64,000 nucleotides of DNA, from contig NZ_CP127162.1 of NCBI RefSeq assembly GCF_030263935.1, positions 3,605,501 to 3,669,500 of the forward strand, read 5' to 3'. Shown here piece after piece: positions 1-64,000 of the stretch. How positions within the stretch are numbered: position 1 is the stretch's first letter; every line of letters starts with the position of its first letter. The notes under the pieces were generated by a model, which made no database searches, was not told the DNA's origin, and worked only from the letters and a program-made list of their open reading frames with translations. The position numbers and the translations under genes are program-made. The DNA comes from Paenibacillus polygoni (GTDB lineage Bacteria; Bacillota; Bacilli; Paenibacillales; Paenibacillaceae).

Positions 1-1842
1 TTCTTTATCGAGGTCGTCATCACTGAACTGAGTTAACTGCTGTCCTGTCATCACTTTCCCGCCGCGAGGCAGAATACCGAGCTGATGTGCAATCGCTTCT
101 GCGGTAAGAGAATGATCACCTGTAATCATGACTGTCTTAATTCCGGCTCTTCTACAAGTCGCAATGGCATCTCTTGCTTCTTTACGCGGCGGATCAATCA
201 TGCCGGCAAGTCCGACAAATACAAGCTGGCTTTCTGCCTTACACTCATCGTCTACCTGTTCTTCCGGTCTTACTTCACGATAAGCCATGCCCAGCACTCG
301 AAGTGCAGAACTCGCCATTTTCTCATTCGCCTGAATTACTTGCTGCCGGATCGCTGAGGTAAATGGAATGACTTTGTCATCCCATAAAATATAGGCACAT
401 TCCTTAATGAGTACATCTGGTGCACCCTTTGTAAAAATAAGTCTGCCTCCCTGATGTTTCATCAGTACGGACATTAGTTTGCGTTCAGAATCAAAAGGAA
501 ACTCCTGAGCTCGTTCATATAGTCCCGATAAGCTTTGAGGAGACATTCCAAGCTTAGAGGCCAAGGTAACAAGCGCGCCCTCTGTAGGATCCCCCTTTAG
601 TATCCATTCTGTTTCCTCATTGCTCTTTTTATTACGCGTGTCCGTAACCGGTACTTCTTCAATAAGTGCGTTGTTGCATAAACTGCTGACTTGAAGAAGT
701 CTGCGCAAGGATTGATCATTCTTCAGATCTATTACATGATCTTGAAGTGTAATATGACCTACCGGTTTATAGCCTTCTCCTGTGACTTTGAGCTGTCTTC
801 CGCCCTGCCACACATCCGTTACTGTCATTTTGTTCTGAGTTAAGGTTCCTGTCTTGTCTGAACAAATAACAGAAGCTGAACCAAGCGTTTCTACAGAGGG
901 AAGTTTACGAACAATTGCTTTTCGTTTGATCATCCGCTGTACACCAAGCGCAAGTGCGATGGTAACAATAGCAGGCAATCCCTCAGGTATTGCGGCAACC
1001 GCAAGACTTACACCCGCGAGGAACATACCAATGGCAGGCTGTCCATGTAAAATACCAGCTACGACAACGAGTACCGTAAGCACCAGGGATACGATAATCA
1101 GGATCTTTCCAAGCTGTTCCAGGCGGTGCTGAAGCGGTGTTTCCTGTGCTTCTGTATTCTGTATGAGGTCTGCAATTTTCCCCATTTCGGTATCCATTCC
1201 CGTACGAATGACGACCCCTTTTGCCGTTCCTCTCGTAACCATGGTACCCATGAAGCCAACATTCTTGAGGTCTCCAAGCGGAAGATCTTCCTGCTCAATA
1301 GCATTACTGTGTTTACCTACAGGTACTGATTCGCCCGTTAAAGCAGATTCTTCCACGTCACAGTTACTTGTCGTAATAAACCGGATATCCGCAGGGACAC
1401 GGTCTCCGCTTTCCAGAAAAATAATATCGCCCGGTACAAGGTTTTTAGCCGGGATTTGTTCTACTTTTCCATCCCTCAGCACTTTTGACGTAGGAGCTGA
1501 TAATTTTTTTAGTGCGCTAAGAGAACGTTCAGCTCTGAATTCCTGAATAAATCCAAGAATTCCGTTTAATAAAATGATAGCAATGATCGTTATTGCATCC
1601 AGGTATTCACCCAGGAGTCCAGATAACAGCGTAGCTCCTACCAAGACAAGCACCATAAAATCTTTAAACTGATTTAGAAAAAGGGTGATTGGAGAAATTC
1701 CTTTTCCTTCTGACAGCTCATTTGGTCCTGACTTCTTCTGCCTGTTTGCTGCCTCATCCTTGGTTAGACCTAGCTGCGGCTCCACATCTAATTCTGACTT
1801 CAGCTCGTCTGCACCCATCTGATGCCACTTCTTCTGTTCCAT
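1..1842 (-). CDS. Calcium-transporting P-type ATPase (SERCA type), truncated by the window edge
   Basis: Membrane ATPase that should export Ca2+ by a phospho-aspartate cycle. The first 614 codons are visible; the C-terminal part lies beyond base 1. In order: an N-terminal cation-ATPase domain (starts [14 protein letters not shown]), two membrane hairpins, the TGES actuator loop, the PEGLPA motif of M4 typical of IIA pumps, the phosphorylation site CSDKTGTLT with Asp at about residue 329, KGAPDV in the nucleotide domain and MITGDH near the break. The start is an ATG behind GGAGGGG. The gene is transcribed away from rqcH, so the two share a 264-bp intergenic region. The PEGL motif supports Ca2+ rather than heavy-metal transport; Ca2+ versus Mn2+ cannot be settled here. 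Confidence 0.93.
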
Positions 1843-1922
1843 ATTCCAAGGTTCCCCTCCCGCTCTTTAGTCCTGTGCCTGTCCAGCTTTTCTTACATGT
1901 GTACATTGCATCAGTCAAAATG

Positions 1923-1975
1923 CCACTTGTCTAATGCCGGACAAACTTCTAAAACTACTGTATTCGGACAAGTGG
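1923..1975. repeat. 9-bp inverted repeat in the divergent ATPase/rqcH promoter region
   Basis: CCACTTGTC at 1923-1931 is the exact complement of GACAAGTGG at 1967-1975. A related CGGACAA occurs twice in direct orientation between and within the arms. There is no U-tract, so it is not a terminator. It could be an operator for either divergent gene; no regulator is recognised. Confidence 0.4.
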
Positions 1976-2106
1976 GGAAATATCACACAAAGAGAGCTCT
2001 TAAGTTTTTGTTCAAACTATGGCATGATAGATGGAGAAGAAATGTACCAACGAAATAAACATGAAATATAAAAACCAACCTGATACAAGATAGGAGAACA
2101 TAGATT

Positions 2107-3846
2107 ATGGCATTAGACGGAATTGTCGTTCGTTCGATCGTGCATGAGCTTCAAGTGCTCATTGGCGGACGCATGAGTAAAATACACCAACCTAACAGTC
2201 GCGATATTGTGATTAGTCTTCGAGCAGGGCGGGAAAATACCAAATTGCTGATCTCAGCTAGTCCTACTTATCCGCGTGTTCAATTCACAAAACAAACGTT
2301 TGTGAATCCATCAGAAGCACCCATGTTCTGTATGCTGCTTCGCAAACACTGCGAAGGAGCCATCATTGAGAACATTAGCCAAGTCGGCATGGAAAGAATT
2401 ATTCATATCGATGTTCGGCAGCGGGACGAAATCGGCGATGTTTCCACGAAAAAAATTATTGTTGAGCTGATGGGCAGACACAGCAATGTAATTCTGGTCG
2501 ATCCTTCCACAGGCAATATTTTAGATGGAATTCACCATGTGACGCCTGCGATCAGCAGTTACCGTGTCATTATGCCTGGATTCTCCTACATGGAACCTCC
2601 AAAGCAGAACAAGGAAAATCCGCTCACCGCAACTCGCTCTTCCTTTGCAGCATATGAGAGCTATGAAGGAAGTGCATCAAAATGGCTGGTAGAAACTTTC
2701 AGCGGACTCAGCCCGCTGATTGCGGAAGAGATTGCATTCCGCGGCAAGCAGAATGACCCAGAAGCAGTACGGGATACAGAACAACTGTGGAATGGTTTCT
2801 CAGAAGTGATGAACCTTGTATCTGGCAACAAGTTCACGCCCGTCATTGCAACGAATGCAAAAGAGAAAATGGTTTTTTCTGCCATTCCTCTCACTCATCT
2901 GAATGAGCATCAAACTTATGATTCAATGAGTGCATGTATGGAAGATTACTACGGGGAAAAAGCAGAACGGGACGTTATCAAACAGAAAGTCAGTGACCTC
3001 CTTCGGTTCCTGCAAAATGAACGTAATAAAAATATTAAAAAACTAGATCATCTGAATGCGGACCTTGCAGAAGCGGATGATGCCGATCAGTACCGAATTT
3101 ACGGTGAACTGCTGTTTTCTTCTCTTCATGCTGTACAAAAAGGAGATACAGAAGCCGTTCTTACGAACTTCTATGATGAAAATCAAGCCGAAGTACGCAT
3201 TCCGCTTGACCCGCTTCTGACTCCATCCGATAACGCTCAGCGTTATTTTAAGAAATACAATAAATACAAAAACAGCCTGCAGATCATTGAGGAGCAGCTA
3301 ATCAAAACGCGCGAAGAGATCATGTACATGGACAACTTATTACAGCAGCTGGCTTCTGCATCCATAAACGATGTCGAAGAGATTCGGGAAGAACTGGTAT
3401 CTGAAGGATATCTTCGAGACCGGAATAAAAAAGGAAATAAGAAAAAGAAAAAGAAGAATCAGCTTCCTTCTCTGCAAGTGTTCACGTCTTCTGACGGCAC
3501 CGAAATTTATGTAGGCAAAAACAATCTGCAAAATGAATACTTGACGAATCGTCTGGCAAGTTCTAATGACACATGGCTTCATACAAAAGATATCCCGGGC
3601 TCACACGTTGTCATTCGTTCCACCTCCTTCTCTGAGCAGACCTTGGAAGAAGCGGCCATGATTGCGGCTTATTACAGCCAGGCCAAAGAATCAAGCAGTG
3701 TGCCTGTGGATTATACGCTCATCCGTCATGTGAAAAAACCGAGCGGCGCAAAACCCGGTTTTGTGATTTACGATAATCAAAAAACACTGTTTGTTACACC
3801 GAGTGAAGATCTAATTAAAAGGCTGCCCAGTCACATTAAGAATTGA
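2107..3846 (+). CDS. rqcH: Ribosome quality-control factor RqcH (NFACT / fibronectin-binding family)
   Basis: Binds stalled 50S-peptidyl-tRNA complexes and recruits tRNA-Ala to add C-terminal alanine tails that mark nascent chains for degradation (family knowledge from B. subtilis RqcH/YloA). The 579 residues match the family. The NFACT-N domain fills the first ~230 residues (IVVELMGRHSN motif), followed by helix-hairpin-helix and long coiled-coil segments (about 290-440), a Lys-rich linker (KKGNKKKKKKN) and the NFACT-R domain with the signature DTWLHTKDIPGSHVVI. The Asp-Arg pair of the NFACT-N domain reads Glu96-Arg97 here, by eye alignment. It is monocistronic; its terminator is split by the IS element just downstream. 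Confidence 0.93.
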   Translation: MALDGIVVRSIVHELQVLIGGRMSKIHQPNSRDIVISLRAGRENTKLLISASPTYPRVQFTKQTFVNPSEAPMFCMLLRKHCEGAIIENISQVGMERIIHIDVRQRDEIGDVSTKKIIVELMGRHSNVILVDPSTGNILDGIHHVTPAISSYRVIMPGFSYMEPPKQNKENPLTATRSSFAAYESYEGSASKWLVETFSGLSPLIAEEIAFRGKQNDPEAVRDTEQLWNGFSEVMNLVSGNKFTPVIATNAKEKMVFSAIPLTHLNEHQTYDSMSACMEDYYGEKAERDVIKQKVSDLLRFLQNERNKNIKKLDHLNADLAEADDADQYRIYGELLFSSLHAVQKGDTEAVLTNFYDENQAEVRIPLDPLLTPSDNAQRYFKKYNKYKNSLQIIEEQLIKTREEIMYMDNLLQQLASASINDVEEIREELVSEGYLRDRNKKGNKKKKKKNQLPSLQVFTSSDGTEIYVGKNNLQNEYLTNRLASSNDTWLHTKDIPGSHVVIRSTSFSEQTLEEAAMIAAYYSQAKESSSVPVDYTLIRHVKKPSGAKPGFVIYDNQKTLFVTPSEDLIKRLPSHIKN

Positions 3847-3891
3847 TCTTCCCCTTTCTTTTCAAAAAAGAAGAATCAAAAAGCAGCGTTC

Positions 3892-3928
3892 TGGTCATAG
3901 CCCCGTCAAGTAGACATTAAAAAAAGAG
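3892..3928 (+). repeat. IS terminal inverted repeat, orfB side
   Basis: Begins TGGTCATAGCCCC and ends AAAAAAAGAG. It matches the opposite end (5140-5176, reverse strand) at about 78% of positions and starts with the 5'-TG expected for IS3-family ends. Confidence 0.8.
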
Positions 3929-3938
3929 GATTTTCCAT

Positions 3939-4745
3939 TTACGCGGCGACTTTTTCCCGGAATTCGATTGGGGAGAGGTCGCCGAGTTTGTTTTGGAAAC
4001 GTTCCTTATTGTAAAATGAAATATACTCCGTAATTTGGCTTCTTGCTTGTTCCAGATTATTAGGCTTTTCCAAATACAGCTTTTCCGTCTTTAAGTGGGA
4101 AAAGAACGACTCGATACAAGCATTGTCATAGCAGTTTCCACGTCGGGAATGACTCCCTGTCAACTGCTTCTCTTCAAGCAACTTAGCATAGCTTTTCGAG
4201 GTATACTGAAACCCTTGGTCCGAATGGAGCAAAGAGGGTCCATCTTTTAGTTGCTGCACAGTGTCCATAACGAGTTTTAGGTCATTGCGCTCGGAGAGTT
4301 CCCAGGCTACTATTTCGTTGTTATATAAATCCATTACAGCCGAGAGATAAGCAAATTCATGCCCAATCCGGACATATGTAATATCTGTCACAAGCTTCTG
4401 CACAGGAGCAGTCGCAGAGAATTCCCGATTTAAGACATTAGGGAACAAGGCCGATGGTTTGCGGCCACAAAACGGACGTTTCTTGCGAATAACAGAACGA
4501 ATCTGAAGTTCTCTCATTAAGCGACGGACCTTCTTGTGATTCACAACGAAGCCTTCTTTTCCTAAAGCAGTACGCATTCGCTTGTAACCGAAATACGGAC
4601 GAATTCGATGAATGCTCAAGATGTGTGCCTTTAGATCTGCATCACGATTTGCTCGTTTCTCTCGATGAACTAAATTCTTCTTCCATTTATAGTAGCCTGC
4701 ACGTGATATTTCAGCGATTCTACATAGCCAAACTACGGGAGCCAC
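3939..4745 (-). CDS. IS150-type transposase OrfB (DDE integrase domain)
   Basis: C-terminal part of the IS3-family transposase. It carries an HTH_21-type region near residues 45-90 and the rve integrase core with the DDE triad: Asp in KLVTDITYV, Asp in LLHSDQGFQYTS, and Glu in NACIESFFSHLK 35 residues later. The ATG at 4745 is probably not the main start. The frame runs open upstream to the slippery heptamer at 4820-4826, so the active enzyme is expected to be an OrfAB fusion reading from 5089 to 3939. No frameshift damage is seen. Confidence 0.93.
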   Translation of the reverse strand: MAPVVWLCRIAEISRAGYYKWKKNLVHREKRANRDADLKAHILSIHRIRPYFGYKRMRTALGKEGFVVNHKKVRRLMRELQIRSVIRKKRPFCGRKPSALFPNVLNREFSATAPVQKLVTDITYVRIGHEFAYLSAVMDLYNNEIVAWELSERNDLKLVMDTVQQLKDGPSLLHSDQGFQYTSKSYAKLLEEKQLTGSHSRRGNCYDNACIESFFSHLKTEKLYLEKPNNLEQARSQITEYISFYNKERFQNKLGDLSPIEFREKVAA

Positions 4746-4750
4746 TTTGC

Positions 4751-5089
4751 TTATTTCTCGAATGGACTGGCACCGGGCTTCGAAATCCAGCTTCCCTCCC
4801 CGTGCAAGTTTGGATTTAGCTTTTTTAGATATTCTACCTGCGCTTTCAGATATGCATTTTCTTCTTCCGCACTACTAAAATGCTTCTTCGCCCAACGTCC
4901 CCGGTAATCCTCAAACCCCTCACCATTTTGGCATTTACGAACCCATGTGATAATCTGGCTCTCACTTTTGATTCCAAACTTCTCCATGATTCGACTGTAC
5001 GTCCACCCTTCTTCTACTCGCAAACGGACAGCCTCTTTCTTCGTTTCTTCACTATATCGATTAAAAGTTTGACCTTTCTTCGCTGACAT
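4751..5089 (-). CDS. IS150-type transposase OrfA (helix-turn-helix)
   Basis: A 112-residue DNA-binding protein of the IS3 family. It has an HTH around the segment RIMEKFGIKSESQIITWVRK and a C-terminal leucine-zipper-like stretch (EENAYLKAQVEYLKKL). The start at 5089 (MSAKKGQTFN) is chosen because GGAGGGG lies just upstream; a longer open frame would begin inside the terminal repeat. Its last residues overlap the -1 frameshift signal, after which the normal frame adds a short unrelated tail. Confidence 0.88.
   Translation of the reverse strand: MSAKKGQTFNRYSEETKKEAVRLRVEEGWTYSRIMEKFGIKSESQIITWVRKCQNGEGFEDYRGRWAKKHFSSAEEENAYLKAQVEYLKKLNPNLHGEGSWISKPGASPFEK
4820..4826 (-). other. Programmed -1 ribosomal frameshift site A AAA AAG
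   Basis: The heptamer AAAAAAG lies in the orfA frame as CTA AAA AAG. A -1 slip gives VEYLKKAKSKLARGG and runs without a stop into OrfB at VAPVVWLCRIAE. This is the standard A6G signal of IS3-family elements. Confidence 0.85.
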
Positions 5090-5139
5090 AACAAAAATCC
5101 CCTCCGGTTTTCCAGTGTTTGAGTTCATTGTAACATGTT

Positions 5140-5176
5140 CTCTTTTTTCACTGTCTACCATGAGGGGATAATACCA
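5140..5176 (-). repeat. IS terminal inverted repeat, orfA side
   Basis: Read on the minus strand it begins TGGTATTATCCCC and ends AAAAAAGAG, matching the other end. The bases after it, TTC, repeat those before the opposite end. Confidence 0.8.
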
Positions 5177-5211
5177 TTCGTTATACGATAGCGAACGCTG
5201 CTTTTTCTGGA

Positions 5212-5248
5212 GGCAAAAGACCTTAGACTAGCTAAAGGGTCTTTTGCC
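5212..5248 (-). terminator. Rho-independent terminator of the PHP gene
   Basis: GGCAAAAGACC (5212-5222) pairs with GGTCTTTTGCC (5238-5248), 5 bp after the PHP stop codon. This is the first of two hairpins downstream of the gene; the second is the one split by the IS. Confidence 0.7.
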
Positions 5249-5253
5249 ATTTC

Positions 5254-6144
5254 TCATTTTTTAGAACTCTGCTCCTGTAGTTGACTCAGAACAGAAGCAC
5301 CTACGGTCACGCTGCCGAGATCCCCGTGGAATACAACTCCTTGCCTCGACCCATGAAAATCAGAACCGCCTGTTACTATCAGGCCGTACTGGTCTGCCAT
5401 TGCAAGATATCGCTTTTCCTCTTCGGGACCGTGATCTGAATGGTAAACTTCAATCCCCGCAGGATGACCATGTTCAATTATTTTTCGAACAAGTTCATCG
5501 TCGCCATAAAGTCCAGGATGGGCAAGCACCGGCGTTCCGCCTGCAGCTCTAATCCAGGCAAATGCATCTTCTGGTGTCACCCGCGGAACACTGACGAAAC
5601 CCGGTTTACCTTCGGCTAAATAAAGATCAAAAGCTTCCCGCATGTCACTAACATATCCTTTTGCTACAAGCGTATCTGCAATATGCGGACGCCCAACAGT
5701 TTCATCCTTTTCCAGTGGTCGACCCATCTCTCGAATGACGTCTTCCATTGAAATGTCGAGCCCAAGCTCATTTAACTTTTCTAGAATAAGGATGTTCCGT
5801 TCCTCACGGGTTCTGCGCAGGGTTTCCAGTCTGCTGAGAAATTCAGCATCTTTTATATCCACATAGTACCCAAGCACATGAATTTCTTTTCTCTCAAGTC
5901 TAGTACTGATCTCGACACCAGGTACAACTACAACTCCATATTCCTCGCCCGCTGCAAGTGCCTCTTCTACGCCTGCAACCGTATCATGATCTGTAATCGC
6001 AACAGCAGCAAGACCTTTGTTAGAAGCGATGCGTACATTCTCTGAAGACGGCTGCATTCCGTCCGATGCCTGGCTATGCGTATGAAGATCACATTTTCCA
6101 TTCACAAGTTCTACATTAACTGTTTCTTTTTCCGATTTATTCAT
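5254..6144 (-). CDS. PHP-domain phosphoesterase (YciV/TrpH-like)
   Basis: Metal-dependent phosphoesterase of the PHP family. Family members hydrolyse nucleoside 3',5'-bisphosphates or act as 5'-3' exonucleases on short RNAs; which applies here is inference. Metal ligands are visible in DLHTHSQASDG, ITDHDTVAG, a Glu in VPGVEIST, HVLGYYVD, LAHPGLYG, HSDHG and SDFHGS, the usual PHP order. The start at 6144 (MNKSEKETVN) follows AAAGGAGG with good spacing, giving 296 residues. It is transcribed alone, convergent with rqcH. Confidence 0.85.
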   Translation of the reverse strand: MNKSEKETVNVELVNGKCDLHTHSQASDGMQPSSENVRIASNKGLAAVAITDHDTVAGVEEALAAGEEYGVVVVPGVEISTRLERKEIHVLGYYVDIKDAEFLSRLETLRRTREERNILILEKLNELGLDISMEDVIREMGRPLEKDETVGRPHIADTLVAKGYVSDMREAFDLYLAEGKPGFVSVPRVTPEDAFAWIRAAGGTPVLAHPGLYGDDELVRKIIEHGHPAGIEVYHSDHGPEEEKRYLAMADQYGLIVTGGSDFHGSRQGVVFHGDLGSVTVGASVLSQLQEQSSKK

Positions 6145-6211
6145 ACGAATGCCTCCTTTCCAATGCTTTGTCATGCTTTATACAATATACACGGATTCAA
6201 GAAAACAAATC

Positions 6212-7144
6212 TTACGATGTGCTTTGTCCGATCCTGCCAATCACGTCTAAATCCTGAGCATACTTTTTCAGATAATTCAAAAAAGTAACGGCTGAGATGG
6301 GCAACATGGAAGACTTCGAATATACCTCATAGAATTCCCGTGAGAATGTAATATCTTTTAAATCAAGCACTTTTACAAGGCCGAGCGCCACTTCATGCTT
6401 CACAGAATAGGGTGAAATGATCGTAATCCCAACACCCGCTTCCACCGCAGATTTAATAGCCCCCGTACTGCCTAGTTCCATGACGGTATTTAGACTTGAT
6501 GGTTCGATCCCTTTATCTTTCATTGCATCTTCCATCACTTGTCTCGTTCCCGATCCTTTTTCTCTTACGATAATGGGATACTCCAGGATATCTTCAAGCT
6601 TTACCTCTTGCAAAAGAACGAGGGGATGCTGTGCAGGAACAATCAGCTTCAATTCATCATGCATGCCTGGCTCTACAATTAGATCTGGATGAGACAGCGG
6701 TGCCTCAATCATACCAAAGTTCAATTGGTTCTTCATAATTCCTTCAACAATCTGTGTGGTATTCATCACATTCATCACGATTGAGATATCAGGATATTTC
6801 TTGCCAAAAGGTCCGAGCAGTCTAGGCAGTACATACTCACCGATGGTCAGGCTCGCTCCGATTAATAAGCGTCCCTGCAGCCTGTCTGTGTAGGCGGCTA
6901 CCGCTTCATCCGTTTCACGAAATAACTCCATACTTCTCAGTGCATAAGGAAGCAGGGCCTCACCCGCTTCAGAAAGCTCTATTTTTTTAGTAGAACGATG
7001 AATTAATTTGGTTCCGAAATAATCTTCAAGTGATTGAATTTGCATCGTAACCGCAGGCTGCGTCATATGCAGTGCTTGAGCGGCTGCCGAGAAACTCCCT
7101 TTTTCCGCCACTGTATAAAAGATATGTAATTGGTGAAAATTCAT
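6212..7144 (-). CDS. LysR-family transcriptional regulator (CysL-like)
   Basis: DNA-binding regulator of 310 residues. It has an N-terminal winged HTH (SFSAAAQALHMTQPAVTMQIQ, about 18-38) and a C-terminal periplasmic-binding-like effector domain starting at about residue 90 (RLLIGASLTIGEYVLP). The GAS(L/F)TIGEY motif resembles the CysL/CbbR branch, which often controls sulfur or carbon assimilation; the effector is unknown. The start at 7144 (MNFHQLHIF) follows GGGGGAG. No obvious target is divergent to it; a terminator separates it from the gene upstream. Confidence 0.85.
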   Translation of the reverse strand: MNFHQLHIFYTVAEKGSFSAAAQALHMTQPAVTMQIQSLEDYFGTKLIHRSTKKIELSEAGEALLPYALRSMELFRETDEAVAAYTDRLQGRLLIGASLTIGEYVLPRLLGPFGKKYPDISIVMNVMNTTQIVEGIMKNQLNFGMIEAPLSHPDLIVEPGMHDELKLIVPAQHPLVLLQEVKLEDILEYPIIVREKGSGTRQVMEDAMKDKGIEPSSLNTVMELGSTGAIKSAVEAGVGITIISPYSVKHEVALGLVKVLDLKDITFSREFYEVYSKSSMLPISAVTFLNYLKKYAQDLDVIGRIGQSTS

Positions 7145-7190
7145 CGATACTCCCCCCCTGGCCTTCCTCATATTGTAACCGAATTATACC

Positions 7191-7217
7191 AAAAAAAAGT
7201 GTGCAGCTTCTGCACAC
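7191..7217 (-). terminator. Rho-independent terminator between the 145-aa gene and the lysR gene
   Basis: On the minus strand GTGTGCAG/CTGCACAC forms a tight stem (7199-7217) followed by eight T. It ends the 7294-7731 transcript, including the 21-bp repeats. Confidence 0.85.
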
Positions 7218-7222
7218 CTTAT

Positions 7223-7286
7223 CTTCACTACATTACAAACCTTCTTCACTACATTTACAAAAAACTTCACTACATTTACAAAAAAA
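7223..7286. repeat. Three tandem 21-bp repeats in a 3' untranslated region
   Basis: Unit CTTCACTACATTTACAAAA(AA). Copies at 7244-7264 and 7265-7285 are identical; the copy at 7223-7243 differs by a missing T and its final bases. They lie between the stop of the 145-aa gene and its terminator. The last codons of that gene contain a related GTAAACGTAGATAAG (minus strand), so the array may derive from duplication of the stop region. Confidence 0.8.
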
Positions 7287-7293
7287 GTCCTGC

Positions 7294-7731
7294 TTATCTA
7301 CGTTTACGGCTGTTCTTGACCAGTGTCATGCGCCTAGAATGACGCAACCAGGAATAATAAGTTTTGAGATCTCGAAGTTCCATCGTCTCCGACATTCTTC
7401 CAAGAAACGTTACAATAATCATTTTGTGAAGGGGGTTACCTGTAATATCATATTCACCAGGTAGTTCTGCGAATTCCGCAACCACGACAAGATCGCCATC
7501 AATTAAATATACATCTTGTTCATTTCGATAGTAAGGTGAGATCCTGTTCTGTTTGAGGCATTCCCAAAGCCATGCTGCAATGTTCTCAAAATCATTATTA
7601 TCTTGTCTGACTCGGTCAACATATCGAAGTTTCGCATGGTTCGTTATGACAATGTCAGCCACTCTTTTATCACCCAAAGCCACAAAAAAAGGTTCGTAGG
7701 TGCTCCAACGTTGCATCAACTTGTCACGCAT
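7294..7731 (-). CDS. Conserved hypothetical protein (145 aa)
   Basis: Not recognised with confidence. It is soluble, with no signal peptide or membrane segment. It has an ITNHAKLRYVDRVRQ segment, reminiscent of the HAxxR motif of DUF4258-type or BrnT-like folds, then YLIDGDLVVVAEF and ITGNPLHKMIIVTFLG strands and a very basic tail (KNSRKRR). It has its own terminator. The position next to ylbG/ylbF suggests an old chromosomal gene rather than a transferred one. Family placement is only a guess from the motif. Confidence 0.6.
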   Translation of the reverse strand: MRDKLMQRWSTYEPFFVALGDKRVADIVITNHAKLRYVDRVRQDNNDFENIAAWLWECLKQNRISPYYRNEQDVYLIDGDLVVVAEFAELPGEYDITGNPLHKMIIVTFLGRMSETMELRDLKTYYSWLRHSRRMTLVKNSRKRR

Positions 7732-7912
7732 GGGATATCACTCTCCACAAGATAGGTCTTTCTATCTACATATTTATCCAATATATTACATCATTAGTCC
7801 CGGAATCTCAAGTTGAAAATTAAGATTCTGTCTCCATAAATCCTAAATCCTGTAATTTAGAATCGCAGAGCTAAGTCACTAGCACTATTTATTCATGCCC
7901 AGATAAAACAAC

Positions 7913-7938
7913 AGGAGCGGCCAAAGGCAGGCCGCTCC
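7913..7938 (-). terminator. Terminator hairpin after ylbG
   Basis: GGAGCGGCC/GGCCGCTCC with a 7-8 nt loop and a T-rich run (TGTTGTTTTAT) on the minus strand, about 45 bp beyond the ylbG stop. Confidence 0.65.
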
Positions 7939-7945
7939 AATCTAT

Positions 7946-7966
7946 AACCTATTCAAAAAGTCAGCA
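7946..7966. repeat. 21-bp intergenic repeat, copy 1
   Basis: AACCTATTCAAAAAGTCAGC followed by A; exactly repeated at 33377-33397. It lies between the ylbG stop and its terminator. Confidence 0.7.
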
Positions 7967-7981
7967 TATACCTAGCATTCG

Positions 7982-8251
7982 TTAACCGATACCGCCATAA
8001 AAGCTGGTCTTATCCGGAACATCTTTACTATACTCTGTCTTAATTTCATTACGATAAGATCGTTCTATTTTGCGTACATAAGAGAGTTTACGTACGTTCT
8101 TCATTGTATCTTCCGCACGTTCCGCATTCACATACATTACGACATAGTGCATTTTTTTGGAAATATAATGTACGGTTCCATACTTGTCTAAATTGCGCGC
8201 AGCTTTTACATCACTTACCCATATGATATATCCTGTTCGTTCCGCAAACAT
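7982..8251 (-). CDS. ylbG: YlbG/DUF2129 family protein
   Basis: Small cytoplasmic protein (89 aa) of the UPF0298/DUF2129 family, function unknown. The family signature GYIIWVSDVKAARNLDKYG...HYISKKMHYVVMYVNA is clear. It lies downstream of ylbF in the same orientation with a 95-bp gap, the order found in B. subtilis. The tail (KTSFYGGIG) extends past the conserved core. Confidence 0.85.
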   Translation of the reverse strand: MFAERTGYIIWVSDVKAARNLDKYGTVHYISKKMHYVVMYVNAERAEDTMKNVRKLSYVRKIERSYRNEIKTEYSKDVPDKTSFYGGIG

Positions 8252-8346
8252 GCGAATTTCACCTCTTTTGTAGGATTTGCATCTCTTTCTATCTATTGCA
8301 AAATCCTCTTACCAGAATTCCATTCTGGTAAGCGATTCTATACATA

Positions 8347-8796
8347 TTAACCTCCGCAGCCGCAGCTTCCACCGCCGCCGCATCCACCTTTTGGTGATGG
8401 GTTATTACTTGGTACCTTAATGGTGCTTGATACAGAGAAAGCAATCGTTTCAGACATTTGATGGAGCAGGCTGTCGAGCTGTTGCTCCGCTTCTTTAAAA
8501 CGAATCACTTCTTCGAAAGTATCCAGCTTGTCTTCTACTGCCTTCACTTCATCCTTGGCACTGTGGAAGTTTGGATGGAAATGGCCAAAACGCTGGGTTT
8601 CAGCAAACAATTCCTTCTTATCTTCCAGCTTACGTACCCAATCTTGTATTTCTGGATTCGACTGAACCCGCTCTTTCCAATATAAATAATCTGAAACCAA
8701 CGTGGATTCGTTGATCATATCACCTAGTTCATAGGCGTAAGTCAACACTTGGGCCATATCGACCGTGTTAAGTTCAGATACGCTCATGAAATTCAT
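8347..8796 (-). CDS. ylbF: YlbF/YmcA family regulator (RNase Y-specificity complex)
   Basis: Helical protein of the YlbF-YmcA-YaaT complex, which directs RNase Y to selected transcripts and influences competence, sporulation and biofilm formation in B. subtilis. The helical core contains AETQRFGHFHPNFHSAKDEV and FKEAEQQLDSLL. The tail GGCGGGGSCGCGG carries the cysteines linked to Fe-S binding in B. subtilis YlbF. 149 aa equals the B. subtilis length. The start is uncertain: 8796 and the ATG at 8787 both lack a strong Shine-Dalgarno. Confidence 0.88.
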   Translation of the reverse strand: MNFMSVSELNTVDMAQVLTYAYELGDMINESTLVSDYLYWKERVQSNPEIQDWVRKLEDKKELFAETQRFGHFHPNFHSAKDEVKAVEDKLDTFEEVIRFKEAEQQLDSLLHQMSETIAFSVSSTIKVPSNNPSPKGGCGGGGSCGCGG

Positions 8797-8915
8797 CCCG
8801 ATCTATAATAAAGTTCCACTTCTCTTGAAAATACGAAGAGTGGACTATAACCTATCATAACATACCCGATTGTTCATAAGAAGAGTTTTGTTCCTAAACC
8901 CTCTCAGGATTTTAC

Positions 8916-10850
8916 TTAAGCTGGTAAAATTAGGTTGAGTTTTGTCCATTCAGCAGGTACAAGTGTACGCTGCTCAGCTACTTTTCTAGATCGACCAGGA
9001 AGCAGCCAGCCATTTACGGACCATGGTTCGCCTTTGCCGATGGATTCTGGAATGAACTCCTGCCTTTCTCCTTCCATCTCCACTCCCATTCGGGTGCGCC
9101 AGTTGATGGCCTGCTGTACCAGCTGTTTCGCTGTAGATGGATGGTACTCTCTCCATTCACTTACCCACATCTTCGGTACTTCGGTTATGTCTGGCATAAT
9201 CGAGACCTTATCCCGATCCTCCTGGACTCCTTCATAGTAATGCAGGTTTCGGCCTGTGTATACAAATCCCTGCCTTCCTTCTTCATTAAAATGGATAAAT
9301 GGATTCTCCTCTACAGTGGACAGCATGACCTCGTCCTCTATGGAAACAGCCGGATATCTCCGTTCTTCTGTATCAATTCCTTTAACTGCCTTCGCCGGGG
9401 TGAGCCCCATCAGCGTTAGTCGCTTTCTTACTTCCGTCAATTTGTCACGCTCCAGTATGAAATGCAGCGGTCCAATCCTTTGTAAAGACCCATTCCAGGA
9501 AGGATAGGATTCAATTTGATCTGCATCCTGTTTATTTTCTGTGCTCAGCAGTAACACTTGGGAGAAAGAAGTTCTTCCGAGTTCACTTCCCCATTGTTTT
9601 AGTGCCAAGAGAACATTCTCTGGAATCGATCCTTGTGCATACCGAGTCAGCCATGTAAGCACCAAAGAGGGAGTAATCCCCACTTCTGCACCTTCACTGA
9701 GTCGCTCTCGCGTCAGCTTATAGATGGTCATATGATCTCGCACTGCAAGCTCTGCACAGCCTTCTAACAACCACCTTATAGAATAAGGCGCATCTGGAGG
9801 AACAATCACTTCAAAATCGGGCTGAACATAGATAGCTGGCTCTGTATGTTGCTCTATATACTGCTCCGTATCCTCCGATTCATAATGGATAGGATTCGTC
9901 CACCGGAAGTATAAAGCCTCATCCAAAGCCGTAAATTTTCCTGTATCTCCATAACCGAACGCAGCGAGCAGCGTGACCCATCCTATTGCATAACTTTGGA
10001 ATTCAGAAAGATCTTGTTCATCAATGATACGGGCCTGTACAAACCGCCGACAGATCTGCTCTATGCTCAGCCACTTCCCGGCATCTTTCCGGCTAAGCAG
10101 GGTCAACAGATAGCGATAATGCTGTAATCCAGCTTCTCCCGCGCTGTAGCGCTCCATAATGGCAGTATAGATATTTCTCTCCATTTGATTCCTATCTAAC
10201 TGTACCCAGCGGCTAACGTAGGATTCGTCCAGTCCGATTTCTGCCTCGTATTTCTTGGCGAGTCCGAGCGTAAACACTAAATCTAGAAGCACGGCTACCT
10301 GTACAGGATAAATCTCTGGATGGGCATAGGATAATTTCAACAATTGAAAATCCGAACTTTTCAATACCGTTACATTCTCAATTTTGGATATCGCTTTTTT
10401 ATGTATCGTCCCTTTTGCTGTCAGCGGAACACCGTGAATCGCAATGTATGACAGCAGGTGAAGTATTTCCCCTGCAATGTTTGGTCTTGCTTCCATAGCA
10501 ACTTGTATGTTTCCAGATAAGCTGGATGAAATATCACTCATTCCATCCATTTCATCCACAAATAAGGGCAGCACATATTTCTCTGTCAAAAAGTAATGAT
10601 GCCGGGAAGGGATAAAGTATATATGTTCTCCCCATGTTTTTTTGGCAGCATCAATAAAACCTTTTTTACGCAAACCATATAATGCAAGATCCACCTCAAG
10701 TCCGCTCATTTTCCCAGCAAATAAGCTTTTAAGTTTCTCCATTTGAAATGGATTTCCGCCGAACTCTAAAAAAGCAACCTGTAGAAATTGAGCTTCATTC
10801 GCTGACCCTTCTACATCTTCTAAAGTTGTTTTCGTTTTTTCATTTTTCAT
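8916..10850 (-). CDS. Helicase-associated (Helicase_C_3/XPB N-domain-like) protein, partner of the XPB helicase
   Basis: A 644-residue protein with no ATPase motifs. The segment IYVQPDFEVIVPPDAPYSIRW...HMTIYKLTRERLSEG (about 340-400) is typical of the Helicase_C_3 (XPB/Ssl2 N-terminal-like) domain; winged-helix-like repeats precede it. Its start ATG overlaps the stop of the helicase gene (ATGA), so translation is coupled and the two products probably act together. In TFIIH the XPB N-terminal domain pairs with a similar fold in p52. A bacterial equivalent is inference, as is a role in DNA repair. It ends in -NLILPA without known motifs. Confidence 0.75.
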   Translation of the reverse strand: MKNEKTKTTLEDVEGSANEAQFLQVAFLEFGGNPFQMEKLKSLFAGKMSGLEVDLALYGLRKKGFIDAAKKTWGEHIYFIPSRHHYFLTEKYVLPLFVDEMDGMSDISSSLSGNIQVAMEARPNIAGEILHLLSYIAIHGVPLTAKGTIHKKAISKIENVTVLKSSDFQLLKLSYAHPEIYPVQVAVLLDLVFTLGLAKKYEAEIGLDESYVSRWVQLDRNQMERNIYTAIMERYSAGEAGLQHYRYLLTLLSRKDAGKWLSIEQICRRFVQARIIDEQDLSEFQSYAIGWVTLLAAFGYGDTGKFTALDEALYFRWTNPIHYESEDTEQYIEQHTEPAIYVQPDFEVIVPPDAPYSIRWLLEGCAELAVRDHMTIYKLTRERLSEGAEVGITPSLVLTWLTRYAQGSIPENVLLALKQWGSELGRTSFSQVLLLSTENKQDADQIESYPSWNGSLQRIGPLHFILERDKLTEVRKRLTLMGLTPAKAVKGIDTEERRYPAVSIEDEVMLSTVEENPFIHFNEEGRQGFVYTGRNLHYYEGVQEDRDKVSIMPDITEVPKMWVSEWREYHPSTAKQLVQQAINWRTRMGVEMEGERQEFIPESIGKGEPWSVNGWLLPGRSRKVAEQRTLVPAEWTKLNLILPA

Positions 10851-12535
10851 CCGGAGGCAACCTCCTTTTCATCTGTTACATGATATTCGTATCCTTGCTC
10901 TATTAGAAAGAGTTGTCTTTTCAGAGCAAAATCTTGTTCTTTTGTATTTTCCGAGACCAGCGTATAAAAATAAGCACGGTTATCTCCCTCTTTGGGCCGC
11001 AAGATGCGTCCTAGCCGCTGAGCTTCTTCCTGACGTGAACCGAAACTGCCCGAAATCTCAATCGCCAGCGCAGCATCCGGCAGATCAACAGCAAAATTGG
11101 CTACTTTCGAAACCACTAATACCGTAATTTCTTTTTCACGAAAAGCAGTATACAGCCTCGTACGCTCCTGTTCACTTGTTGCTCCTGTAATGAGCGGGAC
11201 ACCAAGTTCTTTAGCCATGGCCTTCAACTGCCCAACATATTGCCCGATGATGAGCGCAGGGACTTTCGGGTGTAGAGCAAGCAGCCTTTTTACCACATTC
11301 ACCTTAGCTGGATTCTCCGCTGCTAATCGGAACTTCTGCCTGCTCTCCGCGTACATATAGGCTTCCTTAAGTTCATCGGACATGGGAACACGCACCTCGT
11401 TACAATTCACCTCTGCAATCCAGCCCTCCTGTTCGAGCTCTTTCCAGGGTAATTCATAACGTTTAGGTCCAATGAGCGAAAATACATCCTCCTCCCTGCC
11501 GTCTTCTCTAACAAGCGTTGCGGTAAGCCCGAGTCTTCTGGTCGCTTGGATATCCGCAGTAGCTCTGAACACCGGTGCAGGTAAAAGATGAACCTCATCA
11601 TAAATAATGAGTCCCCAGCTGCGTTCTCCGAACAGCTTCATATGCGTAAACTCGCTTTCCTTCGATTTACGATGCGTCATAATCTGATAGGTTGCCACCG
11701 TCACTGGCTTGACTTCCTTACTATGACCAGAATATTCACCAATCGATGCAGATGGAATCGTTGTCTTCTGCTCAATCTCACGAATCCATTGCCTTACCGA
11801 AGTCGTATTAGATGTCAGAATAAGCACTTCCGTCTGTAGACGTTCCATAACCGCCATGCCGATAATCGTCTTCCCTGCTCCGCAAGGCAGAACAAGGATT
11901 CCACTTCCACCAAAGCCATCTTTCCCTTCAAAAGCAGCCGCTGCTTCTCTTTGGTAATCTCGAAGTTCAAAGGGTTTGTTATGTAGCGTACTGTCTGTAT
12001 TTCTCCACTGAAAAGAAAGCGGGCTTCCGTGTTTATATCCTGCAAGGTCCATTACCGGGTAACCGAGTCTCGTCAGTTCTTGTTTCAGCAGTCCTCTGTA
12101 CTTGCCAAGTACCTTCAGTTCGGTATCCGATAACCTGCTGAGCTCATAAGCAGTTAGTGATGGATGTGATAGAATTTCGCCGAGCAGGTCTGTATCTTCA
12201 CTCACTAGCCGAAAATCTTCTGACCGCGCATCTGCTTGCAGGGTCAACTTCCCGTATTTTTCAATAAGCTGCCTGATCTCTTGAGTAAGCGATGAAGGTA
12301 CATTCCAGCGGGATACGGACTCTAATCTGCTTAGAATCTCATCAGCGGAATAACCTAAGGCAGCGGCGCTCCATAACGTAAGCTGCGTTATTTTGTATGT
12401 ATGAAAAGCAGGAGGACTCTTGGTCAGTTCCGCAAAAGGAAGAATGAGTTCTCTCGCTTTTTCGGACTGAGGATGAGCCGTCTCCAGCAAAATAGTAAAG
12501 TCACGCTGTACAATACATGCATGATGTGAGTTCAT
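10847..12535 (-). CDS. XPB-type DNA repair helicase
   Basis: SF2 3'-5' DNA helicase/translocase of 562 residues. Visible motifs: Q-like FELRDYQREA (189-198), Walker A LPCGAGKT (216-223), DEVH box (313-316), GLTATLVRED with the RED motif of XPB (342-344), and motif VI QEEAQRLGRILRP. The first ~180 residues form the XPB-type N-terminal region. The start follows AAAGGAGG at 9-nt spacing. It is first of a two-gene operon with 4-bp overlap to the helicase-associated gene. No Bax1-like nuclease, the archaeal partner, is nearby. Nucleotide excision repair is assumed from the family, not shown. Confidence 0.88.
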   Translation of the reverse strand: MNSHHACIVQRDFTILLETAHPQSEKARELILPFAELTKSPPAFHTYKITQLTLWSAAALGYSADEILSRLESVSRWNVPSSLTQEIRQLIEKYGKLTLQADARSEDFRLVSEDTDLLGEILSHPSLTAYELSRLSDTELKVLGKYRGLLKQELTRLGYPVMDLAGYKHGSPLSFQWRNTDSTLHNKPFELRDYQREAAAAFEGKDGFGGSGILVLPCGAGKTIIGMAVMERLQTEVLILTSNTTSVRQWIREIEQKTTIPSASIGEYSGHSKEVKPVTVATYQIMTHRKSKESEFTHMKLFGERSWGLIIYDEVHLLPAPVFRATADIQATRRLGLTATLVREDGREEDVFSLIGPKRYELPWKELEQEGWIAEVNCNEVRVPMSDELKEAYMYAESRQKFRLAAENPAKVNVVKRLLALHPKVPALIIGQYVGQLKAMAKELGVPLITGATSEQERTRLYTAFREKEITVLVVSKVANFAVDLPDAALAIEISGSFGSRQEEAQRLGRILRPKEGDNRAYFYTLVSENTKEQDFALKRQLFLIEQGYEYHVTDEKEVASG

Positions 12536-12635
12536 TGGTGTTTACCTCCTTTGTATCCAGTATTTCCTTTCAAGCGTGCGTTTATATCCATCATAGAACC
12601 TGGATCTCTCATCTAACTTAAAATACAAAGAAAAA

Positions 12636-12669
12636 AGTTCATCTCTCACCCATCAGGCGAAAGTGAACT
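12636..12669 (-). terminator. Terminator after the CBS-domain gene
   Basis: AGTTCA (12636-12641) with TGAACT (12664-12669), AT-rich extensions and a U-tract on the minus strand. Confidence 0.65.
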
Positions 12670-12717
12670 TTTTCTTATTTATCATAGTATACAGGACTCT
12701 CGGCTCGATCCCAAATA

Positions 12718-13149
12718 TTAATGAGAAGGTTCAGAAATGTCGGTAAGCGCACTGCCCGCATGATTCTGAGACGAAGACTCTGTTGCAATGTCGCCCAAGG
12801 ACAAGATCCCCACGAGTTCTCCATTATCAACGACAGGCAGTCTGCGAACTTGATGCGCTGCCATCAGTTTTGCGGCCTCATCAATAGAAGCTGTAGAATT
12901 TACAGTATGCACATCCGCCGTCATTACTTCTCTTACTTTCGTAGAACCTGGATTTTTTGAGGCAATTCCGCGCAGCACAAGATCACGATCCGTTACAACC
13001 CCTACTAGCTTACGATGATCTTCTGTTTCTACAATTGGAATAAACCCCGTATCGTGTTCTTTCATATTCAGTGCAACATCATATACATGCTTGTCCAGTG
13101 ACACCGGAACCACATTCGTGGACATTACATCAGAAACATTTTTATTCAT
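12718..13149 (-). CDS. Tandem CBS-domain protein
   Basis: 143 residues made of two CBS motifs: VSDVMSTNVVPVSLDKHVYDVALNM...VVTDRDL and VREVMTADVHTVNSTASIDEAAKLM...GILSLGDIA. Such stand-alone pairs bind adenine nucleotides and resemble B. subtilis YhcV. The start at 13149 (MNKNVSDVMS) follows GAGGAG. No ACT domain is present, so this is not AcuB even though acuA lies in the same window. The C-terminus is a short Ser-rich tail. Confidence 0.82.
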   Translation of the reverse strand: MNKNVSDVMSTNVVPVSLDKHVYDVALNMKEHDTGFIPIVETEDHRKLVGVVTDRDLVLRGIASKNPGSTKVREVMTADVHTVNSTASIDEAAKLMAAHQVRRLPVVDNGELVGILSLGDIATESSSQNHAGSALTDISEPSH

Positions 13150-13275
13150 TAACGACTGCTCCTCATCTATTAGATCTAACAACTCCTGGATCGTTCTCTT
13201 TTGTTAGAGTACCCAAATAAATAAGTCGCATTCGCTTTCTCTCATACACCAAATCATCTTATGGCCTGTCCTATT

Positions 13276-14469
13276 TTATGTCCTGTCGTCATATTCTTTC
13301 AGGTAATTTTTTGTGATCTGAATAAATAGTTTCATGGCATCCAGCATTGCAGTTTCATCAAAATCAAATCTAGGATGATGATGCGGATATACGGCATCTA
13401 ATTGTTCATTTCCTGCACCGACAAACATGAAACAACCTGGTTTCTCTTTTAAATAATACGCAAAATCTTCAGCAGGCATCATCTTCGGCGATACGCTTGA
13501 ACGCTCTGCACCAAACTCATCAGAAACCACCTTGAAGAATCTTTCTGCTTCCTTCTCATCATTAATGACGGGCGGATAACCCATCAAGTATTTGATCTCC
13601 GCCTCTGCGCCGTACGCGGCAGCGATCTGATTCGTTAAAGTATGTATACGTTCTTTTATGATATATCTCGTTTCTTCATCAAAGGTGCGGACCGTTCCAC
13701 TTAATTTATAGGTTTCGGCAATCACATTCTGAGCAGCTCCTGCCTGAATAGTTCCAATAGTCAGCACAGCAGGCTGAAGCGGGTCAACGGAACGACTCAC
13801 TATACTTTGCATCTGAAGCACCAGGGCAGATCCAGCAACAATACTGTCAATACTTGCTTGAGGTACACCGCCATGTCCTCCCTTACCTTTTAGCTCGATA
13901 TAGAAGTCATCAGCACCAGCCATCATCGCCCCGGGAGTGCTGGCATACGTACCTACGGGTATCGGAGACCATAAATGAATGCCATAAATTACATCTACCT
14001 CTTCCAATGCACCGCTAGCAATTACCTTCACTGCACCTCCCGGAAGAAGCTCTTCTGCGGGTTGAAACAAAAACCTGATCTCACCGATAAACTCATCTAT
14101 ATGCTCACTCATATAACCGGCCGTTGCCAAGAGCGCCGATGTATGTCCATCGTGACCGCAGGCATGCATTACACCATCAACTTGAGATTTATAAGGAACT
14201 GACTTTTCATCTTGAATAGGGAGCGCATCTATATCTGCTCTAAGCATCACTACAGGTCCAAGCCGTCCTGAACGCAGTATTCCAATAACACCATGTCCTC
14301 CGACATTTGTAACGACTTCAAGGCCGAATGAACCTAGATGTTCAGCAATAAACTTTGATGTTTCGGATTCCTGAAAAGAAAGTTCCGGATGCTGGTGAAG
14401 ATGACGTCTCCACTCTATCATCTTGCCGATCCATTCTTCATAGGTATGCTCTATTCTCACGCTCTCCAC
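13276..14469 (-). CDS. M20D-family amidohydrolase / metallopeptidase
   Basis: Zinc-dependent amidohydrolase of the hippurate hydrolase/N-acyl-amino-acid deacylase group. Metal-binding motifs: LRADIDALP, MHACGHDGHTSALL, FQPAEELLPGG, a lid domain starting near GKGGHGGVP, and MPAEDFAYYL near the end. About 395 residues, standard length. The start is GTG; either 14469 or the GTG at 14460 is possible because GGGGTGG sits directly in front. The natural substrate cannot be told from sequence (N-acetyl amino acid, hippurate-like or N-acetyl-diaminopimelate). Confidence 0.85.
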   Translation of the reverse strand: MESVRIEHTYEEWIGKMIEWRRHLHQHPELSFQESETSKFIAEHLGSFGLEVVTNVGGHGVIGILRSGRLGPVVMLRADIDALPIQDEKSVPYKSQVDGVMHACGHDGHTSALLATAGYMSEHIDEFIGEIRFLFQPAEELLPGGAVKVIASGALEEVDVIYGIHLWSPIPVGTYASTPGAMMAGADDFYIELKGKGGHGGVPQASIDSIVAGSALVLQMQSIVSRSVDPLQPAVLTIGTIQAGAAQNVIAETYKLSGTVRTFDEETRYIIKERIHTLTNQIAAAYGAEAEIKYLMGYPPVINDEKEAERFFKVVSDEFGAERSSVSPKMMPAEDFAYYLKEKPGCFMFVGAGNEQLDAVYPHHHPRFDFDETAMLDAMKLFIQITKNYLKEYDDRT

Positions 14470-14622
14470 CCCTTCAAATGTTTTCTTATTTAATTGTAGC
14501 AGAATTTATATGTAAACGATATGAAATGGAAGGTTATGGAAAGCTTGCACATGCTGAGGAAACATACTAATATGAAACTAGAAATGTAAGGGAGATTTTA
14601 TTTATAGGAGGTATGGTCGTCA

Positions 14623-14970
14623 ATGATATTTGAAAACACAGGCCTGGACGGTTTAAAAAGTGATCTGGCGTACATGGACGAAAGTGCCGAGAAAGTCGGA
14701 TTTATTCGTTGGCAGTGGGAATATTACCGTGCTACATACGACTACAAAATTGAGGACAACAAGACAAAAAACGAATATTTCTTACGTATTAATACACGTG
14801 CAATCGAGGGCAAACTAGAGAAACCAGACACCATTCTTTCGGTAGAAGCTGTTTATATCGGAAGAGCGACATTCCCCCATGGACTAGAGTATGAGAGTGA
14901 AATTCCTTCTCCTGTTCTGAATGTAGCGAATGAGAAAATAAAAGAGCTTAAGGAACTGCTTGAAGCTTAG
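14623..14970 (+). CDS. yugN: YugN-like family protein
   Basis: Conserved small Firmicute protein (115 aa) of unknown function. Recognised by FIRWQWEYYRATYDYKIED and the LRINTRAIEGKLE segment. It follows TAGGAGGT. The stop is 5 bp before the ftsW start, which itself has only a weak Shine-Dalgarno, so ftsW translation may depend on coupling with this gene. Confidence 0.8.
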   Translation: MIFENTGLDGLKSDLAYMDESAEKVGFIRWQWEYYRATYDYKIEDNKTKNEYFLRINTRAIEGKLEKPDTILSVEAVYIGRATFPHGLEYESEIPSPVLNVANEKIKELKELLEA

Positions 14971-14975
14971 GCACT

Positions 14976-16259
14976 ATGAATGCTATGAAAAAAAATACAG
15001 CTAGGCCTCAGAGAAAAGGTTTGCCTGATTATCAGCTGCTGATCCTCACCTTGCTGCTTACCGGTTTTGGACTGGTTATGGTTTACAGCTCGAGTTCCAG
15101 CATTGCCCTCATGTCTGAAAAACTCAACTTTGACGCACTTCACTACACGAAAAGACAAGCGGTATATGCCATACTCGGCGTTATAGGCATGTTTGTTGCT
15201 ATGAATATTCCTTTTGCAAAATACAAGCAATTATATAAACCTTTATTTTTTATTACCATTCTGATGCTCGTTGCCGTTCTATTCGTTGGAGTAGAAATCA
15301 ACAACGCCAGAAGTTGGTTTAATCTAGGTATTGGAACTTTACAGCCTTCCGAGATTGCTAAAATATCGATCATTCTATACTTAGCTGCGCTTATTACTAA
15401 AAAAGGCGAGCGTTTCCGAGACCTCAAAACCGGATATATCCCGGTGATGATTATTGTCGGATTTGTTGCGGGACTCATCATGCTGCAACCTGACTTTGGT
15501 TCTACCTTTATTCTCGTTGCCACCTGCGGCCTCATTATTTACGCAGGCGGGGCAAGTATGAAGCACATCATGGGTTCGATCGGACTGCTCATTCTTGGCG
15601 CGGCCATTGTCATGGGTGCTGGTTATCTAGTGGATTTAATGTCAGGTAATGTATCCGGAAATTCATACAGTTATAAGCTGGCACGGTTTCAATCTTTTCT
15701 CGATCCGTTTCATGATAAGACGGGAGATTCTTACAACCTGGTGAACTCACTTACCGCCATCGGAACAGGCGGCTTTACGGGTACAGGAATTGGCCAAGGG
15801 GTTATTAAGCTTCACTATCTACCCAATGCATTTAATGACTTTATCTTTGCTGTCATCGGCGAAGAACTCGGATTTATCGGCACTACTATTTTCCTCATTA
15901 TTTATGTTTACTTTATCTGGCGTGGGTTTACGATTGCACTTCGCTGCAAGGACATCTTTGGGACACTGGTTGGCGTCGGGATTATGGGGCTTATTGCGAT
16001 TCAGGCCTTCATCAATATCGGCGGTGTGACTCAAACGATTCCTGTTACTGGGGTAACTCTTCCATTTATCAGCTTTGGGGGAACCTCTTTACTCGTAACG
16101 ATGACAAGTATCGGGATCATGCTTAGTATTTCCCGGGAAAACAATTTGGAAACGTCGCAAGAGACGGTTAAATCTGTTCGAACGGTAACGGAAGAACGAC
16201 CATCCCCTGCTCTTGTCACGCGGAATACACAAAAACGACGCAGTACACGTTCCAGGTAA
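14976..16259 (+). CDS. ftsW: FtsW-type peptidoglycan glycosyltransferase (SEDS family)
   Basis: Polytopic membrane enzyme that polymerises lipid II into septal peptidoglycan together with a class B PBP. 427 residues, ten predicted membrane spans. SEDS signatures are clear: NNARSWFNLGIGTLQPSEIAK, YKLARFQSFLDPFHD, GIGQGVIKLHYLPNAFNDFIFAVIGEELGF, and TIPVTGVTLPFISFGGTSLL. The basic, Thr/Arg-rich C-terminal tail is cytoplasmic. Assignment to FtsW rather than SpoVE or RodA rests on overall similarity and on ylaN lying nearby, as in B. subtilis. A strong terminator follows. Confidence 0.88.
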   Translation: MNAMKKNTARPQRKGLPDYQLLILTLLLTGFGLVMVYSSSSSIALMSEKLNFDALHYTKRQAVYAILGVIGMFVAMNIPFAKYKQLYKPLFFITILMLVAVLFVGVEINNARSWFNLGIGTLQPSEIAKISIILYLAALITKKGERFRDLKTGYIPVMIIVGFVAGLIMLQPDFGSTFILVATCGLIIYAGGASMKHIMGSIGLLILGAAIVMGAGYLVDLMSGNVSGNSYSYKLARFQSFLDPFHDKTGDSYNLVNSLTAIGTGGFTGTGIGQGVIKLHYLPNAFNDFIFAVIGEELGFIGTTIFLIIYVYFIWRGFTIALRCKDIFGTLVGVGIMGLIAIQAFINIGGVTQTIPVTGVTLPFISFGGTSLLVTMTSIGIMLSISRENNLETSQETVKSVRTVTEERPSPALVTRNTQKRRSTRSR

Positions 16260-16260
16260 T

Positions 16261-16305
16261 AAAAGAAGGACAGTCTCGGTATTTACCGAGACTGTCCTTC
16301 TTTAT
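16261..16305 (+). terminator. Strong terminator after ftsW (bidirectional)
   Basis: AAAGAAGGACAGTCTCGG pairs with CCGAGACTGTCCTTCTTT around a TATTTA loop. It lies between ftsW and the convergent Asp23 gene. Confidence 0.85.
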
Positions 16306-16367
16306 GCGGCTTTTATGCCATCCATTATGATAGGTAAGATCAAACATTGTAAGATAAGATTTGCATC

Positions 16368-16730
16368 TTATTGCTCGTCGCCTCGGAAGGAAACACCTTC
16401 TACCTTCACGTTCACTTCAACAACTCGAAGACCTGTCATACTTTCTACTGCCTCACGTACATTCTGCTGAAGCATCCGGGATACTTCATGAATAGGTGTC
16501 TCGTAAAGAACAATAATGCGGAGATCAATGGCTGTTTCCGTTGTTCCTACTTCTACAGTGACACCCTTTTGCACATTTTTTCCGCTGAGGCGTTTGGCCC
16601 AGCCTTCAGATAAACCTCCAGACATTGCTGCAATCCCCGGAGTTTCTAACGCTGCAAGGCCAGCAATTTTTGCTACAACATCATTGGATATCCGGATGTC
16701 GCCTGTTTCGATTTTTAGCTGTTCTGACAT
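16368..16730 (-). CDS. Asp23/Gls24 family envelope stress protein
   Basis: A 120-residue protein of the Asp23 family (B. subtilis YqhY/YloU relatives). Signature: GDIRISNDVVAKIAGLAALETPGIAAMSGG at the start, IDLRIIVLYETPIHEVSRMLQQNVREAVESMTG in the middle, VVEVNVKVEGVSF at the end. Family members localise at the membrane or affect lipid synthesis and envelope stress; the exact role is unknown. It interrupts the usual ylaN-ftsW neighbourhood. Confidence 0.85.
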   Translation of the reverse strand: MSEQLKIETGDIRISNDVVAKIAGLAALETPGIAAMSGGLSEGWAKRLSGKNVQKGVTVEVGTTETAIDLRIIVLYETPIHEVSRMLQQNVREAVESMTGLRVVEVNVKVEGVSFRGDEQ

Positions 16731-16852
16731 GCCATATCCTCCTTTGCTTCTTTATAAGATATTTTAATGCTTCTGCCCCCCAAATTGCAAATAAAAGTGC
16801 CATCTGACTGCTTAAGCAATGAAAACAATTTCATAATTCAGCAATATATCAA

Positions 16853-16879
16853 ATGTTTCATATTAGATGTTTCATATTA
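16853..16879. repeat. 13-bp tandem direct repeat upstream of the Ca2+/H+ antiporter
   Basis: ATGTTTCATATTA occurs at 16853-16865 and 16867-16879 (14-bp period), just ahead of a small leader ORF and the antiporter gene. Possible regulator binding site; no known consensus matches. Confidence 0.5.
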
Positions 16880-16902
16880 CATAGGAAAGGGGGAATATAG
16901 TT

Positions 16903-16935
16903 ATGAATTCGGATCTAACTCGTTCTTACAAATGA
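16903..16935 (+). CDS. Possible 10-residue leader peptide
   Basis: ATG...TGA encoding MNSDLTRSYK, with AAAGGGGG nine bases upstream and the antiporter start 25 bp downstream. A consensus-quality ribosome binding site on so short a frame suggests a regulatory uORF, but chance cannot be excluded. Confidence 0.35.
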   Translation: MNSDLTRSYK

Positions 16936-16960
16936 AACGTTAGAAAAAAGGAGACTACAT

Positions 16961-18016
16961 ATGAGTAAAGTTAGAACCTCGCTGCTGATCATTACATTTT
17001 TACTAAGTGCGGTTTCCCATTACCTTCACTTTGACCCGCTTATTCAGTTTGTCCTATCCGCCATCGCGGTAGTCTTTGTAGCTGGATTTTTAGGAAAAGC
17101 CACAGAGAATGTAGCTCACTATGCAGGGGAACGACTAGGCGGATTTCTTAATGCTACTTTTGGAAATGCAGCCGAACTTATTATTGCGATCTTTCTCGTT
17201 AAAGAAGGTCTTTATGACATGGTCAAAGCAAGTTTGACCGGTTCCATTATCGGGAATTTACTGCTTGTGCTTGGTCTTAGCATCTTTCTTGGAGGCACCA
17301 AATTTAAGGTTCAGAATTTCAACCAATCCCTTGCGGGAATGAATGGTTCTCTCATGATTGTTGCCGTAATCGCACTGTTTGTCCCGGCTGTGTTTTTTAA
17401 TACGCATACGATTACTGTCCCTCAAACCGAAACCTTGAGTCTCATTGTAGCTGGTATTCTTATTGTTAGCTATATTGCTTGGATCATTTTCTCGATGATT
17501 ACACATAAGGACATCCTCACAGAGAACGTTGCTGAAGGAGAAGATCATGAGGAGCCTGCTTGGTCTAAGAAAAAATCAATTGCTTATCTTGTACTCGCTA
17601 CAGTAATGGTTGCTTTTGTCAGTGAATGGCTTGTTGGAACGCTCGAAACCCTGACTGTTCGATTTGGTCTTAGTGAAATCTTTGTCGGTGCATTCCTGGT
17701 AGCGATCGTAGGTAACGCAGCGGAACACAGTGCAGCAGTCCTGCTCGCTATGAAAAACAAAATCGGAGCAGCTGTTGAGATTGCAGTAGGCAGCAGTTTG
17801 CAAATTGCGTTGTTTGTCGCACCTGTACTCGTCTTCACTAGTTTCTTTTTTGGAAACACCATGGACATCGTATTTACTACCATTGAACTCGTAGCCATTG
17901 GCGTTGCCGTATTTATCTCCAAATCGATTATTCAAGATGGATCTACTAACTGGTACGAAGGGCTTCTTCTTATGGCTGTTTATGCAATTCTTGGTGTATC
18001 ATTCTTCTTGATTTAG
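16961..18016 (+). CDS. Calcium/proton antiporter (CaCA family, CAX type)
   Basis: Inner-membrane cation exchanger, 351 residues, about eleven membrane spans. The two inverted alpha repeats are evident: GGFLNATFGNAAELIIAIFLVKEG (N-half) and GAFLVAIVGNAAEHSAAVLLAMKNK (C-half), with the conserved GNAAE acidic residues. An acidic cytoplasmic loop (ENVAEGEDHEEPAW) separates the halves. Closest functional model is B. subtilis ChaA/YfkE. The start follows AAAAAAGGAG. The leader holds a 13-bp repeat and a possible leader peptide. Confidence 0.88.
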   Translation: MSKVRTSLLIITFLLSAVSHYLHFDPLIQFVLSAIAVVFVAGFLGKATENVAHYAGERLGGFLNATFGNAAELIIAIFLVKEGLYDMVKASLTGSIIGNLLLVLGLSIFLGGTKFKVQNFNQSLAGMNGSLMIVAVIALFVPAVFFNTHTITVPQTETLSLIVAGILIVSYIAWIIFSMITHKDILTENVAEGEDHEEPAWSKKKSIAYLVLATVMVAFVSEWLVGTLETLTVRFGLSEIFVGAFLVAIVGNAAEHSAAVLLAMKNKIGAAVEIAVGSSLQIALFVAPVLVFTSFFFGNTMDIVFTTIELVAIGVAVFISKSIIQDGSTNWYEGLLLMAVYAILGVSFFLI

Positions 18017-18031
18017 GCTTATATACAAAAA

Positions 18032-18058
18032 AAGCATGCATCACTAATCTGCATGCTT
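18032..18058 (-). terminator. Terminator after ylaN
   Basis: AAGCATGCA/TGCATGCTT with a 9-nt loop. A run of seven T on the minus strand serves ylaN; on the plus strand the U-tract is poor, but the hairpin may also stop the antiporter transcript. Confidence 0.75.
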
Positions 18059-18079
18059 CTATGAAAAGATGCCAGGAGT

Positions 18080-18376
18080 TTACTCCTGGTTTCCTTTTTT
18101 ATTAAGTGCCTCGTACAGGACAGCAAGATTACGTTCAAGGTTGTTTACCAACTGTTTACCTGTATCGACCGGAAGAAGACCTGCACGCACTGCAAAATCG
18201 ACTTCTTTTGAGAATCCGAACACTTGCGTATCCAGTACTTCCTCATAGAGAGGGCAATAACGGGTTGCCAGATTCTCCATCTGAACTTGAATCAGTTTTT
18301 CTATTTTATATGCATCTTCTTCAAGAAGACGGATTGCTTTGGAATTAAGTTGTTCTTGCAGATCTGATGAAGTCAT
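18080..18376 (-). CDS. ylaN: YlaN family protein (DUF1507), Fur-associated iron regulator
   Basis: 98 residues. The family core MENLATRYCPLYEEVLDTQVFGFSKEVDFAVRAGLL matches B. subtilis YlaN almost residue for residue. YlaN homologues bind iron and Fur and relieve Fur repression during iron limitation (recent family knowledge). The conserved Cys in RYCPLYEE is present. It is monocistronic, close to ftsW as in Bacillus. Confidence 0.88.
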   Translation of the reverse strand: MTSSDLQEQLNSKAIRLLEEDAYKIEKLIQVQMENLATRYCPLYEEVLDTQVFGFSKEVDFAVRAGLLPVDTGKQLVNNLERNLAVLYEALNKKGNQE

Positions 18377-18462
18377 GCACTCTTCCCCCCTACGTCCAGA
18401 ATCTTGTACAACAATCTAATCTTAATATTAGACGAAAACCGTTCTCAATACAAGAAGCATCT

Positions 18463-18497
18463 AAAAAAAGCATCTTTGCCAGATTGGGCAAAGATGC
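18463..18497 (-). terminator. Terminator after the HPr-like gene
   Basis: GCATCTTTGCC/GGCAAAGATGC stem with a 6-nt loop, then TTTTTTT on the minus strand. Confidence 0.88.
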
Positions 18498-18516
18498 TTT
18501 TACTGCTGTATTGCTG

Positions 18517-18762
18517 TTATTCAGTTGCAAGCGAAACAGTTAGTCCATGTTTTTCAAATACTTCAAGTAACTCTTTCTTCGCTTCATCTGCATCTGGTCC
18601 ATGAACATGAAGTTCATAGTTTTTTCCGCCAACAAGTGTGGTAAACAGTCCCAGAATGCTCTTCACATCAATGTACTTTGTGTCAGAGTGGAGTACGATG
18701 GAAGAAGCGAATTTGCTAGCCGTTTGCGCAATCTCCACCACTGCCGCGTTATTGTTCGACAT
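18517..18762 (-). CDS. HPr-like (Crh-type) protein lacking the phosphoryl-acceptor histidine
   Basis: An 81-residue HPr fold. AQTASKF, IDVKSILGLFTTLVGG and the GPDADEA...LLEVFEKHGL end align with HPr. Counting back from QTASK, the catalytic His15 position is Asn4, and the first strand plus the GIHARPA loop are missing. The regulatory Ser46 equivalent (VKSILG) is kept. It therefore cannot carry PEP-derived phosphate but could be phosphorylated by HPr kinase and act with CcpA, like Crh. The start is secure: GGAGGG just upstream. Not linked to other pts genes. Confidence 0.78.
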   Translation of the reverse strand: MSNNNAAVVEIAQTASKFASSIVLHSDTKYIDVKSILGLFTTLVGGKNYELHVHGPDADEAKKELLEVFEKHGLTVSLATE

Positions 18763-18877
18763 AGGAATCCCTCCGTCTAGTGTAAGAATATTCTACTCTT
18801 TATAACCACTAACAATATACATTGAATCCGCTTTCTTAGCAACTACATTTTCCATTTACTTGTCAGCAGCGTTTGTT

Positions 18878-19993
18878 TTAAACCAAGTTCTCAGGATTCA
18901 GTCCTTGCAGTTCCGGGATGACAAAAATTCCATCTTTACGGATCAGAACATCATCAAAATAAATCTCTCCACCGCCGTACTCTGGACGCTGAATAAGTAC
19001 CAGATCCCAGTGAATAGATGAAGTGTTTCCGTTATCTGTTACATCATATGCCTGACCTGGCGTAAAATGAAGACTTCCTGCAATCTTTTCATCAAACAGG
19101 ATGTCTTTCATCGGGTGCAGAATATGCGGATTAAATCCAATAGCAAATTCACCAATGTAACGTGCACCCTCATCTGTGTCCAAAATTTCATTGAGTCGTT
19201 TCGTATCATTACTTGTAGCTTCTACAATCTTACCGTTCTCAAAACGGAATTTAATATTCTCAAATGTAATCCCGTTGTATAACGTAGGTGTGTTATAGCT
19301 GATTGTTCCATTTACCGAATCGCGAACGGGTGCACTGTACACTTCTCCATCCGGAATGTTTTTCTCTCCCGCACATTTTTCTGCACCAATGGATTTAATA
19401 GAGAAATGAAGATCAGTTCCGGGGCTGACAATGCGGACTTTATCGGTTTTGCGCATGAGCTCAGCCAAGGGATCTTGTGCATTGTTCATTTTGGCATAAT
19501 CCAGATTACATACCTTGAAATAAAAATCTTCAAAAGCTTCTGTACTTGTATTGGCAAGCTGCGCCATACTTGCGTTCGGATAACGCAGAACTACCCATTT
19601 CGTACGCTTCACGCGTTCTTCGCTATGTACAGGGTGTGAATAGAGTGCATTGTACATTTTCATTTTTTCTTCAGGCACATCAGCGAGGTCATTCGCATTT
19701 TCACCAGCGCGGATTCCAATGTATCCATCCATAAGTTCCATGCGCTTTAGGTCAATCTCCGCCCATGTTTTCAGCTGTGCTTCTGTGGCACCCATCAGCA
19801 TAGAACGAAGTACCGTTTTATCAGTCAACTGAACAAACGCATTACCGCCGGCTTTACCGATTTCTTCAATAATAGCATTCAACAGGTCACGTTCTGAGCC
19901 GATCATCTCCACGAGAACATTTTCCCCTGGTTGTACATTTACAGAATATCCAACCAAATTTTGAGCAAGTTTTTGAATTCTTGGATCTTTCAT
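18878..19993 (-). CDS. M29-family aminopeptidase (AmpS/PepS type)
   Basis: Cytoplasmic metallo-aminopeptidase of 371 residues. Conserved stretches: VQPGENVLVEM, the PDGEVYSAPVRDSVNGTISY metal-binding region, GARYIGEFAIGFNPHI, and the HFTPGQAYDV...SSIHWDLVLIQRPEYGGGEIYFDD end, which supplies the His/Asp ligands. Monocistronic; standard length for the family. Confidence 0.88.
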   Translation of the reverse strand: MKDPRIQKLAQNLVGYSVNVQPGENVLVEMIGSERDLLNAIIEEIGKAGGNAFVQLTDKTVLRSMLMGATEAQLKTWAEIDLKRMELMDGYIGIRAGENANDLADVPEEKMKMYNALYSHPVHSEERVKRTKWVVLRYPNASMAQLANTSTEAFEDFYFKVCNLDYAKMNNAQDPLAELMRKTDKVRIVSPGTDLHFSIKSIGAEKCAGEKNIPDGEVYSAPVRDSVNGTISYNTPTLYNGITFENIKFRFENGKIVEATSNDTKRLNEILDTDEGARYIGEFAIGFNPHILHPMKDILFDEKIAGSLHFTPGQAYDVTDNGNTSSIHWDLVLIQRPEYGGGEIYFDDVLIRKDGIFVIPELQGLNPENLV

Positions 19994-20096
19994 CGTTATA
20001 TGTTGCCTCCTTCATGTAATAAAGCTTCTATCGTTGTCTAACATTTCCATTGTATCATGCAGTTTGTCTGATGGAATACTTCATGTCAGAATTCAG

Positions 20097-20903
20097 TTAC
20101 TTATAATGATCAAAATATACATCCGTCACAAGAAGTTCCTTTTTAGGGGCTCCTTCTGCTTCCTCGTAACGGATCTCACTTTCAGAAGACAATCTCAGAG
20201 GAAGATTCGTTCTTTTATCAATGAGCAAATGATATACGAGTGTAGCTTGTGCCCTTGTCAGATAATCCTCCAGCTGACTTTTCTGCTGTTCATACAGGGT
20301 ATTCAGTTCCTTCAAACATTCACTGCGTTTATCATTAGGAACCGTACTCGTGAGAGACGGAAGTTCACTCTGAAGTTCCTGCATTTCCTCTTCAAGCTGA
20401 TTACTCAGATACATTACTGCTTCTTCACCTTCAAGTTCAATTCTAATCATTTGTTTCCCTCTTGGGACACCATACTCTGTACGAAACGTTTTGTTTTTTG
20501 TTTGTTCAATAGCTTCTAATTGGGCTACCGGATTCCATCGGGCTAGAGATGGTTTTGTCCCATCTAAAGACTCCGCTTTCCACTCTTTATTCACTCTTTT
20601 CAAAGTCAGTGACCTTGTTTTTGTGTCGGAACTGCTCGGAGATAAATAACTCTCAATAACGACCTCATTATGATTTTTGAGCGTACCAGAATACTGATAT
20701 TCCGTATCAAATAATCCATGATCATCCGTTCGAATGGCCGCTTTCCCGCGAAACTTCATCTCTTCTTTACCAGCTAACCCTGTTAATGCACGTTGAAAGA
20801 TTTCTTTCGGGTCCTCCTGATACCTGTAAGCACAGCCCGTTCCCCAGGACAGAACAGCGGTGCATAGGATTGCCATCAAGAAACGATATAATGATCTGCA
20901 CAT
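20097..20903 (-). CDS. Lipoprotein of unknown function
   Basis: About 268 residues with a signal peptide (MCRSLYRFLMAILCTAVLSWGTGC) ending in a lipobox-like WGTGC, so it is expected on the outer face of the membrane. The mature part looks like a beta-rich LolA/LppX-type carrier (repeated amphipathic strands such as KFRGKAAIRTDDHGLF and NHNEVVIESYLS), with a helical segment near 170-215. No known family was recognised. The start at 20903 follows AGGAAAGG; a start at 20924 is also possible. A 75-bp gap separates it from the GGDEF gene upstream. Confidence 0.65.
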   Translation of the reverse strand: MCRSLYRFLMAILCTAVLSWGTGCAYRYQEDPKEIFQRALTGLAGKEEMKFRGKAAIRTDDHGLFDTEYQYSGTLKNHNEVVIESYLSPSSSDTKTRSLTLKRVNKEWKAESLDGTKPSLARWNPVAQLEAIEQTKNKTFRTEYGVPRGKQMIRIELEGEEAVMYLSNQLEEEMQELQSELPSLTSTVPNDKRSECLKELNTLYEQQKSQLEDYLTRAQATLVYHLLIDKRTNLPLRLSSESEIRYEEAEGAPKKELLVTDVYFDHYK

Positions 20904-20962
20904 ACCAACCCAACCTTTCCTCATTTATTGTTAGGTTGGCCTCCGTGTACGACTTGTATCCA

Positions 20963-20999
20963 TAAAAAAGAGCGTCCTCCTTTTTAAAGGAAGCGCTCC
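20963..20999 (-). terminator. Terminator after the GGDEF gene
   Basis: GGAGCGCTTCCTTT...AAAGGAGGACGCTC then TTTTTT on the minus strand, directly after the stop codon. Confidence 0.75.
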
Positions 21000-23000
21000 T
21001 TATCTGTTCCTATTTTTATTCTCTATACATACCCGATTTCTACCGCTGTTCTTAGCTTCATATAAAGCCATATCTGCACGGTAGAACAGCGATTCAACAC
21101 TGACTTGATCATCAAGCCAGCACCATTCTCCAATTCCGCAGGATACCGTAATCGCTGGAGAAGTTCGCCTTGAAATTTGCACCCGGATGTTCTCTGCAAT
21201 GAAGAGCGCTTGCTGCGCACTGACCTGAGGTAAATAAATGGCCATCTCTTCCCCGCCCCATCTGGCACACAGGTCATCTGGGCCTCCATTTTCGCGAATA
21301 ACGGCACTTACCTGGGTAAGTACTTGATCGCCGATCTGATGACCGTACGAATCATTTACTTGTTTGAAATCATCCAGATCAATGACGATCAGTGAACCAC
21401 AAAAATCACTGCTCTGTCTTTCTTCTATCATTCGGTCCACATAGTGCCTTACGTATAAACCCGTTAAGGCGTCGACTATTGCGAGTCTCTTCACTTCGGC
21501 ATGAAGAGTAGCATTCGTAACCGCAAGTCCAATATGAACACCCAGCATATCCATGAAACGAAAGTTATCGTAAGAGAAAAACTGTTTATTCTGATGTGTT
21601 ACTAAAATAGCGCCTTCAACCTGTCCGTTTATGCGTAAAGGTACGGCCATCATCGATTTGGAGTTTGTGATTTCCATAAAAACAGAGCTTGGGCCGGTAT
21701 GTTTCTCATAGTCAAATATGATAACAGGTTCTCCTGTACGATACACCTCCCCGCTTATGCCGCTTAGCGAGTATTTCTCTTGTCCTAATGAAGGCAGCGT
21801 CGAATTCAGAACACGGAACTGCTGATCTTCCCGATCAAGCTTAAGGATACAGCAGGCTTTTGCCTTGAAAATACGCATTAGCTGCTGCACAGCATATTCA
21901 TAAATATCTGCCAGCTGCAAACTCTGATTTATTTTTTTGGTTAACTCATCTATCATTCGAAGTTCTTGAATGAGTGTGTTTGATTGCTGATGCATCTTGG
22001 CATTCTCATAAGCAGTTCCAGCCGTATCCGCCATCATGACGATTAGCTGGATATCTACATCCTCTATTACTTCTTTGGGAGTTTCAATATGGAAAACACC
22101 GTATGTCCCCTGCTTCCCTCTAAAAGGAATCCCAAATTCGTATTTTTCCAGCCCAAGCGGCTGAGAAATCATTCTTTCTTCTGTATAAGCCATAGCACAT
22201 ACCGGGTTGTACTGCCCTTGTAAATACAGCGGTTTAATCCGCGGATCTTCTGTAATTCCATCTTGGGACATGTACAGTGTCAGACGAGCTGCCGGGAATA
22301 GAAAAGCTACGCTTTCAAACACCTCTTGTAAAACGGTCTGAACATCCATTCGATCGTGCATCCGCTGTACAATTTGAAAGAGAATGGAACGTCGTCTGTT
22401 TTCTTTTTCTGTTGTTTTATGAATATGCAGCAAATCGGATAGAAAATGGTGCTCAAAATGACGGTAAAAAATAGACTGATAAAAAAGCTTTGCCGCTTCT
22501 AACACTTCGAGGATACCCTCTCTTACTTCTGGTACAGCGACGCACAAAACACCAAGCTGTTTTCCTTCAAGCCGCGTCTGGAGCGGAATGGTATATAACC
22601 GGTAATGCTTATATTCTGAAACTACGGACTGCTGTGGATATAGCTTGATATCGGTATCTACTTGCTCTAGTACTTGGAATACTGCTTCTTTTATAGGAGA
22701 AAAAAGTTCTCCGCTTTTAGCCACACATAATTTATTACTGTTCCACAGTGAAAACACCGCTTGCTTCAAAGAAGGGATACCCTGAACCTCATGATTCCAC
22801 TCCTTAAAAGCCTCACGGAGCAAACGATCATTATACGCAGAATCAAAAGTGCTTACATCTAAATGATACAACCACTCCTCTTTTTCGTTCCAATAACCTT
22901 GTTCTTCATGCAAAAGAGGAGGCGAAAAAGTTTGAATGCCTGGGTCGGAGTTCTTTACATTACGTGCATTATAAAAAGTGCTATGTAATTGTTCTGTCAT
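21000..23000 (-). CDS. Diguanylate cyclase with GAF domains
   Basis: 666-residue cytoplasmic protein. There are two GAF-like sensor regions (about 210-360; and about 365-510, with SLQLADIYEYAVQQLMRIF and GISGEVYRTGEPVIIFDYEKH), then a GGDEF domain starting at VDALTGLYVRHYVD. The A-site reads GGEEM (582-586): the acidic metal ligands are intact but the final Phe is Met, so activity is likely, not certain. The I-site position reads GPDD rather than RxxD, so product inhibition is not expected. The start at 23000 (MTEQLHSTF) follows AAAGGAG. Confidence 0.85.
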   Translation of the reverse strand: MTEQLHSTFYNARNVKNSDPGIQTFSPPLLHEEQGYWNEKEEWLYHLDVSTFDSAYNDRLLREAFKEWNHEVQGIPSLKQAVFSLWNSNKLCVAKSGELFSPIKEAVFQVLEQVDTDIKLYPQQSVVSEYKHYRLYTIPLQTRLEGKQLGVLCVAVPEVREGILEVLEAAKLFYQSIFYRHFEHHFLSDLLHIHKTTEKENRRRSILFQIVQRMHDRMDVQTVLQEVFESVAFLFPAARLTLYMSQDGITEDPRIKPLYLQGQYNPVCAMAYTEERMISQPLGLEKYEFGIPFRGKQGTYGVFHIETPKEVIEDVDIQLIVMMADTAGTAYENAKMHQQSNTLIQELRMIDELTKKINQSLQLADIYEYAVQQLMRIFKAKACCILKLDREDQQFRVLNSTLPSLGQEKYSLSGISGEVYRTGEPVIIFDYEKHTGPSSVFMEITNSKSMMAVPLRINGQVEGAILVTHQNKQFFSYDNFRFMDMLGVHIGLAVTNATLHAEVKRLAIVDALTGLYVRHYVDRMIEERQSSDFCGSLIVIDLDDFKQVNDSYGHQIGDQVLTQVSAVIRENGGPDDLCARWGGEEMAIYLPQVSAQQALFIAENIRVQISRRTSPAITVSCGIGEWCWLDDQVSVESLFYRADMALYEAKNSGRNRVCIENKNRNR

Positions 23001-23266
23001 ATAGGCGCTCCTTTGCACCTTTGGTAACCCAGCAAGTAACGGGTCAGGGCCAAAAGGCATGGTCGATTCATATCACATGAATGTGTCTACGATCATCTTA
23101 TTTTCTTACTTTTTAATATTAAAGTATTTGATGGCTTAAATTTAAGATACAATCTATATTACTCTCTTTACAGATACTTTGCACCTTTTTAAAAGAAATC
23201 GGTACTATATTTTTAGGTCTAATTACCTATCGACAAAAACAGACGAAATTCTACTTTGTCATTCTC

Positions 23267-23294
23267 TTGACTTCGCACTCTAATTTAATATAAT
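23267..23294 (+). promoter_or_regulatory. Sigma-A promoter of rpsD
   Basis: TTGACT (23267-23272), 16-bp spacer, TATAAT (23289-23294). It lies about 200 bp upstream of rpsD, leaving a long leader. The rest of the 492-bp gap between the GGDEF gene and rpsD shows no gene. Confidence 0.75.
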
Positions 23295-23301
23295 ATATAT
23301 T

Positions 23302-23492
23302 GTTGAACAAGACTGTTATGGTCTTAAATTTGGGCGTAACGTTGTGTCACCCTCACAGCTCTTTGTTGCTGATTGAACAGCGGCTGAACTTTTCAATCGG
23401 TTGTATACCTCAAATAACAGGTAATACGAAACAAAAAGCGGCGCAAATAGAGCCCCATCTGATAATTTATAATAAAAGGAGTTACTCTAAAC
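23302..23492 (+). promoter_or_regulatory. Long rpsD leader, candidate S4 autoregulatory element
   Basis: About 190 nt of untranslated leader between the promoter and rpsD. It contains several short complementary blocks (for example GCTGATTGAACAGC). In B. subtilis, S4 binds its own leader to repress translation. That this leader does the same is inference; no consensus structure was folded. Confidence 0.4.
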
Positions 23493-24095
23493 ATGGCACG
23501 TTACACTGGTCCTAAATTTAAATTAAGTCGCCGTCTCGGCATCTCTCTCAGCGGTACAGGTAAAGAATTGGCAAAACGCCCTTTCCCTCCTGGCCAACAT
23601 GGTCCTAACCAACGGAGAAAAATCAGCAACTACGGTATGCAACTTCAAGAAAAGCAAAAATTGCGCCACATGTACGGTTTGGGTGAAAAGCAGTTCCGTA
23701 CTTTGTTCGCTAAAGCACAAAAAATGCAAGGTATCGCTGGTGAGAACTTCATGTTCCTACTAGAATGCCGTCTTGACAACTTGGTTTACCGTCTTGGTTT
23801 TGCTAACTCCCGTGCAGGAGCACGTCAATTGGTATCTCACGGACACATTACTGTTAACGGTAAAAAAGTAGACATCGCGTCTTACGCAGTAAACATTGGT
23901 GATGTAATTGGTCTGCGTGAAAAATCTCGCAACCTTTCTTCTGTAAAAGAAGCGATTGCAAATCGTTCACACCTTCCTGCTTACCTTGAGTACAACGAAG
24001 CAGCTCTTGAAGGCAGATTTATCCGTCTTCCAGAACGCGCTGAGCTTTCTCAAGATATCGACGAGAAACAAATCGTTGAGTTCTACAACCGTTAA
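23493..24095 (+). CDS. rpsD: 30S ribosomal protein S4
   Basis: Primary 16S rRNA-binding protein that nucleates 30S assembly and contributes to fidelity. 200 residues. Typical start [22 protein letters not shown] motif, and an S4 RNA-binding domain ([35 protein letters not shown]). It is a stand-alone gene as in Bacillus, behind AAAAGGAG, with a strong promoter and terminator. Highly biased codon use relative to neighbours fits high expression. Confidence 0.98.
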
Positions 24096-24112
24096 GATCT
24101 GAGTCAAGCTTT

Positions 24113-24143
24113 AAATCCCCTGCGCTTTATGCCAGGGGATTTA
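24113..24143 (+). terminator. Terminator after rpsD
   Basis: AAATCCCCTG/CAGGGGATTT hairpin starting 18 bp after the stop codon. Confidence 0.85.
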
Positions 24144-24177
24144 CTATATGAGAAAAAACTACAGATGAGAACAAGAA

Positions 24178-24213
24178 CACACCCGATCCGTATGAATGGT
24201 TCGGGTGTTTTTA
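24178..24213 (+). terminator. Second hairpin downstream of rpsD
   Basis: ACACCCGAtCC/GGtTCGGGTGT with TTTTTA; a back-up terminator. The remainder of the 360-bp gap to the PBP gene holds only its promoter. Confidence 0.7.
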
Positions 24214-24399
24214 TTTCATTTTTATAAAGATCTTATTTTGGTATAGGAGCCGGATAAGCAAGATTTCTCCTGTGTTAGGCTCGCTCATTTATGTGAATGC
24301 TATACCATAAATCAACAGATTTACCCTCAAATAGGGTCTTAGAAGTACATAATCCGAGCAAGGATGTCAATTTCCGCTCCTTCCCACCATTTGCGGGGA

Positions 24400-24426
24400 T
24401 TCAAATGCCTTAATTTATGCTATAAT
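24400..24426 (+). promoter_or_regulatory. Extended -10 promoter of the PBP1 gene
   Basis: TATAAT at 24421-24426 preceded by TGC (extended -10), with a weak TTCAAA 15 bp upstream; about 30 bp ahead of the start codon. Confidence 0.45.
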
Positions 24427-24455
24427 AATGCCTGTTAAAAGGAGGAAAGCATTTG

Positions 24456-27400
24456 ATGGTTGATGATCAGAATAAAAAACCTGAAGAGAAGCCTTCCCGC
24501 AATCGTTTTTTCCGCAGGCTGGGTAGCTTTGTGAAGTGGGCTTTCATATTAGGCATTATGGGTGTTCTATTTGCAGGTGGTGCACTAACAGGCTACATAG
24601 CTTCTATTGTAAAAGACGAACCCGTTCGATCAAGAGCTGAAATTGAGCAAGCGATAGGGGAAAATGCACTGACGGGCTTTGCTTATTTCGCTGACGGGTC
24701 TCCCATAGGTCAGCTTCGGACTGAGGAGGATCGGCGAATCGTAGAATTTGAGGATATCCCTCAAAAGGTAATAGATGCAGTGGTATCGATTGAGGATGAT
24801 TCATTCTATGAGCATAAAGGTGTCGACATAACAGGAACACTTCGTGCAGTAAAGGAACGAGTACTAAACGAACCCGTACAAACGGGAGGCAGTACCCTCA
24901 CTCAGCAATTAGCTAGAAGAGTATTCCTTAATCTGGACAAAACAGAGGACCGAAAAGTAAAAGAGATCTTATTGTCCCTTCGATTGGAAAGATTTCTAAC
25001 GAAAGATGAAATTATAACAGCCTATCTAAATAAGGTTCCTTTCGGAAATGGCTCAAGCGGATATAATGTGTATGGCATTAAAGCCGCTGCCAAGGGGATT
25101 TTTAATATTAACGATCTCAATGATTTAAACATTGCGCAAGCTGCCTATTTAGCAGGCCTTCCGCAGCTCCCCTCTTCTTATTCTGCTTTTAACGGAAAAG
25201 GGGACTTCAACGAGAAGAACTTTAATAATGCGCTAGAGCGTCAAGAACGTGTTCTTGGACGAATGCTTGCCCTTGGTAAGATTACGCAAAGTGAATATGA
25301 TGAGGCAATTGCTTTTGATATCAAGTCTTCGCTTGCACCAAAAGTAGCCAAGGCATACAATACTTATCCTTATCTGATGCTGGAAACGGAACGCCAAGCT
25401 GCAAAGGTTCTGATGGAAGTACTTTATCCAGAAGCTTCAGAAAACGGTGAAACTACCGCTGAACAATTGGAAGAGGCTCAGATTCAGCTGCGTACCGGCG
25501 GTTACCGGGTGTATACGACAATTAACAAAACGGTATACAAAACGATGCGCTCGATCGCTGAAGATGACAGTAATTTCTCTGCCTACGATGAAAACAAAGG
25601 TCTTGAACAAACGGCATCGATGATGATCGATCATAAAACTGGGAAAATCCTTGGTATGATTGAAGGCCGTGATTTTAACGTAGAGAATATGAACTATGCT
25701 ACTCAGATGGTGAGACAACCTGGTTCTGCAATGAAGCCGATTGCTGCCTATCTTCCTGCCTTAGAACAAGGTTTGATTCAGCCGGCATCCATTATTGATG
25801 ACTCACCGATTATTCTGAAAGACGGCAGCAAAGGATTCCACATTCCTAAGAACAGTAACGGAAGATACAGCGGGCTTGTTACCGCAAGATACGCACTAAA
25901 TCAGTCTCTCAACGTTCCTGCCCTGAAATTATTTAATGAAGAAGTAGGAATGGAGAAAGCTTGGGATTTCGCTAAGAGTCTCGGAATTACTACACTTACT
26001 GAAAACGACTATAAGAACGCAACAACAGGCGTACTCGGAGGTCTAACTCATGGTGTAACCGTAGAAGAATTAACAAATGCTTATGGTGCAATTGCGAATA
26101 ATGGAGTATTCCATGATGCCTATATGATTGAAAAAATCGTAGATTATAAAGGGAACATTGTATACAGCCACAAAGCAGAGCCTAAGCAAGTTTTCTCTGA
26201 ACAAACGGCTTATCTGATGACCGATATGCTCCGTACTGCCATCTCAGATGGAACAGGAAAAGTTGTAAAAAACAACTTTAATAAATATGGCGATATTGCT
26301 ATCGCAGGTAAAACAGGAACTACCCAAAATTACGGCGATGTATGGTTCGAGGGATACACACCTGACGTTACACTCGGCGTATGGGTTGGTTATAAGACAC
26401 AGGCGAACACGCTGGAGACGAAATCTCAGAAAGAACGTGCTCGCAGGCTGTGGGCTAAGATTATGAACGAAGTTTCCGAACAGGAACCTGATTTGTTTAC
26501 AACCAAATCATTTACGAAGCCGGATGGGATCACAACGAAGACTGTATCCGCTTATAGCGGTAAACTTCCTACATCAGCTACAGATAAATTCGTGACCGAT
26601 CTATTTAATACCAAATATGTACCAACCGAATATGATGATGCGGTAGGCAAAGCGAAGTACATCACATATAACGGGGTAAACTATATTCCAAGAGATGAAA
26701 CACCTTCGGATATGCTGAAAGAACAAACCGTGGTGAAAAGAAAGCGTGCAATTTCCGATCTCATTAAGGATTTGCAAGCTGCATTCAAGAAAATGAGTTC
26801 ACATGAGCCGCTTTCCTATTATTTGCCTAGGGACGCAGATGACGATATGCCTACAGAAGTTGACCCTAGACGGGACGATGGCAGCGCTCCTGACGCCCCA
26901 GGGAACGTCAGAATAAGCGTAAATAATGATAAAGCGGTAATCACCTTTAGCCCAAGTTCAGCAAATGATGTCGTTGGTTACCGATTGTACCGCAGTACAA
27001 ACGGGGGTCCATTCCAGAATCAAGGCAAAGTCGTACTTGCAGGTAATCAAACCACCTTTACTTCCTATGCAGGCGGCGGTGCTCAGTTTTACATCGTAGC
27101 TGTGGACGTAGCAGGAAAAGAGTCTGCACCAAGCGCTATAGTCGGCAGTACGGTCACTGCTCCGCCACAGGAAGAAACACCAGATGAAGGCATCATTGAG
27201 GTTCCTGGTGAAGTGGTAGATCCGAATGACAATGCTGCTGAAGAGAATACAGATCCATCCGTTGCAGTTCCCTCTGCACCTAGCGGTGTGACTGCTGCAG
27301 CTACAGATCAAGGTATTACGATTTCTTGGGCTGCACAAGAGGGAGTATCGAGCTTCCATGTATACTACAGTGAAACGGGCGCGGAACCGTTTCATGAAGT

Positions 27401-27524
27401 AGGTACAGCAAGCTTTACTTCCTTTAAATACAACAATGCAGAAGCGACTGGAGCCTTTCGCGTAACGGCTGTCAATGAAGCGGGTGAATCAGCCCCTTCT
27501 TCTGCGGTTAATGTAAGTTCATAG
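24456..27524 (+). CDS. Class A penicillin-binding protein 1 with C-terminal fibronectin-III domains
   Basis: Bifunctional peptidoglycan synthase anchored by one N-terminal membrane helix (WAFILGIMGVLFAGGALTGYI). GT51 glycosyltransferase motifs: SIEDDSFYEHKGVD, GGSTLTQQLARR and RKVKEILLSLRLE. Transpeptidase: SxxK as SAMK near residue 424, SLN, and KTGTT near 619. Beyond residue ~815 come two FN3-like modules (APGNVRISVNNDKAVITFSPS and APSGVTAAATDQGITISWAAQ) joined by an acidic linker; such tails occur in Paenibacillus PBP1 proteins. The ATG at 24456 follows AAAGGAGG; a TTG immediately before it could also be used. Confidence 0.93.
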   Translation: MVDDQNKKPEEKPSRNRFFRRLGSFVKWAFILGIMGVLFAGGALTGYIASIVKDEPVRSRAEIEQAIGENALTGFAYFADGSPIGQLRTEEDRRIVEFEDIPQKVIDAVVSIEDDSFYEHKGVDITGTLRAVKERVLNEPVQTGGSTLTQQLARRVFLNLDKTEDRKVKEILLSLRLERFLTKDEIITAYLNKVPFGNGSSGYNVYGIKAAAKGIFNINDLNDLNIAQAAYLAGLPQLPSSYSAFNGKGDFNEKNFNNALERQERVLGRMLALGKITQSEYDEAIAFDIKSSLAPKVAKAYNTYPYLMLETERQAAKVLMEVLYPEASENGETTAEQLEEAQIQLRTGGYRVYTTINKTVYKTMRSIAEDDSNFSAYDENKGLEQTASMMIDHKTGKILGMIEGRDFNVENMNYATQMVRQPGSAMKPIAAYLPALEQGLIQPASIIDDSPIILKDGSKGFHIPKNSNGRYSGLVTARYALNQSLNVPALKLFNEEVGMEKAWDFAKSLGITTLTENDYKNATTGVLGGLTHGVTVEELTNAYGAIANNGVFHDAYMIEKIVDYKGNIVYSHKAEPKQVFSEQTAYLMTDMLRTAISDGTGKVVKNNFNKYGDIAIAGKTGTTQNYGDVWFEGYTPDVTLGVWVGYKTQANTLETKSQKERARRLWAKIMNEVSEQEPDLFTTKSFTKPDGITTKTVSAYSGKLPTSATDKFVTDLFNTKYVPTEYDDAVGKAKYITYNGVNYIPRDETPSDMLKEQTVVKRKRAISDLIKDLQAAFKKMSSHEPLSYYLPRDADDDMPTEVDPRRDDGSAPDAPGNVRISVNNDKAVITFSPSSANDVVGYRLYRSTNGGPFQNQGKVVLAGNQTTFTSYAGGGAQFYIVAVDVAGKESAPSAIVGSTVTAPPQEETPDEGIIEVPGEVVDPNDNAAEENTDPSVAVPSAPSGVTAAATDQGITISWAAQEGVSSFHVYYSETGAEPFHEVGTASFTSFKYNNAEATGAFRVTAVNEAGESAPSSAVNVSS

Positions 27525-27544
27525 GATATATCGATAAAAAACAT

Positions 27545-27586
27545 AAAGCCGAGCACCCAGGTTTTCCCCTTGTATGCTCGGCTTTT
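27545..27586 (+). terminator. Terminator after the PBP1 gene
   Basis: AAAGCCGAGCA/TGCTCGGCTTTT hairpin on the plus strand. Confidence 0.85.
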
Positions 27587-27620
27587 GTTATCGATCTATA
27601 AATAAAGACATGCTGCAATG

Positions 27621-27657
27621 ATAAGAGCCATCTGCGATAAGGCAGATGGCTCTTTTA
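27621..27657 (-). terminator. Terminator after acsA (bidirectional)
   Basis: AAGAGCCATCTGC/GCAGATGGCTCTT with a 6-nt loop, in the convergent gap between the PBP gene and acsA. Confidence 0.8.
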
Positions 27658-27677
27658 TCCATGTTAATGACTATTCG

Positions 27678-29402
27678 TTAATCTTCTATCGTTGAAAGAT
27701 CACCTGTCGGCAAATCCAGTTCCCATGCTTTCAGTACCCTGCGCATGATTTTACCGGATCTTGTCTTCGGTAATTTTTCTTTAAATTCAATCTCACGAGG
27801 CGCCGCATGTGCAGATAAGCCCTCTTTTACAAATCGGTAGATGTCATCTTTCAGCTCTTGGGAAGGTTCATATCCTTCTCGCAGCGCTACAAACGCTTTA
27901 ATGATTTCCCCTCTTACCAGATCCGGTTTACCGATTACACCCGCTTCTGCGACCGCCTCATGCTCAAGCAGCTTACTCTCTACTTCAAAGGGACCGATCC
28001 GTTCGCCAGAAGAGTTGATTACATCATCTATTCTTCCTTGGAACCAGAAGTAACCTTCCTCATCCATATAGGCAGAATCCCCTGAAATATACCAGCCGGG
28101 TATTCTGAAATACTCTTCATACTTGGCATCATTATTCCAAATTTTTCTCATCATGGAGGGCCACGGTGTTTTGATGGCTAGATTGCCCATTGAGTATGGC
28201 GGCAGTACATCCCCTTGGTCATTAATAATAGCAGCTTCGATCCCCGGTACGGGCTTACCCATGGAACCTGGTTTGATGTTCATTCCCGGATAATTGCAGA
28301 TCAGCTGCCCGCCTGTTTCGGTCATCCACCATGTATCATGAATCCGCTGCTTATAAGCTTTGGTTCCCCAGCGGACCACTTCAGGATTCAGAGGCTCCCC
28401 TACGGATAAGACATGACGGAGTGTCGATAGGTCATATTGTTCAATGACATCCTCGCCTGCTCCCATGAGCATCCGGAAAGCAGTAGGCGCACTATACCAC
28501 ACGGTTACTTTATTCTTTACAATCGTTTGATACCAATCTTGCGGGCTGAACCGTCCCCCGCGAATCACATTCGTTACTCCATTTAACCAAGGAGCAAAAA
28601 TCCCATATGACGTTCCTGTTACCCAGCCTGGATCTGCTGTACACCAATAAACATCATCTTCTCTTAAATCAAGAACGACCTTACCTGTATAATAATGCTG
28701 AAGCATGGCGTTGTGTACATGATATACCCCTTTAGGTCTGCCCGTAGAGCCAGAGGTGTAATGAATGAGCATTCCATCTTCCGGGGTCAGCCATTCTGGT
28801 TCAAGTGAATCTGAAGCTGCAGCGATCTCTGCATCATAGTCAACGAGCCCTTCTTCTTGCTGCGCGCCTCCGCCTACAACGAAGATATGTTTTAAAAGCG
28901 GCAATTCATCACGTTTTATTCGCGGCAGCAGTTCCGGGGTTGTGACTAACGCAACCGCTCCGCTATCTTCCAAACGGTCTTTTACCGCTGTTTCCATAAA
29001 GGCTTCAAAAAGCGGGCCTGCAATCCCTCCCACCTTGAGTATACCGAGTAGACTAAGGTAGAGTTCTGGACTTCTCGGCATAAAAATAAAAACACGATCG
29101 CCTTTAGAGATGCCGTATTTACGCAGCACGTTCCCAAATCGATTCGAACCTTCGCTTAAGTCTAAAAAGCTATACTCCTCATCTCGATGAGCATCACTGT
29201 ACAATAGTGCGGTTTTCGCACCTCGTCCTTCTTCAACATGACGATCAATTGCTTCATAGGCCATATTGACCTTGCCTGTCTCATTCCATGTAAAATGCTT
29301 TTTTACCTCTTCCCAACTAAACTGGGCGCAAGCCTGATCATAATCTCCGAGATTACTTCGCTCTGCGACAGTCGCGATGACTTCATTCTGTATTTGACTC
29401 AT
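27678..29402 (-). CDS. acsA: Acetyl-CoA synthetase (acetate-CoA ligase)
   Basis: Activates acetate to acetyl-CoA via acetyl-AMP for growth on acetate or recovery of overflow acetate. 574 residues, ANL superfamily. P-loop-like YTSGSTGRPKGV, HDTWWMTETGG, YISGDSAYMDEEGYFWFQGRIDDVI and the C-terminal KTRSGKIMRR, whose Lys is the site acetylated by AcuA in B. subtilis. It is divergent from acuA with a cre site in the shared 235-bp region, so glucose repression by CcpA is expected. Confidence 0.95.
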   Translation of the reverse strand: MSQIQNEVIATVAERSNLGDYDQACAQFSWEEVKKHFTWNETGKVNMAYEAIDRHVEEGRGAKTALLYSDAHRDEEYSFLDLSEGSNRFGNVLRKYGISKGDRVFIFMPRSPELYLSLLGILKVGGIAGPLFEAFMETAVKDRLEDSGAVALVTTPELLPRIKRDELPLLKHIFVVGGGAQQEEGLVDYDAEIAAASDSLEPEWLTPEDGMLIHYTSGSTGRPKGVYHVHNAMLQHYYTGKVVLDLREDDVYWCTADPGWVTGTSYGIFAPWLNGVTNVIRGGRFSPQDWYQTIVKNKVTVWYSAPTAFRMLMGAGEDVIEQYDLSTLRHVLSVGEPLNPEVVRWGTKAYKQRIHDTWWMTETGGQLICNYPGMNIKPGSMGKPVPGIEAAIINDQGDVLPPYSMGNLAIKTPWPSMMRKIWNNDAKYEEYFRIPGWYISGDSAYMDEEGYFWFQGRIDDVINSSGERIGPFEVESKLLEHEAVAEAGVIGKPDLVRGEIIKAFVALREGYEPSQELKDDIYRFVKEGLSAHAAPREIEFKEKLPKTRSGKIMRRVLKAWELDLPTGDLSTIED

Positions 29403-29448
29403 TGTCTACTCGGCCTCCCCTAAGCTACATCTTCACAATGTACAAGTT

Positions 29449-29462
29449 CGTTAGCGCTTACA
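29449..29462 (-). promoter_or_regulatory. cre site (CcpA operator) in front of acsA
   Basis: Read on the minus strand TGTAAGCGCTAACG matches the cre consensus TGWAARCGYTWNCW at 13 of 14 positions. It lies 47 bp upstream of the acsA start, between acsA and acuA, as in B. subtilis. ccpA itself is 2.7 kb away. Confidence 0.75.
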
Positions 29463-29637
29463 AAAAAATCAAATTCATTACCATCTACTTTTATAACGTG
29501 GGAATAGTTACTCAATTGTGAATGAATTATGTCTGGATTATTATAGCATAAATTCCTTTTTTAACACTATTCCTTTTCATTTTTTTATATATTTGCTATA
29601 AGTAGGGTATGACATGTCAAAGGAGCACGAAAAACTG

Positions 29638-30270
29638 ATGGAACATATCAAACAGCACAATGTCCACTCCTTTCAAAGGAACGGCAGGGAGATTGTTGTT
29701 GAAGGCCCAGTCCCTTCTTCCCTTTTACAGAGTTATCATATGCACCCGGATCTTGACGCTTTTCGTAGACCGAATGAACAGCATGAAGCCCTGGTTGAAA
29801 TTTCAGCGCTGGCTGAAGGGAGAATTATTCTTGCCCGTGAAGGCCAAACGATCATTGGATATGTAACTTTTCATTATCCTGATGAAATGGAGCGCTGGTC
29901 GGATGGAAATATGAAAGATTTGATTGAACTTGGTGCCATTGAAGTTGCAGACGAATTTCGTTCTTACGGTATTGGAAAAATGTTAATTAGTACTGCATTT
30001 GAGCATGAACAGATGGAGAAATATATTGTATTCACTACGGAATATTATTGGCATTGGGATCTGAAAGGAAGCGGACTTTCCGTTTGGGATTACCGAAAAA
30101 TGATGGAGAAACTGATGAAAACCGTTGATATGGAATGGTATGCGACAGATGATCCCGAAATTTGTGCACACCCTGCTAACTGTCTTATGGTTCGCATTGG
30201 CAGAAATGTGCCTCTCTCTTCAAAAGAGCAATTCGATAAAGTGCGATTCAGGCATCGTTATATGTATTAG
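29638..30270 (+). CDS. acuA: Acetoin utilization protein AcuA (protein acetyltransferase acting on AcsA)
   Basis: GNAT acetyltransferase that inactivates AcsA by lysine acetylation. 210 residues, the B. subtilis length. Family blocks: IVVEGPVP, EGRIILAREGQTIIGYVTFHYP, LIELGAIEVADEFRSYGIGKML (acetyl-CoA loop) and FTTEYYWHWDLKGSGLSVWDYRKMMEK. The start at 29638 (MEHIKQHN) is preferred over the upstream ATG at 29614 because AAAGGAG lies between them and the N-terminus then aligns with B. subtilis AcuA. The acuB and acuC genes that follow in Bacillus are absent here. Confidence 0.92.
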   Translation: MEHIKQHNVHSFQRNGREIVVEGPVPSSLLQSYHMHPDLDAFRRPNEQHEALVEISALAEGRIILAREGQTIIGYVTFHYPDEMERWSDGNMKDLIELGAIEVADEFRSYGIGKMLISTAFEHEQMEKYIVFTTEYYWHWDLKGSGLSVWDYRKMMEKLMKTVDMEWYATDDPEICAHPANCLMVRIGRNVPLSSKEQFDKVRFRHRYMY

Positions 30271-30277
30271 TCCTAAG

Positions 30278-30325
30278 AAAAAGACAGGAACCCCTAAGTT
30301 TACCCGGGATGTTCCTGTCTTTTGT
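30278..30325 (+). terminator. Terminator after acuA
   Basis: AAAGACAGGAAC/GTTCCTGTCTTTT hairpin with an inner CCC/GGG pair. Confidence 0.85.
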
Positions 30326-30352
30326 TTATTATAGACGTACAGAGAATACTGC

Positions 30353-31051
30353 TTAACTAAGCTCAAGCAACATCGATTCCACTATTTTATGAGACTTATG
30401 GGAGGCCTTCACTGTAAACTCAGCAAAATTGACATGTGCGGACCCGTCTGCTTTATCAGACATACCACGCAGAATAACAAAAGGTACATCATTCATGTAA
30501 CATACTTGCGCCACCGCTGCACCTTCCATCTCCACACAAGCACCGTCAAATTGTTCATAGAGTCCTCTTACCGTTTCTTTGCTAGCAATAAACTGGTCGC
30601 CAGAAAGTACAATTCCTTTACGAAATGGGACAGAAAGCTGATCACATGCTTTTTCTGCCAGACGAATCAGGTCAGAATCCGCCGGAAATGCAGATACTTC
30701 CTGATAAGGAATTTCCCCTCGTTTAAATCCAAGTGGCGTTACATCCATATCATGCTGAATGCATGTGGTAGATACGACAATATCACCGATCTCAAGTTCA
30801 GGGTGAACCGCCCCGCCCACTCCAGTAAAAATCACTTTTGAGATGTTAAACTTCTCAATCAGCATTTGTGTGGTGATTGCTGCATTTACTTTGCCTACGC
30901 CAGACTTACAAACCACAACATGTTGTCCATAAATATCTCCCTCAGCATAATGAATACCTGCATAGGTATGCTGCTTTACATTCTTCATGCCTGCAAGAAG
31001 AAGTTCGATCTCTTCTTTCATAGCTCCTATGAGCCCTATTGTAGCTGTCAT
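30353..31051 (-). CDS. mtnN: 5'-methylthioadenosine/S-adenosylhomocysteine nucleosidase
   Basis: Hydrolyses MTA and SAH to adenine and the thioribosyl product, in methionine salvage, and supports LuxS chemistry. 232 residues. IGAMKEEIE at the start, FTGVGGAVHPELEIGDIVVS, SGDQFIASKE, and the substrate-binding VEMEGAAVAQVCY with RGMSDKAD. The start at 31051 (MTATIGLIG) follows AAAGGGG. It lies downstream of ccpA in the same direction but behind a terminator. Confidence 0.93.
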   Translation of the reverse strand: MTATIGLIGAMKEEIELLLAGMKNVKQHTYAGIHYAEGDIYGQHVVVCKSGVGKVNAAITTQMLIEKFNISKVIFTGVGGAVHPELEIGDIVVSTTCIQHDMDVTPLGFKRGEIPYQEVSAFPADSDLIRLAEKACDQLSVPFRKGIVLSGDQFIASKETVRGLYEQFDGACVEMEGAAVAQVCYMNDVPFVILRGMSDKADGSAHVNFAEFTVKASHKSHKIVESMLLELS

Positions 31052-31082
31052 CGATGTGATCCCCTTTACTTGATTAATCGGC

Positions 31083-31109
31083 AAAAAAGCCCCGATGAAC
31101 GGAGCTTTT
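31083..31109 (-). terminator. Terminator between ccpA and mtnN
   Basis: AAAAGCTCCG/CGGGGCTTTTTT around a TTCAT loop on the minus strand. Confidence 0.75.
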
Positions 31110-31122
31110 CTTATTCCATATA

Positions 31123-32127
31123 TTACACGTGGCTAACAGACAAACGCAAGATCGTTTCGTGCGGCAAAATAACACGTGGATTTTCTACGTTTTCTTTTTT
31201 CATGAGTTTCGTAAGCAGTCGCATAGCTACAGCACCTAAATCGTACATTGGCTGCGCTACCGTAGTAAGCTGCGGACGAACCATAGACGCCATACGAATG
31301 TTATCCACACTAATAATAGAGAAATCATCCGGCACTTTAAGTCCTTCATCTTGAATACTATGAATAGCACCGATTGCCATTTCATCCGTTGCACAGAAAA
31401 TAGCCGTTGGTTTCTTCTTAAGACCTAAGAAATATTTCATAGCTTCGACACCAGATTCATAACGATAGTTCCCGATGCGTACTAAATCTTCCTGATATTC
31501 GATGCCGGCAGTTTCCAGCGCACGCTTGTACCCTTGGAATCTTGCATACCCATTCGCAGGATCTTGAAGTGTTCCGCTAATCATGGCAATTTCACGGTGC
31601 CCATGACGAATGAGTGTGCTTACTGCATCAAAAGCTGCAGCTTCATGGTCAATATCAACGGAAGGATAAGTTCCTCTCTCATCACTTGTTGCACAAAGAA
31701 CAATCGGAACCGCAGAAGTTTGAAAGGCTTGGATATGTTCATCCGTAACCGTTCCGCCCATGAAAAGGAGCCCGTCTACTTGTTTTTCAAGCAGTGTGTT
31801 AATAACACGAATTTCTTTTTCCTTTTTCTTATCGGCATTACACAAAATAATGTTGTAATGATACATATTCGCGATATCTTCAATTCCCCGAGCAATCTCG
31901 GCAAAAATTGAGTTCGAAATATCTGGAATAACGACTCCGACTGTCGTTGTTTTTTTACTAGCAAGCCCTCTTGCTACTGCGTTCGGACGATAGCCGAGTT
32001 GCTCAATTGCTTCATATACCTTTTTTCGTGTCTGAGGTTTAACGTTTGGATTGTTGTTGACTACTCGAGAAACCGTTGCCATTGAAACACCGGCTTCACG
32101 CGCTACGTCATAGATCGTTACCGTCAC
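31123..32127 (-). CDS. ccpA: Catabolite control protein A
   Basis: LacI-family global carbon regulator that binds cre sites with Ser46-phosphorylated HPr or Crh. The HTH is [21 protein letters not shown], followed by the LacI hinge [38 protein letters not shown]. 334 residues, identical to B. subtilis CcpA in length when GTG at 32127 (MTVTIYDVA) is used; GGAGAGAAGGA sits in front. TTG and ATG codons further upstream would add seven or fewer residues. Neighbour of ytxJ/brxC as in Bacillus. Confidence 0.94.
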
Positions 32128-32214
32128 ATTCCTTCTCTCCATTTGCAATAAATTTTCAGTTCATTTTCAATTTAATTATGATACGACATAAGATTGCTCC
32201 ATGCAATATGGGCT

Positions 32215-32562
32215 TTAAGACTTGCTCAGAACCGACCTTAAGCCACTTGATGTGATTTGGGAATGGGAAGTATGCCATACGGGTGTGCCGTTTTTCACAA
32301 GGATAACCTGTGGAGACTCATGCTTTACACCCAAACGATCAGCAGCTTCTAGTGAAACACTGCGATCTTCGACGACATAAATGATACTATAGTTTACTTC
32401 ATCTGCGGGACTATCTTGCAAATATGCTGATACTTCTTTATACGCATGCGCGCTAATAGGACAGCGGGTGCTATGTTTGAATAACAGAAGCGGTGCTTCT
32501 GAAGATAATGCGATACCGTCATTTAATTGCTCTATAGTATTTATTCTTGTCAACGTTTTCAT
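32215..32562 (-). CDS. brxC: Bacilliredoxin YtxJ (BrxC)
   Basis: Thioredoxin-fold protein that removes bacillithiol from mixed disulfides. 115 residues. The active site is HSTRCPISAHA (single Cys followed by PIS), and PQVILVKNG is the cis-Pro loop. The start at 32562 (MKTLTRINT) follows AAAGGGGATG. Adjacent to ccpA in the same direction, matching the Bacillus ytxJ-ccpA neighbourhood. Confidence 0.88.
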   Translation of the reverse strand: MKTLTRINTIEQLNDGIALSSEAPLLLFKHSTRCPISAHAYKEVSAYLQDSPADEVNYSIIYVVEDRSVSLEAADRLGVKHESPQVILVKNGTPVWHTSHSQITSSGLRSVLSKS

Positions 32563-32770
32563 AACATATACATCCCCTTTCATAAGTTCAGCAGCGAGTG
32601 GTTCGGACAAAGAAAATGATGAATATGAGAAAATAAGGGATTTCATGCGAATACATGAAAAATCGCTTCGTGTCTTGTTTTCATTCTTTTCAGAAAATCT
32701 TACACTAACAATATAGTAACAAAAAACAACGAGAAATGCTAATTTTCAATTCATTCCGGGATGTATTTTT

Positions 32771-33289
32771 TTATCCTGCTCCTGAAAGATGTTCTTCAAA
32801 GTGGAGCTTTGACAACTGCTCAAGTCGCCTCTCTATATCATTCATCCAATCTAGATCCTTCATCTGCAGGGCACACTGATACACATCAAGAAGTAAATTA
32901 ATACGCTCCTCTTTGTAAGCTTCAATGACATCTCCGAGCTTTTCGAAGTCCATCTTCTTATTCTTCATGTATAGGTCACAGAACAAACTAGCTACTTCAT
33001 CCATATCCGAAAAAATCACAACTTGATACGGATCGTTTATGGATAGCTCGATAGATTGAAGATACTCGGTTAAATGAGCTTTGACGGGTGTAAGTACTTC
33101 ATAAGTGGAACAAGACATACACGAAAAAATAGGCACATTTTTCACTTCTATTTTTTTAGCATAAATTACGGTATACAGTTCAAGATTCATCGGTTGTTTG
33201 CAATCGCACCATCTGGGCATAGGATCACCGCCTGTAACATTGTTTACATGCAAGTTTCGTGTTTCTTCTACAATAAATCTTCGACTCAT
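32771..33289 (-). CDS. Hypothetical protein with a YgiT-like zinc-finger N-terminus
   Basis: 172 residues; not assigned to a named family. The N-terminal third has a metal-binding pattern CDC...IEVKNVPIFSCMSCSTYEV, like YgiT/MqsA-type fingers (first pair CxC, second CxxC). The remainder is helical and acidic (EKLGDVIEAYKEERINLLLDVYQCALQMKDLDWMNDIERRLEQL). No HTH and no toxin gene lie beside it, so an antitoxin role is unsupported. The start could be 33289, or MPRWCDC at 33220. Confidence 0.6.
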   Translation of the reverse strand: MSRRFIVEETRNLHVNNVTGGDPMPRWCDCKQPMNLELYTVIYAKKIEVKNVPIFSCMSCSTYEVLTPVKAHLTEYLQSIELSINDPYQVVIFSDMDEVASLFCDLYMKNKKMDFEKLGDVIEAYKEERINLLLDVYQCALQMKDLDWMNDIERRLEQLSKLHFEEHLSGAG

Positions 33290-33376
33290 TTATCCTAAAT
33301 CCTGCTGTTACAGGCACCAAGACGATTTGCTAATTCCATCTCATATGTCTATGCTGGAAGACACAATAGAGTTATA

Positions 33377-33397
33377 AACCTATTCAAAAAGTCAGCA
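33377..33397. repeat. 21-bp intergenic repeat, copy 2
   Basis: Identical in sequence and orientation to 7946-7966. It lies 60-80 bp upstream of the DJ-1/PfpI gene. Confidence 0.7.
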
Positions 33398-33456
33398 CAT
33401 TTGGTAATCTGAGGTACTCTCCGTTACACTAGAAGTAAGAAATATAAAAGGAGTGA

Positions 33457-33993
33457 ATGAATGTCATGAGATTGACTGGAAAAAAAGTAATTGCGCTCGT
33501 AGATGAAGAATTTGAAGATTTGGAGCTATGGTATCCTGTACATCGGGTACGTGAAGAAGGAGCAGAGGTTCATCTTGCCGGTGAAGTTAAAGATAAGGTG
33601 TACGTAGGTAAATACGGGGTACCTGCTACAGCGGAATTCAGCTTTGAGGAATTAAACAGTGCAGACTATGACGGTATTCTCGTTCCTGGAGGCTGGGCGC
33701 CGGACAAGCTGCGCAGATATCCCAAAGTGATCTCACTGATTCAAGAAATGAATGCAGAAAAGAAAGTAATCGGACAAATATGTCATGCAGGATGGGTACT
33801 CATATCCGCCAAAATTCTGCAAGGCGTTACGGTTACTTCGACACCAGGTATTCGCGATGACATGGAAAATGCGGGTGCAATCTGGAAAGATGAAGCGGTT
33901 GTTACCGACGGACATATCGTATCTGCACGCCGTCCTCCCGATCTTCCCCCTTACGGAAAAGCTTTCTGTGATCTTCTTGCAGAAAGATCATAA
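33457..33993 (+). CDS. DJ-1/PfpI family protein (YfkM-like general stress protein)
   Basis: 178 residues of the class I glutamine-amidotransferase-like DJ-1/PfpI family. The acidic residue in DEEFEDLELWYP, the nucleophile Cys in IGQICHAGWVL and the downstream region STPGIRDDMENAGA match PfpI/YfkM. Members act as deglycases or peptidases or are stress proteins; activity here is not established. The start at 33457 lies close behind AAAAGGAG; a second ATG at 33466 is also possible. Confidence 0.85.
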   Translation: MNVMRLTGKKVIALVDEEFEDLELWYPVHRVREEGAEVHLAGEVKDKVYVGKYGVPATAEFSFEELNSADYDGILVPGGWAPDKLRRYPKVISLIQEMNAEKKVIGQICHAGWVLISAKILQGVTVTSTPGIRDDMENAGAIWKDEAVVTDGHIVSARRPPDLPPYGKAFCDLLAERS

Positions 33994-34009
33994 AATATTT
34001 TGAAAGACG

Positions 34010-34046
34010 AGTGAGTAGGTTTCTACTCACTTCTTTCTTTTTTTCC
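34010..34046 (+). terminator. Terminator after the DJ-1/PfpI gene
   Basis: AGTGAGTAG/CTACTCACT stem with a GTTT loop and a T-rich tail. Confidence 0.8.
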
Positions 34047-34056
34047 TTATAAAAAT

Positions 34057-34108
34057 AAAAAGGACGGATTCCGCCGTAATCTGCTTACGGCGATATCCAT
34101 CCTTTTTA
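34057..34108 (-). terminator. Terminator after the enzyme I gene (bidirectional)
   Basis: AAAAAGGA..GGAT..CGCCGTAA pairs with TTACGGCG..ATCC..TCCTTTTT; a long stem of about 20 bp with two small mismatched bulges. Confidence 0.85.
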
Positions 34109-34122
34109 TATATACCTAAGGA

Positions 34123-35859
34123 TCAGTTTAATCTCTCTGCATTTTCTTCAATAAACTCTTCTAACTTCGCTTCAATGTCATGACTTTTTGACATCGAAGT
34201 ACAAGATTTAGCCACTGCCTTCGCGTCCTCAGCACACGTATTCAGCAGTCTATGCTTCACCCTGAGTAATGATTGCGGAGACATACTAAGATTATGAATT
34301 CCAAGCTCTAACCAGATCGGTACTGCTCTCTCATCTCCGGCAAGTTCCCCGCACACACTGATATCAATCCCAGCCGTATGAGCAGCATCAGCGGTCATCT
34401 TCAGCATGCGCAAGATGGATGGATGGAATGGATGATAGAGATGCGCGATCTGCTCATTCATCCGGTCAACAGCAAGTACATATTGGACAAGGTCATTCGT
34501 ACCGATACTAAAGAAGTCCACTTCCGCTGCTAGAAGATCCGCTATAACAACGGCCGCAGGCACTTCAATCATAATACCAATCTGAATATCCTTATCATAA
34601 GCAATTCCCTGCTGGTCAAGATCCTTCATTGCTTCACGCAGTACCTGATTGGCTTCCCGAATCTCATCGATGGAAGAAATCATGGGATACATAATTTTCA
34701 CTTTTCCATGAACACTAGCTCTCAAAATGGCCGTCAACTGAGCTTTGAATAAATCTTTCAAATCTAAACTAATCCGAATCGCACGATATCCAAGGAAAGG
34801 ATTATCCTCCTCTGCCAGCGGAAAATAGTCGAGCTGTTTATCTCCGCCGATATCAAGTGTCCGAATGACAACCGACTGACCTCCTGCTCTCTCAACAACA
34901 TGACGATAGACTTCATATTGTTCTTCAATTGTAGGAAAAGTTGGCCGGTCCATATATAGGAACTCGGTGCGGAAAAGTCCAACTCCTTTTGCTCCGTGGC
35001 GAAGAGCCATCTCCAGTTCTTTTGTTGAACTGATATTAGCAGCAAGATTCATAATAGTGCCGTCTTTCGTCACCGCATCCACTTCAGCAAGCACTTGGAG
35101 TTGTTCCTTTTTACGTTGCTGCTGGTTACGAATACGTGTGTACTTCTCCATCATCTTCTCGCTTGGATTCACATAAACAGTGCCTTCGTCTCCATTGATA
35201 ATGAGCGTATCTCCCGTTTGCACAGGAAGATTCACGCTATTCTCAAGTCCTGATACCATAGGGATACCAAGTGCTCTTGCCATAATGGCAGAATGAGACG
35301 TCTTGCCCCCGATTAGAGTGACGATCCCAAGTACATAGTTCGGATTTAGATGGGCAAGCTGCGAAGGAGATAATTCTTTGGCTACTAGGATATAAGGCTG
35401 TGTATCTGAAGGGAGCGTAATTTCGGGAGCCCCCAGCAGATGTTTTAACAACCGATTCCCTACGTCTTTGATATCTAACGCACGTTCTTTCATATACTCA
35501 TCATCAAGTAAATCAAACATCGTTACAAAATGATCGATTGCTTCTTTTACCGCTACTTCGGCTGCCTTATACTGGCGTTCAATAATCCCTTGGATTTCAC
35601 TCATAAATACAGGGTCTTCCAGTATAGCTAAATGGGCATCAAAGATACTTGACTCTTCCGGACCCACCACTTCATTAAACTCTTGCTTTATTGTCTCAAT
35701 CTCATTACGAGATGTTCTTATGCCTTCATACAGCCGCTCAAATTCTTTGGCCAGGTCAACGACGTCCATTTTTTGGTCTGGTAAATCCCATTCCCAGCTG
35801 GGAAGGACAAATGCCTTGCCTATAGCGACGCCTGCCGCTCCTGAGATGCCTTGTATCAT
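34123..35859 (-). CDS. ptsI: PTS enzyme I (phosphoenolpyruvate-protein phosphotransferase)
   Basis: Transfers phosphate from PEP to HPr. 578 residues. The active His is in GGKTSHSAIMARALGIPMV (His189); the PEP-binding domain has GVGLFRTEFLYMD, DIGGDKQLDYF, IGIMIEVPAAV, FSIGTNDLVQYVLAVDR and ISVCGELAGD with the catalytic Cys. It overlaps the upstream EIICBA gene by 4 bp, so both are co-translated. ptsH is not adjacent, unlike the usual ptsHI order; whether this is the main or a second EI of the genome is open. Confidence 0.92.
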   Translation of the reverse strand: MIQGISGAAGVAIGKAFVLPSWEWDLPDQKMDVVDLAKEFERLYEGIRTSRNEIETIKQEFNEVVGPEESSIFDAHLAILEDPVFMSEIQGIIERQYKAAEVAVKEAIDHFVTMFDLLDDEYMKERALDIKDVGNRLLKHLLGAPEITLPSDTQPYILVAKELSPSQLAHLNPNYVLGIVTLIGGKTSHSAIMARALGIPMVSGLENSVNLPVQTGDTLIINGDEGTVYVNPSEKMMEKYTRIRNQQQRKKEQLQVLAEVDAVTKDGTIMNLAANISSTKELEMALRHGAKGVGLFRTEFLYMDRPTFPTIEEQYEVYRHVVERAGGQSVVIRTLDIGGDKQLDYFPLAEEDNPFLGYRAIRISLDLKDLFKAQLTAILRASVHGKVKIMYPMISSIDEIREANQVLREAMKDLDQQGIAYDKDIQIGIMIEVPAAVVIADLLAAEVDFFSIGTNDLVQYVLAVDRMNEQIAHLYHPFHPSILRMLKMTADAAHTAGIDISVCGELAGDERAVPIWLELGIHNLSMSPQSLLRVKHRLLNTCAEDAKAVAKSCTSMSKSHDIEAKLEEFIEENAERLN

Positions 35860-37742
35860 GCTTCTACCCCTCCAACATTCCTATCTTCATGTAGTACAAC
35901 AGACATTACCGATGCCTGGCCTTTTCTAACATGTTTAAATGGAGCATAGCTCCATGATCTCACTCGGTCGGGATTCGTAATCACCATCGGTGTAACTAAA
36001 GAAGGTGCTTCTTTCCTTAGTCTATCTAGATTAAATTTGATCAATAATTGACCGGCTTCGACGACATCCCCTTCTTTTACTGCGGCTTCAAAACAGCCTT
36101 TGAGCTGAGATGTGTCGATTCCAATATGAAGCAACACTTCTAATCCTTCCGGTGTTTGGATACCAATGGCGTGCATCGTTGGATATAGATGCATAATGGT
36201 GCCGTATACGGGGGATAAAAGTTCTCCATTTTCCGGTACAAATGCCACCCCGTCACCTACAAGCTTACCGGCAAATATTTTATCCGGTACATCCTCAATT
36301 GGCAACATTTTCCCCTGAACTGGCGCGCTAAATAGTACCTGCGGTAAATCACGTTCAAGCAGTTTGGCAATTTCCTCACGGATAAGCTCAGAATAAGTAC
36401 CGAATACAACCTGTACATTACCTCCTCCAAGCTTGATGAGACCCGCAGAACCAAGTGCTTTCATCGCACTCACATCAATTAGACGATCATTATGAACGGT
36501 AATTCTGAGCCTCGTAATACACGCTTCGACCTGAACGATATTACGTTTCCCCCCCATTGCCTCAAGTATAAGCGGGGCTTGATATGGGATACTGCCAACC
36601 CAATCTTCGAGGACGGATCCTTCTTCACGCCCTGGTGTAGGAATACGGAACGTACGAATCGCCCATCGAAATAAGTAATAATAGATGAGGCCGTATACAA
36701 TCCCTATTGGAATAAGAAGTAGTCCATTCTCGGACAAATGGAAATTCAGTATGTAATCAATGGCACCCGCCGAATAAGAGAAACCATGGCGTATTTCAAG
36801 TAAGTAGCTGATCCATAAGGCAAGTCCTGACATAACCGCATGAACGATGAACAGATAAGGCGCTGCAAACAAAAAGGCAAATTCAATCTGTTCTGAGACC
36901 CCTGTCAAAAAGCACACAAGAGCTGACGTAATGAACGTCTTGTAGACTTTCGGCTTCAAATCTTCTCTAGCTTCCTGGATAATCGCAAGCGCAATCGCTG
37001 GAATGGCGAACATCATAATAGGAAACAGGCCTGACATGAAATATCCTGCTGTCGGGTCTCCTGCGAAGAAGCGAGGCAAGTCTCCTGTTACCACCTGACC
37101 GCCTGGTGTCTCATAGGAACCAAGCTGAAACCAAAACACATTATTCAGTAAATGATGAAGTCCGAAAGCGACCAGCACCCGGTATAAAATCCCATATAAA
37201 AAGAGTCCAAATCCCCCCAGTTGATATTCCATTGAAGCAATCATGTCTAGCAAGGATTGGATGATGGGGGCAATCCCCAGCATTACGCAGGAAAATAGTG
37301 CTGCAATCAGCCCTACAATCAGTAAAACAAAACGAGATCCTCCAAAGAACTGCAAGATTTCAGGAAGCCGTATACTTTTAAATCGATTATGAGTAATCCC
37401 CGCAATGGCGCCAAGAATAATACCGGTGAGTGAAGCAGGCTGTACACTTCCATCTCCAAATTGGCTTAATACCTGATCGTAGATAATCATCCCCGACAGG
37501 GCAGCAAGACCGGCTTGACCCGCCTGATTCGATAGACCAAGCGCCACACCCACCGCAAATAAGTACGGCAAAAAATAAAACAGGCTTTGACCTGCTACTG
37601 TAGCGATTCCGCTTACACTTTCAAATCCCCAAGAATCCCATGGCAAACTGCCTACACTAAGCAATATGGCTGCTGCAGGTAAGACCATCGTCGGGAGCAT
37701 TACAGCTCTGCCGAGCTGTTGTAAGGAACCGAGCCAATTCAT
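35856..37742 (-). CDS. PTS EIICBA permease, N-acetylglucosamine type
   Basis: Sugar transporter-kinase of 628 residues in C-B-A order. EIIC occupies about 1-370 and its RFFAGDPTAGYFMSGLFPIMMF segment resembles NagE rather than PtsG. EIIB has the phosphorylated Cys in VEACITRLRI (Cys408). EIIA has His539 in VLLHIGIDT and a supporting His524. Specificity for GlcNAc is inferred from the EIIC signature; glucose is the alternative. It is first gene of the operon with ptsI. A cre-like motif lies 26 bp upstream of the start. Confidence 0.87.
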   Translation of the reverse strand: MNWLGSLQQLGRAVMLPTMVLPAAAILLSVGSLPWDSWGFESVSGIATVAGQSLFYFLPYLFAVGVALGLSNQAGQAGLAALSGMIIYDQVLSQFGDGSVQPASLTGIILGAIAGITHNRFKSIRLPEILQFFGGSRFVLLIVGLIAALFSCVMLGIAPIIQSLLDMIASMEYQLGGFGLFLYGILYRVLVAFGLHHLLNNVFWFQLGSYETPGGQVVTGDLPRFFAGDPTAGYFMSGLFPIMMFAIPAIALAIIQEAREDLKPKVYKTFITSALVCFLTGVSEQIEFAFLFAAPYLFIVHAVMSGLALWISYLLEIRHGFSYSAGAIDYILNFHLSENGLLLIPIGIVYGLIYYYLFRWAIRTFRIPTPGREEGSVLEDWVGSIPYQAPLILEAMGGKRNIVQVEACITRLRITVHNDRLIDVSAMKALGSAGLIKLGGGNVQVVFGTYSELIREEIAKLLERDLPQVLFSAPVQGKMLPIEDVPDKIFAGKLVGDGVAFVPENGELLSPVYGTIMHLYPTMHAIGIQTPEGLEVLLHIGIDTSQLKGCFEAAVKEGDVVEAGQLLIKFNLDRLRKEAPSLVTPMVITNPDRVRSWSYAPFKHVRKGQASVMSVVLHEDRNVGGVEA

Positions 37743-37767
37743 GGCACCCTCTCCTTTCTAATCTAGA

Positions 37768-37781
37768 TGGTAAGCGTTCCA
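37768..37781 (-). promoter_or_regulatory. Possible cre-like operator upstream of the EIICBA gene
   Basis: TGGTAAGCGTTCCA is a quasi-palindrome with the central AAGCG of cre sites, but about three consensus positions fail. It could instead bind a GntR-type regulator. Confidence 0.35.
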
Positions 37782-37824
37782 TGTCTTTTTGTCAAAATGA
37801 ATCCTCTACCTCTTTTTCAAAAGG

Positions 37825-37852
37825 AAAAAGGCCCCTCATAAAGGGACCTTTC
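37825..37852 (-). terminator. Terminator after the CoA-binding gene
   Basis: AAAGGTCCCT/AGGGGCCTTTTT on the minus strand. Confidence 0.75.
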
Positions 37853-37861
37853 TTTCATCAT

Positions 37862-38290
37862 TTACCTCTGCTCTTTGCCAAGTAAAATGGAATCCTCCAC
37901 TTTAATGCATCGATCCATGATGACCGTCATACCATGCTCTTCACCAATCTGAGCTGCTTCATCACTGACAACACCAAGCTGTAACCATAGTACTTTCGCT
38001 TTGATCTCAGCTGCCTCTTTTGCCACTTCACCGCAGTATTCACTGCGGCGGAATACATTTACGATATCAACAGGCTCAGGAATGTCCGCAAGTTTTGCAT
38101 AACATTTCTCTCCTAGAATTTCATCTGCTCTAGGGTTCACTGGAATAATACGATATCCCCTGCTTTGCATAGCTTCTGAGACCATGTAAGAAGTTCGGTC
38201 CGGTTTATCGGATAAACCGACAACAGCAATATTTCCAGCAGAACGAAGAAGTTCTTTAATCTCATCTCGTGATGGGTTTTCAAATGCCAT
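37862..38290 (-). CDS. CoA-binding domain protein (YccU-like)
   Basis: 142-residue Rossmann-fold protein of the succinyl-CoA-ligase-like CoA_binding family. IAVVGLSDKPDRTSYMVSEAMQSRGYRIIPVNP, VDIVNVFRRSEYC and KVLWLQLGVVSDEAA...MDRCIKVE are diagnostic. Physiological role unknown. The start at 38290 (MAFENPSRDE) follows AAAGGTG. It is 25 bp downstream of aroA and probably co-transcribed. Confidence 0.85.
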   Translation of the reverse strand: MAFENPSRDEIKELLRSAGNIAVVGLSDKPDRTSYMVSEAMQSRGYRIIPVNPRADEILGEKCYAKLADIPEPVDIVNVFRRSEYCGEVAKEAAEIKAKVLWLQLGVVSDEAAQIGEEHGMTVIMDRCIKVEDSILLGKEQR

Positions 38291-38315
38291 AATAATCAGC
38301 ACCTTTCTAACATTA

Positions 38316-39605
38316 CTATACCCATTCTACGTTGGCGCCAAGCGCCTGTAAATGATCAAAATATCCAGGATAAGATTTTGCAACATGATGAGCATCTTTA
38401 ATACGCAGCGGCTCTTTGGAACGAAGGCCCACCACCGTAAGTGCCATAATGACACGATGATCATAATGAGCGTTAATCTCAACACCGCCTTCTACCCCTT
38501 CAGGTCGTCCGTGGACAATAATCTCCGCTTGTTTTTCTTCAACTCTTGCGCCCGCTTTGCTAAGTTCATGTAAATAATCGGTGATTCGGTCACATTCTTT
38601 ATACCTTAAATTCTCTACATTATAAAAGCGCGAAGTGCCCTCCGCAAACACAGCTGCTGCAACCATTGCAAGCACCGCATCCGTCGCTGCATCTCCATCA
38701 AATTCAACTGCGGTAAGTTTCCCAGTTCCTTGAACATGGACAACATTATTTTCATGGGTGAGCGGAACATTCATCATTTTCAGCACATCGATAATGGCCC
38801 GCTCCCCTTGTTTACTTTTCTCCATTAACCGCGTAACGGTTACATCTGAACTTGTCACCGCAGCTGCAGCTAAAATCGCTGCTGATCCGGGATAATCTCC
38901 TTGAACTGTATAATTCGCCGGTTTATATTTTTGTGAACCAGGAACCTTAAAAGACATATAGTCATCACTTGCATGAATAACGATACCGGCTTGTTCTAAC
39001 ACTTCGAGTGTTTGTCCGATAACGACTTTCGATTTCAGATCATGAAGGACTTCAATCGTACTATCCTGCGGAAGAAGCGGCGTCAAGAAGAGCAGCGCAC
39101 TAAGATACTGAGAACTTACAGAACCCGATACTCGAATAACTCCGCCTTGCGGCTTACCGCCGCGAATGGTGATTGGCAGTCTTCCCTCCTGATGATCTAC
39201 TTCGGCGCCGAGCTGCTCAAGTGCATCAATTAAATCTTGATGCGGCCTTTTACCAAGAGATTCCGGGTAGGTATTAACAAAGGTAATCTCCTCACCAAGG
39301 GCAGCAATCCCCATCAGAAAACGGAGAACTGCTCCTGCATTCCCTACATTCAGTTCGCCTGTAGGACGAGGAGCAGAGCCAAACCCAGTAATGGTGATCT
39401 TCTCATCGTCTTCTACAAGAACAGCACCTAAATCCTGAATGCAGCGGCGCATCGCATCGCTGTCTTCACTGTGGGCGGGATAATAGATGGTACTTGTTCC
39501 TTCTGCTAATGCAGCAACAAGCAAATAACGCGTTGTATAGTTTTTAGAAGATAAAGCATCAATCGTTCCTGTTAAGGAAGGGGTGTTATTAACGATAACG
39601 TCCAT
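38316..39605 (-). CDS. aroA: 3-phosphoshikimate 1-carboxyvinyltransferase (EPSP synthase), divergent
   Basis: Sixth step of the shikimate pathway. 429 residues. The family framework is present: SKNYTTRYLLVAALAEGTS at the S3P/PEP end, SGSVSSQYLSALLF, GDYPGSAAIL, VENLRYKECDRI and YDHRVIMA. The PEP-loop motif reads VGNAGAVLRFLMG where the classical enzyme has LGNAGTAMRPL. The positions equivalent to E. coli Thr97 and Pro101 are therefore Ala and Phe, while Gly96 is kept. The start at 39605 (MDVIVNN) follows AAAAAAGGAG. It lies near ccpA, as in B. subtilis. Confidence 0.9.
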   Translation of the reverse strand: MDVIVNNTPSLTGTIDALSSKNYTTRYLLVAALAEGTSTIYYPAHSEDSDAMRRCIQDLGAVLVEDDEKITITGFGSAPRPTGELNVGNAGAVLRFLMGIAALGEEITFVNTYPESLGKRPHQDLIDALEQLGAEVDHQEGRLPITIRGGKPQGGVIRVSGSVSSQYLSALLFLTPLLPQDSTIEVLHDLKSKVVIGQTLEVLEQAGIVIHASDDYMSFKVPGSQKYKPANYTVQGDYPGSAAILAAAAVTSSDVTVTRLMEKSKQGERAIIDVLKMMNVPLTHENNVVHVQGTGKLTAVEFDGDAATDAVLAMVAAAVFAEGTSRFYNVENLRYKECDRITDYLHELSKAGARVEEKQAEIIVHGRPEGVEGGVEINAHYDHRVIMALTVVGLRSKEPLRIKDAHHVAKSYPGYFDHLQALGANVEWV

Positions 39606-39787
39606 AGTTATAACTCCTTTTTTATATAGGATCAGCTGTGATTTAATAAATGGGAACAACGTTCGTAATGACTTCTATTGAAATTGACAGTCTCCTCTTC
39701 CCTTCGGTATCATGGTATAGTTATCCATAAGAACTTGTCCATCCGGATTACACCAATATATAGTAACCATAGAAAAGAGGAAAACTC

Positions 39788-40084
39788 ATGAATCAAATAC
39801 TCGAGATTACCCCTGCTGAACTTAAAGCTCGCTTAGAGTCAGGAGAAGCTGTTCAAATGATTGATGTTCGTGAAGATGAAGAAGTTGCTGCTGGAATGAT
39901 TCCAGGAGCAAAACATATTCCACTGGGACAAATTCCTGATCGTCTTGACGAGATTGAGAAAACGCAGGAAACCATTTTGATCTGCCGCAGTGGTTATCGG
40001 AGTGAAAGAGCTTGTGAATATCTAACAGAGATGGGATATCCAAGCTGTGTAAACCTTGTTGGCGGCATGCTTGCCTGGACTTAA
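39788..40084 (+). CDS. Rhodanese-like sulfurtransferase
   Basis: Single-domain rhodanese of 98 residues. The active loop is CRSGYRS after ILI, with the usual DVREDEEVAAGMIPGAKHIPLGQI leader. Cytoplasmic. Behind AAAAGAGG. Divergent from aroA; substrate unknown. Confidence 0.9.
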   Translation: MNQILEITPAELKARLESGEAVQMIDVREDEEVAAGMIPGAKHIPLGQIPDRLDEIEKTQETILICRSGYRSERACEYLTEMGYPSCVNLVGGMLAWT

Positions 40085-40103
40085 ACTAAAGAATAGACAG
40101 AAT

Positions 40104-40133
40104 GGGCAGGCAGCGCCTGCCCTTCTTCTTTTT
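40104..40133 (+). terminator. Terminator after the rhodanese gene
   Basis: GGGCAGGC-AGC-GCCTGCCC followed by TTCTTCTTTTT. Confidence 0.88.
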
Positions 40134-40171
40134 AACGATCATACTACAATGCACCTAAAAAGCACAACAGC

Positions 40172-40684
40172 TTAGACGCGGTAAAGCGTTAAAATATGAC
40201 GAACAACTTCTTCCGGGCTTAACTCCGAAGTATCAACCGTAACATCGGCAAAAGAATATGCATCTTTACGTTCTTTCATTATATTCTTTACCCGTTCCTC
40301 TATATTACCTGCAAGCAGCGGTCTATCCCCATTTGACGACACACGTGAAATAATGGATTCTGCACTCGCTGTCAAAGCGATAACCCAGCCCGCTTCCTTC
40401 ATTAGTTCCCGGTTCTTCGCTTGAAGTACAGATCCGCCTCCCGTAGAAACGATTTGAGAAGTTCCTTTGAGAACTCTACATAAGGTATCGCTCTCCACTT
40501 GGCGAAAATAACTTTCTCCCTTTTCTTGAAATAAGATGGGGATTGGACAGCCTTCTAATACCTCTATTTCGTTATCAATATCTATGAGTGTGTATCCAAG
40601 TTCTTGTGCCAGTATGCTGGATACTGTTGTCTTGCCTGTGCCCATCATTCCTATAAGAATGATATTATCAGCTTTGCTGCTCAC
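40172..40684 (-). CDS. aroK: Shikimate kinase
   Basis: Phosphorylates shikimate, the step before AroA, whose gene is 0.5 kb away in the same direction. 170 residues. Walker A GMMGTGKTT, LIDIDNEIE shikimate/Mg site, GESYFRQVE, STGGGSV glycine motif and the lid NGDRPLL. The two shikimate genes are separated by the plus-strand rhodanese, so they are not one operon. Confidence 0.92.
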   Translation of the reverse strand: MSSKADNIILIGMMGTGKTTVSSILAQELGYTLIDIDNEIEVLEGCPIPILFQEKGESYFRQVESDTLCRVLKGTSQIVSTGGGSVLQAKNRELMKEAGWVIALTASAESIISRVSSNGDRPLLAGNIEERVKNIMKERKDAYSFADVTVDTSELSPEEVVRHILTLYRV

Positions 40685-40846
40685 TGCCTTGCCACCCCTT
40701 TATTATATAACCCAGTTAGTTCCCTCTTTTTTTTATTCTACTAAACATAACACAGAAAAAAAGATCCGCCAAGAAGCATATCAGGACATCCTTTTACGTA
40801 TGGATGATAGAGAAGAAAAGGATAGATACCTGTAAGGAGTGTGAAC

Positions 40847-41191
40847 ATGATGGATGATTTAGCTTATCTGCCCGTACTGAAACTACCTGTGCTTCCTAGC
40901 AGAATTACACGTATCTTTGAACCAGGTTATGTGATCTGCAGAGATGACGTACTGCTCGTGCTGCATTATGTACAACAAAAAGTGGCTTTGGAAGACCCGC
41001 TGCTCATGGATCTACCAAAACCACGTCTTATTACTAATTTTCAATATTTTAGTGAAGCTGCAATGCTGCTGTTGGGAGAGCATACCTCTTCCTATTCAAC
41101 ACAAGAAAGACTAAGAACCTGTCTGCACGAGGTACTCTTTGGTCTTCGGGGAGAAATGCAGCAAAGCAGCATGAATTACAGTGTATCTTAA
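40847..41191 (+). CDS. Hypothetical protein (114 aa)
   Basis: Not recognised. Small soluble protein starting MMDDLAYLPVLKLPVLPSRITRIFEPGYVICRDDVLLVLHYVQQ, mixed alpha/beta, no metal or catalytic motif. The ATG at 40847 is seven bases after AAGGAG; a GTG two codons earlier is the alternative. It stands alone, convergent with gnd, with no clear terminator in the 8-bp gap. Confidence 0.6.
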   Translation: MMDDLAYLPVLKLPVLPSRITRIFEPGYVICRDDVLLVLHYVQQKVALEDPLLMDLPKPRLITNFQYFSEAAMLLLGEHTSSYSTQERLRTCLHEVLFGLRGEMQQSSMNYSVS

Positions 41192-41199
41192 ATTCGTTC

Positions 41200-42624
41200 T
41201 TATTTGCCCATCCAGTTGTGGTGGAATGTGCCTTCTTTGTCTACACGTTTGAACGTGTGTGCACCAAAGTAGTCGCGCTGTGCTTGAAGCAGATTCGCTG
41301 GAAGACGTTCTGTACGGTAGCTGTCATAGTAAGAAAGAGCACTGGAGAATCCAGGTACCGGAACTCCTTTTTCTACAGCAACCGAAATTACTTTACGCCA
41401 TGCATCTTGGTAAGATTCCACAACATTTTTGAAGTATGGATCTAGGAGCAGGTTTTTCAGTTCTGCATCTTTATCATAAGCTTCTTTGATGTTTTGCAAG
41501 AATTGGGAACGAATGATACATCCTCCGCGGAAGATCATTGCAATGTTTCCATATTTTAAATTCCAGCCATATTCGTCGGAAGCAGCACGCATTTGAGCAA
41601 AACCTTGTGCATAAGATACGATTTTACTTGCGAACAATGCTTTACGAACGTTCTCGATGAATTCTTGTTTATCACCGGAGAATGGCTCTGTTTTTGGACC
41701 GCTAAGTACTTTACTAGCTGCAACACGCTCTTCTTTCATTGCTGATAGGAAACGGGAGAATACGGATTCTGTAATCATAGACAATGGAACGCCGAGATCC
41801 AGCGCACTTTGGCTTGTCCATTTTCCTGTACCTTTTTGTCCAGCAGCATCAAGGATCACATCGACCATTGGTTTGCCTGTTTCTTCATCATATTTAGAGA
41901 AGATGTCAGCTGTAATTTCGATCAGGTAGCTGTCAAGCTCGCCCTTGTTCCATTCGGAGAAGAGTTCGTGGAATTCTTCTGCAGTAAGACCAAGTACGTC
42001 TTTCATCAAATGGTATGCTTCGCCGATCAGCTGCATATCACCGTACTCGATACCGTTGTGTACCATTTTTACATAATGTCCAGCACCATCAGGACCGATA
42101 TATGTTGTGCAAGGCTCGCCGTCTACTTGAGCCGCGATTGAAGTTAAGATTGGTTTTACAAGCTCATAAGCACTTTCCTGACCTCCAGGCATAATTGCCG
42201 GGCCTTTCAGTGCGCCTTCTTCTCCACCGGATACACCTGCACCAATGAAGCGGAATCCTTGCTCTTCCAGTTCTTTGCTGCGGCGAACCGTATCAGGGAA
42301 GTAAGCATTACCGCCATCGATAATGATGTCGCCTTGATCTAGATGAGGAATGAGCTGCTGAATCGTTGCATCTGTCGCTGGTCCTGCTTGAACCATAATC
42401 AGAATCTTACGTGGAGATTCAAGAGATTGTACGAATTCTTCAATAGAGAAGAAGCCTTCCAAATTTTTGCCTTCTGCTTCTTTCAGCAGGTCATGTGTTT
42501 TTTCCGGAGAACGGTTAAATACAGATACCGTAAACCCCTTGCTTTCAATATTCAGGGCTAAATTCTTACCCATTACGGCTAGACCGATAACGCCAATTTG
42601 TTGTTTAGTCAATATATTCTCCAT
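41200..42624 (-). CDS. gnd: 6-phosphogluconate dehydrogenase (decarboxylating)
   Basis: Oxidative pentose-phosphate enzyme producing ribulose-5-P, CO2 and NAD(P)H. 474 residues. [26 protein letters not shown] nucleotide motif (Asn-Arg-Ser typical of the NADP-preferring GndA type), [50 protein letters not shown], and the His-rich [12 protein letters not shown] tail. The start follows a weak GGATGGAG. Divergent or isolated; no zwf nearby. Confidence 0.95.
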
Positions 42625-42809
42625 CCTTTGCCACGTTATTTTTGATGTATCTTATGTTACTAGAGCTGTCCGGGTAAGGAACTTGTCCATAAGCAGACAA
42701 TGATGATTCCTTAGAAATTATGTAAGCAAAAGAAGGACGCCCTAACAATAATCCTATTCTAACGCTTTTGCAAAAGGAAGTGAACCCCCCGCTAAAGTGT
42801 AAACAAGGA

Positions 42810-42836
42810 TAAAACACCTCTTTTCATGAGGTGTTC
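42810..42836 (-). terminator. Terminator after the 199-aa hypothetical gene
   Basis: ACACCTC/GAGGTGTTTTA with an ATGAAAA loop on the minus strand. Confidence 0.8.
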
Positions 42837-42878
42837 ATCAAATACTCATATAAATTATAGTATGGTTCATACGGCATT

Positions 42879-43478
42879 TTACCATTCAAGCATGAACATT
42901 CGATTCTGCATTTGCTTTAGATAGTTGCGGCATGACTCCGCCTTAGCCTCGTCTCCATTATGGATGGCGGCATGAAGCCGTTCGAGTTCATCATCCACTT
43001 CCATTTTTAACAAGAGCAATCTCATTTCCCCTTCTTGCGATGTGAACATTTCCTCCATCTCTTCCATGGTAGGAGTCGGTCCTTTCTGATAGATTACTCT
43101 TTGTTTAAAACCCGACACTTCCACTAAACGTATAACCTCGCCGAACAATATATTCTCTATAACGATGATGTGATCTTTAAACCTGCGGACAACCGCATGG
43201 CCTCGAGTGTCTCCAATGAGTTTCTCTATGAACTCGGCAAGTTTCGCATCCTTAATAATATAATCGCCAATCAACTTGTAATCGCCCGTACGCATGAGTT
43301 GAAATTTCAGTTTAACCAGTTTACGACCTGTTCTCACGGAAAGAATGAACAAGCTTTCATCTTCACTCCAATACAGCGAATATCCTTCCTGAATTAAGTC
43401 TTTGATGAGCTGTTGGATATGCCGACGGTTAAACCGGAGCTCTAGATTGCAGTATTCCACTTCATAGCTCTTGTTCAC
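42879..43478 (-). CDS. Hypothetical protein (199 aa)
   Basis: Not recognised. The start is GTG at 43478 (reads MNKSYEVEYCNLELRF) with GGAGGAAG in front. Alpha/beta N-terminal part (YSLYWSEDESLFILSVRTGRKLVKLKFQL) and an acidic helical tail ending FMLEW. No membrane segment. Looks like a lineage-specific conserved gene. The 333-bp divergent gap to yktB holds a promoter at 43701-43709 and a 6-bp inverted repeat, otherwise nothing obvious. Confidence 0.6.
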   Translation of the reverse strand: MNKSYEVEYCNLELRFNRRHIQQLIKDLIQEGYSLYWSEDESLFILSVRTGRKLVKLKFQLMRTGDYKLIGDYIIKDAKLAEFIEKLIGDTRGHAVVRRFKDHIIVIENILFGEVIRLVEVSGFKQRVIYQKGPTPTMEEMEEMFTSQEGEMRLLLLKMEVDDELERLHAAIHNGDEAKAESCRNYLKQMQNRMFMLEW

Positions 43479-43700
43479 GGCACTTCCTCCTCCATGCCGG
43501 ATATTGATCCGGAGTCTTATTATGTGTCTTTCCGCCATGGCCCCTATGATCTACGCTTCACCATAAGTCGGCTTACCCTATTTTATACGACACGTAAGAT
43601 AAGGGTACGTAGTTATAAGTCCATTTTTTTAAGACAGGAAATCTTCATTAACAATACAGATAAGGGACAGGCTTTCAGGAAGTGCGTATGGAGGTACCTG

Positions 43701-43709
43701 TGTTATAAT
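43701..43709 (+). promoter_or_regulatory. Extended -10 element upstream of yktB
   Basis: TGTTATAAT; no good -35 at the expected distance. About 100 bp ahead of the start codon. Confidence 0.45.
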
Positions 43710-43811
43710 GAGTCCCATATTGTTTTGTATCCTATTATATTGGCAAGTGATAAGGTTCATGCTTATATAAATAAAACTTGTCCATTTACACATAAGGAGG
43801 AAGTTAACCCG

Positions 43812-44444
43812 ATGACTACACTAAAATACCCTTCATTCACATCCAAAGATTTTGATGTCTTTGATGTACCTGGGCTCGAACCCCGAATGGAATTATTAAT
43901 TGAAAGAATTCGTCCAAAACTGAATGAGATTGGTGCAGCAACGGCCCCGTTTCTGAGCGATTTAGTGGGAGAGGACATGTTTGTTCATGTGGCTAAGCAT
44001 GCCAGACGTACCGTGAATCCGCCGCATGATACTTGGGTAGCGATCGCTAATAACAAACGTGGTTACAAGGCATATCCTCATTTCCAAGTAGGAATGTTTG
44101 GTACTCATGTATTTGTTATTTTTGCCGTTATTTATGAAAGTAGTAATAAGGAAATCTTTGCTGAAGCATTAGAAAGACAGCTGGATGATGTTATGGAACA
44201 TATTCCAGGACACTTCTACTGGTCTACAGATCATATGAATCCAGAAGGTACCCTTCATAAAGACATCTCAAAAGCAGATTTCAAGAAAATGACCGAACGA
44301 TTAAAAACCGTGAAAAAATCAGAGATTTTATGCGGACTGCGTATTGAACAGAATGATCCGCTTCTTCTAGATGGAGAAGCCTTTGGTAAAAAGGCTCAAG
44401 ACGTATTTACCCAGCTAGCGCCGCTTTATAAAATGGCTTTTTAA
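43812..44444 (+). CDS. yktB: UPF0637/DUF1054 family protein (YktB)
   Basis: 210 residues. Family blocks: FDVFDVPGLEPRMELLIERIRPKL, TWVAIANNKRGYKAYPHFQVGMFGTHVFV and GHFYWSTDHMNPEGTLH. Function unknown. The start at 43812 (MTTLKYPSF) follows AAGGAGG; a much longer open frame upstream is not used. Single gene; speA follows 100 bp later with its own promoter. Confidence 0.88.
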   Translation: MTTLKYPSFTSKDFDVFDVPGLEPRMELLIERIRPKLNEIGAATAPFLSDLVGEDMFVHVAKHARRTVNPPHDTWVAIANNKRGYKAYPHFQVGMFGTHVFVIFAVIYESSNKEIFAEALERQLDDVMEHIPGHFYWSTDHMNPEGTLHKDISKADFKKMTERLKTVKKSEILCGLRIEQNDPLLLDGEAFGKKAQDVFTQLAPLYKMAF

Positions 44445-44473
44445 AGAAGTGAGATTTATCACAAAAAAAATCG

Positions 44474-44501
44474 TTACAATCTTTATCCATTTTGCTATAC
44501 T
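44474..44501 (+). promoter_or_regulatory. Sigma-A promoter of speA
   Basis: TTACAA (44474-44479), 16-bp spacer, TATACT (44496-44501). Confidence 0.6.
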
Positions 44502-44548
44502 CATCTAGGTTTTATTATTTTAAATAGAGAAAGGTTGTGACAGAATCC

Positions 44549-46024
44549 ATGGATCACCGTCGTACGCCGCTTTTTACAGCACTTAAAACACACGCGGCTA
44601 ACAATCCGGTACAGTTTCACATCCCTGGTCACAAAAAAGGACTTGGAACAGACTCTGAATTCCGCGAATTTATAGGGGATAACGCCCTTTCCATAGATTT
44701 AATTAACATCGCGCCGCTTGATGATTTGCATCAACCAACGGGTGTCATTCAAGAAGCTCAAATGCTTGCAGCTGATGCTTTTGGTGCGGACTATACGTAC
44801 TTTAGTGTGCAAGGGACAAGCAGTGCCATTATGACCATGATTCTGTCTGTATGCGGACCTGGTGAGAAGATCATCGTACCGCGTAACGTTCACAAATCGG
44901 TGATGTCTGCCATCATTTTCTCGGGAGCTAAGCCTGTGTTTGTCTCTCCCGTGAGTGATGAGAATTTAGGTATTGATCACGGTATTACCGTTGGCTCGGT
45001 ACGGCGTGCCCTAGAACGTCATCCTGATGCCAAAGCCGTGCTGGTTATTAACCCTACGTACTTTGGTGTATGTGCAAATCTAAAAGAAATCGTGGATCTT
45101 GCGCATAGTTACCAAGTACCTGTACTTGTTGATGAAGCGCACGGCGTCCTTATTCATTTTCATGAGGACCTTCCGATGTCTGCCATGGAAGCAGGTGCAG
45201 ATATGGCCGCAACGAGTGTGCATAAGCTCGGCGGTTCGATGACGCAGAGTTCGATACTCAACCTAAACACCAAAAATGGATTTGTAAATCCACAGCGTGT
45301 TCAAACGATCATCAGTATGCTGACAACCACTTCAACTTCTTATATCTTGCTTTCTTCCCTGGATACATCTAGACGCAACCTTGCGCTAAATGGACATTCC
45401 ATGGCTCAAAAAGCCATTGATCTTGCGGAATATGCAAGACGCTCGATTAACGATATTGAAGGATTGTATTGTTTTGGCGAAGAGATACTTGGAGGAGAAG
45501 CAACCTATAGCTTTGATCCAACCAAAGTAACGGTTCATGTACGCCATCTTGGCTTAACGGGATACGATACGGAGAACTGGCTTCGTGAACACTATAATAT
45601 TGAAGTTGAGATGAGCGATATGTACAACATCCTTTGTCTCATTACGCCAGGGGACAATGATGAAACGGTAAACACGCTGCTTGATGCACTACGCGAATTG
45701 TCGAAGACTTACTATAATGTCAACACAGCAAACGATTTAATTGTCAAAATCCCAGAAATTCCTCAGCTCATGCTTACACCGCGTGAGGCATTTTACGGAG
45801 ATACAGAAGTCATTCCTTTTAAAGAATCCGCTGGACGAATTATTGCGGAATTTATTTATGTTTATCCCCCGGGTATTCCGATCCTGCTTCCAGGAGAGGT
45901 TATTTCTCAGGAAAACATTAATTATATTACAGAACACGTTGAGGTTGGATTACCGGTAAAAGGTCCGGAAGACCGCTATATTACGAATGTAAAAGTCATT
46001 GTAGAAGCCGATCCGATCTTCTAA
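44549..46024 (+). CDS. speA: Arginine decarboxylase (Orn/Lys/Arg decarboxylase family)
   Basis: PLP-dependent decarboxylase giving agmatine for polyamine synthesis, by similarity to B. subtilis SpeA. About 491 residues. FHIPGHKKG near the N-terminus, VQGTSSAIMTMILSVCGPGEKIIVPRNVHKS, VDEAHGVLIHFHEDLP, and the PLP lysine in ATSVHKLGGSMTQSS; YPPGIPILLPGE near the end. The ATG at 44549 (MDHRRTPLFTALK) aligns with the Bacillus start; GTG at 44537 is closer to AAAGG and may be used instead. Lysine as substrate cannot be excluded. Confidence 0.9.
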   Translation: MDHRRTPLFTALKTHAANNPVQFHIPGHKKGLGTDSEFREFIGDNALSIDLINIAPLDDLHQPTGVIQEAQMLAADAFGADYTYFSVQGTSSAIMTMILSVCGPGEKIIVPRNVHKSVMSAIIFSGAKPVFVSPVSDENLGIDHGITVGSVRRALERHPDAKAVLVINPTYFGVCANLKEIVDLAHSYQVPVLVDEAHGVLIHFHEDLPMSAMEAGADMAATSVHKLGGSMTQSSILNLNTKNGFVNPQRVQTIISMLTTTSTSYILLSSLDTSRRNLALNGHSMAQKAIDLAEYARRSINDIEGLYCFGEEILGGEATYSFDPTKVTVHVRHLGLTGYDTENWLREHYNIEVEMSDMYNILCLITPGDNDETVNTLLDALRELSKTYYNVNTANDLIVKIPEIPQLMLTPREAFYGDTEVIPFKESAGRIIAEFIYVYPPGIPILLPGEVISQENINYITEHVEVGLPVKGPEDRYITNVKVIVEADPIF

Positions 46025-46051
46025 CACGAACTAATACCTGATTTATACTGC

Positions 46052-46092
46052 AAGGACCCGCTAAGCTGACAAGCTGCACGGGTCCTTTTTTT
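46052..46092 (+). terminator. Terminator after speA
   Basis: AAGGACCCG/CGGGTCCTT with a small inner AGCT hairpin, then TTTTTTT. Confidence 0.88.
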
Positions 46093-46127
46093 CAGGCTTC
46101 TTAGGCATTCATTTTATAAATTAACAA

Positions 46128-46160
46128 CAAAAAAAGAAGCCTCTACTACCTAGAGACTTC
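46128..46160 (-). terminator. Terminator after the DUF1292 gene
   Basis: AAGTCTCTA/TAGAGGCTT with a C and seven or more T on the minus strand. Confidence 0.78.
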
Positions 46161-46176
46161 CCTGCTTCATTCGCTC

Positions 46177-46476
46177 TTATTGCTGCTCTTCAACCATTTT
46201 GTTAAATGCAGCTTCTACACGATTCCACTCATCTTCATCTTCGATTTGATAAAGACTTACTTCATCGCCCTCTTCTTCAAAGCGAAGAATGAGGCCGTCT
46301 TCTTCCGGATTGTTGCGCTCAACAAATACCGCATATTCCTTATTGTCTACATCAAAAGTTTGAACCAGAATCATTTCAATCTCTTTACCGTTCTCATCTT
46401 CAAAGATAAGCACCTGAGGTTCATGGTCGTGGTCGTGGTTGCAATTCTCATCATGTACATGGTTATGATCGCTCAT
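46177..46476 (-). CDS. DUF1292 family acidic protein (YrzB-like)
   Basis: 99 residues, strongly acidic. A His/Asp/Cys-rich start (MSDHNHVHDENCNHDHDHE) could bind metal. The core VLIFEDENGKEIEMILVQTFDVDNKEYAVFVE...DEVSLYQIEDEDEWNRVEAAFNKM is the DUF1292 domain. In Bacillus this family sits with yrrK/yrzL; here it stands alone. Function unknown. Confidence 0.85.
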   Translation of the reverse strand: MSDHNHVHDENCNHDHDHEPQVLIFEDENGKEIEMILVQTFDVDNKEYAVFVERNNPEEDGLILRFEEEGDEVSLYQIEDEDEWNRVEAAFNKMVEEQQ

Positions 46477-46582
46477 TCATCTATACCTCATTTCATTTAT
46501 ACTTGTATTGTATTCACACTCATAAAAGTTATCATACCGAATTATCGTAACACTATTAGAGCATAAAATCAATTGAGCCCGT

Positions 46583-47143
46583 TTATGAATCTAATGCTGT
46601 AATGACTTTTTCGGATACGAGAAAGAATGAATTTCCTCCCGAAGGTTTCATATAGAATCCTACTTTATACTTCCCTTTTTTCTTAAAATCATAAGTGAAA
46701 TCATTCGTTTTGAACCAGAAATTATCGTTAGAACCGCTTCCCATCTTCTCTGTTTGAATGTTTTTTGTGTTTCCGGAAGGATCTGTGATAGCAACTTTGA
46801 CTTCTGAAATGTTCCCTTCTAGACTATCGACTTGACTGAGTACGTGAAATTTCAGCTTTCCTACGTTTACATTTCCAAAAACCGTATCACCTTTAAACAG
46901 TGTTATATGTACATTAGGCTTCGTAACTGTTACCTTCTTGCTAGTTGCATCCCAGGATGCAAGACCGCTAAGTTCACGCACAGGAGCATAGGTTGTCCCA
47001 TTAATATAATAACCGCCACCACTGACATCATTGCCATTGACTACGACACGAATTTTTTCTGTGATTGAATCTGCAAATAACATAGATCCACTGCCTGCAA
47101 GAGAAAAGACAAGTACCAAGGCAAGTGTTCTCCTCCATTTCAT
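46583..47143 (-). CDS. Secreted protein with a copper-amine-oxidase-N-like domain
   Basis: 186 residues with a signal peptide (MKWRRTLALVLVFSLAGSGSMLFA). It is followed by IRVVVNGNDVSGGGYYINGTTYAPVRELSGLASWDATSKKVTV, the stalk-like domain (Cu_amine_oxidN1) common in Paenibacillus exported proteins. The C-terminal half is a beta-rich region (FHVLSQVDSLEGNISEVKVAITDPSGN). No catalytic motif. Probably surface or secreted; role unknown. Confidence 0.8.
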   Translation of the reverse strand: MKWRRTLALVLVFSLAGSGSMLFADSITEKIRVVVNGNDVSGGGYYINGTTYAPVRELSGLASWDATSKKVTVTKPNVHITLFKGDTVFGNVNVGKLKFHVLSQVDSLEGNISEVKVAITDPSGNTKNIQTEKMGSGSNDNFWFKTNDFTYDFKKKGKYKVGFYMKPSGGNSFFLVSEKVITALDS

Positions 47144-47239
47144 CGGTCTATATTACCTCCTTCAAAAAAGTTATATCTATTTATACTTCAACGAGCAAGA
47201 CAAGTTGCGGAAAAAAGTCGTTTTTTCTTCTAGAATAAA

Positions 47240-47285
47240 TAAGAACCGCATTATTTCTCATATCTTATGAGAAAAAAGCGGCTCA
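47240..47285 (-). terminator. Possible terminator after the Cys-rich 63-aa gene
   Basis: On the minus strand CCGC..TTTCTCAT/ATGAGAAA..GCGG around AAGAT, followed by TTCTTATTT. The stem is interrupted by A/T mismatches. Confidence 0.4.
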
Positions 47286-47290
47286 TTCGA

Positions 47291-47482
47291 TTATCCTTTG
47301 GGTTTCGTTAAGATGCAAGGTACACCTTTACCTACAGCGCCTGGCTCTCGCATACGTGCAGCATAGGCCATTCCTATGTCGCATGGCGTCTTACACACCT
47401 CACAGACTTCGGAAGTAACCACCCTCATCCCGCGAACTTTCTCCTTTTTTGCCACCACTTTTTTCCCTTTGCCTTTTGTCAT
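47291..47482 (-). CDS. Small Cys-rich basic protein (63 aa)
   Basis: Not recognised. MTKGKGKKVVAKKEKVRGM is a basic N-terminal tail; SEVCEVCKTPCDIGMAYAARMREPGAVGKGVPCILTKP carries four Cys (CxxCxxxC...C) that could form a zinc site. The start at 47482 follows GGGGAATAGGG; a longer frame upstream has a composition unlike coding sequence. Lysine-rich plus zinc motif suggests nucleic-acid or ribosome binding, which is inference. Confidence 0.6.
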   Translation of the reverse strand: MTKGKGKKVVAKKEKVRGMRVVTSEVCEVCKTPCDIGMAYAARMREPGAVGKGVPCILTKPKG

Positions 47483-47632
47483 GGCCCTATTCCCCGCTTC
47501 CCTTGTCAGGCGAGAGGTCTCGGTCTGCCCCCGAACTCCTCGCCTAGGTAAGGTATTGTATGGGAGTCGGCGCAAGAAGGTGCATGGGAACCCAAATTTT
47601 ATAGTCACCTGTACTCTATGCTAAGTGACACG

Positions 47633-47664
47633 CAAAAAAAGGAGCCTCCAAGGGCTCCCTTTTC
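47633..47664 (-). terminator. Terminator after the DUF3892 gene
   Basis: GGGAGCC/GGCTCC with a 6-nt loop and seven T on the minus strand. Confidence 0.82.
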
Positions 47665-47704
47665 ATATATTACCGGACCAATTCCGGTTTTATGCTTGTA
47701 AACT

Positions 47705-47944
47705 TTACTCAAATATCGGCAATTGATCTAGGTTGTTGCTTGGATCTCCGTCTGCATCCCCGCGAATCCGGAGGGATCCTCCTTTTGCCTTAAATACGTT
47801 GGCTCCTGCAATCTTTCCAGTCTCAACCTCGTTTAATGCCTGGTTATAGTCCAGCACACGACCTCCGGAAGTTTTAAATGCGGTTAGATCGCCATCTCCA
47901 TTTTTCTGAACAGCGACAAAGTGCTCGCGCGTGTTATTTTCCAT
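47705..47944 (-). CDS. DUF3892 family protein
   Basis: 79 residues. FVAVQKNGDGDLTAFKTSGGRVLDYNQALNEVETGKIAGANVFKAKGGSLRIRGDADGDPSNNLDQLPIF is typical of DUF3892, found in sporulating Firmicutes. Function unknown. Preceded by AAAGGAG; single gene. Confidence 0.85.
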   Translation of the reverse strand: MENNTREHFVAVQKNGDGDLTAFKTSGGRVLDYNQALNEVETGKIAGANVFKAKGGSLRIRGDADGDPSNNLDQLPIFE

Positions 47945-48075
47945 TAGAACAACACTCCTTTTTGCACTACATTTAGTGTATTTACCTATACCGAGTACGA
48001 AATAAAATAGGTATTGTGAGCCTCGGCAAATATAGTGTGTCCCAAAAAAGAATGCTCTATGTAAATAGGCTGAGG

Positions 48076-48519
48076 TTACAATGCTTTTTGCATCCGTACA
48101 TGTAATATGCCTGCATCATAAAACGGTTCATCCGATATCACTTCATAACCCAGTTTAGCGTAGAAGCCTTCCGCCCGGCACTGTGCATCAAGGATCGAGT
48201 ACGCTAGACCCAGCTCTCTAGCACGTTCTTCTAGCGCCATAATTAATACACGGCCGTAACCATGAACACGGTAGTCTTTCAGAACGGCTACACGCTGAAG
48301 TTTTGCTGTATCCTTTTTATAGTAAATGAGACGGCCTGTCGCTACCATCTGCTGTCCGTCCTGAATAAGAATATGGTGCGCATCGGGAGAAATGACATCA
48401 TACTGGTCAATTTCTTCTTCTAAGGGAACGTTTTGTTCCTTTACAAACACCTCTTTACGAATATGCAGGCCTTGTTCTAATTGTTCCTCTGTTGTTACAT
48501 TAATAATTTCAGCTGGCAC
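48076..48519 (-). CDS. GNAT-family N-acetyltransferase (YjcF-like)
   Basis: 147 residues. IRKEVFVKEQNVPLEEEID at the N-terminus is the YjcF/ElaA signature; AVLKDYRVHGYGRVLIMALEERARELG is the acetyl-CoA loop (RxxGxG-like, here RVHGYG), then AEGFYAKLGYEVISDEPFYDAGILHVRM. Substrate unknown. Behind GAGGGGGAT. Confidence 0.87.
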   Translation of the reverse strand: MPAEIINVTTEEQLEQGLHIRKEVFVKEQNVPLEEEIDQYDVISPDAHHILIQDGQQMVATGRLIYYKKDTAKLQRVAVLKDYRVHGYGRVLIMALEERARELGLAYSILDAQCRAEGFYAKLGYEVISDEPFYDAGILHVRMQKAL

Positions 48520-48596
48520 TAAATATCCCCCTCTGCTTTAGCTCTTCGATGCTCTAAACTCATAAAACTCACGCTATTATACAACAATACAGCAGA

Positions 48597-48630
48597 AATA
48601 AGCCAGCCCGAAGGAACGGACTGACTTATT
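48597..48630 (-). terminator. Terminator-like hairpin after the small lipoprotein gene
   Basis: AATAAGTCAGTCCG/CGGGCTGGCTTATT with wobble pairs; the T tract is short. Confidence 0.55.
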
Positions 48631-48657
48631 GTATCTTAGGCAAGCGGCAAGCTTCGT

Positions 48658-48873
48658 TTAAGGTATTAGTATTTCCTCATCGGTAGAAGAATAAACGTCA
48701 TCCCTTATCGAAGGAGAGTACACATCATCGATAATAGGCAGCTCGGATTCAGGACCCATCCTCTCTTGCAGCATTATTGTTTCTTCTGATGGCTCTAATG
48801 TACATCCTGATAGGTTTAGCAGCAAGACTGCAATGATGCAGCTTGCCATGAACGTGCCGCGTTTTCTTTTCAT
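48658..48873 (-). CDS. Small lipoprotein (71 aa)
   Basis: MKRKRGTFMASCIIAVLLLNLSGC gives a classic lipoprotein signal with the lipobox LSGC. The mature part is about 48 residues, acidic, with a repeated DDVYS motif (IDDVYSPSIRDDVYSSTDEE). The start at 48873 follows GGAGGATT. No homologue recognised; may be lineage specific. Confidence 0.68.
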   Translation of the reverse strand: MKRKRGTFMASCIIAVLLLNLSGCTLEPSEETIMLQERMGPESELPIIDDVYSPSIRDDVYSSTDEEILIP

Positions 48874-48952
48874 AGGATGGTAATCCTCCAGATGATCATT
48901 CTTCCTTTTAGGATGTGTCAAAGGAGTAGATTTTAAACATGTAAACTTCTGA

Positions 48953-48981
48953 TTGACACTATAAAACAAGCCTGATAATAT
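48953..48981 (+). promoter_or_regulatory. Promoter of tRNA-Val
   Basis: TTGACA (48953-48958), 17-bp spacer, TAATAT (48976-48981); about 25 bp upstream of the tRNA. Confidence 0.75.
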
Positions 48982-49006
48982 AAAATTATTCTTTAAAACT
49001 AAACTT

Positions 49007-49079
49007 GATCTGTTAGCTCAGCTGGGAGAGCACTATCTTGACAGGGTAGGGGTCAGTGGTTCGAGCCCACTACAGATCA
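49007..49079 (+). tRNA. tRNA-Val (anticodon GAC)
   Basis: Cloverleaf by eye: acceptor GATCTGT/ACAGATC, D-arm GCTC..GAGC, anticodon stem CTATC/GGTAG with loop TTGACAG (GAC), T-arm AGTGG-TTCGAGC-CCACT, discriminator A. CCA is not encoded. Confidence 0.92.
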
Positions 49080-49093
49080 TATCTTAAATTACA

Positions 49094-49134
49094 AAAAAAA
49101 ACCCATGGAGCAGTAATTGCCTCATGGTTTTTTT
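49094..49134 (+). terminator. Terminator after tRNA-Val
   Basis: AAACC-CATG..GCA/TGC..CATGGTTTTTTT hairpin 15 bp beyond the tRNA. Confidence 0.8.
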
Positions 49135-49196
49135 GTATTAAAAGAATCTATTCTAGCTACCTTCACTCGTTACTAAGTATAAAACGCTGAACAATT

Positions 49197-49517
49197 TTAA
49201 TCTTCCTCCTCCCTCAGTGCTGCATTCACTTGTTCAATTTGCTGTAGGACCGCATTTTGAAATTTCAATTCTTTTATGATTACTCCATACTCTTCGTTTA
49301 GCGATTTTACGGTTTCGTTCGATTCATTCAGGTAATTTACTTTGATAAAATCCACCTGAGCTTCATCATCAGCAAATTTGTTCATTGCACTACTCATTAT
49401 GTTGTCCTTGTATTCTGCTTTTTTAATCCGCTGTTCCAGTTTTTCAGCTTCCTGTTCCAGATATTCGACGCGGCTGCTGATTTCTCTTTCCCATACCTCT
49501 AAGTCTTCTTGTTCCAC
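49197..49517 (-). CDS. Coiled-coil hypothetical protein (106 aa)
   Basis: Not recognised. Almost entirely heptad-rich helix (WEREISSRVEYLEQEAEKLEQRIKKAEYKD and VKSLNEEYGVIIKELKFQNAVLQQIEQVNAAL), strongly acidic end (REEED), no membrane segment. Likely an oligomeric soluble protein. Start ATG at 49517. Confidence 0.6.
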   Translation of the reverse strand: MEQEDLEVWEREISSRVEYLEQEAEKLEQRIKKAEYKDNIMSSAMNKFADDEAQVDFIKVNYLNESNETVKSLNEEYGVIIKELKFQNAVLQQIEQVNAALREEED

Positions 49518-49598
49518 TACGCTTCATCCTTCCCTATGATTCATCCATCTTGCTATGTATATATAAACCAAAACATACGGATCAATCACGGTTCTCAC

Positions 49599-49638
49599 AA
49601 AAAAAAAGAGCACCAGCTATTAACCGGTGCCCTCTTTT
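49599..49638 (-). terminator. Terminator after the YjcZ-type gene
   Basis: AGAGGGCACCGG/GCTGGTGCTCT followed by a run of T on the minus strand. Confidence 0.78.
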
Positions 49639-49644
49639 CATTGC

Positions 49645-49770
49645 TTAGTAAAGAATTGTTTTAGAAATGATAACCAACAGGATGAAAAGGACAAGGATTG
49701 CTCCAATTGATGTCCATCCACCGCCGTATCCTCCACCGAAACCATATCCGTATCCAGATACTTCGCTCAT
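49645..49770 (-). CDS. YjcZ-family sporulation-associated small membrane protein (41 aa)
   Basis: Very short gene. The peptide is MSEVSGYGYGFGGGYGGG followed by a single hydrophobic helix (SIGAILVLFILLVIISKTILY). The Gly/Tyr-rich head plus one C-terminal membrane span is the YjcZ family pattern, associated with spores in Bacillus. A perfect AAGGAGGAG precedes the ATG and its own terminator follows, which supports a real gene. Confidence 0.82.
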   Translation of the reverse strand: MSEVSGYGYGFGGGYGGGWTSIGAILVLFILLVIISKTILY

Positions 49771-49881
49771 TGTCGTCTCCTCCTTATCACTAAGGTATGA
49801 GATAATATATGATCAAAGCTGGAATGTGGCAGGGCAGAAGTCTATTATGGTTATAAAACTTTATCCAAATCTTATCCTATG

Positions 49882-50268
49882 TTATTTCGCGTGTTGCGGT
49901 TTACCTTCTTGTTTATCACGACGCATACCAGCTAAACCAATCAGACCGAGCAACCCAAGCCATCCCCAGTTGCCACTGCTACCGTCTGTAGAATTTGCAT
50001 TCACACTATTTGTACCGTACGTACCCGTACCTGTACCATATCCGTTATACCCGTTTGTGTTGTCATTCATGCTACGGGAACGAGACATGTTGGAGTATCC
50101 TCCTTGGAGAGAATCGTTATACCCTCTTGAATCATAATGGCCTTTCGTCTCATTCACCTGATTCGTTGTAGAATTGGTTTTCATGTGACTGCTTTCAGCC
50201 ATAGCTGGGACTGCAATAGCCATAGAGATACTTGCTGCTGCGAGCATGGTTGCCATTTTCTTTTTCAT
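49882..50268 (-). CDS. WGxxGxxG-motif exported small protein
   Basis: About 128 residues. Signal peptide MKKKMATMLAAASISMAIAVPAMA, then a low-complexity Asn/Ser/Gly/Tyr-rich stretch (DNTNGYNGYGTGTGTYGTNS), and a C-terminal GNWGWLGLLGLIGLAGMRRDK that fits the WGxxGxxG membrane-anchoring motif with a basic stop-transfer. Probably exported and retained at the membrane. GGAGG is 12 nt from the ATG at 50268 and 3 nt from the ATG at 50277. Confidence 0.72.
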   Translation of the reverse strand: MKKKMATMLAAASISMAIAVPAMAESSHMKTNSTTNQVNETKGHYDSRGYNDSLQGGYSNMSRSRSMNDNTNGYNGYGTGTGTYGTNSVNANSTDGSSGNWGWLGLLGLIGLAGMRRDKQEGKPQHAK

Positions 50269-50365
50269 AACAGTCATACACCTCCAGATAAGTTTTGGTT
50301 GCGATTATAGGTTCCCCGTCAGCAAAAAAACTTATTCGACAATGTAACTGGAGGATATAGGGCAA

Positions 50366-50400
50366 CAAAAAAACTCACCGTTTGCAGCCGGCGAGTTTTT
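50366..50400 (-). terminator. Terminator after the 142-aa gene (bidirectional)
   Basis: AAAAACTCaCCG/CGGcGAGTTTTT with an 8-nt loop. Confidence 0.8.
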
Positions 50401-50502
50401 CGTATATACCATATTTTAAAGGGGGAAATACAGTTACTATTATAAAAAACCATCCTTAAAATAACATGATAATAACCTAAAAATAATATGAAAATTGCAC
50501 GT

Positions 50503-50931
50503 TTACCGCTGACCTCGACGAGATCGGACGACGAAAGTATACAGGTCTTTTTCGAATTTCTGTCCATTCTCCAGCTCTACATAAGTTTCATCATGGGATG
50601 TAACGACTGCTCGATAAGCAATCAATTTAGGGCCTTTCCAAATCGTAACTGCTGATCGAAAATAAATGGCATTATCAAATTGGAGCGGCTGTCTCATAAT
50701 ATAACCTACCGAATGTAATGAAGAACGTGCTTTCCGTTTCCCACGTCCGTGTGCGTCCTCAGGAAGAGCGTGAATTCTTGCAATCTGAGCAAAAGGAATC
50801 TTGATTCGTTTGGCACCCACCACCACTAATTGAGCTTCGTCATCCCATTTGAGCAGTATTCCTTGTACAGGGTCTTTATGGCCATCCATTCGGTCTACGA
50901 TAACCCTGCGACCAATCCAGTGTTGCATCAT
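50503..50931 (-). CDS. Conserved hypothetical protein (142 aa)
   Basis: Not recognised. The first half looks like a small beta-barrel (RRVIVDRMDGHKDPVQGILLKWDDEAQLVVVGAKRIKIPFAQIARI), similar in pattern to Sm/SH3-like folds. A basic linker follows (GRGKRKARSS), then a second strand-rich part ending VVRSRRGQR. Basic overall, so nucleic-acid binding is possible but not shown. It lies 12 bp downstream of ung in the same direction and is probably co-transcribed with it. Confidence 0.62.
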   Translation of the reverse strand: MMQHWIGRRVIVDRMDGHKDPVQGILLKWDDEAQLVVVGAKRIKIPFAQIARIHALPEDAHGRGKRKARSSLHSVGYIMRQPLQFDNAIYFRSAVTIWKGPKLIAYRAVVTSHDETYVELENGQKFEKDLYTFVVRSRRGQR

Positions 50932-50943
50932 TCACCCTCCTTT

Positions 50944-51612
50944 CTAACTTTCCGGAATGACCCAATCGACGGCCTTCATTCCTTTTGATTCTAGAAACTG
51001 ATTTGCTTTTGAAAAAGGTCTGCTTCCTATAAAACCATGCCGAGCGGCAAGCGGGCTAGGATGCGAAGATTCAATTACCAAATGACGAGAACGGTCAATA
51101 AAGGCTCCCTTTTTCTGAGCGTGATTTCCCCAGAGCATGAACACAGCCGGCTGATTTCGCTCATTTATCTTTTCAATGACAGCATCTGTGAATCGTTCCC
51201 ATCCAAGACCCTTGTGTGAATTAGGCTGACCTTCTCGTACAGTTAATACATTATTTAATAATAATACCCCTTCTTCTGCCCAATGTGTAAGTGAACCATG
51301 GGAAGGAATAGGTATCCCTAGATCTGCATGCAGCTCTTTATATATGTTCCGTAAAGAAGGAGGAATCCTAACCCCTTTTTTGACCGAAAAGCTTAGTCCT
51401 TCCGCTTGACCTTGTCCATGATAAGGATCTTGTCCAAGAATAACCACTCGGGTATCCGAATAAGAAGTTAACTTTAATGCATTAAATATTTCCTCTTTCG
51501 GTGGAAAGACATGCTCTGTTTTATATTCTACAGCAAGTGCATTACGAAGCTCTTGTATATATTCCTTGTTCATCTCATCGTGTAAAATCGTATCCCAATC
51601 ATTATTGAACAT
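50944..51612 (-). CDS. ung: Uracil-DNA glycosylase
   Basis: Family 1 UDG that removes uracil from DNA to start base excision repair. 222 residues. VVILGQDPYHGQGQAEGLSFSV holds the catalytic Asp, LLLNNVLTV the uracil-binding Asn, and SSHPSPLAA the DNA-intercalation loop. Standard length; followed closely by the 142-aa gene. Confidence 0.96.
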   Translation of the reverse strand: MFNNDWDTILHDEMNKEYIQELRNALAVEYKTEHVFPPKEEIFNALKLTSYSDTRVVILGQDPYHGQGQAEGLSFSVKKGVRIPPSLRNIYKELHADLGIPIPSHGSLTHWAEEGVLLLNNVLTVREGQPNSHKGLGWERFTDAVIEKINERNQPAVFMLWGNHAQKKGAFIDRSRHLVIESSHPSPLAARHGFIGSRPFSKANQFLESKGMKAVDWVIPES

Positions 51613-51652
51613 GGAGTATCTTCCTTTCGCAGTAAGAGTAAATGGTAACTTG

Positions 51653-51690
51653 TAAAAAAATAAGCTGGTCTCCGCTAAGGAGCCAGCTTA
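51653..51690 (-). terminator. Terminator after tRNA-Leu
   Basis: AAGCTGG/CCAGCTT on the minus strand, then ATTTTTTT. Confidence 0.82.
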
Positions 51691-51701
51691 TACATATAAG
51701 A

Positions 51702-51787
51702 TGCCGAGGACCGGGATCGAACCGGTACGGTAGTCACCTACCGCAGGATTTTAAGTCCTGTGCGTCTGCCAATTCCGCCACCCCGGC
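51702..51787 (-). tRNA. tRNA-Leu (anticodon TAA)
   Basis: Acceptor GCCGGGG/CCTCGGC (one G-U), anticodon loop CTTAAAA (TAA), a long variable arm (GGTAGGTGACTACC) typical of class II tRNA, and T-loop GGTTCGATCC. 86 nt. CCA not encoded. Confidence 0.93.
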
Positions 51788-51871
51788 ATATATAGCGCTT
51801 ATCTTGCGCATATACACCGATTTTTTGAGTTATCTAAGTGCTATTAAACTTCAAAAAATCCTGCGAAATTG

Positions 51872-51900
51872 ATTATAACATGATTATAAATTTTATACAA
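51872..51900 (-). promoter_or_regulatory. Promoter upstream of tRNA-Leu
   Basis: On the minus strand TTGTAT, 17-bp spacer, TATAAT with an extended TG; transcription would start about 78 nt before the tRNA. Confidence 0.55.
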
Positions 51901-51959
51901 CACTTTTCTTCAAATAATATTTAACATACTCAAACCTACAAATTCGCAGATCTAAATGA

Positions 51960-52403
51960 TTAGATGAAATGAAAATAACTTCCTATCGTTAATAGAATCA
52001 GAAAAAGAAAAGCGACTAGAGGCTGAGCCGCCATAAACAAGCATATTACTTTCCATTTATCTCTTGTCCGGTATACAAAGACATTAATAAGAAAGAAGAA
52101 AAAAACCACAATAGGCAGCATGACAAGGAATATCGCCAGCAAACCGGCACCAGGACTCTGCACCACCTTACCTAGCCCGCTTATCATGGTAAGAACGGGG
52201 TCTAACAGTATAATTGCCATGATATACAAAAGTAAGGTTCCAGAAATAAAACGTATCATCGATACTTGTTCATGGTTTCTTTTCAAGATCAAGTGAAGGA
52301 GCAGCATAGTGACAACGGCATAGTATATCAACATGAGTCCAAACGTCTTCATATCATCACTATTGCCGTTGCCTGATAAAAATAATTCAATAAAAAATCC
52401 CAT
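51960..52403 (-). CDS. Small polytopic membrane protein downstream of the GT2 gene
   Basis: 147 residues with about four membrane helices (LMLIYYAVVTMLLLHLIL, FISGTLLLYIMAIILL, LLAIFLVMLPIVVFFFFLINVFV, LFMAAQPLVAFLFLILLTIG). Not recognised. It is the last gene of the degenerate-GGDEF/GT2 cluster, 47 bp behind the glycosyltransferase with no terminator between, so it may help export or modify the polymer. Confidence 0.6.
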   Translation of the reverse strand: MGFFIELFLSGNGNSDDMKTFGLMLIYYAVVTMLLLHLILKRNHEQVSMIRFISGTLLLYIMAIILLDPVLTMISGLGKVVQSPGAGLLAIFLVMLPIVVFFFFLINVFVYRTRDKWKVICLFMAAQPLVAFLFLILLTIGSYFHFI

Positions 52404-52450
52404 ACCACTCTCTCTTTTTATCAGATTTCAGCTTATCTCTTACGGACCCA

Positions 52451-53749
52451 TCAACCAAACCGCTCTGTTTTATACCATTTGGATTTTCTCTTAAACACTT
52501 TATCCAGCAAAATGGAGATGAATGCTTTGAGAGAAATAATAAGAAAAAGCTGTGCATACGTAAAATAAGAAATACAAGCCAGCACAAAATTCCGTGTGTT
52601 GCTCTGTCCATAGTCTGTAGCAAGCGCCAAGTTAATTTGAAGGACGTACAAATAATACATCAGTGCCCATGCAATCATTAAAAAGACATATACATCAGAG
52701 GAGAACTGAAAGGGCATGACGACGTCCATACCAAACAAAAATAAGACCTGATACACCACATTAATAACAAAAAGAACATCAGATACGAGGATCGCAAGTA
52801 AAAACCAGAAATAACTGGTGCCATAATAAAGGACCTGAACTTTAACCCTCCAGCTGGAGGATGGTTTGAAAAGTTCGAGAATATGATCCATCACAACGCT
52901 ATAATTTCCTTTGGCCCATCGTTCGCGCTGTTTCATGTATACTCGTAAATCTTCAGGCTCTTGTTGATATGCTTCTGCCTGGGGCGCCAGTGCTATGAGC
53001 TGACCTCGTGATAAAATGTCAAAAGATATAGCGGTATCTTCGGTAATTGCATCTTCATCCCAACCGCCGATTTCACGAATCAATTCTGTTTTTATAATAA
53101 AATTGGTTCCTGGAATGGTACCGAGCTTAAATAACTCCCACATTCCTGTGTGATAAATTCGCTGCGCAGTGACAAGTTCGAGATTTATACATTTGGACAA
53201 AAAATTCTGAGCTCTGTTCCGAGCCTTATTACGACCGAATACGGCTCCATAGGTTTCCGGATCTTCTAATGCTTTATCGACCAAAAATAGAAGTGCATTC
53301 CGCTCTGGAGCTGCATCGGCATCATAGATACAAATCCACTCCCCTGTAGCATGTGAAAGTGCATCATTCAGCGCTCCGGATTTACCTCCCGTCCCCTTTC
53401 TCTCCATAATCATAAAATCCCTTGATTGGTAATCGGGATGTTTTTTAAGATCATAGAGCTTCTTAGCCGTGTTATCTGTGCAGTTGTCCGCAATTACAAT
53501 CACTTGTAATTTATCATGCGGATAATTCATTCTTAGAATATGTTCAACCGTCATTTGAATAACTAACTCTTCATTATGGGCCGGAACCATGACCGTAACT
53601 TTGGGAGCCTTTTCTGATATGGAAGGTATAACGAGTTCTTTTTTACTTTGCCTAATTATAAAACGCTGTGCGCCAATCATCATAAGAATTGATATAAAGA
53701 CTGAAATCCAGATACTAATGATCGCTGGTATGAGTAAGAAATCACCCAC
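52451..53749 (-). CDS. Processive family 2 glycosyltransferase (YdaM/BcsA/PgaC-like)
   Basis: Membrane polysaccharide synthase of 432 residues. An N-terminal anchor helix, a GT-A domain (VTVMVPAHNEELVIQMTVEHIL; IVIADNCTDNT; DADAAP; acceptor-site TED in WDEDAITEDTA; Q(R)xRW as KQRERWAKG) and four C-terminal helices. This is the architecture of synthases making beta-linked exopolysaccharide. No PilZ domain is present. GTG start at 53749, preceded by GGAGG inside the upstream 49-aa gene, whose stop it overlaps by 8 bp. Confidence 0.87.
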   Translation of the reverse strand: MGDFLLIPAIISIWISVFISILMMIGAQRFIIRQSKKELVIPSISEKAPKVTVMVPAHNEELVIQMTVEHILRMNYPHDKLQVIVIADNCTDNTAKKLYDLKKHPDYQSRDFMIMERKGTGGKSGALNDALSHATGEWICIYDADAAPERNALLFLVDKALEDPETYGAVFGRNKARNRAQNFLSKCINLELVTAQRIYHTGMWELFKLGTIPGTNFIIKTELIREIGGWDEDAITEDTAISFDILSRGQLIALAPQAEAYQQEPEDLRVYMKQRERWAKGNYSVVMDHILELFKPSSSWRVKVQVLYYGTSYFWFLLAILVSDVLFVINVVYQVLFLFGMDVVMPFQFSSDVYVFLMIAWALMYYLYVLQINLALATDYGQSNTRNFVLACISYFTYAQLFLIISLKAFISILLDKVFKRKSKWYKTERFG

Positions 53750-53891
53750 TGATTTTCCTCCGGTTATATTTATTCATCGTTTTTCTGCGCAAGATCAGCG
53801 TATTAATCGTTATAAAGAAAATAGCAACTCCGAAAACGATACTTATAAAGATGCATAATGGGACAAACCAACTGTTATAAGACATTTTCAT
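53742..53891 (-). CDS. 49-residue single-pass membrane peptide overlapping the GT2 gene
   Basis: MKMSYNSWFVPLCIFISIVF begins a 49-residue peptide with one long hydrophobic helix (about 9-34) and a basic tail ILRRKTMNKYNRRKISG. Its last codons contain the GGAGG and start codon of the glycosyltransferase (8-bp overlap), so translation is coupled. Position and size recall accessory microproteins of polysaccharide synthases such as IcaD/PgaD, though far shorter; homology is not claimed. Confidence 0.68.
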   Translation of the reverse strand: MKMSYNSWFVPLCIFISIVFGVAIFFITINTLILRRKTMNKYNRRKISG

Positions 53892-53916
53892 CACCATTCT
53901 TTCTTAAAATTAACAA

Positions 53917-54789
53917 TCAAATATACTCACCTATCAAATCAGTCTCCGCATTCCGTTCTAAAGCAGCGAGTACGGCTTCATAATCTTCATATTCGTTAAA
54001 TTGATCTTTTGAGAAAACCAGGGCTCCGGAACGAATAATGAGATTGAGCTCCTTATCTCTTCGGCTGAGTAGCTTAACGTCCATGAGCGCATTTTTAATT
54101 CGTTCGGTTAGCGATCTTAAGTGCTCTTTCTTGGTAAGAGGGAAGATAACGATAAACCTTCCTTTATCCACATAAAACTTATAATCTTCATATCTTATAT
54201 GGGTTTGAATCGTATCTGATAGTTCTAAGAGCAGTTCTGCATATCCCCCTGAACCAAGGGTTTCACGAACTAAAGGCAGAAATTCAATCTTAAAGATCGC
54301 TATACAAAAATGATATTGATCAGAATACCGATTTGCTAAATTCGTCTGTTTTATCAGCGTATCCTTAAAAGCCTCTGTGTTTCCGAGCGTTGTATCAAAA
54401 TCCACTTCTGGATTTCGCAAACGCAAGTCTTCCATTCGCTGTGCCAGGCGTTTCTGCTGAATTAAACCTTCTCGAATAACGGATGCTACAACCATGCTTC
54501 CTGGAATCCATAGAAAAGACTGCAAAGTAATCCAATTCTTATCTGCTAGAGTCACGAGCCATACGAAATAAGCTACCATAAAGACGAAGACACATACCGC
54601 CGTAATGCCTCCTGAAACTAAAAAACCAAGTAACAAAGCAACCAGCGACAGACTGCTAATGAGAAGTTCACTTGCAGTAAATCCTTGTTCCTGAGAAACA
54701 TGCATAAAAATCCCGGCCTGCTGTAGTATCAAAAGGAGTGTTAACAAGGTATAACCAAATGCTGCTTTGTAACGCACGAATAGATTCAT
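53917..54789 (-). CDS. Membrane protein with degenerate GGDEF domain, probable c-di-GMP receptor (YdaK-like)
   Basis: About 290 residues. Four to five N-terminal membrane helices (GYTLLTLLLILQQAGIFM; ELLISSLSLVALLLGFLV; AVCVFVFMVAYFVWLVTLA; FLWIPGSMVVASVI), then a GGDEF-fold domain. The catalytic motif is replaced by DKGRF (208-212), so no cyclase activity is expected. The inhibitory-site motif RYED (199-202) is kept at exactly the RxxD-5-GGDEF spacing, the pattern of c-di-GMP receptors such as YdaK. The start at 54789 is spaced well from GAGG. First gene of the cluster with the GT2 synthase. Confidence 0.82.
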   Translation of the reverse strand: MNLFVRYKAAFGYTLLTLLLILQQAGIFMHVSQEQGFTASELLISSLSLVALLLGFLVSGGITAVCVFVFMVAYFVWLVTLADKNWITLQSFLWIPGSMVVASVIREGLIQQKRLAQRMEDLRLRNPEVDFDTTLGNTEAFKDTLIKQTNLANRYSDQYHFCIAIFKIEFLPLVRETLGSGGYAELLLELSDTIQTHIRYEDYKFYVDKGRFIVIFPLTKKEHLRSLTERIKNALMDVKLLSRRDKELNLIIRSGALVFSKDQFNEYEDYEAVLAALERNAETDLIGEYI

Positions 54790-54928
54790 CATTTTCCTCA
54801 ACACCATTTAATGTATTTTCATATTAATGCAATTATTGCAGACATAAATTTATAAAACAACAAATTTCTACAAGATTATATCATTGCTTTTCGGATTTAT
54901 ACAATAAAAGATAATTGGAAACAAACAC

Positions 54929-54959
54929 AAAAAACGCCCACTACGATCGTGAACGTTTA
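54929..54959 (-). terminator. Terminator after the acidic lipoprotein gene
   Basis: AAACGTTCAC/GTGGGCGTTTTTT (two G-U pairs) on the minus strand. Confidence 0.7.
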
Positions 54960-54997
54960 TAAAAGTTTATGATTTATGCACTTTTACTAATTAAGCG

Positions 54998-55564
54998 TTA
55001 CTTACCAATCCGAACAGCCTTATGAAGTAAACCGTTATTTTCCACGAGGACTACTTCACTGGTGTCCGCTTTTTTAAGTTGATAGATAGCTGAACCTTTT
55101 TTCAAATAGTTGCTCTCTCCATCCGCACGATCCAGCTTTTCATACGTTTGGCCTTGCTCTAGATTCCCTACTTCTTCATCTGTGAGTGTGGAAGACACTT
55201 CACCAAGTTTTTTTCCTTTTAACTGATCAGGAAGGTTTCCTTCTGTAATAATTTTGAATGTACCTCCATCAGCCCATACTAGAAAAGGATAAGCAGAGAC
55301 TTGCTCACTTGCTTCATTCTCGGATTCTGCACTAGCTAAATCTTCTTTTACTACTTCCTCTTCCCCTACCTCATCATCTTTTTCCTCTATTTCAGCTGCT
55401 TCTCCTTCATCTACAGCCTTATCATTCGTTTCTTCTACTTGATTTTCCTGAGGAATTGTCTGATTAGGACTTGAAGCATCCTGTGCCTCATTTGTTCCAC
55501 ATGCAGCAATCATCAGCATAAAACTCAAAACAGCAGTCATTTTACATAATTTAAAAATATTCAT
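54998..55564 (-). CDS. Lipoprotein with long acidic linker
   Basis: 188 residues. Lipoprotein signal MNIFKLCKMTAVLSFMLMIAAC with lipobox IAAC, followed by about 65 residues very rich in Glu/Asp (EIEEKDDEVGEEEVVKED). A small folded C-terminal domain follows with two similar half-repeats (YPFLVWADGGTFKIITEG; SNYLKKGSAIYQLKKAD). Expected on the outer membrane face. No family recognised. Confidence 0.7.
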   Translation of the reverse strand: MNIFKLCKMTAVLSFMLMIAACGTNEAQDASSPNQTIPQENQVEETNDKAVDEGEAAEIEEKDDEVGEEEVVKEDLASAESENEASEQVSAYPFLVWADGGTFKIITEGNLPDQLKGKKLGEVSSTLTDEEVGNLEQGQTYEKLDRADGESNYLKKGSAIYQLKKADTSEVVLVENNGLLHKAVRIGK

Positions 55565-55686
55565 TCTATCTTCCCTTCATGTTGTTCGTTAGTTGTAATT
55601 AATATTACTCGAAATTAAGGGTTCATACCATCCATAAGTTATGTAGTTTAGACCCTCGTACTATAAGGAAATCACATTTGCGGCTG

Positions 55687-55803
55687 TTATTCCTCTTTGT
55701 AACTTTTCTTCTTACTTATTAAATGAATCCACCAAGCCATCCCGCCAACACCAAGAGCTATTATAACCGCCAAGAAAATAATATAAAAGCCATGTATATT
55801 CAT
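55687..55803 (-). CDS. 38-residue single-pass membrane peptide
   Basis: The peptide begins MNIHGFYIIFLAVIIALG and ends WWIHLISKKKSYKEE. It has one membrane helix and a basic, then acidic, cytoplasmic end. GAGGAGG and AAGGTG precede the start. Not recognised; possibly an accessory subunit of a membrane complex encoded elsewhere. The 290 bp from here to the next gene (55804-56093) show nothing else. Confidence 0.6.
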   Translation of the reverse strand: MNIHGFYIIFLAVIIALGVGGMAWWIHLISKKKSYKEE

Positions 55804-56093
55804 CTTCACCTTACCTCCTCTTCATTTCTTATAACCATCTATGTTCTATTCTTAAACTTTCTGCTGTTTTGTAAACGATACGTAAAACATTTATGCCGTA
55901 TTTTGTTTAGAAAGCTTAAAAGCCGTTTAATTTAATTTTAAGATTCTTTTGGATATTTGTAGAAATATTGAACTAGTTCTGTTAGACTATTTGTAGATAC
56001 GAAAATAAACTGCATGTGTACAAAGTATCTTTTTTCAGATGCACGAAGACCTGTATTATGTACTTATTACGATCTGCATAGGAGAATAGGCTT

Positions 56094-56321
56094 ATGAATA
56101 AAGAAGCGGCGATTGCCATCAAACGTAACCAAGAAATTATAGTGAAAAGTAAAAATGGGGAAACGATCTCAGGCTTTCCGGTCGAAACCGACCACCCTTC
56201 TCGTCTTATCCTTCGTACGACATTCGGACCTGTGTGGATCCCATATGAGGAAGTAGAACAGGTCACGAGAATTCTAAGCATAAAAAGATCTAAGAAATCC
56301 TGTCTAACTTGTACTCGCTAA
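56094..56321 (+). CDS. Hypothetical protein (75 aa)
   Basis: Not recognised. Small beta-rich protein (IAIKRNQEIIVKSKNGETISGFPVETDHPSRLILRTTFGPVWIPYEEVEQVTRIL), pattern like a small SH3/Sm-type barrel, with a short basic tail containing two Cys (KKSCLTC). Follows TAGGAGAATAGG. A terminator hairpin follows. Confidence 0.6.
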   Translation: MNKEAAIAIKRNQEIIVKSKNGETISGFPVETDHPSRLILRTTFGPVWIPYEEVEQVTRILSIKRSKKSCLTCTR

Positions 56322-56351
56322 TCTAAATGCAATGATTTGAACGAAAACATA

Positions 56352-56390
56352 GAATAAAGTCGGGAGGTTACTCTTCCGGCTTTATTTATT
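56352..56390 (+). terminator. Terminator after the 75-aa gene
   Basis: AATAAAGTCGGGAG/CTCTTCCGGCTTTATT with a GTTA loop. Confidence 0.78.
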
Positions 56391-56508
56391 TGTACATCTT
56401 TATTAAAATTAGTGGCTAGGATATCTCTGCATATCCTATAAGTGCTGATGGATATGTTAAGAAGAGAACAGGCAGCAAATAAAGAAAAGGTAAGGGAGGT
56501 ACGCTCGA

Positions 56509-56730
56509 ATGAATAATATCCCAAAACTGCTTATCATAGCAGGCATTGCACTCATTGCAGCAGGCGTTATTTGGATGTTTGTAGGTAGATTTATCTCGAT
56601 TGGACGTCTACCAGGAGATATTCATGTGGAGAAAGGGAATTTTACTTTCTATTTTCCAGTGGTTACATGTATCATCATTAGCGTACTTCTTAGTGTTATA
56701 TCCTGGATTGTTCGTTATTTTATGAAATAA
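56509..56730 (+). CDS. DUF2905 family membrane protein
   Basis: 73 residues, two membrane helices (LLIIAGIALIAAGVIWMFV and FPVVTCIIISVLLSVISWIV) joined by FISIGRLPGDIHVEKGNFTFYF, which is the DUF2905 signature. Function unknown; in other genomes often near the ruvAB/queA genes. Follows AAGGGAGG. Confidence 0.87.
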   Translation: MNNIPKLLIIAGIALIAAGVIWMFVGRFISIGRLPGDIHVEKGNFTFYFPVVTCIIISVLLSVISWIVRYFMK

Positions 56731-56743
56731 AAAATATTCACCG

Positions 56744-57040
56744 CTAGTATAGAGTCCAGTAGTCGAGTCCATTTCCACGTGTAATCGGTCCAATACTCGG
56801 CGCTAGATAACTGCTGTCTCCTAAAGGCTCCCAACCCTCAATAATAAGAATTCCACGAGCACTCGACTTGTCTTTCCATACAATAAACTGTTTTTGTTCC
56901 AGTTCCGCAAGTGCCTTACGAATTTGAGACCATGATTTCCCCGTCTTTACTTCTAATTCAGCGACCTCTGGCATTCGGCCACGCTGCCCACTAAAATTAA
57001 CTAAAATCCGCAATAGTTTACGCTCAAAATCAGGTAACAT
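56744..57040 (-). CDS. Winged-helix-like small protein in a LexA-box operon
   Basis: 98 residues. The N-terminal 70 residues look like a winged helix (FERKLLRILVNFSGQRGRMPEVAELEVKTGKSWSQIRKALAELEQKQFIVWKDKSSARGILII), followed by a loop-rich tail ending in GNGLDYWTLY. No named family recognised. The start at 57040 (MLPDFERKL) follows AAGGAG. It is second gene of the operon, 13 bp after the 68-aa gene, under two LexA-like boxes. DNA binding is inferred from the fold pattern only. Confidence 0.68.
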   Translation of the reverse strand: MLPDFERKLLRILVNFSGQRGRMPEVAELEVKTGKSWSQIRKALAELEQKQFIVWKDKSSARGILIIEGWEPLGDSSYLAPSIGPITRGNGLDYWTLY

Positions 57041-57053
57041 CCTCTTCAACTCC

Positions 57054-57260
57054 TTAGGCTGTTCGTGTTGTTGTCGTTCGTACAGGCTGATAAGCCAGCA
57101 CGTTCTCTTCATTAAAGGTACGAGGTTCATTCGTAAAAAGACATGTCGAATAAATATTTCCATTACGGATTTGATGAATTTCAATATTCCGCTGGGTTAC
57201 CTTCCCACGGCGATCTAAATATACAATTTCCACTTGTCTGCCAATATATTTACGCGGCAT
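57054..57260 (-). CDS. Small protein (68 aa), first gene of a LexA-box operon
   Basis: MPRKYIGRQVEIVYLDRRGK starts a 68-residue, basic, strand-rich protein. The middle (IEIHQIRNGNIYSTCLFTNEPRTFNEENVLAYQPV) resembles WYL/SH3-type strand order but no family is claimed. The start at 57260 follows GAGGTGACAT. Promoter and operator lie 35-65 bp upstream. Probably SOS-induced; function unknown. Confidence 0.68.
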   Translation of the reverse strand: MPRKYIGRQVEIVYLDRRGKVTQRNIEIHQIRNGNIYSTCLFTNEPRTFNEENVLAYQPVRTTTTRTA

Positions 57261-57275
57261 ATATGTCACCTCACC

Positions 57276-57289
57276 AGAACATTTGTTTG
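57276..57289 (-). promoter_or_regulatory. Second LexA-like box (weaker)
   Basis: Minus strand CAAACAAATGTTCT matches the Bacillus LexA consensus CGAACRNRYGTTYC at 12 of 14 positions. It lies just downstream of the -10 element. Confidence 0.5.
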
Positions 57290-57294
57290 CATTT

Positions 57295-57323
57295 ATTATA
57301 TAGGAACAAGTGTTCCTTTGCAA
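57295..57323 (-). promoter_or_regulatory. Promoter of the two-gene SOS-like operon
   Basis: Minus strand TTGCAA (57318-57323), exactly 17-bp spacer, TATAAT (57295-57300). The spacer is almost wholly the LexA-like palindrome, so repressor binding would block RNA polymerase. Confidence 0.78.
57303..57316 (-). promoter_or_regulatory. LexA (SOS) box inside the promoter spacer
   Basis: GGAACACTTGTTCC, near-perfect palindrome (AGGAACA-TGTTCCT), 13 of 14 matches to CGAACRNRYGTTYC; only the first base differs. Confidence 0.72.
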
Positions 57324-57338
57324 TCTCCTTATTTTTAC

Positions 57339-57387
57339 AAAAAAACACCAACCCAATCTTCCAATACTGAAGACTAGGCTGGCGTTA
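57339..57387 (-). terminator. Terminator at the end of the pilus operon
   Basis: ACGCCAGCCTAGTCTTC pairs with GGAAGATTGGGTTGGTGT (several G-U pairs), then TTTTTTT on the minus strand. Confidence 0.8.
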
Positions 57388-57388
57388 T

Positions 57389-57988
57389 TTATTCCTTATT
57401 CTTTGGGGCTGACTCGTAATAGCTGGTAAATACGATAGTAGCAGTCAATACAGGATCTGCTATACTACCTGACTCGCTTCGCTGCTGTAATGCGAATGAA
57501 TCCACCTTCATGAGTCTTGGAAGTGATTCTAATTCTTTCATAAAGCTTTCCATCTGTGACAGGGTTCCCTCCAGATCTGCATTCATCTTTATTTCGTGAA
57601 TCCGAGGATACATCGTCTCTTGTTCATTAAGCATAAGATGGAGTTCATTCTCTCCAGTAAGTTGGAAATCAATCGCTTTAAGCGTAGCTTCCGATCTTGC
57701 GGTAACAGCACGGATATCTAATATTAACTGGTCTGCCATGTCATTTTGCGGAAGTGCATCCCATTCTGGGTCTATAGAATCTTGTCCCTCCACGTTTCCT
57801 TTCAACTCGTCCAGCTTGTTTTGCAGCAGCTGCTTTTCTTCCTCGATCTGAACTAGCTCCTGACTTTGTTCATCCAACTTGTCGATGGTCGGTGAAAGAC
57901 CTAACCAATAAAAAGCAAAAACGAGAACAAAACCAAGAAGCAAAGCGAGTACGATGACAGATCTATACTTATTTATCCGCTCCATCAC
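57389..57988 (-). CDS. pilO: Type IV pilus assembly protein PilO
   Basis: Inner-membrane alignment-complex protein of 199 residues. One N-terminal membrane helix (SVIVLALLLGFVLVFAFYW), a coiled coil (DKLDEQSQELVQIEEEKQLLQNKLDELKG) and a ferredoxin-like periplasmic-type domain (LNEQETMYPRIHEIKMNADLEGTLSQMESFMKELESLPRLMKVDSF), as in PilO/GspM. It overlaps pilMN by 20 bp. It is the last gene of the operon. Confidence 0.83.
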   Translation of the reverse strand: MMERINKYRSVIVLALLLGFVLVFAFYWLGLSPTIDKLDEQSQELVQIEEEKQLLQNKLDELKGNVEGQDSIDPEWDALPQNDMADQLILDIRAVTARSEATLKAIDFQLTGENELHLMLNEQETMYPRIHEIKMNADLEGTLSQMESFMKELESLPRLMKVDSFALQQRSESGSIADPVLTATIVFTSYYESAPKNKE

Positions 57989-59528
57989 CGATCACCTCCT
58001 CCTGATCTTCCGACATCGATCCACTTGCTACTGACTCTTCGGATAGGTGTATCTCTCTGTCTAAAGAAACTTGGTATATGGCAGTGTACTGCCCGTTTCC
58101 TTGAGCTCCATCTGAAAGATTCGTTTGACGTCTAACCAGGTTCGCAATCATTGCATCCTTAACGAAAGGCATCTCTCTTAGTGAGCTCAGATATTCAGAT
58201 GCCTGTTCCATCTGCGGTGTATATATCGTAATTTCCATAGCTGAACCGTATGTATATCCAACATTTCTAAGTAATGCACCATGCGGCAAATAATGCTCAA
58301 GTTCTTTTAACATGGATACCGGACTATCTCGATACTCCCTTATCTCCTGTATCACTTCTTTACGATCAAGTGGACTAAGACCCGAGACACTTACTAACCG
58401 AAGTTCATCCTCTATACTTTGCCTCTGCTCTTGAAGTGCTATGATCCGCTGCTCCTGATTACTTATTTCCCCTTTGTTCACGATATAAAAACTTCCTGTA
58501 GCGGCTACCCCTATAATCCAGACCCCGACTAAAATCATAGCGATGTAAGGAAAGTAAAGGGCTTCTTTATCTTCTCGCGGAAAAAGGTCAATATTATAAC
58601 TTCCCGCCGATTTAAGGGCAGCGCCTGCTGCTAATCGATACTCATTATAATCTGCATTCACAGGTAACTGTGTGTCCATCCGAAGAAACGCTTCTTCTGT
58701 AACAAGAATCTCGGGAAGAGAAGTATTCAGTTCATAAGTTAATTTCTGTCTTAATTGATCCTGCCCTGTTACGATAATTTCCTCAATACGTGCCTCGCCA
58801 TCATGAAGACTGTATTGATAAAAATTAAGCATACGGGCAATTTCAGCAGAAATTTCATCTGATTTTAAGGAGGATATCTCGCCTTCCTCTCCAGCCAGAT
58901 CAAATAGACTTAAAGTACGCATGAATACCAAGTGACCTTTACGAAACATATATACATCTAAATAGGAAGCCTCTAGCTGAATGAGCATTGTCTCACCAAA
59001 CTCTCTAGACGTGCCGAACGTAATCAGCCGGGAGAGTGCTGTTCCCGAAATTTCTACGCCAGCCACTTTTAAACCCGCTTCTTCCACCACATCAACATAC
59101 GTTTGAATCACTTCACGAGGCGTTGCGAAAACAAGAATTTCCGTTTCTTCCTCTCCGGTACTCGTTACTATAGAATCATAGACCGGATGTTCAAAAGGCA
59201 GGTGCAGCCCCGTCTCTACTTCTAACTGAATAAATTGTTCTACCTGTTTTCCATTCGTGGTTGGCACAGAGAGTTTACGAATCACCATCTGTGAAGGCGG
59301 AACAGACAAGAAGACTTCCGTTCCTTTTAGCTTCTCATTTGTGACTGCTGTTTGCAGTTGTGTGTATAGGGCGTCACGATCCTGAATTTGATTCTCTTCC
59401 ATGACCCCCGGCTCTAAAGGAAGGAAAAAATGTTTTTCAATGTCCTTTGTTTTTTTCGCGAGACGGACATAGCGAATTCCGGATTGTTCAATAGAAAGAC
59501 CGGTTAATTTCTGCGTTCTGCCCAGCAT
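57969..59528 (-). CDS. PilM-PilN fusion protein of the type IV pilus
   Basis: 519 residues. Residues 1 to ~315 are PilM (actin-like: LTGLSIEQSGIRYVRLAKK, VFLSVPPSQMVIRKLSVP, LEVETGLHLPFEHPVYDSI, LRMDTQLPVNADYNEYRLAAGAALKS). Then NIDLFPRED, the cytoplasmic motif that begins PilN, a membrane helix (IAMILVGVWIIGVAATGSFYIV), a coiled coil and a PilN domain. In most species PilM and PilN are separate and bind through this same motif. The reading frame is continuous; the two are fused, not frameshifted. Confidence 0.87.
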   Translation of the reverse strand: MLGRTQKLTGLSIEQSGIRYVRLAKKTKDIEKHFFLPLEPGVMEENQIQDRDALYTQLQTAVTNEKLKGTEVFLSVPPSQMVIRKLSVPTTNGKQVEQFIQLEVETGLHLPFEHPVYDSIVTSTGEEETEILVFATPREVIQTYVDVVEEAGLKVAGVEISGTALSRLITFGTSREFGETMLIQLEASYLDVYMFRKGHLVFMRTLSLFDLAGEEGEISSLKSDEISAEIARMLNFYQYSLHDGEARIEEIIVTGQDQLRQKLTYELNTSLPEILVTEEAFLRMDTQLPVNADYNEYRLAAGAALKSAGSYNIDLFPREDKEALYFPYIAMILVGVWIIGVAATGSFYIVNKGEISNQEQRIIALQEQRQSIEDELRLVSVSGLSPLDRKEVIQEIREYRDSPVSMLKELEHYLPHGALLRNVGYTYGSAMEITIYTPQMEQASEYLSSLREMPFVKDAMIANLVRRQTNLSDGAQGNGQYTAIYQVSLDREIHLSEESVASGSMSEDQEEVIGDGADK

Positions 59529-59540
59529 AGTTAGTTCCTC

Positions 59541-60290
59541 CTATAAAATAAGTGAAAGGTATCCCTGAATGATCTCGGAACCATAGCCAAAAGAAATCAA
59601 GGTCCCAATCATCAGCCATGGGCCAAAAGGTATCGGCTGTTTGCGTGATACTCGTCCGATCAGCATCATCCCTCCTCCAATGACCGTTCCTAGGAAACAG
59701 GCAATTAGAAAAGCAAGGATCAGCTCGGGTACTCCGAGGACGAATCCGCATATCGCAAATAATTTCACATCCCCCATCCCCATTCCGCCCCGTAGAGCGA
59801 ACAGCAGGATGATGCCCCCTCCAAGCAAACCGCCAAGTACATGCTCCCACCGAGGCTGAGTAGGAAAGAGTAAAATCCCCAGTAATAGTAACGGCGCAAA
59901 GAAAAGCAAAACTTTGTTTGGAATTCTCATATATTTGAGATCAGATAGACTAACAATGACAGTCAGACTAACAAGCAGAAGGCCGATCATTCCCTCAGGT
60001 GTAACCCCAAAGCGCAAGACGATCCACAGATAGAGTAAGCCCGTAAGTATTTCTCCCGCTGGATACAAAAAAGATAAGGAATCACCGCAATACCTGCATT
60101 TTCCGCGCGATAGGAGATAGCTGATAACAGGAATAAGATCAACTGTTCGAAGTCTTGTTCCGCAATGACCGCAGCAAGAAGGCGGATTGATGATTGATTT
60201 TCCAACAGGTACTCGGAGTGCAACTACATTAAAAAAAGAGCCTAATACAAGACCAAGAACTGATACGTATATCGCAATAAAAAGGGTCAT
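59541..60290 (-). CDS. pilD: Prepilin peptidase / N-methyltransferase (PilD type)
   Basis: Aspartyl membrane protease that cleaves and methylates prepilins. About 249 residues, eight helices. The cytoplasmic zinc loop CCGHCGTRLRTVD...GKCRYCG has paired CxxC motifs (typical of the methyltransferase half). Catalytic Asp in SLSDLKYMRIPN and in GMGMGDVKLFA. ATG at 60290 preferred; GTG at 60311 is possible. It follows pilA behind a hairpin and is 12 bp ahead of pilMN. Confidence 0.9.
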   Translation of the reverse strand: MTLFIAIYVSVLGLVLGSFFNVVALRVPVGKSIINPPSCCGHCGTRLRTVDLIPVISYLLSRGKCRYCGDSLSFLYPAGEILTGLLYLWIVLRFGVTPEGMIGLLLVSLTVIVSLSDLKYMRIPNKVLLFFAPLLLLGILLFPTQPRWEHVLGGLLGGGIILLFALRGGMGMGDVKLFAICGFVLGVPELILAFLIACFLGTVIGGGMMLIGRVSRKQPIPFGPWLMIGTLISFGYGSEIIQGYLSLIL

Positions 60291-60324
60291 GGGAATCGGT
60301 TCACTTTCCACATTAAATTTGAAA

Positions 60325-60353
60325 CAGGAACCAGGGATTATCCGTGGTTCCTG
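60325..60353 (-). terminator. Hairpin between pilA and pilD (possible partial terminator)
   Basis: CAGGAACCA/TGGTTCCTG, 11-nt loop, weak T run (TTTCAAATTT). Likely limits read-through or stabilises the pilin message. Confidence 0.6.
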
Positions 60354-60428
60354 TAGGGGTGTTGAGGGTGGTATAAATCTCCTATCACCTTTTTTAGTAA
60401 TAAGAAAGACTTACTACATTTATTTTCA

Positions 60429-60881
60429 TTATGGTGTCGTTTTAACTCCAAGAATTTCAGATGCGCTATAACCATCCGTCTTCCCTTTACCAGGTGGATC
60501 TAATTTCACTCCAGTTAAATTACCATGTTCATCAAAGGAAACAATAGTGGTTTCTTCGTTCAACTTCACCTTGCTACTAGGCAGAGCAATATTTTTTTCA
60601 ATAAAGTTATTACTTTGTAGTACACCAAGCTTCACCGTATTTACAGTGGTAAAATCTCCGTTTTCCTCTCCAATAACATACAATCTTGCCGCATCATAAA
60701 TTTGACGCGCAGTAGCGAGATCACCATCTTCCTTCGAATTATCAATTACATTACCGATCAACGGAATAGCAATAACCGCGATAATAGCCAAAATAACAAT
60801 AACGGCGAGCAACTCGATCAATGTAAAACCTTTCTCATCTGCGAGTCTTGCTTTTCTTGCTTTCAGTGCTTGTGTTAACAT
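60429..60881 (-). CDS. pilA: Type IV pilin (major prepilin, PilA-like)
   Basis: 150 residues. An 18-residue basic leader ends DEKG and the mature chain starts FTLIELLAVIVILAIIAVIAIPL with Glu5 conserved, the class III signal cut by PilD. The C-terminal domain has no cysteines, so no disulfide staple. It is flanked by pilC and a hairpin plus pilD. Behind GGAAGGGG. It is the only pilin in the window; further minor pilins may lie beyond. Confidence 0.9.
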   Translation of the reverse strand: MLTQALKARKARLADEKGFTLIELLAVIVILAIIAVIAIPLIGNVIDNSKEDGDLATARQIYDAARLYVIGEENGDFTTVNTVKLGVLQSNNFIEKNIALPSSKVKLNEETTIVSFDEHGNLTGVKLDPPGKGKTDGYSASEILGVKTTP

Positions 60882-60920
60882 GGTAAATCCCCTTCCATAC
60901 TCTTATTTGTTATTTAAAAT

Positions 60921-62126
60921 CTACATATTTCCGTAGATACTGAACATCGGCAGCATAATTGACGCTACGATAATACCAACCACACCCGCTAAAAAAGCGA
61001 TAAGCAGGGGTTCTAGCAAAGACTTCATCCGATCGACTGTATTCTCTACATCCATCTCGTAAAAGTCAGCAACCTTCTCCAGCATCTGATCGAGGGACCC
61101 TGTCTCTTCTCCAATCGCAATCATCTGTGTAACGAGCGGAGGAAATACCCAAGCTCTTTTTAACGGTTCGGATAAAGGCTTCCCCTGACGAAGTGAATCC
61201 CCTGCGCTGTGAATGTATTTTCCGATGACTTTATTCCCTGAGATATCTTCAACAATAGCCAAAGCCTGCAATACAGGCACGGAACTTGCATACAAGGAAG
61301 CAAACGTCCTTGTAAACTGAGCAATGGAACCTTTTTGATTCAACTTGCCAAATACAGGTACCTTCAGTTTGAGGTAATCCAGCAGATAAGCCCCTCGCTC
61401 GGTACGTTTACACACCTGATAAAGTATGATCATCAGCAGAACGCCCAGTAGCCAGAAGTACCACTGACGCTGGATGCTGTTACTGAGCATAAGAACCATC
61501 TGTGTAATCACCGGAAGCTCCGCATCCATGGACTCAAACATCGTGACGAACTGAGGAACAATCGCCCACAGTAAATATACAACAGCTGCAATTGCCATAA
61601 TCCCCACTGTAAGTGGATAGGTGAGCGCTGATTTGATCTTTTCGGTTGTACTGTGCTGTTTCTCGTAATAGATTGCAAGCCGATCAAGCGTTCCTTCTAA
61701 ATCACCTGCTTCTTCACCCGCCCGGATCATACTGACAAATAAAGGCGGGAATATGCGCTTATGATCCTGCACGGCTTGTGAAAACGATATCCCTCTCAGC
61801 AGACTCGAATTTACATCAAACAATGCTTTTTTCAGCGGTTTGCTCTCCGTCTGTTCCGTAAGAATCTGATTGGCATCAACAATGGATACACCTGCCCGAA
61901 TCAGCGTGGCAAATTGTCTGCAATAAATAATAAAATGAATCGGTTTTACCGGATTTCCAATATAAATATCCATCTGTAAAATGGTTTGCTTCGTTTCCTC
62001 TAACGAGAACACCGTCACATCTCGTTTACGAAGTTCTTCCATGGCCGTCTTTTTGTCTGCAGCACCCAGTTTGCCGCGGATCTGTTTCCCACGATTAGTC
62101 TTAATTACATATTCAAATTGTTTCAT
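60921..62126 (-). CDS. pilC: Type IV pilus inner-membrane platform PilC (GspF family)
   Basis: 401 residues with two repeated GspF domains, each before membrane helices (FCRQFATLIRAGVSIVDANQIL... and FTRTFASLYASSVPVLQALAIV...), with paired GEEAGDLEGTLDRLA and GEETGSLDQMLEKVA motifs. An N-terminal cytoplasmic domain (FEYVIKTNRGKQIRGKLGA) is present. It overlaps pilT by 4 bp (ATGA). Confidence 0.92.
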   Translation of the reverse strand: MKQFEYVIKTNRGKQIRGKLGAADKKTAMEELRKRDVTVFSLEETKQTILQMDIYIGNPVKPIHFIIYCRQFATLIRAGVSIVDANQILTEQTESKPLKKALFDVNSSLLRGISFSQAVQDHKRIFPPLFVSMIRAGEEAGDLEGTLDRLAIYYEKQHSTTEKIKSALTYPLTVGIMAIAAVVYLLWAIVPQFVTMFESMDAELPVITQMVLMLSNSIQRQWYFWLLGVLLMIILYQVCKRTERGAYLLDYLKLKVPVFGKLNQKGSIAQFTRTFASLYASSVPVLQALAIVEDISGNKVIGKYIHSAGDSLRQGKPLSEPLKRAWVFPPLVTQMIAIGEETGSLDQMLEKVADFYEMDVENTVDRMKSLLEPLLIAFLAGVVGIIVASIMLPMFSIYGNM

Positions 62127-63169
62127 CCAGAACTCACCTCAGCCAAATATGACTTCGCACTTGAAGCAAGCACTTGTCCCTCTTTTACAAGATCACGTAC
62201 AGCCATTTCCATCGTCTGCATGCCAAATGCTTTAGAAGTCTGCATCACACTCTTAATCTGATGCGTTTTGTCACTGCGAATGAGATTGGCTACAGCAGGC
62301 GTATTAATCATCACCTCAGCAGCACATACTCGGCCTTTCCCATCCGCTTTTGGAAACAGACGCTGTGATATGACAGCAACAAGAACAGAGGATAACTGGG
62401 CGCGAATCTGGGCTTGCTGGTGTCCTGGAAATGCGTCCATAATCCGATCAATCGTCTGCGGTGCATCTGTAGTATGAAGTGTTGAAAGAACCAAATGTCC
62501 TGTTTCTGCCGCCGTAACCGCTGCGGTGATCGTCTCTAAATCTCTCATTTCTCCTACTAAAATCACATCAGGATCTTGACGAAGCGCTGCCCTTAGACCA
62601 CTCGCAAAGCTCATCGTATCTGTTCCTACTTCCCTCTGTTCCACAAGACTTGATCCTTTGGTATGTATGTACTCGACCGGATCCTCCAGCGTAATAATAT
62701 GCTTGCGTTCGCTTCGATTAATATGATCAAGAATGGAAGCCAGCGTAGAAGATTTACCACTTCCAGCTCTCCCTGTTACTAGAATGAGACCTTGTGATTT
62801 CTCAGCCAACGTGCGCACCACTGAGGGCAAACCAAGCTCATCCAGCCCTTTTACTTGCGAGGAAATGAGACGAGCGGCAATACTAACTTCACCACGCTGT
62901 TTATAAACATTGATGCGAAACCTAAGTCCATCTTCGAGAGAATAAGCGAAATCTAGTTCTCCCCGTTCTTGAAATTCTTCATATCCTTTCGTTCCAAGAA
63001 GGAATTCTGCCATTTCCCATGCCTCTTCTGAAGAAATAAACTCACCTTCCACGGGTTTCAGCAATCCATCAATACGCAGGACAGGCGGGGAATCAAGCGA
63101 TATATGAAGATCAGAGGCACCCGATTCATAAGCAAGTCTGAGCAGATGGATGATACTATGATTGTGCAT
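62123..63169 (-). CDS. pilT: Pilus retraction ATPase PilT
   Basis: 348 residues. SDLHISLDSPPVLRIDG at the N-terminus, Walker A GRAGSGKSS, Asp box IITLEDPVEYIH, Walker B RQDPDVILVGEMRDLETI, His box [24 protein letters not shown]. The Walker A begins GRAG instead of the usual GPTG. Presence of PilT implies retractile pili and twitching motility or DNA uptake. It lies 14 bp behind pilB. Confidence 0.92.
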   Translation of the reverse strand: MHNHSIIHLLRLAYESGASDLHISLDSPPVLRIDGLLKPVEGEFISSEEAWEMAEFLLGTKGYEEFQERGELDFAYSLEDGLRFRINVYKQRGEVSIAARLISSQVKGLDELGLPSVVRTLAEKSQGLILVTGRAGSGKSSTLASILDHINRSERKHIITLEDPVEYIHTKGSSLVEQREVGTDTMSFASGLRAALRQDPDVILVGEMRDLETITAAVTAAETGHLVLSTLHTTDAPQTIDRIMDAFPGHQQAQIRAQLSSVLVAVISQRLFPKADGKGRVCAAEVMINTPAVANLIRSDKTHQIKSVMQTSKAFGMQTMEMAVRDLVKEGQVLASSAKSYLAEVSSG

Positions 63170-63183
63170 TTCCCTCGTTCCTC

Positions 63184-64000
63184 CTAGCTATGTGAAACAG
63201 ACTCTCGCATAATCTCCTGAATGGTCGTAATTCCGCTTTCTACTTTCATAAGGCCGTCCGTCATCAAGGGAACAAGTCCTTTCTGCTGAGCCATATAGCG
63301 CACTTCTTCTACCGATGCGGAGGAAGCAATCAGAGAAGCAATCGCATCATCAATCTTCAGAACTTCATGAATCGCGACACGTCCACGATAACCGGTATTG
63401 TTACAGTATCCACAACCTTTACCGGCATATAACTCATCTGTCTTTATCCCGTGATTTTGCAAAATAATCGATTCTTGCATAGAAGGAACATACGCTTTTT
63501 TACATTCCGTACAGATCTTTCGAACAAGGCGCTGAGCGACAACCCCTAGTAAGGAAGAAGCAATAAGATAAGGTTCAGTTCCCATATCTCGAAGCCGCAT
63601 GATGGTACTTATTGCATCGTTTGTATGTAGCGTTGATAACACAAGATGCCCGGTTAACGACGCCCTAACTGCAATCTCTGCTGTCTCTGTATCCCGAATT
63701 TCACCGACCATAACAACATTCGGATCTTGTCTCAGAATAGAACGAAGGCCCGCGGCAAAAGTAAGTCCAACCCCTGAATTCACATTTACCTGGTTAATCC
63801 CTTCAAGCTGATATTCCACGGGGTCCTCAATAGTAATGATGTTGACGTCTTCTTTGTTCAGATGATTCAAAGCAGAATAAAGAGTCGTTGTTTTCCCGCT
63901 GCCTGTCGGTCCTGTAATAAGAAGAATGCCGTATGGACGTTCAATCATCTGTCTGAATAACTCGCTATTCATCTCACTAAACCCGAGTTGATCAAGGGAT
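63184..64000 (-). CDS. pilB: Pilus extension ATPase PilB (GspE family), 5' part outside the window
   Basis: The C-terminal ~271 residues are visible; the start lies beyond base 64000. Walker [19 protein letters not shown], Asp box [18 protein letters not shown], Walker [18 protein letters not shown], His box [17 protein letters not shown], and a zinc tetracysteine CTEC...[12 protein letters not shown]. Distinguished from PilT by the zinc motif. It is the first visible gene of the pilus operon. Confidence 0.93.

Follow-up and report, generated by a model that had tools for sequence, protein, structure and literature searches.

A stand-alone WYL-domain protein encoded behind conserved LexA-type boxes in Paenibacillus and other Bacilli, and its probable place in the DNA-damage response

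Introduction

Does a pair of small genes behind a promoter that appears to be closed by LexA really belong to the SOS response of Paenibacillus polygoni, and, if so, what do the two products do? Knowledge of the Gram-positive SOS regulon stems largely from a few model species. The preliminary description of this DNA, made from the letters of the window (the whole stretch of 64,000 nucleotides analysed here), saw a LexA-repressed operon of undescribed function and proposed a division checkpoint, a repair accessory or a regulator. We have examined the operon, which encodes the proteins we call P1 and P2, by comparison with related loci, protein profiles and structure models. Papers identified by PMC number are cited for those excerpts of their text that were available.

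Results

The operon lies on the minus strand and has the following features.

57344..57386, minus strand: hairpin resembling an intrinsic terminator, separating the operon from the pilO-like gene upstream
57318..57323, minus strand: -35 hexamer TTGCAA (promoter scan and direct reading)
57303..57316: LexA-type box 1, GGAACACTTGTTCC, filling the promoter spacer; position conserved in orthologues
57295..57300, minus strand: -10 hexamer TATAAT (promoter scan)
57276..57289: LexA-type box 2, CAAACAAATGTTCT, immediately downstream of the -10 hexamer
57267..57272, minus strand: ribosome-binding site of P1, GAGGTG (direct reading)
57054..57260, minus strand: P1, 68-residue stand-alone WYL-domain protein, predicted Sm/SH3 beta-barrel
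57050..57055, minus strand: ribosome-binding site of P2, AAGGAG, overlapping the P1 stop (direct reading)
56744..57040, minus strand: P2, 98-residue winged helix of predicted LexA N-domain fold with a C-terminal YWTLY tail

Direct reading and the scans bear out the promoter as it had been described, TTGCAA and TATAAT 17 nt apart (57323-57295) with one box in the spacer and a second after the -10, followed by two small genes of 68 and 98 residues (open reading frames 57260-57054 and 57040-56744) separated by 13 nt. The hexamers alone are no proof of a promoter, since the scan found two promoter-like sites where 3.6 were expected. The hairpin (57386-57344) was likewise a single find against 0.6 expected in shuffled sequence; it separates the operon from a type IV pilus / type II secretion-like cluster directly upstream (57389-62126), in which the pilO-like gene (57389-57988) is assigned by Pfam and the other genes by eye.

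The GAAC-N4-GTTC core is perfect in box 1 and has one mismatch in box 2; against the longer CGAAC-N4-GTTCG each box has two mismatches. The match of 13 letters in 14 claimed for box 1 is correct for the plus-strand reading against CGAACRNRYGTTYC, which we take to be the LexA consensus. Taken by itself, the string match is unremarkable: the 64-kb window contains 22 CGAAC-N4-GTTCG sites with up to two mismatches (18.2 expected), and the genome has 68 GAAC-N4-GTTC sites, an unsorted mix of true and chance occurrences, versus 98 for the reversed control pattern. As the string match lies within chance, and position and conservation exceed it, it is conservation that decides whether the boxes are real.

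P1-like matches occur in 73 of the 75 genomes of the genus, and the 30 best of them (the genus set) have a box with no more than one core mismatch in 29 cases. The best 80 of 90 confirmed P1 loci make up a named set, which overlaps the genus set; here, a GAAC-N4-GTTC core with at most one mismatch lies within 110 bp of the P1 start in 75 loci and is perfect in 46. The control rates are 3.3% of 15,537 random windows from the same loci and 20 of 375 regions upstream of other open reading frames. Two boxes are present in 62 of the 80, most often 23 bp apart (34 loci) and next most often 27 bp (nine loci), and all 62 have TATAAT between the boxes with at most one mismatch (exact in 56), compared to 19% (1.7% exact) for length-matched shuffled upstream DNA and 8.7% (0.5% exact) at random places. 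The geometry of boxes and promoter that the preliminary description picked out is thus the conserved feature, with the reservation that many species of the named set are closely related, so that its loci are not independent. The commonest letters of box 2 over the 62 loci are CAAACAAACGTTCT, with T the second commonest at position 9.

A wider view comes from genome searches, since the protein search found close P1 relatives only. P1 matches turned up in 315 of the 392 genomes sampled from the Paenibacillus order (38 of 49 genera) and in 189 of 398 genomes of the class, 37 of these 189 belonging to the Paenibacillus order. From the 152 matching genomes outside the order we took the 91 best-scoring (E up to 6e-15) as a class-level set, which apparently shares about four loci with the named set (L142, L143, L144 and L156 corresponding to L098, L112, L107 and L109). 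A box stands within a 160-nt window in 84 of the 91 loci, with a perfect core in 60 and two boxes in 28; the random-window figures are 5.2% and 0.6%. The proteins are 54 to 100 residues long and thus stand alone. A plasmid search returned eight matching records. The check that the preliminary description had called for, conservation of the box in front of orthologues, therefore comes out in its favour in both sets.

The five named loci that have no box (L098, L102, L078, L105, and L112) include two from one genome, that of Aneurinibacillus thermoaerophilus, in which a stand-alone WYL gene directly follows lexA in two copies. In L102 (3338-4186), P1 begins about 20 nt after lexA and the boxes precede lexA; L098 (= L142) is cut inside lexA. 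L078 is the same locus as the one exception in the genus set (L029), and its P2 and YolD genes are in pieces. At class level, seven loci have no box (L142, L143, L154, L155, L162, L163, and L205). In L154 and L155 (1265-1483), both Aneurinibacillus-like, the boxes instead precede a frame encoding just a LexA DNA-binding N-domain, which runs for about 76 codons in L154 and has an internal stop in L155 and is placed directly before the stand-alone WYL gene; in L138, such a frame follows the WYL gene.

The window genome encodes one LexA. Similar boxes stand at its own lexA promoter (five box-like sites, two with perfect cores, AGAACAATTGTTCG among them), at recA (CGAATGTATGTTCT, one core mismatch), and at an operon encoding a Y-family polymerase, YolD and a third protein (AGAACATGTGTTCT, perfect core). 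We considered whether P2 itself might be the repressor acting at the boxes and rejected this: 25 of 28 loci with P1 alone and all 15 with P1 and YolD keep them, and the recognition helix of P2 is variable. The retention of boxes in the P1-only loci indicates that they serve a regulator other than P2. To our knowledge, LexA is the one repressor that fits such phylogenetic breadth. We note near-palindromic LexA-like boxes beside further uncharacterised open reading frames (L122 at 968, L123 at 1045 and 1197, L124 at 902, L001 at 1500), which are candidate SOS genes.

The structure model of P1 is a small five-stranded beta-barrel with no long helix, an Sm-like SH3 barrel. A profile of the family (A5) compared with PDB chains finds Pif1 helicases (8bnv, E 2e-7; 8bns, E 2.8e-6), the match falling in their C-terminal WYL part, and PafBC at E 0.0017; a narrower profile (A2) matches WYL chains weakly (7tb5, 0.072). 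The ten best Foldseek matches are all PafBC or BrxR (E 0.007-0.022); the Foldseek matches of P1 and P2 were re-examined in the VIA-align rows, beyond which further families are possible. The Pfam WYL profile PF13280 does not match the window P1; it matches 31 of 51 relatives at E up to 1 and 27 of 57 at 0.01, and when six relatives were tested singly two passed the cut-off (L042 and L107) and two gave no match. NCBIfam gave nothing notable for P1. One database labels a relative of P1 a WYL domain-containing protein, and a phage record annotates its copy as a putative YafY-type regulator. P1 was also considered as a defence gene and rejected, its PADLOC match being weak (E 7e-4) and falling at the end of a reverse-transcriptase model that includes a WYL; P2 gave weak matches to CasR. 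The comparison identifies P1 as a predicted free-standing WYL domain, by sequence nearest the WYL of Pif1 helicases.

The residues of DdPif1 that contact ssDNA include R464 and R495 (excerpt of PMC9964779). They map to R24 and R47 of P1, both invariant in all 57 P1 sequences. The window protein keeps two of the five DdPif1 contact arginines and has T43, N50, and N53 at the other positions, none of them basic. Position 50, which from its spacing corresponds to the second arginine of the pair that PafBC needs, is R or K in 18 of 57 sequences, and position 40 is Cys in 50 of 57. From the two invariant arginines and the domain relationship, we consider it rather likely that P1 binds ssDNA. In Paenibacillus sp. 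An7 (L036, 4001-4177; also L011), a central part of the P1 barrel, some nine residues long and with the conserved Cys in it, is missing, yet the reading frame and boxes are retained.

The preliminary description's view of the second gene as winged-helix-like was well founded. P2 is colinear in sequence with the LexA N-terminal domain and has an N-terminal winged helix of the LexA type, the 98 residues leaving out the C-terminal self-cleaving and dimer domain of LexA. Formal family models score it low: P2 falls below the cut-off of Pfam LexA_DNA_bind, which three of 34 relatives match at 0.01, and reaches 18.6 bits with TIGR00498 against a cut-off of 110.95. The YWTxY tail is conserved among relatives; in the structure model, residues 70-93 and 95-97 have a pLDDT under 50. 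The recognition helix varies, with a mean entropy of 2.06 bits compared to 0.96 for helix 1, and the sequence SSSTVHGHL or SSSTVHSHL, common to four LexA rows, is lost in P2. A second copy in the window genome (L121, G000:C1:3275500-3278500) lacks P1: there, P2 and then a YolD frame follow tandem boxes that have one core mismatch apiece. Since the start-like codons of this YolD are in a different frame, the copy may be broken or decaying.

Among the 80 named loci, P1 stands alone in 28, with P2 in 22, with YolD in 15, with P2 and then YolD in 14, and with YolD and then P2 in one. P2 thus lies behind P1 in 37 and is missing from 43; at class level, the corresponding numbers are eight and 83 of 91. 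A YolD-like frame downstream on the same strand within 1.2 kb is found in 30 of 80 named and 17 of 91 class-level loci, and is absent from 50 of the 80, the window's locus included. Some of the P2 or YolD matches are split between frames or shortened (L076, L078, L090, L093, L104, and L108), and these few copies may be decaying. When candidate third genes were compared with the YolD profile PF08863, seven of nine passed the cut-off, L107 fell below it and L092 gave no match. In L092 (4191-4661), the gene after P1 starts like the N-terminal arm of YolD, and a separate YolD-like frame follows; the former resembles the arm-only small subunits in the excerpt of PMC12926913.

YolD and a Y-family polymerase are encoded in all 75 genus genomes, and in the window genome their genes lie about 87 kb from the P1 operon. 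A Y-family polymerase was considered as a member of the operon itself and rejected, as the genome's own polY used as query found one in a single locus of 80 (L087), on the opposite strand in flanks of up to 4 kb. The polymerase locus of the window genome (L120, G000:C1:3574500-3578500) is an SOS-type operon of polY, yolD, and a third gene that we name SRAP-like on our own reading of the sequence. This gene set matches the associations of polY, small subunit and SRAP discussed in the excerpt of PMC12926913. P1 was also considered as a YolD and rejected: neither it nor its relatives match PF08863, and hhalign of P1 with YolD profiles came back empty. P1 has no counterpart of the N-terminal polymerase-binding arm of YolD and begins at the barrel.

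In Paenibacillus larvae, P1 matched in 20 of 21 phage records and P2 in 20 records, several of which are duplicates of one phage. Two of these phages were examined, Willow (L128) and BN12 (L129), both Fernvirus phages. Each has P1 and P2 near the integrase with one small gene between; the boxes are AGAACGAATGTTCC and AGAACAAACGTTCT in Willow, both with perfect cores, and CAAACATTCGTTCT and AGAACAAGCGTTCC in BN12, one with a perfect core and one with a core mismatch. Willow has a YolD-like gene just upstream. Possibly, the phage pair are lysogeny-stage accessory genes under host SOS control.

Discussion

We infer that the operon is, almost certainly, under LexA control, and on this point the comparative evidence agrees with the preliminary description. 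Matches of such string quality are common, and boxes are absent from five of 80 named and seven of 91 class-level loci, which could suggest that they are chance sequences or sites of another repressor and that the operon lies outside the SOS response. This is very improbable, because position and geometry are conserved (in 75 of the 80 named and 84 of the 91 class-level loci; 3-5% in controls), the genome's own lexA and polY-yolD bear similar boxes, and the boxes persist without P2.

The kinds of protein are already known (WYL, LexA-type winged helix); their combination and their control are new. Like P1, the Pif1 helicases (TePif1, DdPif1, and SsPif1) have a single WYL domain with neither a winged helix-turn-helix (wHTH) nor a WCX domain, and they supply both the family's best sequence match among PDB chains and two ssDNA-contact arginines that P1 keeps without exception. 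Their WYL is, however, a C-terminal module of the helicase, whereas P1 is a separate protein of 68 residues under LexA-type boxes, and three further contact arginines of DdPif1 are not kept in the window protein. PafBC, DriD, CapW, and BrxR have the WYL fold in common with P1, and a winged helix stands next door in 37 of 80 loci; but they are single polypeptides (wHTH-WYL, with or without WCX), while here the two domains are separate genes and the WYL is often alone. The PafBC/DriD type of architecture was looked for in the operon and not found, the two open reading frames being separate and nothing following the WYL core. PafBC and DriD are described as acting outside LexA control with WYL domains that sense ssDNA (excerpt of PMC11804915), whereas the P1-P2 operon is predicted to have LexA on top. 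YolD/YqjX (PF08863) is LexA-controlled and of a WYL-like SH3 superfamily, on the available text of PMC6511836 and PMC4012209, the latter assigning YolD to the WYL superfamily, and the same two features are predicted for P1; YolD shares an operon with P1 in 30 of 80 loci, but P1 has neither its arm nor a detectable profile match. P2 has fold and colinear sequence in common with the LexA N-terminal domain and differs in its missing peptidase/dimer domain, its own conserved tail, and its different, variable recognition helix. Searches of the open-licence literature, in many cases covering the top-ranked papers, brought up no account of a stand-alone WYL protein under LexA control.

YolD is reportedly SOS-linked (Permina and colleagues, 2002, as cited in PMC4012209). 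It has been proposed as the UmuD counterpart of Gram-positive Pol V-like mutasomes (excerpts of PMC6511836 and PMC12926913), the former placing it in a PolY-YolD-RecA mutasome. The latter describes small subunits of variant type that have just the N-terminal arm in common, as well as SRAP-like subunits. Loss of yqjX had no clear effect on PolY2 mutagenesis in Bacillus subtilis, according to the excerpt of PMC13335488, and on that account the role of the YolD-type subunit is itself unproven.

We suggest the following model. LexA on box 1 would cover the spacer between the -35 and -10 hexamers, and on box 2 the start region, keeping transcription off; RecA on ssDNA would bring about LexA self-cleavage, and P1 would accumulate, along with P2 or YolD in the loci that have them. 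P1 would then bind the very ssDNA that raised the alarm through R24 and R47, mark or hold it at gaps and stalled forks, and so help the Y-family polymerase that SOS induces, together with its subunit YolD, in translesion synthesis. P2, a winged helix of the LexA type that carries a linear YWTxY tail, would be an optional accessory of P1 that binds DNA or a partner. Because P1 is so often alone, it must either work unaided or rely on proteins from other loci, and because it is repeatedly placed beside YolD, a linkage that comparison of the loci shows, the PolY-YolD lesion bypass complex is the best candidate partner. That P1 acts with PolY-YolD we put forward tentatively, as something that may well be wrong; whether the model holds in its entirety (a LexA-repressed SOS operon, an ssDNA-binding P1 aiding lesion bypass, an accessory P2) we regard as evenly balanced.

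The main rival to the lesion-bypass model is a regulator split between two genes, in which P2 would bind DNA and P1 would be the WYL sensor, a PafBC- or DriD-like second tier under LexA that switches further genes while ssDNA persists. The pairing of wHTH with WYL is standard for regulators (excerpt of PMC6789036), P2 with its LexA N-domain fold follows P1 in 37 of 80 named loci and in the P. larvae phages, and frames with just the LexA DNA-binding domain stand before the WYL gene in L154 and L155 (with the stop in the latter) and after it in L138. We nevertheless think it unlikely, as P1 lacks P2 in 43 of 80 and 83 of 91 loci, the recognition helix of P2 is far more variable than helix 1, the WCX domain is absent, and P2 occurs with a YolD frame but without P1 in L121. 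The broader form of this idea, a widespread undescribed SOS WYL gene of Bacilli that with its LexA-fold neighbour forms a split ssDNA sensor and switches or retunes further genes (LexA targets or the PolY-YolD mutasome might be among them), is to our mind rather unlikely as well. P2, having no self-cleaving half, could also compete at or near LexA operators and restore repression, so that P2 (and P1) would tune LexA; the loss of the LexA recognition helix from P2 and the frequency of P1-only loci (28 of 80) make this improbable.

Small, tightly controlled SOS genes are often division inhibitors or toxins, and P1 is carried by phages, both of which would suit an SOS cell-division inhibitor (an analogue of YneA or SosA) or a phage-type toxin. 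The predicted five-stranded barrel with WYL relatives and the recognised operon partners of P1 (YolD, P2, or LexA) speak against it, and we regard it as highly improbable. Of the roles first proposed, the division checkpoint is accordingly unsupported, and a repair accessory or regulator is in keeping with the predicted WYL/Sm fold of P1 and the LexA-type winged helix of P2.

The lesion-bypass model has consequences beyond this locus. P1 is a small gene without a named function, yet widespread and with LexA-type boxes in nearly every locus opened. If the model is true, two damage-sensing systems so far regarded as distinct would meet in a free WYL domain that is part of the LexA regulon and neighbours YolD, and P1 would be a small and cheap target for the question of what the Gram-positive mutasome is composed of. 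We suggest that the operon is probably a branch of the bacterial response to DNA damage that has yet to be characterised, one that often adjoins the translesion-polymerase helper YolD and in which P1 probably binds ssDNA.
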